Assembly (NCBI GenBank): GCA_021204285.1
Contig: JAJPZP010000045.1
Coordinates: 1,524-30,344, forward strand
DNA length: 28,821 nt
Source: Lachnospiraceae bacterium
Lineage (GTDB): Bacteria > Bacillota > Clostridia > Lachnospirales > Lachnospiraceae
Reading direction: 5' to 3'
Below, one piece after another: positions 1-28,821 of the stretch. The position numbers and the translations under genes were made by a program. The notes beneath the pieces are model-generated. The model was not told where the DNA came from, ran no database searches, and saw only the letters and a program-made list of their open reading frames with translations. Position 1 is the first letter of the stretch; each line of letters opens with the position of its first letter.

Positions 1-549
1 GCCGGTACCGACGCCCGCCACAAAAATGTCCACCTCTCCGTCCGTATCCTTCCAGATCTCCGGGCCGGTCGTTGCTTTATGAACAGCAGGGTTCGCCGGA
101 TTCACAAACTGCCCCGGGATGAAGCTGTCCGGAATCTCCTTCGCGAGTTCATCCGCCTTCGCGATCGCGCCCTTCATGCCCTTTGTGCCATCCGTCAGAA
201 CCAGTTCTGCACCATAAGCTTTCAGGATATTCCTGCGCTCCACACTCATCGTCTCCGGCATCGTCAGGATGATACGGTATCCCTTCGCCGCCGCGATAGC
301 CGCCAGGCCAATCCCGGTATTGCCGGATGTCGGCTCGATAATGACGGAGCCCTCCTTCAGAATGCCTTTCTCCTCCGCGTCCTCGATCATCGCCTTCGCG
401 ATCCGGTCTTTCACGCTGCCCGCCGGATTAAAATACTCAAGCTTTATGAGAAGCCTCGCCTCCAGCCCAAGCGCCTTCGTGAGATTTGCCGGTTCTACGA
501 GCGGAGTGTTGCCGATCAGCCCCAGTGTTCCCGTATAAATGTTTGCCAT
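1..549 (-). CDS. cysK: Cysteine synthase A (O-acetylserine sulfhydrylase), 3' part outside window
   Basis: This cytoplasmic PLP enzyme makes L-cysteine from O-acetylserine and sulfide. The 183 codons present run in frame off the left edge, so about the C-terminal 40 percent is missing (the family is about 300-310 residues). The PLP lysine is K47 in the motif NPAGSVKDR, and the substrate loop TSGNTG lies at residues 74-79. The visible part ends in the glycine-rich VAGVGTG, which is near the phosphate-binding loop. The ATG is preceded by AGGAGGAG at good spacing. A perfect consensus promoter lies about 50 bp upstream, giving a leader of only about 40 nt with no room for a T-box or SAM riboswitch. 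Cystathionine beta-synthase-like paralogues share the fold, but the N-terminal motifs fit CysK best. Confidence 0.95.
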
Positions 550-595
550 AATGCTCTCCTCCTATTTTCCTACTGGAATAATATGTTTTAAGGGG

Positions 596-624
596 ATTAT
601 ATATCAGCTCTGTACGTTTGTCAA
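596..624 (-). promoter_or_regulatory. Consensus sigma-A promoter of cysK
   Basis: Read on the minus strand, TTGACA (619-624) and TATAAT (596-601) both match the consensus 6 of 6, with an ideal 17-bp spacer. The predicted start of transcription is near 589. The -35 box begins only ten bases past the stop of the upstream hypothetical gene, so cysK can be transcribed alone. No obvious operator palindrome overlaps it. Confidence 0.85.
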
Positions 625-633
625 CCAGAAAAT

Positions 634-930
634 TTAATGGATCCCTTCTTCCGAAATTGCTTCCATGGCGGCGCACAGCAGTGCATATACATAGGGCGCC
701 CCATACACGTTCAGGCTCTTTGGACCGGTCACCTCCTGCGCGCTGTCCTGCATCTTTCTCAAGGCATATTCAAAGGTACTGCGCGTGATTGAGCGTTCCC
801 GTCGGCTGGCGAACAGCTCTCCTCCTTTTATATAATAGGTAAATTCCAACCCCTTTTTCGTATGGAAGCTCTGCCCTTCGTGCTGTAAAAGCCATACCCA
901 CAACGCTTCCCCGGAAGTGATTTCTCCCAT
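634..930 (-). CDS. Small conserved-looking hypothetical protein, 98 aa
   Basis: I do not recognise a named function. The protein is soluble, with no signal peptide or membrane segment. It has a central segment LEFTYYIKGGELFASRRERS followed by ITRSTFEYALRKM and a C-terminal VTGPKSLNVYGAPYVYAL. The alternation of a beta-like pair, an SRRERSITRST turn and a helix has a compact, nucleic-acid-binding look, but this is impression only. The start at 930 is chosen because AGGAGG lies 6 nt upstream; the upstream in-frame ATG at 954 lacks such a site. It sits 10 bp before the cysK promoter on the same strand and diverges from the phosphoesterase gene. I have a sense of having seen similar short clostridial proteins, so I believe the gene is real. 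Confidence 0.7.
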   Translation of the reverse strand: MGEITSGEALWVWLLQHEGQSFHTKKGLEFTYYIKGGELFASRRERSITRSTFEYALRKMQDSAQEVTGPKSLNVYGAPYVYALLCAAMEAISEEGIH

Positions 931-1067
931 CGTACGCCTCCTGGCACTCTCCATCCGGGCGCAGCTGCCCCGCTTTATTCTGTATCAGAAACAGCATATC
1001 ACGTTTCTCCATCTGTTGCACGAATTACCGTGAAATAGAGACAAATATGATCGGTGCGGCACTTCTC

Positions 1068-1097
1068 TTTACTTTTTTACAGCTTCTGTGATATAGT
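1068..1097 (+). promoter_or_regulatory. Putative promoter of the phosphoesterase gene
   Basis: TTTACT (1068-1073) and TATAGT (1092-1097) are separated by 18 bp. Transcription would start near 1104, about 44 nt before the ATG. The match is moderate (4 of 6 and 5 of 6). Confidence 0.5.
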
Positions 1098-1147
1098 ACA
1101 TTCACAGGCAGAAGCCTGGACAGACTGGGAATCATGGAGAATCAATT

Positions 1148-2518
1148 ATGAAAAAGAAAATACATGTATGGCTGATAACATTGATCACGATTTTATCGCT
1201 GGCGGCCTGCGGCAGTGCAGGCGCCGAGGAAACGGACTCTGCGGACAACAGTGCACAGACGGAGGCGACGGAAGACGAGGAGGAGGCTGCCCCGGAACCG
1301 GGCGAGGAATCCTGGAGCACAGCTCCGGAATATTCCGCCACACTGATCACGACCACCTCCATCCGCTGGCTCTCCGTTACGGTCGGTGCGGAGGAGGACG
1401 AGGTAAATCTGACCTGGTATTCCCCCTCGGCGGAAAGCGGACAGGTCCTGTGGACCACAGCGGATGATGAAGACTTTGAAAGCGCGCAGACATTTGACGC
1501 CGTTTCAACATTTGCCTCGGAAGTCACATCCGGCTATTATATCAACCGTGCAACCGTAAGCGGTCTCACTGCAGAGACCGATTATATTTATAAGGTGGGA
1601 AATGAGGACGGCATGTCCCCGGCCTACAGCTATACGACGCCCGCTTACTCGGACAGCTTCCGTTTCACCGTAATCGGTGACCCGCAGCTCGGCAAACCGG
1701 TCGATGAGCTGGACAACCAGAAGACTACCTTCAAGCGCGTGCTGAACAAGATCAAGTATCATTTTGCGGACACGAGCTTTCTGGTGTCGCTCGGCGACCA
1801 GGTCAACGATTTTGACGACACCGAGCAGTATGATGCGTTTCTGAACCAGGCCGCGCTGTACAGCCTTTCGCTCGTCCCGGTCAAGGGAAACCACGAGATC
1901 GGCGGTTCCCAGTATTCCGAACACTACGATCTGCCGAACCAGACACAGTATGGCACCTGTGACGACGAAAGCGACGGCGACTTCTGGTTCGTGCGCGGAA
2001 ACGCGCTCTTCCTCGTGCTCGACCTCATGGACGCGGAGAAATGGGGCGAACACGAGCAGTTTATCGCCGAGGCCTGCGAGACGAACCCCGACGTAAGCTG
2101 GCGGATCATCCTCTGTCACTATTCCCCATACAACTCCTACGAGGACTACATGGAGAATGCCGCCAACATTCGCCCCTACTTCCTGTCCTTCACAGACGCC
2201 TACGATATCGACCTCGTGCTGACCGGTCACGACCACGCCTACAGCCGCTCGAATTTCATTCAGTCGGATGGAAGTTATCTCGAGTACGAGAGTCCCGCCG
2301 TCAACCCGGAGGGAACAATGTATGTGACGCTGAACTCCTCAAGCGGCAGCCTGTATCACCGCCCATCTGCACAGAATGAAATTGCCTTCAGCGAGTACCG
2401 CGAGGCGCCGGAGGTCACGGACGTGCAGGTCACGCCGACCACGCTGACCATCACGACCTATGAAGCGGAGACGTGGGAGATCGTGGATAGCTTTGAGATT
2501 CAGAAGAGTGACAACTGA
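1148..2518 (+). CDS. Lipoprotein metallophosphoesterase, purple-acid-phosphatase type
   Basis: This is an exported phosphoesterase of 456 residues, likely anchored to the outer face of the membrane through lipidated C21 (lipobox LAAC after a short hydrophobic signal). An acidic linker (about 25-60) leads to a fibronectin/purple-acid-phosphatase N-terminal domain (about 65-165) and then a calcineurin-like catalytic domain. The metal-binding blocks are in the right order: GDPQ near 178, GDQVND near 216, GNHE near 246, CHYSPY near 322 and GHDH near 359. The first block has Gln where many members have His (GDxH), a variant I believe occurs in bacterial members. The gene is monocistronic: its own promoter is upstream and a bidirectional terminator follows the stop. 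The ATG has GGAG about 9 nt upstream. The natural substrate cannot be told; phosphate scavenging or nucleotide hydrolysis are possible. Confidence 0.9.
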   Translation: MKKKIHVWLITLITILSLAACGSAGAEETDSADNSAQTEATEDEEEAAPEPGEESWSTAPEYSATLITTTSIRWLSVTVGAEEDEVNLTWYSPSAESGQVLWTTADDEDFESAQTFDAVSTFASEVTSGYYINRATVSGLTAETDYIYKVGNEDGMSPAYSYTTPAYSDSFRFTVIGDPQLGKPVDELDNQKTTFKRVLNKIKYHFADTSFLVSLGDQVNDFDDTEQYDAFLNQAALYSLSLVPVKGNHEIGGSQYSEHYDLPNQTQYGTCDDESDGDFWFVRGNALFLVLDLMDAEKWGEHEQFIAEACETNPDVSWRIILCHYSPYNSYEDYMENAANIRPYFLSFTDAYDIDLVLTGHDHAYSRSNFIQSDGSYLEYESPAVNPEGTMYVTLNSSSGSLYHRPSAQNEIAFSEYREAPEVTDVQVTPTTLTITTYEAETWEIVDSFEIQKSDN

Positions 2519-2523
2519 TTGAA

Positions 2524-2567
2524 AAAGCGGGAGAGCGCCGTATTCTCATACGTAGCCTTCCCGCTTT
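2524..2567. terminator. Bidirectional intrinsic terminator between convergent genes
   Basis: AAAGCGGGA (2524-2532) pairs perfectly with TCCCGCTTT (2559-2567). T-rich sequence follows the stem on the plus strand, and the minus strand reads TTTTC after it. It ends both the phosphoesterase transcript and the gtrA-end of the polysaccharide cluster, which converge here with 55 bp between the stops. Confidence 0.75.
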
Positions 2568-2573
2568 CTTTTC

Positions 2574-2960
2574 TCAGTGCTTCTCGATGAAAATCTTCCG
2601 CGTGATGAAGTTGTAGACCATCACGATCGCCGTCGCGCCGATCTTCGAGATCATGTAGTGGATACCCAGCAGATCCGTTGCCAGCCACATGCAGAGCTCA
2701 TTAATACCGAGTCCGATCACACTCAGGATCACAAATACAATAAATTCTTTGATCTTATTTTTCTTCTTGTCCGTCTCGAAGACAAAAGTGATGCTCAGGA
2801 TATAATTCACAACCACCGATACAGTGAAGGAGATCCCGCTGGAGATCAGGTAATTAATCCCCCCAACCTCCGTCAGCAGCACCATGATCCCATAGTCAAT
2901 AAAGAAGCACAGAAAGCCTACAAATCCAAAGCGAATCATCTGTCCCAGTAATTTTCTCAT
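2574..2960 (-). CDS. GtrA family membrane protein
   Basis: This 128-residue protein has four predicted membrane helices (about 8-30, 35-58, 72-92 and 98-120) and the GtrA-family pattern IRFGFVGFLCFFIDYG at the N-terminus. Family members are thought to move or present polyprenyl-linked sugars used to decorate surface glycans. I choose the ATG at 2960, with GGAGAA 8 nt upstream; it starts 4 nt after the stop of the SGNH hydrolase gene. A longer start at 2993 would overlap that gene and has no better ribosome site. It is the last gene of the minus-strand polysaccharide cluster and is followed by the bidirectional terminator. Together with the neighbouring glycosyltransferase it suggests side-chain modification of the exported polymer. 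Confidence 0.88.
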   Translation of the reverse strand: MRKLLGQMIRFGFVGFLCFFIDYGIMVLLTEVGGINYLISSGISFTVSVVVNYILSITFVFETDKKKNKIKEFIVFVILSVIGLGINELCMWLATDLLGIHYMISKIGATAIVMVYNFITRKIFIEKH

Positions 2961-2964
2961 TTTT

Positions 2965-4194
2965 TTAATTCTCCCATTCTGCTTTTGTTCCACAGATCAC
3001 ACTGTACAGACAGTCCGCGATCTGCTGATAGCCCGCGCTGTTCGGATGCACGGCATTGTCCGGCACCTCGATCGTCTCGTCCGAGTGCGGATTCACCGTC
3101 TCAGTCGTGGTATTGAAATTGTTCTCGCTGTCATGGCAGATCGCCGCCGGCACGAAATAAAGATTGTCCTCGTCCTTCAGTGTCTCCTCAAGATAGGTCA
3201 TCAGATAAAAGACTTTCTGATCCTCCTCATATTTGTAGCGGTCTCCGTAGAGCGCATAGCCGTCCGAATTACTCCAGGATCCGATCCCGTCCTGGTTCGC
3301 CGGATAGATCGTGTGGACCAGATAGATCGGCAGATCCGGATCGGTTTCATGAATATTTTCCACAATCGCGATGATATTGTCGCCATTTGGCACCGGATCG
3401 GTATCGATTCCGTTCGTCCCGAGAAAAATCTCGACCGCATCCGGAACAAATCCTGTCGTCTCCTTATAGTAAGCCCAGTCGAAGCTTTCGGTTTCTTCAT
3501 TGTAGAACGGCTGCACCTCTTCCTCCGGCTCATCCTGCGTATAGGGCGTAGCGGCCAGATAATCCGCCGCGGAAAAGCCTCTGCGCGCCTCGGTGAGGGA
3601 GCCTCCCACGCCGCGGGTACCCATATAAATAATCTCATTATCCGTCAGCTCGTTCAGCCGCTCATAGGTTGCCGTGTCGCAGGAGAGACTGTCACCGATG
3701 GTCAGCAGGGAGAAACTGTTTTCCTCCCCCTCCAGCGCCGCCACAATCTTCAGCGTCGTAGACGCAGTCGCCACCTGTGTACCGTTGTCATCAAAAATGG
3801 TAAAAATCAGCTGATAGTCCCCGATCAGCTTTTCCGTACCCGTGATCGAAAACTTCCGCGACATGTTTTTACCGACCGCACAGGTCCATTTTACATTATA
3901 ATCCTCAATCCGCGTCCCGAGAGACGACACCTGACTGTTGTAGAGCTCGATCGTCACGCCCGTAGCCACATAGATCTCATCCGGAAGGAACAGCTCGACA
4001 CTGGCGTAGAGTCCCTCATCGTTCTGCACAACACCCTTTGCCTCGAGCTGTTCTTCAAGCTCACTCACCTCATACTCCCTGGCCAGCTCATGCACCACAA
4101 GCACCGCACCAAGAAAGATACAGCAAATGCTCAGCGCGATAATCGCGCTGCGATACGCACTCCTTATCACCTTTTCCCGTTCTGCTCTCTTCAT
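2965..4194 (-). CDS. Membrane-anchored SGNH/GDSL-type hydrolase
   Basis: This is a 409-residue type II membrane protein: a basic N-terminus, one hydrophobic segment (about 16-35) and then an extracytoplasmic part. A beta-rich region (about 60-155) precedes the SGNH esterase domain. Block I is IGDSLS with nucleophile S169, block III is GTNG at 259-262, and block V is DNAVHP with D379 and H383 completing the triad. Such enzymes add or remove O-acetyl groups on wall glycans. It lies between a glycosyltransferase (9 nt upstream) and gtrA, so modification of the polysaccharide made by this cluster is the natural guess. AGAGGAG precedes the ATG. The exact ester substrate is unknown; a lipase or peptidoglycan esterase cannot be excluded. 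Confidence 0.87.
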   Translation of the reverse strand: MKRAEREKVIRSAYRSAIIALSICCIFLGAVLVVHELAREYEVSELEEQLEAKGVVQNDEGLYASVELFLPDEIYVATGVTIELYNSQVSSLGTRIEDYNVKWTCAVGKNMSRKFSITGTEKLIGDYQLIFTIFDDNGTQVATASTTLKIVAALEGEENSFSLLTIGDSLSCDTATYERLNELTDNEIIYMGTRGVGGSLTEARRGFSAADYLAATPYTQDEPEEEVQPFYNEETESFDWAYYKETTGFVPDAVEIFLGTNGIDTDPVPNGDNIIAIVENIHETDPDLPIYLVHTIYPANQDGIGSWSNSDGYALYGDRYKYEEDQKVFYLMTYLEETLKDEDNLYFVPAAICHDSENNFNTTTETVNPHSDETIEVPDNAVHPNSAGYQQIADCLYSVICGTKAEWEN

Positions 4195-4203
4195 GGCTCT
4201 CCT

Positions 4204-6096
4204 CTAAAAACGCAGGGTGAAATCCGAATAATCCAGCGAGAAATTCGGATTGTAATACGGATCGCCCGCTTCCAGGATTTCTTTCCATTTCCCGCGAAAA
4301 TGCTCGCACTCCTTCTCATAACGGCGGAGCTTCTCGCCCTCCTCGAGGCCCCTTGTCTTCGACTCGTAGTGATAGAGTTCCGCAAAAGGCGTGAAGATAT
4401 TGAGATATCCCTTCTCCCTGATCTTCAGGCAGAAGTCCACGTCGTTCAGCGAGATCGTAAAGCTCTCATCCAGTCCGCCGACCTCATCGTAGATCTGCCG
4501 CGACACGAGCAGACAGGCTGCCGTCACTGCACTCACATCCTGTGCATAGCACAGCCTCCCCATATAGCCAAGGTGCTCACGCGGCATTTTATAATGCGTG
4601 TGCCCGGCAGAGCGATGCGCCCCCAGGCCGAGAACCACGCCCGCATGCTGGATCGTATTGTCCACGTAGTAGAGCTTCGCCCCGACCGCACCGACATCCT
4701 TACGCTGCGCGTACATCAACATCTGTTCCATCCAGTCCGGCGTGATCACCTCTGTATCATTGTTCAGGAAGAGCAGATATTCGCCCTTCGCAAAGCCAAC
4801 GCCGAAGTTATTAATCTTCGAGTAGTTAAACTCACCCTCCCAGGTGACGACGCGCACACGCGCGTCCGCCTTCAGCTCCTCATAGTAATCAAAAATACTC
4901 TGCTCCATGCTGTTATTTTCAATCACAATAATCTCGTAATCCTTCCAGCTCGATCGCTCCGTGATCGACGAGATACAGCGGCGCAGGTCGGTCACATGAT
5001 CCTTATTCGGAATCAGAATGCTGATCAGCGGCGTCCCCGTGATCGGATATTTGATCTGGAAAATGGTCGGGAAAGCCCGCGTGCTCTCAACCTCCACCTC
5101 CATGCCATAGTAATCCCTCATATGATCGTGCACGGCGCGCTTCGCCGCATCAATCGCGTAGGTTTTCGCTCCGATATCCGCCGCCACAGAATTCGGATGC
5201 GAGCGCCAGTAATACAGTATCTTCGGAATATGCTGTACGTTTCTGGCTTCCTCTGTCAGCCGCAGGATCATGTCATGATCCTGGCTGCCATCGTACTCCG
5301 GCCGGAACAGGCCTGTCCTTTCAAGCAGTTTCGCGTCGAAGACAGAGAAATGGCAGATATAATTGTTCGCGCGCAGATTGTCCGGTGAATAATCCGGTTT
5401 AAAGTGCATCACGATAATATGGTCGAGATCCGGCGACTCGAAGGTCAGCTCATCCGTATAGACGTAGTCCGCGTCCTTCTCACAGATCACCTTCATGCAC
5501 TCATAGAGCGCGCTCGGATGCAGGATATCATCATGATCAAACAGACCGATAAACTCTCCCGTCGCCATCGCAAAGCAGGCATTCGTATTTCCGGAAATGC
5601 CCAGATTCTTCTCGAGCTTCTGATACCGGATCCGATTATCCGACTTCTGGTATTCCGCACAGATGCGCCCCACCTCCGGATGCTTTTCGTCGCTGCCGTC
5701 CGCAAGGCACAACTCCCAGTTCCGGTAAGTCTGCGCCTGCACCGACTCAATCATCTCCCGCAGGAAGCGCTCCGGCGTATTGTACAGCGGCACGAGCACA
5801 CTGAACCGGATACTCCGCGGAAAGACGCATTCCTCCTCGCGCTTTCTCTGCTCTGCGTCCGGGAAGCTCTTCGTCCCGAAGTCGACGCGCTTTGCAGCCT
5901 CACCGCGCTTCTGCCGCCAGCGCCGGTAGACGCCGCGCACGCCGCCGTAGTGGATATACGCCGCGTGCAGCCTCTGAAAGAAATGCACGACCTCCCGCAG
6001 CGGCTTCGAAAGCTTCCAGTACCAGGTGCCGCGCACCCGATCGAAGCGCTTGTCGCGGTACTCCGGCAGATCCGTCTGATTGGTCTCTTTACTCAT
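4204..6096 (-). CDS. Two-domain family 2 glycosyltransferase
   Basis: This 630-residue cytoplasmic enzyme has no membrane segments. After a basic N-terminal extension (1-95) come two GT-A domains. The first (about 97-330) opens FSVLVPLYNTPERFL and has DHDD at 187-190. The second (about 355-600) opens LISILIPNKD, has NNDTE at 445-449 and a likely acceptor-site block NDVDFCLKIREKGY near 553. Each carries an acidic metal-binding motif, so both may be active, building a disaccharide repeat or adding two different sugars. With rmlC in the same cluster, rhamnose is a plausible donor, but the sugar cannot be read from sequence. The ATG has AGGAGAG upstream. The gene is separated from the methyltransferase/kinase gene by a 460-bp palindromic repeat. 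Confidence 0.93.
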   Translation of the reverse strand: MSKETNQTDLPEYRDKRFDRVRGTWYWKLSKPLREVVHFFQRLHAAYIHYGGVRGVYRRWRQKRGEAAKRVDFGTKSFPDAEQRKREEECVFPRSIRFSVLVPLYNTPERFLREMIESVQAQTYRNWELCLADGSDEKHPEVGRICAEYQKSDNRIRYQKLEKNLGISGNTNACFAMATGEFIGLFDHDDILHPSALYECMKVICEKDADYVYTDELTFESPDLDHIIVMHFKPDYSPDNLRANNYICHFSVFDAKLLERTGLFRPEYDGSQDHDMILRLTEEARNVQHIPKILYYWRSHPNSVAADIGAKTYAIDAAKRAVHDHMRDYYGMEVEVESTRAFPTIFQIKYPITGTPLISILIPNKDHVTDLRRCISSITERSSWKDYEIIVIENNSMEQSIFDYYEELKADARVRVVTWEGEFNYSKINNFGVGFAKGEYLLFLNNDTEVITPDWMEQMLMYAQRKDVGAVGAKLYYVDNTIQHAGVVLGLGAHRSAGHTHYKMPREHLGYMGRLCYAQDVSAVTAACLLVSRQIYDEVGGLDESFTISLNDVDFCLKIREKGYLNIFTPFAELYHYESKTRGLEEGEKLRRYEKECEHFRGKWKEILEAGDPYYNPNFSLDYSDFTLRF

Positions 6097-6143
6097 GATT
6101 CTCTCCTACAGTTACTTGTCTCAGGCCGTTCACTCTCGTGGAA

Positions 6144-6263
6144 CACCGGCCGCCTGTGCCGGACCGATATCTATATGCGGACCCGCTTCCGCTCAGCGTC
6201 TCGAAACACCGACCGCCTACCCCGAGGACTTGTCTGTATGCGGACCCGCTCCCGCTCAGCGTC
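6144..6263. repeat. Tandem direct duplication, 63-bp period
   Basis: Bases 6144-6200 recur at 6207-6263. The last 27 bases of each copy (6174-6200 and 6237-6263) differ at one position only. This duplication affects only the left arm of the palindrome, which explains why the outer arms are centred near 6354 while the inner elements are centred near 6389. Confidence 0.85.
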
Positions 6264-6357
6264 GGGCTGCAGCGGTACTAAACTCAGTCTGCGCCTGTCG
6301 GCTTGACTTCGTTAAGTGCCGGCGCCCGCCGATGGTCCGGATACAGACAAGTTCTCG
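6223..6357 (+). repeat. MITE-like element copy 1 with 24-bp terminal inverted repeats
   Basis: The ends 6223-6246 and 6334-6357 are inverted repeats of each other with two mismatches. The interior carries GGGCTGCAGCGG and CCGGCGCCCG. There is no coding capacity for a transposase and no clear target-site duplication. The alternative is a structured RNA element. Confidence 0.7.
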
Positions 6358-6419
6358 GCGCAGGCTGGGTATTGGCAAGGGGGCAGCAAGCCCGTCTATC
6401 GTCACTGCGTAGCCCGGCT

Positions 6420-6555
6420 CGGATACATTTCTGTATGAGGACCGTTGTCGGGCGCCGGTACTTGGCGAAGCCGAGCCCATCGGGCGAGAGCTGAGCCTTA
6501 GTTCCGCTGCAGCCCGACCCGAGCGAAAGCGGGTCCTCGTACAGATGTGTATCCG
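6420..6555 (-). repeat. MITE-like element copy 2, inverted relative to copy 1
   Basis: The ends 6420-6443 and 6532-6555 are inverted repeats of about 24 bp. Read on the minus strand, the interior aligns with copy 1, sharing GGGCTGCAGCGG, the block TTCGCCAAGTACCGGCGCCC (TTCGTTAAGTGCCGGCGCCC in copy 1) and the spacing between them. Divergence between copies is clear but both ends and core are kept. Confidence 0.7.
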
Positions 6556-6615
6556 AACCGGGCGGCCGGGGTCAATGAACGGCTCGCGACCTCGGTCGGT
6601 CGGGGCTAACGAGGG

Positions 6616-8790
6616 TCAACGCCCGTGCCGGAGCCGGCGCAGCAGCCGCACGGGAGGCCAGTTGTAGATGCGCTCCGCCGTGCGTACACGGTTCAGCAGG
6701 TTCATGCAGGCGAAGGCCGTGTCGTGGTTCAGTTCCTGCACGATCAGTTCGAGATAGACCAGGCGTGTGCCCTCGGTGAGGGCCGGGACTGTGATCTGCG
6801 GGTCGTCGGTGGTGTACAGGATGCCCTGCGCCTCCAGTTCCCGGCCATTGTGAATGTAGTCCAGGGTATAGCTGCCGCCGAGCTCGCCTAGGATGCGTTT
6901 TATACTCACCAGACAGGGCGTCTCAGCCGGGTCAATGCGCAATGCTTTCGTCCCTTCCGGGAGAAGAAGCCGGACGCGAACGTGGCCTTCCTTGTCAGGT
7001 GCCGTGTCGATCCACCAGCTGTCGGTCTCCGTAAATCCCTCGCCGGTGTCGGCGTAAATCTGCATACGCTGCTTTCCTGCATGGTCGAGCAGATCGCTTA
7101 AACGCAACGTCCGTCCTGCCGTGTGCAGGTACTGCGCATCGATCGTCACCGTCCCCTGCAGAAGCCAGAGCTGGAAGTGGTGCTCCATCTCTGCAAAAAT
7201 CTGCTCCTCATGAGAGGAAATACCCATCTGTGCCATTAGGCCAAGTCCCTGCAGATCCGTCCTGCTGTGCAGATAAAGCGACAGCGCGCGCCAGAGCAGG
7301 TATTCGACCGGAACCTGCACCTCAAAGGTCCACTCGTAATCGATCACTTCCACGCCATGCGAGGTCTCCATCAGGTTTCCGAAAATCCAGTCGAGATTAT
7401 TGACAGGCGCTCCCTCATAGGCCTTCTCAAAGGCAGGGTCGCCAAACATTTCACAGAAACGGCTGCTCTTTTCAAACGGCATAAGCTCCGGTGTAAGACA
7501 GGCAACCAGAAACCTGCGGTAGTCCTGCAGCGCAGCGGCCAGACCCGCATAGTCCTTCTTGTTCCGCAACCCGTCGAGCCGCTCTTCAAAGGTTCGCCCC
7601 TCCAGAAACGCAAAGTATGCCGCACCGTCCCGCAGCTCACAGAGATTCGCGCGGATACCACCCGCCACACACTGACGGGCCAGCGCCGCCTCCCGGCGTT
7701 TCATATTTTCAATATGCTCCTTCGCCTGCGTGGAAACCGGCACTTTGCGCACCTGCCTTCCTCCGGCGTTCTCCAGTATATCAGTTCGAATCGACCAGCG
7801 CTCCGCGCGGTCGTTGGAATATTTTACATAGATCGGACGCTCCTGCGTCTGAGATCCTGCCACAATCAGAAAGGCATTGGCAAATTCCGGAAACCTGCCA
7901 TCGGCGATCAGCCGGTCATAGGCCTTTTCCTCGTCAAACAGCACCAGTCGCTCGCCCTCGAAATTCCGGAGATTTCGATTCAGCTCTCCGGTCTTCGGCA
8001 GCCAGCGGTCAGAGTAAATGCTCACCGGGAACCAGCGCTCCGGATAAGGATAGTAGAACACCGCCTCAGAAAGACCGCTCCTGGCAAGTATCCGTTCCAG
8101 CTCACGCTTCGTGAAGCCGCAGCCTGCGCCTTCCAGATTATCAAAGTAGACTCCGTTATGCGGATTGGCCGCGCCGGCCCAGTATTTGAGGCCCAGACGA
8201 TTATCCGCCGCAAGCACAAGATGGCCGCCCGGATTCAGGCGTGCTTTCAGCTTCTGCAGCGCCTGCGCCTGCGGATTCTCCCCCGGGAACCAGCGTCCTG
8301 CCTGTTCAAGGACAGCGGGCGCGAGGATCCAGTCAAAACCGCCGGAAAGCGCCTCAAGATTTTTCCACATATTTCCGGCATAAACATGCAGATTCTCCGC
8401 GTCGCTGTGACGCTTCGCGAGAACCCGGCAGCGGCGGGGGCGCTCCTCCAGACAGATCACCTCTTTCGCTTTTCCCAGGAAACCACCGGTCAGCTGCCCC
8501 GTATCCGCGCCGAACTCGAGCACTCGATCCGTCCCGGCAATCGGAAGCCATTCCGTCAGGTTCGCGCGCAGATGTGACAGATGATAAAGTTCTGGCCAGC
8601 CAGGTGCCTCCATACGCCGCAGATCATAGCCTCTGCCCGTGAAAGCCTCAGACTTCGCCTCTTCGGCCTCCCCTGAGGCATAACCGGCATCCACAAGCCT
8701 TTCGATCCGCTCATCCTCCGGAAATTCCTGATCATAACCCACCATTGTTTCCTCATATGTGACTGTCACGTTCCCGAACTGTTCCTGCAT
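6616..8790 (-). CDS. SAM methyltransferase fused to a kinase-like domain (WbdD-like architecture)
   Basis: This 724-residue protein has three parts. Residues about 55-245 are a class I methyltransferase with the SAM loop VLEFGADTGQL (90-100) and NPGGHLVLAADN (187-198). Residues about 310-510 read as an APH/protein-kinase-like fold: IYVKYS with K323 as the beta-3 lysine, the hinge-like YFAFLEGRTFEERL, a catalytic-loop-like LDWIFGN with D467 and N472 at kinase spacing, and VIDYEW with D484 in the DFG position. The HRD histidine is replaced by Asn. The C-terminal region (about 540-724) is a beta-rich domain of unknown role. E. coli WbdD, a methyltransferase-kinase of similar length, caps O9a chains. 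GGAGAGG lies 8 nt before this ATG; the longer start at 8823 has only a weak site. It follows wzt by 87 bp. Confidence 0.8.
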   Translation of the reverse strand: MQEQFGNVTVTYEETMVGYDQEFPEDERIERLVDAGYASGEAEEAKSEAFTGRGYDLRRMEAPGWPELYHLSHLRANLTEWLPIAGTDRVLEFGADTGQLTGGFLGKAKEVICLEERPRRCRVLAKRHSDAENLHVYAGNMWKNLEALSGGFDWILAPAVLEQAGRWFPGENPQAQALQKLKARLNPGGHLVLAADNRLGLKYWAGAANPHNGVYFDNLEGAGCGFTKRELERILARSGLSEAVFYYPYPERWFPVSIYSDRWLPKTGELNRNLRNFEGERLVLFDEEKAYDRLIADGRFPEFANAFLIVAGSQTQERPIYVKYSNDRAERWSIRTDILENAGGRQVRKVPVSTQAKEHIENMKRREAALARQCVAGGIRANLCELRDGAAYFAFLEGRTFEERLDGLRNKKDYAGLAAALQDYRRFLVACLTPELMPFEKSSRFCEMFGDPAFEKAYEGAPVNNLDWIFGNLMETSHGVEVIDYEWTFEVQVPVEYLLWRALSLYLHSRTDLQGLGLMAQMGISSHEEQIFAEMEHHFQLWLLQGTVTIDAQYLHTAGRTLRLSDLLDHAGKQRMQIYADTGEGFTETDSWWIDTAPDKEGHVRVRLLLPEGTKALRIDPAETPCLVSIKRILGELGGSYTLDYIHNGRELEAQGILYTTDDPQITVPALTEGTRLVYLELIVQELNHDTAFACMNLLNRVRTAERIYNWPPVRLLRRLRHGR

Positions 8791-8877
8791 GCCAACTGCC
8801 TCTCCACATGTGCTCATACACATTGCCTCAGAGCATCACTCTTATCCGGAGTCCGCTCACCGGCCTGTCTAAAACTT

Positions 8878-10158
8878 CTATTCCTTCTCCACCGTGATCT
8901 TCGAGTTCATATCATAGAAACCGACCGTATCTTTGTCCGAGAGCACGGTCATACCCACCAGATCATACAGTCTGTGGTACACTTTGAATTCGTCCCCGAC
9001 ATAGCCCGTGCAGCCGAGTGAAATGAGATAATCTCCTCCCTGCAGATCAATGCGCTGTTCGTAGGTCACGACACGCGTCTCACCCGCCTCGACCGTACCG
9101 GTCTCGACCCGCTCGAACATCGTGTTCGTGCCGGTGATGTCGGTTCCCTGTTTATTCCGGATCGTGATCGTGAAAATCGGATTTTTTATCTGTCCGTGAA
9201 AATAAATCTTCGCCTTCACCCGGCAGACCGTTCCCTTCTCGATGATATTGGAGAACTGCCCGTAACGGTCGATCATACAGAAGTCCACAATCTCCGCTGT
9301 CTTTTCCCCATAATCGAGCAGCGTCGGATTCGTCTCAAAGTGATCCTTCCATGCCGTGCCGTCCTGCGTATGGACACCGATATCACTCTTCCCGCTTACG
9401 TCCTCAAGCGTCTCCTCGTCGAGCTGATGGACGAGAAGCTTCTTATACATATTGACCATGTCCTTCGGAGAACCCTCTGCCAGCTTCACACCCTTGTTCA
9501 GCAGAATCACACGGTCACAGTATTTCGCGATACTGGTCAGGTCATGGCTCACGAACAGGATCGTCTTCCCGAGTTTTTTGAACTCTTCAAACTTGTGATA
9601 ACACTTTGCCTGGAAGAATACATCTCCGACCGCAAGCGCCTCATCCACAATCAGGATCTCCGGATCAATGTTGATCGCCACCGCGAAGGCGAGGCGCACG
9701 AACATACCGCTCGAGTAAGTCTTGACCGGCTGATGGATAAATTCACCGATATCCGCAAAATCGAGAATATTCTGAAGCCGCTCATCGATCTCCTTCTCCG
9801 TGAAGCCCATCATCATCCCGTTCAGATACACGTTCTCAAGTCCGGTGTACTCCATATTAAAACCTGCGCCAAGCTCAAGCAATGCCGAAATGCGTCCATT
9901 GATCTCAAGAGAACCGGAAGTGGCGCTTAAGACTCCCGTGATAATCTTCAGGATCGTTGACTTGCCGGAACCGTTGACGCCAATGATGCCGACCATCTCC
10001 CCTTCCTGCACGCTCATGCTCACATCGCGCAGCGCATAGTGCTCGCTGTAGCACTTCTGCTTTGTCAGGCCAAGGGCGTCTTTCAGACGGTCGCGGTTCC
10101 GATCATATAATTTGTAAATCTTTGTGACATGTTCCAGTCTGATCGCTGTATCTGACAT
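8878..10158 (-). CDS. wzt: Polysaccharide ABC transporter ATPase with C-terminal glycan-binding-type domain
   Basis: This is the ATP-binding subunit of an ABC-2 exporter for a lipid-linked polysaccharide (Wzt/TagH group), 426 residues. Walker A GVNGSGKST is at 60-68, the shortened signature YSSGM at 148-152 and Walker B ILIVDEALAVGD at 168-179, all typical of the polysaccharide/teichoic-acid export branch. Residues about 275-426 form the Wzt C-terminal beta-sandwich (GTVCRVKAKIYF, IKNPIFTITIRNKQG, LQGGDYLISLG). In O9a-type systems this domain binds the capped chain end before export; a plain TagH lacks this type of domain. The ATG has GAGGAG upstream. The partner permease lies 103 bp before it. 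The next gene is the putative capping enzyme, supporting the reading that this domain recognises a terminal modification. Confidence 0.93.
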   Translation of the reverse strand: MSDTAIRLEHVTKIYKLYDRNRDRLKDALGLTKQKCYSEHYALRDVSMSVQEGEMVGIIGVNGSGKSTILKIITGVLSATSGSLEINGRISALLELGAGFNMEYTGLENVYLNGMMMGFTEKEIDERLQNILDFADIGEFIHQPVKTYSSGMFVRLAFAVAINIDPEILIVDEALAVGDVFFQAKCYHKFEEFKKLGKTILFVSHDLTSIAKYCDRVILLNKGVKLAEGSPKDMVNMYKKLLVHQLDEETLEDVSGKSDIGVHTQDGTAWKDHFETNPTLLDYGEKTAEIVDFCMIDRYGQFSNIIEKGTVCRVKAKIYFHGQIKNPIFTITIRNKQGTDITGTNTMFERVETGTVEAGETRVVTYEQRIDLQGGDYLISLGCTGYVGDEFKVYHRLYDLVGMTVLSDKDTVGFYDMNSKITVEKE

Positions 10159-10261
10159 GATACTCCTCGTTGTTTTCTATATATCACAGTGCAGTTTGAT
10201 TACGCTTCGCCCCATCTCGCTGTCGGGCTTTCGCCCTATGGAAGATGAAAAATGCGCACCG

Positions 10262-11074
10262 CTACAGGACATCCGCAAAATGTATCTTGAGCCTGCGGAA
10301 CACCCGGCTCCCCAGTACCCACAAAAGCGCCGTCACGACCCAGAAATAAACGTTCATCCAGCCAAGGCTTGGCAGGCCGCCGGTCCGGAACAGCACTGCC
10401 CGGTAACCGTAAACGATATAGCACAGCGGGTTCAGCTTCAGAATTGCCAGGATCGGATATTTCGCCAGCAGATCCTCCAGGGACCACATGATCGGCGTCA
10501 TCCAGATACCAACCTGCAGAAAAATGTTGATGATCTGTGTGAGATCCCGGAAAAAGACAACCAGCGCACTCGTCAGCATACACAACCCGGTCACAAAAAT
10601 AAGAAGGCTCGCGCTGAAGTAGAGAATCCCCAGCGTGTGAAGTCCGGGCAGATTGCCATAGAGCGCGAACAAAAGCAGCATAAAAAGCACAAAAAACGCA
10701 TGGATAAACAGTGCGGCGATCGTCTTCACCAGCGGAAGGATGTCAATATTAAAAACAACCTTTTTCACCAGATAATTGTACTCCAGGAGTGCGTTCGTCC
10801 CATTGCTCAGGGCCTCTGAAAAATAAAACCAGGGTACGATGCCGCTGACCAGCCAGAGTACAAAGGGTACGCTGATACCTTCCTTCAGCTGCGCCGTGGC
10901 GCTGTTGAGTCCGATCTGAAAAACGAACCAGTAGACCAGCACGATGATGACCGGCTGGACCATCGCCCAGAGAATACCAAAATAGGACCCGGCATAGCGG
11001 GTCTTAAAATCATTTTTCGCAAGCTTCCATATCAGCCCTCGATTTTTCCAGAAATCCCGTATCATTTGGATCAT
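10262..11074 (-). CDS. wzm: Polysaccharide ABC-2 transporter permease
   Basis: This membrane subunit pairs with the Wzt-type ATPase to flip a lipid-linked polysaccharide across the membrane. It has 270 residues, the usual family size, with six likely membrane helices. The characteristic N-terminal block LAKNDFKTRYAGSYFGILWA precedes the first helix, and the later segment FFRDLTQIINIFLQVGIWMT is typical of this family. I place the start at 11074, with GGAGAGG four bases upstream and 11 nt after the rmlC stop. A 40-residue-longer reading would run into rmlC in another frame and is unlikely. TagG, the teichoic acid permease, is related, but the neighbouring ATPase favours Wzm. Confidence 0.92.
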   Translation of the reverse strand: MIQMIRDFWKNRGLIWKLAKNDFKTRYAGSYFGILWAMVQPVIIVLVYWFVFQIGLNSATAQLKEGISVPFVLWLVSGIVPWFYFSEALSNGTNALLEYNYLVKKVVFNIDILPLVKTIAALFIHAFFVLFMLLLFALYGNLPGLHTLGILYFSASLLIFVTGLCMLTSALVVFFRDLTQIINIFLQVGIWMTPIMWSLEDLLAKYPILAILKLNPLCYIVYGYRAVLFRTGGLPSLGWMNVYFWVVTALLWVLGSRVFRRLKIHFADVL

Positions 11075-11085
11075 ACGGCCTCTCC

Positions 11086-11637
11086 TTACCGGCGCAGCGA
11101 GTGAAGGCCACCCCATTTTTGATCTTTCTCGGAGATTGTGAGCTCCATACCCTCCGGGATCGGCCATTTCACTCCGATATCCGGATCGTTCCATGCAATG
11201 CCGCCCTCATCGTTCGGATGATAGAAATCTGTACACTTATATGCAAATTCCGCATAATCCGAGAGTACGAAAAAGCCGTGTGCGAAGTTCTTGTGATTAA
11301 TATTGTGCTTCTTATTCTCTGCGGACAGTGTCACGCCAAACCATTTTCCCCAGGTAGCCGAACCTGGACGCAGATCCACGGCCACATCGAAAACCTCTCC
11401 TGTCACGACACGCACAAGCTTATCCTGCGGATAGTTGATCTGAAAATGCAGGCCTCGCAGCACACCTTTCTTCGACGCGGACTGATTGTCCTGCACAAAC
11501 TCCATGTCAATGCCGGCCGCCGCATAATCCTTATAGTTGTAGGTCTCCATAAAATAACCGCGCTCATCCCCGAATACAGTCGGTGTGATGATCTTCAGGC
11601 CCTCGATCTCACAGGTCTCTACCTTGATCTTTCCCAT
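11086..11637 (-). CDS. rfbC: dTDP-4-dehydrorhamnose 3,5-epimerase
   Basis: This enzyme (RmlC) carries out the third step of dTDP-L-rhamnose synthesis. At 183 residues it is full length. The RGLHFQ block holds R61 and the catalytic base H64, DKLVRV provides the nucleotide-phosphate lysine, the FAHGF loop is at 118-122, and Y139 in DFYHP is the likely general acid. It is the first gene of the polysaccharide export cluster; rmlA, rmlB and rmlD are not in the window. The ribosome site is weak: AAGGA lies about 13 nt before the ATG in an A-rich stretch. A promoter near 11841-11869 would give a leader of about 200 nt with a terminator-like hairpin and two further RNA structures, so regulation within the leader is plausible. 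Confidence 0.95.
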   Translation of the reverse strand: MGKIKVETCEIEGLKIITPTVFGDERGYFMETYNYKDYAAAGIDMEFVQDNQSASKKGVLRGLHFQINYPQDKLVRVVTGEVFDVAVDLRPGSATWGKWFGVTLSAENKKHNINHKNFAHGFFVLSDYAEFAYKCTDFYHPNDEGGIAWNDPDIGVKWPIPEGMELTISEKDQKWGGLHSLRR

Positions 11638-11678
11638 TTTGCTTTTCTTTTCCTTCCCGTTACACTATTGCGCCGCAA

Positions 11679-11757
11679 GCCACAGACCGCCTGTTACACA
11701 GGCTATATGCCGCCTGCGGCGTCATATATCTGTGGCTCGATGGGCGTCCCGCCCATC
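11679..11757 (-). ncRNA. Candidate structured leader: three-way junction plus hairpin
   Basis: The closing stem pairs 11679-11686 with 11729-11736 (GCCACAGA with TCTGTGGC). Inside it, one arm pairs 11689-11694 with 11698-11703 (GCCTGT with ACAGGC). A second arm pairs 11704-11712 with 11717-11728 (TATATGCCG with CGGC..ATATA), leaving two unpaired bases at the junction. A separate 8-bp hairpin GATGGGCG/CGCCCATC lies at 11739-11757. I do not recognise a known riboswitch class. The structure sits in the transcribed leader of rmlC, but stems alone do not fix the strand. Confidence 0.5.
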
Positions 11758-11759
11758 CC

Positions 11760-11814
11760 AAAATAAAAACACAGTCTTTAGCAGATAAATCTGCACAGCC
11801 TGTCTTTTTATTTT
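11760..11814 (-). terminator. Terminator-like hairpin after the CotH gene and in the rmlC leader
   Basis: AAAATAAAAACACAG (11760-11774) pairs with CTGTCTTTTTATTTT (11800-11814) with one mismatch. An inner stem GCAGA/TCTGC (11781-11785 with 11790-11794) is present. The A-tract/U-tract arrangement would work on both strands. It lies downstream of the CotH gene stop but also just downstream of a promoter, so it could be a simple terminator or an attenuator. Confidence 0.7.
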
Positions 11815-11840
11815 GTTGCTGCGCTTGACTGTTACTCCGG

Positions 11841-11869
11841 ATTATACCATTTATGAGAAATGATTACAA
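11841..11869 (-). promoter_or_regulatory. Promoter upstream of rmlC
   Basis: Read on the minus strand, TTGTAA (11864-11869), a 17-bp spacer and a perfect TATAAT (11841-11846) predict a start near 11834. It lies just after the CotH gene stop. A transcript would pass through the terminator-like hairpin and the three-way junction before rmlC. Confidence 0.6.
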
Positions 11870-11872
11870 GCG

Positions 11873-14176
11873 CTACGGCAGCGCCACGGCTTCCCCTTCT
11901 TCCGTCACACCGTAGAACACTCCGTCCTCCTCGTAAAAATAACGGTACCCGCTGTCATACAGCGACAAAGCCCTCGTCAGGAAATCTTTGCGACCGGTAT
12001 AGATCGTCCGGATTCTCTCCATCTTCGTTTCAAAATCCCGTTCCGCCCAGCGGCTCTCATTAATCTCCCCGTCCATCGCATAAGCCTCCAGATACCAGTC
12101 GAGTGAACGGAGTCCATCCGTATCCGTATCATCCATCTCTCCCAGCGCCTTCTCGATGGCGGGAACAAATTTTTCAGTCCATTCCTTATACACTATCTCC
12201 GCAAAGTCTTCATGACTGTAAAACTGCATCCAGTAGTCATCCATATGCATGGCGGACTGACTGGCAAACCAGCTCCAGGTGTAGTCGCTGTTTGCGGTCA
12301 GCGAGTGTTCCGCGTCCCACTCCCAGACCGCGTGCAGCCGTCCGTCCCCGGTTTTGTCCGAATCCTTATAGTAATAGACGCTGGAACTCACGCTGTTTTC
12401 CATATTCAGCTCATAGATGAGCCACTGATCCGCAAAGGATTCCAGGTCAATGTATTCCGTATAGTATTTTCCTTTTTCATTATAACCATCCTCCGAATAC
12501 AGTGCGTCCTCAAAATCCTGCCAGAACTCTGCGATATACTCCACCTCTTCCTGCGAGGCTTCGGTGATATTGCTCAACACGAAACGGATCAGCCGTTCGC
12601 TCACAAAATTACTGTCGGTCGGATCATAATCCACGTTATCCATCTCCAGAATATAGCCTCCGGTCACATCCTCCGGTGAAGCTTCAAGATGATACCAGGT
12701 CCGGGCGGCATAGCTGTCGTCATCGTACCAGGTTTCCAACTCATACAGCTCCAGATCCCAGCTGTTCACCTTCTGCGTCTCTTCCTCCAGATCCACGAGG
12801 TCAAAGCGCTCCTCTCCCACCTCGATCTTTCCGGTCAGGAGATACATTCCCAGATACTCACCCTCCACATACAGGTGCACAAACTCGGACTCTGGCGCGT
12901 AGTCCATCCCGATTTCACCGGCCAGGTCGTAGGTCACCTTATAGGCTGCCAGAGAATTACCCCGGTAACCGGCCAGCAGTACATAATTCTGAGACGAGCC
13001 GATACCGAACAGATCCTGCTCTTCACTGAATTTCAGGCCATAACTTCTCTTCGCGGCCCGCCAGGAATCATTTCCACGTCCCCGGATCCGCTCAAGAGCG
13101 CCATTCGCGAGGATCACACCGTCTGAGCCAAGCAACGTGAAGGTACCGGACGCCATATTTTCTTTATCCTCATTGAGATAAGCGACATCCGCGCCACCGG
13201 TAAGGTCCAGCATCAGCACCGGCACATTCGATGTCTCAAGGAAACGCAGCGTATACGCAATCCGGTCATGCGCGAAGGAAAGATCGGCCCCCTCTTCGCC
13301 GCACTCCAGCAACAGCGTATCACCGGAAACAAAGGTCACATAAACCCGTGACTCCAGCTCTGTACAGCCCGATGGGATTGCAAAGCACCATGCGCCCTCC
13401 GTTTCAGAATAATAAGCCTGCAGCGTCATGCGCTGCAGATCCACGGCGACGCCGATTTCAATGGAAGTGATGGTGTCCGCCTGTTTCTGTGTGAGGGACG
13501 GTTCGCCATCCTTCTCTTCCCAGCAATACCAGCCGTCCACCCCATAAGAACTGCCAAGCCCGCCGAGCTCCTGGTTCAGCGTCTCCACACTGGCCTGCTC
13601 TTCGTCAAGCGTCCAGCAGCAGTTGCGAACCTCCGAATTGTTCTGTCCGACAATGCCGTCAACCGTATTTCCATTAATCTGCGCACTGCTCGCGCAGTTG
13701 ACAATATAACCGCCAAGACTCAGCGTGGACGCGATCGCACCGCAGGTCTCGCCCGTGATGCTTCCGCCCTCGAGTTCCAGATTGCAGACAATGCCCTCGA
13801 GATTGCGAAAAAGCCCGGCTTCCGTTTCGCTCTGCAGCTCCATATTCTTCAGATGGTAGCCATTGCCGTCGAAGGTTCCCTCAAAATGAATCTCCGACTC
13901 CGTCTCGCTTCCACAGATCAGTTCCCCATCCACGCCTGCAAAATCAAGATCCGCGTACAGATTCACATACTCGTTTTTATATGTATTTCCGCTGTTAACG
14001 GAAGCGACAAATTCCAGATAGTCGTCCACTGTACAGATCTCCAGGACCAGCTCCCCGGACCCCTCCGCTGCAGATAGAAATCCCATATTTTTTACCGCGG
14101 ACGGTAAAGCCAGAAGCAATGCTCCCGCAAAAAGTATTCCCGCGATTTCTATTTTTTTCCTGCTCTCCATCCTCAT
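11873..14176 (-). CDS. Secreted CotH-kinase-family protein
   Basis: This protein of about 767 residues has an N-terminal signal or anchor (IEIAGILFAGALLLALPSAV). A GLUG-like beta-repeat region follows (about 40-200: FEGTFDGNGYHLKN, AGLFRNLEG, GAIASTLSLGG). The CotH kinase domain occupies about 295-640, with RIRGRGNDSW, SYGLKFSEEQ, the YLGMYLL strand and VWEWDAEHSL holding the metal-binding Asp. CotH proteins are atypical kinases that phosphorylate coat or surface proteins; here the extracellular setting suggests a surface or matrix target. The tail (YFYEEDGVFYGVTEEG) looks like a C-terminal beta motif. The start is uncertain: GTG at 14218 lies upstream of the promoter, while the ATG at 14176 begins one base after the predicted transcription start. 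ATG 14170 is also possible. Confidence 0.85.
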   Translation of the reverse strand: MRMESRKKIEIAGILFAGALLLALPSAVKNMGFLSAAEGSGELVLEICTVDDYLEFVASVNSGNTYKNEYVNLYADLDFAGVDGELICGSETESEIHFEGTFDGNGYHLKNMELQSETEAGLFRNLEGIVCNLELEGGSITGETCGAIASTLSLGGYIVNCASSAQINGNTVDGIVGQNNSEVRNCCWTLDEEQASVETLNQELGGLGSSYGVDGWYCWEEKDGEPSLTQKQADTITSIEIGVAVDLQRMTLQAYYSETEGAWCFAIPSGCTELESRVYVTFVSGDTLLLECGEEGADLSFAHDRIAYTLRFLETSNVPVLMLDLTGGADVAYLNEDKENMASGTFTLLGSDGVILANGALERIRGRGNDSWRAAKRSYGLKFSEEQDLFGIGSSQNYVLLAGYRGNSLAAYKVTYDLAGEIGMDYAPESEFVHLYVEGEYLGMYLLTGKIEVGEERFDLVDLEEETQKVNSWDLELYELETWYDDDSYAARTWYHLEASPEDVTGGYILEMDNVDYDPTDSNFVSERLIRFVLSNITEASQEEVEYIAEFWQDFEDALYSEDGYNEKGKYYTEYIDLESFADQWLIYELNMENSVSSSVYYYKDSDKTGDGRLHAVWEWDAEHSLTANSDYTWSWFASQSAMHMDDYWMQFYSHEDFAEIVYKEWTEKFVPAIEKALGEMDDTDTDGLRSLDWYLEAYAMDGEINESRWAERDFETKMERIRTIYTGRKDFLTRALSLYDSGYRYFYEEDGVFYGVTEEGEAVALP

Positions 14177-14183
14177 AAAATGT

Positions 14184-14212
14184 ATTATAACCCGGCCACG
14201 CCCGTTTCGCAA
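14184..14212 (-). promoter_or_regulatory. Promoter of the CotH gene, implying a leaderless mRNA
   Basis: TTGCGA (14207-14212), a 17-bp spacer and a perfect TATAAT (14184-14189) are read on the minus strand. The predicted +1 is about 14177, one base before the ATG at 14176. No Shine-Dalgarno sequence exists before that ATG. The promoter is back-to-back with the one for the plus-strand glycosyltransferase. Confidence 0.6.
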
Positions 14213-14228
14213 GCTCACCGGGGCAGCG

Positions 14229-14257
14229 TTTACTTTTTCACCCGCCCATGTTACAAT
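14229..14257 (+). promoter_or_regulatory. Promoter of the ArnT-like gene
   Basis: TTTACT (14229-14234), a 17-bp spacer and TACAAT (14252-14257) predict a start near 14264, about 14 nt before the ATG, just enough to include GAGGT as ribosome site. An inverted repeat overlaps the spacer and start region. Confidence 0.55.
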
Positions 14258-14266
14258 GAGCGGGTG
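14239..14266. promoter_or_regulatory. Inverted repeat bracketing the -10 box, operator candidate
   Basis: CACCCGC (14239-14245) and GCGGGTG (14260-14266) form a perfect 7-bp inverted repeat with a 14-bp centre containing the -10 box TACAAT. Because most of it lies upstream of the predicted start, a protein operator is likelier than an RNA hairpin. Confidence 0.4.
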
Positions 14267-14277
14267 AGGTACGGTTT

Positions 14278-15771
14278 ATGCGGCGTTTTTATGATAGCCT
14301 GATCGGGCTGACAGAAAGATATTACTGGTTTTTCTTTGGATTGCTGTGCGCTCTGTGCGCCTTTCTGTGCTTTCGCTGCCTCGGCGTCGGCGTCATCGAT
14401 TCCTGGGATGAGGCGCGTCACGGCGTCTCCGCCTATGAAATGCTGCAAAATGGAAATTTTCTCATCAATACCTGGTGCGGGGAAGCGGATTACTGGAATG
14501 TCAAACCGCCGCTGTCGTTTCTGACGGTTGCGGCGGGTTTTATGCTGTTTGGCTACAATGCGGTGGGACTGCGTTTCTTCTCCGCTTTTTTCTATCTCGT
14601 CACAACGGCAGTCTCCGGACTTTTTGCAAAACGTTACGGAAAACTGGCTTCTCTTCTGACCATGGTCTTTCTCTGTGCCAATTATTTTCCGTTCAAGGCT
14701 CACCTGGTACGCTCTGGGGACGCAGACAGCCTCTATCTTCTGCTGTTCACGCTGGCGATGCTCGTGATGCTGAAAATCCGGGAAAATGGCCGCTGGCTTT
14801 ATGTCTGTGGGCTCTGTTTTTCCCTCGCTTTTCTGACAAAAAGCTTCCATGCATTCATGATCGCCGCGGTCGGCGGGCTCTTTCTCCTTTTAAGCGGCGA
14901 ACTGAAACGCATGTCCTGGAAACGCCGGGCACTTTTTCTGTCCTGCTCGCTGCTTCCGATTCTGGTCTGGGCAGTGCTTCGCTTTCAGTATGACGGCCTC
15001 GCCTTTTTCCGCCAGATGATCGAAACCGATCTGCTTGGGCGGACCGCGGCAGGCGGCGTCGAGGGTCACGGCGCTTCCTTCTCCTACTATCTGAACTCTG
15101 TTTTCCTGGACTTCGGGCATATCTACGGCTGGCTAACAGTCATCGTCCTGGTCGGACTCATCTGTCTGTGGGTTCGTTCCTTCCGAAAAAAGGGTACACC
15201 GCTCCCACAGCGGGATCTACTGGGGCTTCTGCTCTGGCTCCTCGTCCCGCTGCTCGGTTTCTCACTTGTATCGACAAAGCTCATCTGGTATGTCTACCCC
15301 TGCATCGTCCCGCTCTGCATACTGGCAGCCGCTTTTCTCGCATACCTTTTCAGCGCCGTAAAAGTGCCGGGCGGTCTGCTGCTCGCGGGCGCGTTGCTGC
15401 TTGGGATCGGAAGTATTCACTTTGTCTGGGAAAATTATATGGACAATGTGCGCGGCGCGCACGCAAATGACCTGCAGACCTTTGTCATAGAGCAGTTCGA
15501 CCGGGACGGTGCACTCGCCGGCGCGACTGTGTACCTCGACGCCTATGATCCCTTCCTCTATGCAAACACGACAGCCTGGGAACAGAACATGCGGCTGCTT
15601 GCCCTGCTCGAGGGAGATCTCGACTGCGCGGACGGCGGTGCGGAAGCATTTCTTGACGCGGAGGAGGATTCCCTGCTGATCCTCTCCATTCCCTTCCTTG
15701 CCGACTACCCGGGACTCGAAGATTATGAGATTCTTGCGAATAACGGGCAGTATTTACTCATAAGGAAATAG
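14278..15771 (+). CDS. ArnT/PMT-type polyprenyl-phosphate-sugar glycosyltransferase
   Basis: This is a 497-residue membrane enzyme with about 11-12 hydrophobic helices and a short soluble C-terminal part (about 385-497). The first outward loop holds SWDEARHG with D44 and E45, the acidic pair that marks GT39/GT83 (PMT and ArnT) enzymes, followed by VKPPLSF. The RSGDADSLYLLLF block is typical of the second loop and helix. Such enzymes take a sugar from a polyprenyl phosphate carrier on the outer face of the membrane and attach it to a glycan, lipid or protein. The acceptor is unknown; decoration of the polysaccharide or a surface protein near the CotH kinase gene would fit. It has its own promoter, divergent from the CotH gene, and a GAGGT ribosome site. 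Confidence 0.85.
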   Translation: MRRFYDSLIGLTERYYWFFFGLLCALCAFLCFRCLGVGVIDSWDEARHGVSAYEMLQNGNFLINTWCGEADYWNVKPPLSFLTVAAGFMLFGYNAVGLRFFSAFFYLVTTAVSGLFAKRYGKLASLLTMVFLCANYFPFKAHLVRSGDADSLYLLLFTLAMLVMLKIRENGRWLYVCGLCFSLAFLTKSFHAFMIAAVGGLFLLLSGELKRMSWKRRALFLSCSLLPILVWAVLRFQYDGLAFFRQMIETDLLGRTAAGGVEGHGASFSYYLNSVFLDFGHIYGWLTVIVLVGLICLWVRSFRKKGTPLPQRDLLGLLLWLLVPLLGFSLVSTKLIWYVYPCIVPLCILAAAFLAYLFSAVKVPGGLLLAGALLLGIGSIHFVWENYMDNVRGAHANDLQTFVIEQFDRDGALAGATVYLDAYDPFLYANTTAWEQNMRLLALLEGDLDCADGGAEAFLDAEEDSLLILSIPFLADYPGLEDYEILANNGQYLLIRK

Positions 15772-15784
15772 CTCTCCTGATCTT

Positions 15785-16063
15785 CTATTCGTCCCATCCA
15801 TCTGTAAAACGGAAGTTAATACAGATATTCCGCACTTCATCGCTGACCTGCAGCTGCAGATCGGCGGCGTCGGAGACCGGCGGCAGTACCGCGTCGTCCT
15901 CCGCCATCTCCGCCTCAATCCAGCGGTACATCGCCTCATTCGCCTCGTCAACGGCCTCATCAAGCGTGTCGCCGACGACCTCGCAGCCCTCAAGATCGGG
16001 CAGCGAAGCCAGCCAGCGTCCGTCCTCCTGCTGATGCAGAATCGCCGGGTAGGTAAATTTCAT
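15785..16063 (-). CDS. Orphan HicB-like protein
   Basis: This 92-residue protein has the HicB/UPF0150 partial RNase H-like fold: FTYPAILHQQEDGRWLASLPDLEGCEVVGDTLDEAVDEA, then an amphipathic helix. HicB proteins are usually antitoxins of the HicA mRNA interferase. No HicA-like frame (about 60-80 residues with a GSHH motif) lies beside it; the upstream neighbour is nth and the downstream gene is convergent. The C-terminal tail DEVRNICINFRFTDGWDE is not an obvious DNA-binding domain. It may be a solitary regulator or a remnant. GGAGGAG precedes the ATG, 32 bp after the nth stop, so it likely ends the tyrS-nth operon. Confidence 0.8.
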   Translation of the reverse strand: MKFTYPAILHQQEDGRWLASLPDLEGCEVVGDTLDEAVDEANEAMYRWIEAEMAEDDAVLPPVSDAADLQLQVSDEVRNICINFRFTDGWDE

Positions 16064-16095
16064 CTTACTCCTCCTTCGGACTTTAGCCGACTTTG

Positions 16096-16785
16096 CTATG
16101 TCTTCCTTCTTTGCGCGGCTTCGCTTCCGGAAGCCTTTTCCAGGCCTGCTTTCGCGCAGATATCACTTAGACAGCAGCGCTCGCAGTGAGGCTTCGTCCG
16201 CGCTGTACAGACCTCCCGGCCATGCCAGACCAGACGATGACAGAGGTCACTGCCCTCTTCCGGTGGAATCAGTTTCCAGAGCGCCATCTCCACCTTCTTC
16301 GGCTCCCTGACGCCATCCACGAGCCCCATGCGGTTCACCAGGCGGATGCAGTGCGTATCGGTCACGATCGCGGGCTTGCCGAAGACATCGCCCATGATCA
16401 GGTTCGCGCTCTTGCGCCCGACGCCCGGCAGTGCCAGCAATGCATCGAAATCGTCCGGCACCTTGTCATTGTACTTTTCATGCAGAATCTTCATGCAGGC
16501 GCTGATATCGCGCGCCTTGCTCCTGCCCAGGCCGCAGGGACGCACGATCGCCTCGATGTCGTCCACATCCGCCGCGGCCAGCGCGGCCACGTCCGGATAT
16601 TTCGCGTACAAGCCCTCCACGACAACGTTGACGCGCGCGTCGGTACACTGCGCGGCCAGGCGCACGCTGACAAGCAGTTTCCAGGCGTCATCGTAATCGA
16701 GCGTACAGTCCGCATCCGGGTATTCCTGCTTCAGGCGCTCGATGATCGTAAGCGCCAGCTCTTTCTTCTGTTCCTCTGTCTTCAT
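16096..16785 (-). CDS. nth: Endonuclease III
   Basis: This DNA glycosylase/AP lyase removes oxidised pyrimidines. It has 229 residues. The helix-hairpin-helix is [12 protein letters not shown] with the catalytic lysine K125, and the partner aspartate is D143 in VTDTH. The iron-sulfur ligands are C193, C201, C204 and C210; the first spacing is seven residues rather than the six of E. coli Nth, with an extra Cys at 205. The start codon overlaps the tyrS stop as ATGA, indicating translational coupling. The C-terminal tail ([13 protein letters not shown]) is longer and more basic than usual. It is a routine housekeeping gene. Confidence 0.95.
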
Positions 16786-18008
16786 TTTCCCTCAAAGATT
16801 ACTTTTTTAAAGTTTTTCTTGCCTCTCTTTACAACAAGTCCGGCTTTCAGCTGTTCCTCTGTGTAGGAAGCGGCGATATCCGTCACCTTCTCGCCATCCA
16901 CGAGAACGCCGCCCTGCTGCACATTCCTGCGCGCCTCGGCGCGGGATGGCGCCAAGCCGGATTTGTGGAGGATCGTCAGAATGTCCACCTTGCCGTCGCG
17001 GAAATCATTGGCGCTAAGCTCCGCCGTCGGGATCTCGCCCTCTCCGCCGCCGGCGAACAGGGAGCGTGCGCTGGTCTGCGCCTTCTTCGCGTCCTCCTCG
17101 CTGTGCACGAGCTTCGTCAGCTCATAGGCCAGAATCTCCTTCGCCTCGTTGAGCTGGCTGCCCTCCCAGTGATCCATCTCATCGATCTCATCGAGCGGCA
17201 GGAAGGTCAGCATCCGCAGGCATTTAAGCACGTCGGCGTCGGCCACATTTCTCCAGTACTGATAGAACTCATAGGGAGAGGTCTTGTCCGGGTCAAGCCA
17301 CACCGCGCCCTTCGCGGTCTTGCCCATCTTGTTACCCTCCGAATTCAGGAGCAGTGTGATCGTCATCGCGTGCGCGTCCTTGCCGAGCTTGCGGCGGATC
17401 AGCTCCGTACCGCCGAGCATGTTCGACCACTGGTCGTCGCCGCCGAACTGCATGTTGCAGCCGTATTTCTGGTAGAGCATCAGGAAATCATAGCTCTGCA
17501 TGATCATGTAGTTGAACTCAAGGAAGCTCAGGCCCTTCTCCATGCGCTTCTTGTAGCACTCCGCCGTGAGCATCCGGTTCACGGAGAAATGTGCGCCGAC
17601 GTCGCGCAGCAGCTCGACGTAATTCAGATTCAGGAGCCAGTCCGCATTATTGGCCATGATGGCCTTCCCGTCAGAGAAATCAATAAATTTGCTCATCTGC
17701 TTCTTAAAGCAGTCGCCATTGTGCTGTATCGTCTCCTGCGTCATCATCTGCCGCATGTCCGAGCGCCCCGAAGGGTCGCCGACCATCGCCGTGCCGCCGC
17801 CGATCAACGCGATCGGCTTATTTCCGGCCATCTGCAGCCGCTTCATCAGGCACAGCGCCATGAAATGTCCCACATGGAGACTGTCCGCCGTCGGGTCAAA
17901 ACCGATATAGAATACCGCCTGCCCGTTATTCACCATCTTTCGGATTTCTTCTTCATTCGTCACCTGCGCGATCAGGCCGCGCGCCACCAGCTCCTCATAA
18001 ACCTGCAT
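16782..18008 (-). CDS. tyrS: Tyrosyl-tRNA synthetase
   Basis: This enzyme charges tRNA-Tyr with tyrosine in the cytoplasm. It has 408 residues, the usual length. The HIGH-like motif is HVGH at 45-48, GGDDQWSN at 189-196 is the tyrosine-binding block, and the KMSKS-like loop is KMGKT at 227-231. A C-terminal S4 RNA-binding domain covers about 340-408 ([20 protein letters not shown]). AAGGAG lies upstream of the ATG. Unusually for a Firmicute tyrS, only 65 bp separate it from the upstream esterase gene, and no T-box leader is visible there. It appears to be transcribed from the esterase promoter and is coupled to nth. Confidence 0.97.
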
Positions 18009-18073
18009 CGTTTCTACTCCTTCTTTTTATTTCAGGACGGGTGAAACACCCATCAAATCCGAATCATTACTTT

Positions 18074-18832
18074 CTATCTATAAAGCAGTATCGGCATGAA
18101 AATCGGGAGCTGCTTCTCCCAGCTCGCCTCGCAATGCGTTCCCCCCGGGACGATCCGGCTCGTCACATACACCTGCTTTTCCGCCAGGATAGACGCCGTC
18201 TGTGTAAAGCCTCTCGCCATCTCTCCTGCGCGGTCCAGCTCGCGCGAACCATAATCCATGTAGACAATCGTATTTTTCCGGAAATGCGTCTCCTTAAGCA
18301 GCTCGTCCAACGCTCCGCCGCCTGCCCAGATCGAGGGAGACAACGCCGCCGCCCGCGCGTACACCTCATTGTAGGCTGCCACCGCGTAGAGGCTCATCAG
18401 GCCGCCCATCGAACTCCCCGCGATCATCGTGTGCTCACGCCCCGGCATCGTCCGCAGATTTTCATCCACCCATGGCTTCAGCTCATGCACCATCCACTCC
18501 ATCGTCTCGGCTCCACGTCCTTCCACGGCGCCGAAGTTCGGCGAAGTAAAGGAATAAGGCGAATACTCCGACAGCCGCCCGTTATCCGGGTCATGCGTGC
18601 ACTCCACCGCGACAACGATGAGCTGCGCCGCCTGCGCGTCCAGATATTCCTTCATTCCCCAGCTCTTGCCGTAGGTCGCGTCCTCGTCAAAAAATACATT
18701 GTGGCCGTCGAACATGTAGAGCACCGGATAGCGCCGCGTCCGCTCCTCATAATCGTCCGGCAGATAGAGATAGATCCGCCGCGGCTCCTCCCCGGAGAGC
18801 TCCGGGATCGTGACCGTCCATTTGTCTACCAT
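18074..18832 (-). CDS. Alpha/beta-hydrolase esterase (esterase D / Fes-like)
   Basis: This 252-residue soluble esterase of the putative-esterase family has no signal peptide. The nucleophile elbow is GSSMG with S141, and the catalytic histidine is H233 in GGTHCEASW; the acid is probably D193 (YMDYGSRE). The early strand RRIYLYLPDDYEE and VLYMFDGHNVF match esterase D, enterochelin esterase and IroE-like enzymes. The substrate is unknown. GGAG lies 7 nt before the ATG, and a strong promoter begins about 35 bp upstream. It heads an operon with tyrS, nth and the HicB-like gene. Confidence 0.88.
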   Translation of the reverse strand: MVDKWTVTIPELSGEEPRRIYLYLPDDYEERTRRYPVLYMFDGHNVFFDEDATYGKSWGMKEYLDAQAAQLIVVAVECTHDPDNGRLSEYSPYSFTSPNFGAVEGRGAETMEWMVHELKPWVDENLRTMPGREHTMIAGSSMGGLMSLYAVAAYNEVYARAAALSPSIWAGGGALDELLKETHFRKNTIVYMDYGSRELDRAGEMARGFTQTASILAEKQVYVTSRIVPGGTHCEASWEKQLPIFMPILLYR

Positions 18833-18865
18833 TTTCTCACTCCATCCGTATTTTCACTGCTGTTC

Positions 18866-18894
18866 ATTATAGCGCCATTCCGAAAAATTGGCAA
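18866..18894 (-). promoter_or_regulatory. Promoter of the esterase-tyrS-nth operon
   Basis: TTGCCA (18889-18894, 5 of 6), a 17-bp spacer and a perfect TATAAT (18866-18871) lie on the minus strand. The predicted start is near 18859, giving a leader of about 27 nt. It diverges from the polyamine regulator promoter, with 16 bp between the two -35 boxes. Confidence 0.75.
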
Positions 18895-18910
18895 TGCTTT
18901 CATATTGTAC

Positions 18911-18938
18911 TTGCATTCTGCACAGTTCTGTGTATAAT
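18911..18938 (+). promoter_or_regulatory. Promoter of the polyamine operon with a palindrome in its spacer
   Basis: TTGCAT (18911-18916), a 16-bp spacer and TATAAT (18933-18938) are read on the plus strand. The spacer contains the palindrome CACAGTTCTGTG (18921-18932), directly abutting the -10 box. This is a good candidate operator for the XRE regulator that follows (inference). The leader is about 80 nt. Confidence 0.65.
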
Positions 18939-19024
18939 AGTATCTGTTTGATATTTCTTTAAAAAAAGTTTAGTCGCGCAAAACCCTTATTCCCACGGGG
19001 CTGTGTGAAAAGGAGGTGGTTCTT

Positions 19025-19558
19025 CTGGACATAGGGAAGAAGCTGCGCGAGATGCGCAAGGCGAACGATCTGACGCTGGACGACCTGGCTTCGCGCTGCG
19101 AGCTCACGAAGGGATTTCTCTCCCAGTTGGAACGCAACCTCACGATGCCGAGCATCACAACGCTGGACGATATTCTGGAGGCGCTGGGCAGCAATCTGTC
19201 CGAATTTTTCCGCGAAGAGGAGGAGCCGCAGATTGTCTTCGGCGCGAACGACTTTTTTGTCGACGAGCGCGAGGACTACACGATCGAGTGGATCATCCCG
19301 AACGCGCAGAAGAATCAGATGGAGCCGATCCTCCTGACGCTCGCACCGCACAAGAAGAGCCAGATTCAGCAGGCTTTCCAGGGCGAGGCCTTCGGCTACG
19401 TGCTGAAGGGCAGCGTGACGCTGCTGCGCGGCGGCAAAAAATACAGGCTGAAAGTGCACGAGACCTTCTATGTGAACGGCGCGCAGAGCCATTACCTCTA
19501 CAATCAGGGAACTACCGAAGCAAAAATACTGTGGATCACCACACCTCCTGTGTTCTGA
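19025..19558 (+). CDS. XRE-family regulator with C-terminal cupin domain, polyamine operon
   Basis: This is a 177-residue repressor-type protein. The helix-turn-helix spans about 5-60 ([31 protein letters not shown]) and a cupin sensor domain about 95-175 ([20 protein letters not shown]). This pairing is typical of PuuR-like regulators beside polyamine uptake genes. The start is notable. GTG at 19016 overlaps the AGGAGG itself, so it cannot be served by it. The in-frame codon at proper spacing (8 nt) is CTG at 19025, which yields the expected N-terminus MDIGKKLRE. No in-frame ATG exists nearby. It probably represses its own operon through the CACAG palindrome and senses a polyamine through the cupin. 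potA follows after 16 bp. Confidence 0.85.
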
Positions 19559-19574
19559 GAAAGGAAGTGCGATT

Positions 19575-21152
<1,578 letters not shown>

Positions 21153-21155
21153 ACT

Positions 21156-21998
21156 ATGAAACGATTTTCGAAACTTGCGATACCCTACATCGCATGGGCG
21201 GTGCTGATGCTGCTGCTCCCGATGCTGCTGATCGCCGTCTACTCCTTTACGGACCAGGGCAACAGCATCATCCCCTTTACTTTTACGCTGGACAATTATG
21301 TAAAATTTTTCACCGATCCGGATTTCCTGCTGATCCTCTGGCGCTCGATCCTGATCGCGCTCAAGACGACCGTGCTCTGCCTGCTGCTGGGCTATCCGAT
21401 CGCCTATTTCATCGCGCGCTGTGAGGAAAAAACGCAGAATCTCCTGATCCTCTGCATCACCTTTCCGATGTGGATCAATATGCTGGTCCGCACCTACGCC
21501 TGGATCGGGCTCCTGAGTGAGGGCGGTCTCGTGCAGCGCGTGCTCAGCCTGCTCGGCCTCGCCGACGGAGAGCTGCTGTACACGGAGGGCGCGGTGCTGC
21601 TCGGCATGGTCTACAACTTCCTGCCCTTCATGATCCTGCAGATCCAGACCTCGCTCTCCAAGATGGACTATGCCCTTCTGGATACCAGCGCGGATCTCGG
21701 CGCGAGTCCGCGTGAGACTTTTCGCCTCGTCACGCTGCCGCTCTCCATGCCCGGCGTCGTGAACTGCATCACGCTTGTCTTCCTGCCCGCGGTCAGCTCC
21801 TTCTTCATTCCGAAGATGCTGGGCGGCGGACAGTATTTCCTCATCGGAAATATGATCGAAAACCAGTTTATCACCGTCGGGGAATGGAACTTCGGCAGCG
21901 CGATCGCCATCATCATGGCGGTCATCATGATGTGCCTGATGATGCTCGTGCGGCGAATTGAGGCACGAAATGAAGGCGGAAAGGGGGAACGGCCATAA
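21156..21998 (+). CDS. potB: Spermidine/putrescine ABC transporter permease
   Basis: This is an inner-membrane permease with 280 residues and six likely helices. The ATPase-contacting loop is DTSADLGASPRETFRLVTLPLSMPG, here split as EAA-type motif near 185-210. The early block RTYAWIGLL is typical of PotB. It begins 3 nt after the potA stop, and its own stop overlaps the potCD start (TAATG), so all subunits are probably made in step. GGAG lies 9 nt before the ATG inside the potA 3' end. Confidence 0.95.
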   Translation: MKRFSKLAIPYIAWAVLMLLLPMLLIAVYSFTDQGNSIIPFTFTLDNYVKFFTDPDFLLILWRSILIALKTTVLCLLLGYPIAYFIARCEEKTQNLLILCITFPMWINMLVRTYAWIGLLSEGGLVQRVLSLLGLADGELLYTEGAVLLGMVYNFLPFMILQIQTSLSKMDYALLDTSADLGASPRETFRLVTLPLSMPGVVNCITLVFLPAVSSFFIPKMLGGGQYFLIGNMIENQFITVGEWNFGSAIAIIMAVIMMCLMMLVRRIEARNEGGKGERP

Positions 21999-23890
21999 TG
22001 AGACAGAAGAAACGCCCGGTTGGGAAATTTATGATGGCGGCGTCCATCTGCTTTTTCTACCTTCCCATCCTGTATATCGTTATCTTTTCCTTCAATGAGA
22101 GCAAGTCGCTGACGAGCTTCACCGGCTTCTCGCTTCGCTGGTACCTGCACATGCTCGAGTCGCACGGCATGATGAGCGCACTCTACACGACCTTCAGCGT
22201 TGCGGTCCTCGCCACACTGATCTCAACTGTCGTCGGCACGCTCGCCGCAATCGGCGTCAGCAGTTCACGCAAAATCATCCGCGATCTCATGGAGCAGGTC
22301 AACAATCTCCCGATCATGAATCCGGAGATCGTGACGGCGATCGGCCTCATGCTGCTCTTCATCACCTTCCAGGTCGAGCGCGGCTACACCACGATGCTGC
22401 TCGCGCACATCGCCTTCTGCATCCCCTATGTGATGCTGTCCGTCACGCCGAAGATCCGCTCGCTCGACCCGAACCTGGCTGACGCGGCGATGGATCTGGG
22501 GGCAAGCCCCTTTCAGGCGCTGACGAAAGTCGTCGTGCCACAGATCATGCCCGGCATCATCTCCGGCGCGCTGATCGCCTTCACCATGTCGATTGACGAC
22601 TTCGTCATCTCCTACTTTGTGACAGGACAGGGGGTCAGAAATATCAGTATCCTGGTCTACACGATGAGCAAACGTGTGAACCCGAGCATCAACGCGCTCT
22701 CGACGCTGGTCATCCTGATCATCACACTGGTCATGGTGCTGGTCAACGTACTCCCGCTGATTATGAAAAAGCGTGAGCGACGGGATGAGCTGACGCCGCG
22801 CCGCATGGTCGTGCCCGCGGCCGTCGCGCTGTGCGCCGTCGTGGCTGTCGTGGCGTTTTTATCCGCCCGGCAGACGGATACAGGCCTTCCCTACGCGGGC
22901 CAGACGCTGCACATCTACAACTGGGGCGAGTACACCGGTGAAAACATTTTGAGTGACTTTGAGGAAGAAACCGGCGCGACCATCGTCATGGAAAATTTCG
23001 ACTCCAACGAGCAGATGTACATCAAGGTCGCGAACGGTGAGTCTTACGATATCCTTGTTCCAAGCGACTACATGATCCAGCGACTGATCGAAGAAGGCTT
23101 CCTGCAGGAGCTCGATGACTCCCTGCTGGACTGCTGGGACAAGCTCGACGAGAACTGTCTCGACCTCTCCTACGACCCGGGCAACGTGTATTCCGTCCCC
23201 TACTTCTGGGGTACGGTCGGCATCGTGTACGATACCACCGTCGTCGACCTCGAAGATCTGGAGGCGGAAGGATTCAATATCTTTCTCGATGAGAAATATA
23301 AGGGCGATATCTACCTCTACGACTCAGAGCGCGACTCCTTCATGATGGCGTTCAAGGCGCTCGGCTACTCAATGAACACCGAGAATGAAGATGAGATTCA
23401 GGAGGCCTACGAATGGCTCGTACAGTGCGTGCAGACGATGGAGCCGGAGATCGTCACCGACGAAATCATTGACAACATGGCGCAGGGCCGCAAGGCGCTC
23501 GGCCTGGTCTACTCCGGCGACGCCGCCTATATCATGACTGAAAATGAGAATATGGGTTTCTATCTGCCGGAGAGCGGCACGAACCTCTGGACCGACGCGA
23601 TGGTCATCCCCGCGAACGCGCAGAATGTGGAACTCACGCACGTCTTCATCAACTATGTCTGCGACTACGACGGCGCCTACGACAATTCAAGTTATGTGGG
23701 TTATACTTCCCCGAACGCGGAAGTCATGGCCGAGCTCTCCGGAGAGGGCGGCGACTATGAAGGCATCAATGCCTATCTCCCGCGCACGGACAATGAGAAC
23801 GACGAGGTCTTCGTCTACAATGAAAATACCAAGAAGACGCTCGCCAATCTCTGGAGCAAGGTCAAAATCGAGGCGAGCAACGCAAACTGA
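21998..23890 (+). CDS. potC: Fused permease and substrate-binding protein of the polyamine transporter
   Basis: This 630-residue fusion joins PotC to PotD. Residues about 1-260 are the permease, with six helices and the EAA-type loop DAAMDLGASPFQALTKVVVP. A further membrane segment at about 270-290 (VVPAAVALCAVVAVVAFL) leads to the extracellular polyamine-binding domain (about 300-630), starting LHIYNWGEYTG and containing NFDSNEQMYIKVANG, the PYFWGTVGIVYD block and DAAYIMTENENMGFYLPESG. The binding domain has no lipobox: it is tethered by the seventh helix. PotC-PotD fusions are known in some Firmicutes such as streptococci. The start overlaps the potB stop by one base. The stop lies only 3 bp from the convergent DUF4432 gene, with no terminator between. 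Confidence 0.95.
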   Translation: MRQKKRPVGKFMMAASICFFYLPILYIVIFSFNESKSLTSFTGFSLRWYLHMLESHGMMSALYTTFSVAVLATLISTVVGTLAAIGVSSSRKIIRDLMEQVNNLPIMNPEIVTAIGLMLLFITFQVERGYTTMLLAHIAFCIPYVMLSVTPKIRSLDPNLADAAMDLGASPFQALTKVVVPQIMPGIISGALIAFTMSIDDFVISYFVTGQGVRNISILVYTMSKRVNPSINALSTLVILIITLVMVLVNVLPLIMKKRERRDELTPRRMVVPAAVALCAVVAVVAFLSARQTDTGLPYAGQTLHIYNWGEYTGENILSDFEEETGATIVMENFDSNEQMYIKVANGESYDILVPSDYMIQRLIEEGFLQELDDSLLDCWDKLDENCLDLSYDPGNVYSVPYFWGTVGIVYDTTVVDLEDLEAEGFNIFLDEKYKGDIYLYDSERDSFMMAFKALGYSMNTENEDEIQEAYEWLVQCVQTMEPEIVTDEIIDNMAQGRKALGLVYSGDAAYIMTENENMGFYLPESGTNLWTDAMVIPANAQNVELTHVFINYVCDYDGAYDNSSYVGYTSPNAEVMAELSGEGGDYEGINAYLPRTDNENDEVFVYNENTKKTLANLWSKVKIEASNAN

Positions 23891-23893
23891 AGC

Positions 23894-24910
23894 TCAGCAC
23901 TGGTCGATAAAGTTCAGCCTGGCCTGATAAACCTTGCTCTCGCCCGGTTTCAGCACCGGCGCGTCGCAGCCCTCCTGCCCGATCTTCGGTCCGTCCAGGC
24001 TGGCATTCAGCGGCTCGAGGCCAAGGACATATTCTCCCTTGCCGAGCATCTTCCACTCACAGAAATGCGGGAAGTCATTGCCGTTGTACTGGACATTGAC
24101 ACCGATCTTACGCTTTTCGTTGAAGATCGTGTACTGTGCCATTCCCTGATCATCCTTCCGGATCTTATGGAAATAACAGCGCTCCGGATAGGGATAATCC
24201 GGCGCCTCGATCTGCTGCCAGGTATCCGCATATTTCGCCGCATGCGCCTCTCTCGGCGTCATCTCCTCGCTGTCGAAGATCAGCTTTGTTCCTTCCTCCA
24301 GGAGCGGATAGCCGTAATTGAGATGCAGCGCATACATAAACTGCTGATCGCCAAAGCTGTGATTGGTGATCGTGTCGGTCAGCAGAATGCTGTCGCTTTC
24401 GTATTCAAATTCCAGCTCGCGGTGAAGACTCAGGTTCTCACCAAAGATATGCGCCTCACGCATGGTTCCCTCCAGCTGAATCATCGGCGTCTCCCCCTTC
24501 AGGCCGCGCTTACAGCTGACATTTTCTGCAGGCGTATTGCCGATTCTGCCGTGCAGTCCGAGCTCCTCGCCGTCCTCCCGGACCCAGGCGCCTCCCATAT
24601 GTGACAGGCCCAGCGTAGTCAGCATGCCGACAAAAAAGCTCCGCAGCCAGCGCGCTCCCTGCGCGTCGTAATATTCCGGCGCAACAATCCCGCAGGGCGC
24701 AAGATAGTTCATATTTTTTCCTTTGTAACGAACCTGATACAGATCCATGCAGCGGTCCGGCAGCACCGTCACGGCCAGATTTCCACCATTCGTCACCTCC
24801 AGGAAACGAACCCCTTCCTGAAAACCTCCCCGCAGCGTCCCGTCACGCAGTGTCATCAGCTGATCCGGATCCCCGATATATTCCCGGATCTCTTCATAGG
24901 ATTTACTCAT
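23894..24910 (-). CDS. DUF4432 family, aldose-1-epimerase-like protein
   Basis: This 338-residue soluble protein belongs to the galactose-mutarotase-like superfamily, closest in character to DUF4432. Visible blocks are VTVLPDRCMDLYQVRYKGK near 47-65, GLHGRIGNTPAENV near 118-131, the central MYALHLNYGYPLLEEG and the final LGLEPLNASLDG, with H and E residues at the positions expected for a sugar epimerase site. It probably interconverts sugar anomers or binds an unusual sugar. AAGGAG lies 8 nt before the ATG. It follows the LacI regulator by 41 bp on the same strand, so it is likely cotranscribed and part of the same sugar-use locus. The specific sugar cannot be read. Confidence 0.85.
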   Translation of the reverse strand: MSKSYEEIREYIGDPDQLMTLRDGTLRGGFQEGVRFLEVTNGGNLAVTVLPDRCMDLYQVRYKGKNMNYLAPCGIVAPEYYDAQGARWLRSFFVGMLTTLGLSHMGGAWVREDGEELGLHGRIGNTPAENVSCKRGLKGETPMIQLEGTMREAHIFGENLSLHRELEFEYESDSILLTDTITNHSFGDQQFMYALHLNYGYPLLEEGTKLIFDSEEMTPREAHAAKYADTWQQIEAPDYPYPERCYFHKIRKDDQGMAQYTIFNEKRKIGVNVQYNGNDFPHFCEWKMLGKGEYVLGLEPLNASLDGPKIGQEGCDAPVLKPGESKVYQARLNFIDQC

Positions 24911-24951
24911 TTTTTTTGCTCCTTCCGTTCCTGATATTTTTACACTTTTGC

Positions 24952-26028
24952 CTACCAGTCCATGATATCCTGCGGCCTGGCGGCATTCTCCACTGTAGAG
25001 TTTCGGATCACAAGCGAGCTTTCCATCTCAATTCCGATCGGTTCTCTGACACCGTCCGGATTCTCGATCCGGTCAAACAACAGCTCAGCTGCCCGTTCTC
25101 CTGCCGTCCTTTTCTTAATATGTATGGTAGAAACAGAGGGCTCAACGATCGTAGAGAGGAACACATCATCGTATCCCATCAGCTTGACATCCTGCGGGAT
25201 TCGCCTGCCCCTTTCCTTCAAAAGCCGCATCGCTCCGATTGCCATCTCATCGTTCCCACAAAATACTGCGTCCAGATCGGGGGTTTTCTCCAGCAGCTCG
25301 CTCATCGCTGTATAACCGCTCATGTAAGACCAGTTGCCATTCGCAACCATTCTCTCCTCATTCAGTTCCAGGGAATTTTCCGCCAGAACTTCTTTATAAC
25401 TTTCGTAACGCTCCGAACCGATCCACAGCGACATGGGACCCGTGATGTGGCAGATCTTCCTGCAACCGCAGTCCACCAGGTGCTGTACCGCCTTTTTCGC
25501 GTTGCCCCAGTTGTCAAAGTATACCGAATCAATCCCATACTCCGTCAGATCGCGCTCCATACTGATCATCGGGATATATTTTTTCTGTTTTCTGACCATC
25601 GCCGTCAGGTCTTCAAAATGCCTTTCCAGAGCGGTGCCACAGGAGGCGAAGATGATACCGTCCACCTGAGAAGAGACCAGATTGTGAAACATCTGTTTCT
25701 CGTATTCGGCCATGTTGCCCACATTTTTCCTGCCGTTCACATCGCAGACAATCATCCGGTACTGTCTCTCATCGGCTATGGTATTGATACCACGCAGGAT
25801 ATAGGGATAGAATACGCCGCACATGTCCTCCGCAATCACGCCTATTATTCCTGTCCGTTTGCTTTTCATGCCTGCGGCCAGGGGATTGACCTCATACTGC
25901 AATTCGTTTACAGCTGCCAACACCTTTGCGGTTAACTCCGGGCTTACATATCTCGTCTCATTCAGGACATTCGATACGGTCGAAATCGACACGCCAGCAT
26001 ATGCAGCAACATCCTTGATACTGCTCAT
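24952..26028 (-). CDS. LacI-family transcriptional regulator
   Basis: This 358-residue sugar-responsive regulator has an N-terminal LacI helix-turn-helix (SSIKDVAAYAGVSISTVSNVLN) with hinge helix (LAAGMKSKRTGIIGVI), followed by a periplasmic-binding-protein-like effector domain (about 60-340). The C-terminal strand PIGIEMESSLVIRNST is typical. I choose the ATG at 26028, with AGGAGAG 6 nt upstream; the 33 extra codons of the longer frame are low-complexity and lack a ribosome site. It has its own promoter and lies just past the terminator of the sugar operon. It likely controls the kinase/oxidoreductase/isomerase genes upstream and itself. The effector sugar is unknown. Confidence 0.95.
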   Translation of the reverse strand: MSSIKDVAAYAGVSISTVSNVLNETRYVSPELTAKVLAAVNELQYEVNPLAAGMKSKRTGIIGVIAEDMCGVFYPYILRGINTIADERQYRMIVCDVNGRKNVGNMAEYEKQMFHNLVSSQVDGIIFASCGTALERHFEDLTAMVRKQKKYIPMISMERDLTEYGIDSVYFDNWGNAKKAVQHLVDCGCRKICHITGPMSLWIGSERYESYKEVLAENSLELNEERMVANGNWSYMSGYTAMSELLEKTPDLDAVFCGNDEMAIGAMRLLKERGRRIPQDVKLMGYDDVFLSTIVEPSVSTIHIKKRTAGERAAELLFDRIENPDGVREPIGIEMESSLVIRNSTVENAARPQDIMDW

Positions 26029-26141
26029 CTTTGTCTCTCCTGCCTTCTCCTGCTTCCTCCTCCTGCCCCCTCTGAATAATGTCGGATCATCCGTCCCATT
26101 TATGATAAATGGAGGGGTTCGCAACAATTCCCATTGTGTTT

Positions 26142-26170
26142 AACATATCATTTGTCTCTATATTTGTCAA
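26142..26170 (-). promoter_or_regulatory. Promoter of the LacI-family gene
   Basis: A perfect TTGACA (26165-26170), a 17-bp spacer and TATGTT (26142-26147) are read on the minus strand. The predicted start is near 26135, giving a leader of about 107 nt. Overlapping the -35 is AATG-N6-CATT (26169-26182), a possible but weak operator. Confidence 0.65.
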
Positions 26171-26222
26171 TGAAACGGCATTTTAAGATAACTGCATTTG
26201 TCTGCAAGGCGTATCTACGGAC

Positions 26223-26277
26223 AAAAATCCCCTCCGACTGCGGACTCCCGCATGAAATCCGACAGACACGAGGGGAT
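26223..26277 (-). terminator. Terminator of the sugar operon
   Basis: ATCCCCTC (26227-26234) pairs with GAGGGGAT (26270-26277). An inner hairpin TGCGG/CCGCA sits at 26239-26252. On the minus strand the stem is followed by a run of T (26223-26227). It lies 22 bp after the isomerase-like gene and before the LacI promoter. A second small inverted repeat GATAAC/GTTATC lies between it and the stop. Confidence 0.7.
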
Positions 26278-26298
26278 AACGGAATCTTCCGTCTGTTA

Positions 26299-27516
26299 TC
26301 ATGATCCGATCTCAAGATCCGGATTATCTGAGAAATGCTTCAGGATCACGATGGGATCTGTGTCTGACGGATTGGTGATGGTGATACCCTCCCGCGCAGC
26401 CTTCTCCGTCACGAAAAACTCATCGTTTGTCAGCTGTCCATAATGAATCAGAGCCGGAGATTCGATCTTCCAGGCGCCAAAGCTTCCATGACCCTCCAGG
26501 CAGATCAGACCATAAGGCGCACTGTCTTTGATGACAACCGTCTGTCCGGGCAGAATGGTCAGGCGCTTCGCGCAGACACAATCGCATTTGTAACAGATCC
26601 ATTCCTCAATATAGCCGTCCTGCAGCATCTCCTCCATCGGCCGGACCGGCTTCGGGCGCATATAATTATGCTTATGAAAATCCGGATCCACGTTTTTATC
26701 CCAGTCAATCACGTCCAGAAGATACTCGTAATTGCCGATCTCCTCGGGCGGACAGTTTTTCCAGAGCAGATCTTCCTCCACAATCTGGCCATTTAACAGG
26801 ACGGACTGATACATGGCGTACACATCTGAGGCAAACTGCGGCTCATAGGTGCAGAGCGAACCGGGCGCATGCATCACACCGGGCACTACATTAAAGCCTG
26901 TATCGAGCTCCAGTTTGTACGCACGGGAAAGTCCCAGGATATTGTTGTCTCCCCTGGAGAAATTTTTCAGGCTCTCGAGTACCTCGTCCTTTGTCGTCTC
27001 CGGATTAAATCCAAAGAAGGTAAAAGGAAACTCTCCCCCATGGTTATTGAGCTGGGACGGGAAAAAATACATCTCCGGCTTTCCGGCGCAGCCTACCCGC
27101 TGTGCATGCTGCTCGCGGTGATGGATGTGATGCGGAAGCGGACCCGCATTATCAAAAAACTTGGAGAACATCGCCCAGCGATGATACTTGTTCCACAAGG
27201 TCTCTCCGATGATCTCAGCGCCCAGCAGCTCCACCGCGTCACGCAGGAGCACCTTCTCCTTGCCATCCGAATCTACTACAATATAACTCAGTCCTTCATC
27301 CTCCGGCGTCCCCGGGCCGTTCTCCGCCCAGGTAGTCGAGGAGAACCATCGCTCGTCGATACCGCCTCTCAGTCCCAGAATCTGATAGTCCGCCGGGTGC
27401 AGCTTAATCCGCTTGCCCGGACGGCAGAAGGATCTGGGCACCCAGGTGGGAGCCAGACGAAATACGCCCTTTCCCTGCTCCAGCGCTTTTTCAGCTAAAG
27501 CTTTCTTACCACTCAT
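26299..27516 (-). CDS. Phosphomannose-isomerase-like cupin protein
   Basis: This 405-residue soluble protein has no close family name that I can give with certainty. Its cupin metal site resembles class I mannose-6-phosphate isomerase: PHHIHHREQHAQ near 129-140, E in GKPEMYFFP near 147-155, and a late histidine in VVPGVMHAPGSLCTYEP near 218-234. The N-terminal part has GGIDERWFSSTTWAENG. A beta-rich C-terminal cupin half (about 310-400: LTILPGQTVVIKDSAPYG) follows. A sugar or sugar-phosphate isomerase is the best guess given the neighbouring kinase and oxidoreductase. The ATG at 27516 is chosen because AGGAGG lies 8 nt upstream; the ATG two codons earlier is too close to it. It ends the operon at a clear terminator. 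Confidence 0.75.
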   Translation of the reverse strand: MSGKKALAEKALEQGKGVFRLAPTWVPRSFCRPGKRIKLHPADYQILGLRGGIDERWFSSTTWAENGPGTPEDEGLSYIVVDSDGKEKVLLRDAVELLGAEIIGETLWNKYHRWAMFSKFFDNAGPLPHHIHHREQHAQRVGCAGKPEMYFFPSQLNNHGGEFPFTFFGFNPETTKDEVLESLKNFSRGDNNILGLSRAYKLELDTGFNVVPGVMHAPGSLCTYEPQFASDVYAMYQSVLLNGQIVEEDLLWKNCPPEEIGNYEYLLDVIDWDKNVDPDFHKHNYMRPKPVRPMEEMLQDGYIEEWICYKCDCVCAKRLTILPGQTVVIKDSAPYGLICLEGHGSFGAWKIESPALIHYGQLTNDEFFVTEKAAREGITITNPSDTDPIVILKHFSDNPDLEIGS

Positions 27517-27538
27517 GAACATTACCTCCTCTGCGAGC

Positions 27539-28504
27539 CTATGCCTCCGGGATCACGTATCCCCAGCTTTCCCGAATACCGTCCAGAATCTCCAGTACCT
27601 TCACCGTCTCCGCGTGAGGCATCTCGGGGCATTCAAGCTGTCCCTGCTCCAGCGCCCTTGCACAGGCCTCTACCTCATACTCGTATCCCGTTATCTGCTC
27701 CGGCACCCTGATGCACTTCACTTCCTGATAGTTTTCATCAAACACCCGGATCTCTTCCGGATTGTTCACATTGGTTACTTCAATATAGCCCTTCGTGCCG
27801 AAAACAGAGCCGTTCCGGTTCTGCACTGCATACACGTTGGACTGCAGAGTCGCCATTTTGCCCTCCGGGAAGATCATCGTGATGCTGTCCACCATATCCA
27901 CGCCATCCTTATAGACCGCCTGAGCACTGACCTGGGCATCCACTTCGCCGAAAACCATGCGCGCAAAGTTGATCAGATACAGGCCGCAGTCAAGCAGCGC
28001 GCCGCCGGCCAGCTTAATATTCCAGATACGCGGTATCTGGCTGAGCTCATAGCCCAGATTTGCCGTCAGGGAAGTCACCTCTCCGATCTCTCCGCTGCTG
28101 ATTATATCGTTGATGATCTGACGGGATGGCATATAACGGGTCCATATGGCCTCCGTAATCAGAAGATTCTTTGATGCCGCCAGTTCAAACAGCTTCTTCG
28201 CATCCTCCGCGTTGACGCAGAAGGGCTTCTCACAGAGTACGTTCTTTCCTGCTTCCAGGCATGCCTTCGAGGCTTTATAATGCAGCGTATGCGGCACAGC
28301 GATGTAAACCAGATCCACATTTTCAGAAGAAAGCATCTCATCGTAAGAACCGTAAGCCGACGGGATGCCGTGCTCCTTTGCAAAAGCCTCTGCCTTCTCC
28401 TTACTGGTACCGGCAACTGCACAGATCTCCGTGTCCTTCATAAATTTGACCGTATTGATCATTTTAATCGCAATGGCACCCGTGCCAATGATCGCCATTT
28501 TCAT
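27539..28504 (-). CDS. Gfo/Idh/MocA family oxidoreductase
   Basis: This is an NAD(P)-dependent sugar or polyol dehydrogenase of about 322 residues. The Rossmann loop is AIIGTGAIA (residues 4-12), and the family signature CEKPF is at 91-95. The C-terminal domain has GGALLDCGLYLINFARM near 170, with the family-conserved Asp. In many relatives a His follows; here DCGLY is closer to the dihydrodiol-dehydrogenase branch. The start at 28504 has AGGAGG 11 nt upstream; the longer frame from 28546 would run nearly into the kinase gene. It lies 16 bp after the kinase stop and 22 bp before the isomerase-like gene. The substrate cannot be told. Confidence 0.93.
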   Translation of the reverse strand: MKMAIIGTGAIAIKMINTVKFMKDTEICAVAGTSKEKAEAFAKEHGIPSAYGSYDEMLSSENVDLVYIAVPHTLHYKASKACLEAGKNVLCEKPFCVNAEDAKKLFELAASKNLLITEAIWTRYMPSRQIINDIISSGEIGEVTSLTANLGYELSQIPRIWNIKLAGGALLDCGLYLINFARMVFGEVDAQVSAQAVYKDGVDMVDSITMIFPEGKMATLQSNVYAVQNRNGSVFGTKGYIEVTNVNNPEEIRVFDENYQEVKCIRVPEQITGYEYEVEACARALEQGQLECPEMPHAETVKVLEILDGIRESWGYVIPEA

Positions 28505-28520
28505 ATTTGCATTATCCTCC

Positions 28521-28821
28521 TCAATTTTCAAAGTGGCTCCACACACCGTTCAGGCCGTCAATCACAGCCCGGTAAGCCGCATATTTCTTCTCATAAATTT
28601 CTTTATATTCCGGTCTGGGATCAATCGTCTTCGTGATCTTGACCGTGCGCGCCACCGCATCCTGGTAATCCTTATAGATTCCCGCCGCGATGCCTGCCGC
28701 CATGGCCGCTCCCTGCGCGCCGATCTCCTTGTCCTCGATCACATCGATCGGAATCTGGAGCGCATCCGCAAAAATCTGCCCCCACACGTCCGAGTTTGCG
28801 GCTCCGCCCGACAGGCGGATA
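28521..28821 (-). CDS. FGGY-family carbohydrate kinase, C-terminal part only
   Basis: About 100 residues are visible; the N-terminal 80 percent lies beyond the right edge. The segment begins IRLSGGAANSDVWGQIFADA, the adenosine-binding GGxAxSxxWxQ block of FGGY kinases, followed by EIGAQGAAMAAGIAAGIYKD, also characteristic. These enzymes phosphorylate pentuloses, hexuloses or polyols; the xylulokinase branch is the best match. The tail RPEYKEIYEKKYAAYRAVIDGL matches the usual end. It is upstream in the same operon as the oxidoreductase and isomerase-like genes, and its product would trap the sugar for catabolism. Confidence 0.9.
   Translation of the reverse strand, partial: IRLSGGAANSDVWGQIFADALQIPIDVIEDKEIGAQGAAMAAGIAAGIYKDYQDAVARTVKITKTIDPRPEYKEIYEKKYAAYRAVIDGLNGVWSHFEN

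What the first reader, a model, noticed from the sequence alone, without database searches (positions are those of the whole stretch)
6616..10158. Possible Gram-positive WbdD-Wzt capping and export pair
The gene after wzt encodes a SAM methyltransferase followed by a region with kinase-like landmarks (K323, D467-N472 at kinase spacing, D484 in IDYEW) and a beta-rich tail. Known: in E. coli O9a, WbdD methylates and phosphorylates the non-reducing end, and the Wzt C-terminal domain recognises that cap. Here Wzt has such a C-terminal domain too. Inference: this Gram-positive cluster may use chain-end capping to set polymer length and license export. The catalytic-loop histidine is replaced by Asn, so the kinase half may be altered or inactive.
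Basis: partly seen in the sequence, partly recalled or inferred. Interest (0 to 1): 0.75.

Follow-up and report, generated by a model that had tools for sequence, protein, structure and literature searches.

The report
Phosphate end-capping enzyme with matching exporter
Gut Gram-positive bacteria (Lachnospiraceae) appear to finish a rhamnose polymer by putting a phosphate on its tip and to export it with a transporter whose reader domain carries an arginine suited to that tip, a scheme worked out so far in Gram-negative bacteria.

Summary
In detail: a methyltransferase domain, an APH-like kinase fold and a beta domain, directly after a Wzt with a cap-reading C-terminal domain, in an rmlC-wzm-wzt-X-GT2 operon. 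First-reader landmarks exist at an offset of 11. It works like WbdD-Wzt, but kinase homology points elsewhere: to proteobacterial proteins whose residue numbering matches the Klebsiella O7 terminator ORF6 (2024), which puts methylphosphate on O3 of a terminal rhamnose. The doubt about the kinase is reversed: kinase residues are invariant in the alignment, whereas the methyltransferase half of this clade has lost three SAM-site features in 75 of 75 sequences. In 150 Lachnospiraceae genera, 74 of 77 high-scoring Wzt C-terminal domains have a kinase-bearing gene within 3.7 kb; the other three genomes carry one elsewhere. Among solved structures these Wzt domains are closest to E. coli O9a Wzt, and they have Arg (53 of 53 read) where the methyl-cap reader of Aquifex has Trp362; beside MT-only proteins the residue is Tyr (7 of 7). 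Likely function: chain-end phosphorylation that stops growth and licenses export, possibly without methylation in this clade. No biochemistry; a few exceptions exist.

The parts
6616..8823 (-). methyltransferase-kinase-beta protein (terminator candidate), 735 aa; probable true start at M12 (8790)
7954..8598 (-). class I methyltransferase domain, residues 76-290
   Evidence: Pfam; model; homologous to the Pseudomonas/ORF6-type MT, hhalign E 1.4e-53
8503..8505 (-). D107 codon: replaces the second Gly of the SAM motif (G in the sister clade)
   Evidence: D in 75 of 75 of this clade, G in 40 of 40 of the sister clade; the two clades are defined by this residue; codon checked
7120..7932 (-). APH-like kinase domain, residues 298-568
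   Evidence: model; Foldseek; VIA-align; hhalign
7375..7392 (-). catalytic loop D478-N483
   Evidence: D 79/79 and N 79/79; D 61/63 and N 62/63 in fetched loci; D478 aligns with D443 of the ORF6-like Pseudomonas protein, the likely counterpart of ORF6 D441
7339..7341 (-). D495 of IDYEW, DFG-like metal ligand position
   Evidence: D 79/79, 63/63
6724..7110 (-). C-terminal beta domain, residues 572-700, candidate carbohydrate-binding module
   Evidence: model; hhalign 94.6%, E 6.8e-8 to the corresponding region of the Pseudomonas proteins
8878..10158 (-). Wzt: ABC ATPase with cap-reading C-terminal domain
8908..9315 (-). Wzt C-terminal domain, residues 282-417
   Evidence: PF14524; closest solved structure 2r5o = E. 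coli O9a Wzt CTD (identity of 2r5o)
8971..8973 (-). R396 codon in YHRLYD, aligned with Aquifex Trp362 and the O9a Arg
   Evidence: codon checked
10262..11194 (-). Wzm permease; this is the longest ORF, its start overlaps rmlC and the true start is probably further in (ORFs of 270 aa in several relatives)
   Evidence: PF01061; relatives
11086..11637 (-). rmlC, dTDP-rhamnose pathway epimerase
   Evidence: 320 bits to an rmlC-like ORF of L054 that I named from its sequence by recall; sequence
4204..6096 (-). two-module GT2 glycosyltransferase, candidate polymerase
   Evidence: PF00535, two stretches; follows the gene in all ten relatives
2965..4194 (-). SGNH/GDSL-like protein, last gene of the conserved cluster, role unknown
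   Evidence: below cut-off; present in 9 of 10 relatives, the tenth (L011) being a 3.6-kb contig

Best explanation
The cluster makes an L-rhamnose-containing polymer on a lipid carrier. The 735-aa protein is its chain terminator. The kinase domain phosphorylates the non-reducing terminal sugar, probably O3 of rhamnose, which stops the two-module GT2 polymerase encoded by the next gene. The beta domain may hold the glycan. The C-terminal domain of Wzt then binds the phosphate-bearing end, with Arg396 as the likely phosphate contact, and licenses export through Wzm/Wzt. Shown here: gene order, homology of all three domains to ORF6-type proteins, kinase fold and conserved catalytic residues, and tight coupling of this gene with an Arg-type Wzt domain. 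Inferred: the reaction, the sugar position, chain stopping, the lipid carrier and Arg-phosphate binding. Open: whether the phosphate is then methylated in this clade.
For: Kinase fold. WbdD is rank 1 for the two-domain protein. Homology to the Pseudomonas proteins with ORF6-O7 architecture: MT E 1.4e-53, kinase E 4.4e-17, beta E 6.8e-8, with D478 against D443. The Pseudomonas protein of L132 carries the six MT residues named for ORF6-O7 at exactly the published numbers (Y28, Y66, G91, G93, E112, Y158), the catalytic Asp two residues on, and GT motifs DxDD and NxD in order. ORF6-O7 puts (methyl)phosphate on O3 of terminal Rhap, and D441A abolishes the kinase and export (PMC11231755, section 11 part 1, section 13 part 1 and passages). 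Catalytic residues conserved. Coupling with Wzt_C; motif coupling. Closest solved CTD is that of O9a Wzt, whose cap is phosphomethyl. Aquifex Trp362 stacks on the methyl cap and W362L essentially abolishes LPS binding (PMC9445017 passages). E. coli O9 order wzm-wzt-wbdD-wbdA and O8 order wzm-wzt-MT-GT match the two classes seen here. Rhamnose genes: rmlC in the operon, strong RmlD match elsewhere in the genome.
Against: No biochemistry. The ORF6-O7 sequence itself was not obtained; its identity with the Pseudomonas family rests on residue numbers from the paper. The link to that family is a profile-profile result: a plain search with the kinase HMM gave only 21 bits with the Pseudomonas protein and nothing in the Citrobacter one. 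No extended coiled coil, the length ruler of known terminators, appears in the model. Exceptions: L063 (Lachnospiraceae) and L137 have a terminator-like gene near a Wzt without CTD; L135 has an ORF6-like protein near a Wzt CTD without the Arg motif; 9 of 83 kinase loci have no Wzt_C on the contig, some of them on contigs of 3 to 6 kb or at contig ends. The Arg motif was read in 44 kinase-neighbour Wzt of the 150-genome sample (window included) and 9 named relatives, not in all 77. Arg-type CTDs may form one lineage, so the counts are not independent events.
Confidence: 0.75

Rival explanations
1. A true WbdD orthologue in Gram-positives: methylphosphate cap made by the same enzyme family as E. 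coli O9a.
For: WbdD is the best whole-protein structural match; MT profiles align at 94.5%, and by that measure ours is nearer WbdD's MT than the ORF6-like Pseudomonas MT is (42.7%); same gene order as wzm-wzt-wbdD-wbdA; nearest solved Wzt CTD is from O9a.
Against: Kinase profiles 12.2% probability against 98.8% for the ORF6-type family, and MT 100% with that family; the listed nearest kinase structures are mostly APH-type phosphotransferases; His132/His133 of the phosphate methyltransferase site, 119 of 119 in the WbdD set, have no His counterpart in the window.
Confidence: 0.07
2. The kinase region is an inactive pseudokinase and the protein acts by methylation only, or as a scaffold.
For: The HxD histidine is N or D; no Pfam kinase match.
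Against: D478, N483, D495 and K360 are invariant in 79 of 79 and in 115 of 115; the equivalent ORF6-O7 enzyme is an active kinase. The residues actually lost are in the methyltransferase.
Confidence: 0.08
3. The kinase is active but phosphorylates something other than the chain end, such as a side chain or a lipid intermediate, and the link to Wzt is only operon membership.
For: The acceptor is unknown; the cluster also holds an SGNH/GDSL-like gene of unknown role.
Against: Coupling is to one subtype of the Wzt reader domain rather than to Wzt in general: 74 of 77 against 0 of 31 lower-scoring Wzt_C, and Arg in 53 of 53 against 0 of 7 beside MT-only proteins; ORF6-O7 acts on the chain end.
Confidence: 0.1

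Closest known systems
Klebsiella pneumoniae O7 terminator ORF6 (Kelly et al. 2024, PMC11231755)
   Same: MT, then an unannotated APH/AmiN-like kinase, then an Ig-like CBM; rhamnose in the polymer; ABC exporter that exports only terminated chains; GT2 polymerase modules. Profile homology of all three domains to the ORF6-like Pseudomonas family.
   Different: Gram-positive host; GT2 modules in a separate gene here (in one protein in L052); no extended coiled coil in the model; the counterparts of G93, Y158 and the YSDG segment around Y28 are lost in this clade; ribofuranose genes were not looked for.
E. coli O9a / K. pneumoniae O3 WbdD with Wzt
   Same: MT plus kinase in one protein directly after wzt; Wzt CTD with the R-x-YD segment; same operon logic.
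   Different: Kinase not recognisably homologous in sequence; phosphate-site histidines absent; beta domain instead of a coiled-coil ruler.
E. coli O8 MT-only terminator with Wzt
   Same: Parallels the kinase-less MT-plus-beta proteins beside a different Wzt CTD in other Lachnospiraceae.
   Different: The window protein has a kinase and an Arg-type Wzt CTD.
Geobacillus stearothermophilus WsaE (S-layer glycan; PMC2943079, passages seen)
   Same: Gram-positive, rhamnan, Wzm/Wzt, methyltransferase cap predicted to be bound by Wzt: chain capping in Gram-positives is therefore prior art.
   Different: WsaE is described with one methyltransferase and two glycosyltransferase domains, no kinase; its cap is 2-O-methyl.

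Membership tests
K. pneumoniae O7 ORF6-type methyltransferase-kinase terminator | homologous MT and APH-like kinase in that order | tested here: met
   hhalign E 1.4e-53 and 4.4e-17 to the ORF6-like Pseudomonas family; the ORF6-O7 sequence itself was not held
K. pneumoniae O7 ORF6-type methyltransferase-kinase terminator | catalytic Asp (D441 in ORF6) | tested here: met
   D478 aligns with Pseudomonas D443; 115 of 115 D
K. pneumoniae O7 ORF6-type methyltransferase-kinase terminator | beta/Ig-like module after the kinase | tested here: met
   hhalign 94.6%, E 6.8e-8; beta-rich in the model; Ig fold itself not searched
K. pneumoniae O7 ORF6-type methyltransferase-kinase terminator | SAM-binding residues intact (Y28, G93, Y158) | tested here: not met
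   G93 position is D in 75/75 and YSDG-like motif 0/75; no Tyr at the Y158 position in 75/75
K. pneumoniae O7 ORF6-type methyltransferase-kinase terminator | extended coiled coil | tested here: not met
   C-terminal helices of 21 and 12 residues only in the model of this protein; other members not checked
K. pneumoniae O7 ORF6-type methyltransferase-kinase terminator | (methyl)phosphate transferred to terminal Rha O3 | not testable with these tools
   needs enzyme assay
WbdD (E. coli O9a) | MT plus kinase architecture next to wzt | tested here: met
WbdD (E. coli O9a) | His132/His133 of the phosphate methyltransferase site | tested here: not met
   hhalign puts V-L-E-Q opposite V-F-H-H; among 115 sequences His occurs in 2 at position 173 and in 1 at 174
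WbdD (E. coli O9a) | homologous kinase domain | tested here: inconclusive
   12.2% probability, motif register correct; WbdD not among the listed rows, which does not exclude it
WbdD (E. coli O9a) | coiled-coil C-terminal ruler | tested here: not met
   model
Wzt with cap-reading C-terminal domain (Wzt_C, PF14524) | NBD plus Wzt_C domain | tested here: met
   E 3.9e-23 and 2.6e-36
Wzt with cap-reading C-terminal domain (Wzt_C, PF14524) | binds the modified chain end | not testable with these tools
   needs binding assay

The most novel reading that the evidence does not exclude
In the clade of the window the terminator has become a phosphate-only capper. The kinase is intact, the fused methyltransferase has lost its SAM site and serves structure or substrate binding, and the Wzt reader recognises bare phosphate through Arg396. 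One position of the Wzt reader (Trp for methyl, Arg for phosphate) would then act as a code for the cap type, reached with two different terminator kinases (WbdD and ORF6-type), in both Gram-negative and Gram-positive bacteria.
Probability: 0.35. Interest if true: 0.72.

Novelty: new variant of a known kind. Interest (0 to 1): 0.6.

Why it matters
It extends phosphate chain-end capping, established for Gram-negative O antigens, to a cluster common in gut Gram-positives (a kinase-bearing locus in 80 of the 150 genera surveyed), for which I found no account of how length and export are controlled. It yields a sequence rule for Wzt reader domains (Arg against Trp or Tyr) that can be tested by binding assays and used to predict cap chemistry from genomes. 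It also singles out a lineage in which the methyl step may have been dropped.

Tried and rejected
[quoted passage not shown] no kinase or WbdD. The VIA-align table for the full model was filled by the methyltransferase, so the kinase was folded and searched alone. WbdD is not among the listed rows for the kinase-only model; by the tool's note this does not exclude it. Pfam and NCBIfam listed no kinase for the protein. A plain HMM search with our kinase profile gave 21 bits with the Pseudomonas protein and no hit in the Citrobacter protein or WbdD; the link needed profile-profile alignment. Plasmid tblastn with the window protein gave 2 of 72,556 records, both proteobacterial; these led to the ORF6 link. 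The phylum survey gave 9 of 299 genomes (own genome included) at E<=1e-30. Of the eight other loci, all fetched, four (L133, L136, L138, L139) have an R-x-YD Wzt CTD, L135 has a CTD without it, L137 a Wzt without CTD, and L134 and L140 no Wzt of this type in the stretch (L134 has only a 42-bit ABC match at its edge). Rejected: WbdD orthology, an inactive kinase, a chance ORF.

Rows dropped before counts. In one search I left out 8 listed rows (3 extra pieces of loci already counted, 5 short MT-only matches of about 30 bits), and itself did not list all weak matches. Kinase loci were those covering more than 35% of the kinase part of the profile, my threshold. The five Wzt_C rows below the Pfam cut-off were left out. 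The split between 77 high and 31 low Wzt_C matches (about 120 bits) was chosen by me after seeing the list. In one search, Wzt ORFs up to 385 aa or with 150 bits or less to the window ATPase were not used, nor were L001 and L012 (copies of the window); only fetched loci entered: 53 beside a kinase gene (window, 9 named relatives, 43 of the sample), 7 beside an MT-only protein, 31 with neither within 7 kb. One search used 114 of the 120 listed homologues (by length) plus the window; the two clades there are defined by residue 107 itself, so only the other two features are independent of the grouping. Alignment A1 used 78 of the 120. The 31 CTD-less Wzt-like rows (open frame under 335 aa) were counted by eye from a truncated list and compared by eye; the second Fisher test re-used the numbers of the first for them.

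My notebook entry 3 calls PDB 5hno Aquifex; no call bears that out, and the report uses 6o14 (named in PMC9445017) and 7k2t/8dku instead.
Full report
What is there. The ORF at 6616-8823 (-) encodes 735 aa. The window has the order rmlC, wzm, wzt, the gene in question, a two-module GT2 glycosyltransferase and a GDSL-like gene, all on the minus strand. The same order is kept around the homologues in nine named Lachnospiraceae records (L002-L010); the tenth record (L011, 3.6 kb) shows only the gene and the GT2. The gene is single copy in its genome. The best RmlD match elsewhere in the genome is strong (296 bits), so L-rhamnose is the likely polymer sugar. One LytR-CpsA-Psr ligase candidate is present. 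The rml genes were named by similarity to ORFs that I recognised by recall in L054.

Kinase residues. In the 79-sequence alignment K360, D478, N483, D495 and E497 are invariant. In 63 distinct kinase domains from the window and fetched loci, D478 is kept in 61, N483 in 62, and D495 and K360 in 63. One of the two deviants, L056 (G010), comes from a genome without a Wzt_C match. The missing HxD histidine is shared by nearly the whole family (N or D in 79 of 79; 62 of 63), so it is no sign of decay.

Which family. WbdD is not the closest relative. hhalign of the kinase profiles gives 12.2% with WbdD but 98.8% (E 4.4e-17) with a family of Pseudomonas proteins of 1,412-1,644 aa found through a plasmid hit. 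MT gives E 1.4e-53 and the beta domain E 6.8e-8. A plain HMM search saw the kinase of the Pseudomonas protein only weakly (21 bits) and that of the Citrobacter relative not at all. The Pseudomonas protein L132:7818-12191 has Tyr, Tyr, Gly, Gly, Glu and Tyr at residues 28, 66, 91, 93, 112 and 158, an Asp at 443 that aligns with our D478, DHDD at 1011 and NND at 1268. The paper on K. pneumoniae O7 (PMC11231755; [quoted passage not shown] It shows that ORF6 phosphorylates O3 of the terminal alpha-1,3-Rhap and methylates the phosphate, that D441A abolishes kinase activity and export, and that a predicted Ig-like CBM follows the kinase. The authors name orthologues in alpha- and gammaproteobacteria and cyanobacteria and homologues in a methanogen; the word Gram-positive does not occur in the main text. 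The window protein is therefore best seen as a Gram-positive variant of this terminator type and an analogue of WbdD.

Coupling with Wzt. In 150 genomes of the family (one per genus, own genome included) the profile of the protein and Wzt_C were searched. Of 83 kinase-bearing loci in 80 genomes, 69 lie within 2.5 kb of a Wzt_C domain, 5 more within 3.7 kb, and 9 have none on the contig. Of those 9, only G076 (L063) shows a Wzt-type ATPase without CTD in the stretch, about 4 kb away; L066 has a 39-bit ABC match. From the other side, 74 of 77 Wzt_C matches above about 120 bits have the gene within 3.7 kb; the other three genomes (G034, G066, G116) have one elsewhere. None of 31 lower-scoring Wzt_C matches has one, and 5 of them lie by a protein with only the beta-domain match (Fisher p 5e-24, though the lineages are related and not independent). 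Wzt-type ATPases without CTD are common in the same genomes: 31 listed rows with open frames under 335 aa in a truncated list, none near the gene by eye. MT and kinase also occur as two adjacent genes or fused to GT modules.

Reader residue. The closest solved CTD is 2r5o, the O9a Wzt domain (E 2.5e-6 single sequence; 1.1e-13 profile against 3.1e-8 for 7k2t and 2.3e-7 for 6o14, the Aquifex domain; identity of 2r5o from PMC6286764, passages). Window R396 in YHRLYD aligns with the first Arg of O9a RRYD and with the Trp of Aquifex CYHWI, without nearby gaps; that Trp is Trp362 of the paper (chain numbering one higher; Met353 and His355 fit). Trp362 lids the 3-O-methyl pocket and W362L essentially abolishes binding (PMC9445017, passages). 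All 53 kinase-neighbour Wzt CTDs read have Arg here. All 7 beside kinase-less MT-plus-beta proteins have Tyr. Of 31 with neither neighbour in the stretch, 3 have the motif, and those are the three genomes with the gene elsewhere. E. coli O8, a methyl-cap system, has NYEWRDL; MAFFT placed D in the column, two residues past the Trp, so I read YEW as the counterpart of YHW by eye. The Citrobacter and Pseudomonas relatives have HDRRYD.

The methyltransferase half. Among 114 homologues plus the window, two clades separate at residue 107. In the window's clade (75) the second Gly of the SAM motif is Asp in 75, Tyr at 174 is absent in 75, and the YSDG-like motif is absent in 75. In the sister clade (40) these are Gly 40, Tyr 39 and motif 35; in the Pseudomonas set (120 listed proteins plus the L132 and L131 proteins) Y28, G93 and Y158 are each 122 of 122. 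Mean pairwise identity in the sister clade is MT 61.7, kinase 38.4 and beta 25.3; in the window's clade it is 68.9, 66.0 and 64.9, so the usual extra constraint on MT is weaker, though the two clades differ in depth. This suggests a changed or lost methyl transfer. It does not prove it, since the first and third Gly (75 of 75) and other MT residues (N208, Y214, G217, Y258) remain invariant.

Mechanism. Best reading: the polymerase extends a rhamnose polymer, the kinase phosphorylates the free end and thereby blocks extension, and the Wzt reader binds the phosphate end and admits the chain to Wzm. How length is set without a visible coiled-coil ruler is open. In O9a phosphorylation alone is stated to suffice to stop chains (PMC3482155, passages), so a methyl-free version is chemically sensible.

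Prior art and novelty. Methyl capping with a Wzt reader was already proposed for Geobacillus WsaE (PMC2943079, passages). In ten searches of the paper library I saw no listing that describes a kinase-type terminator in a Gram-positive; the library holds open-licence papers only, and I saw listings and abstract openings there, not the full texts. I rate it a new variant of a known kind.

Noticed in passing
L046:2197-3600, L047:3992-5371, L050:4279-5643, L096, L098, L099, L100: Kinase-less methyltransferase-plus-beta-domain proteins beside a different Wzt CTD subtype (Tyr instead of Arg); two of the three scanned with Pfam (L046, L050) have weak coiled-coil-type matches near the C-terminus; a Gram-positive parallel to E. 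coli O8.
   Followed up: partly
L132:7818-12191 and proteins P0241-P0360: A Pseudomonas-rich family of 1,412-1,644 aa, named 'glycosyltransferase' as a rule where a name is given, looks like O7-ORF6-type terminator-polymerases; all 122 aligned sequences (with the L131 protein) keep the catalytic Asp and Asn.
   Followed up: partly
window 11873-14218 (-): CotH-type kinase protein directly upstream of rmlC, kept in L002-L005 but not seen in the other relatives' stretches; a second kinase-family protein by the cluster.
   Followed up: no
L003:6964-9138: The homologous gene is split into two ORFs before the beta domain; only described, could be an assembly error.
   Followed up: no
L058:6799-9537, L060:1615-5629, L133:1-5286: Weak matches (31-39 bits) to the beta domain in other proteins, including two tandem proteins of about 485 aa, suggest a wider module family.
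   Followed up: no
window 21998-23890 (+): One ORF carries both an ABC permease domain and a solute-binding protein domain, after an ATPase and a permease gene; an uncommon fusion, to my knowledge.
   Followed up: no
L056:460-3702 (G010): Kinase domain fused to GT2 with catalytic residues changed (S, E, D pattern) in a genome without a Wzt_C match.
   Followed up: no
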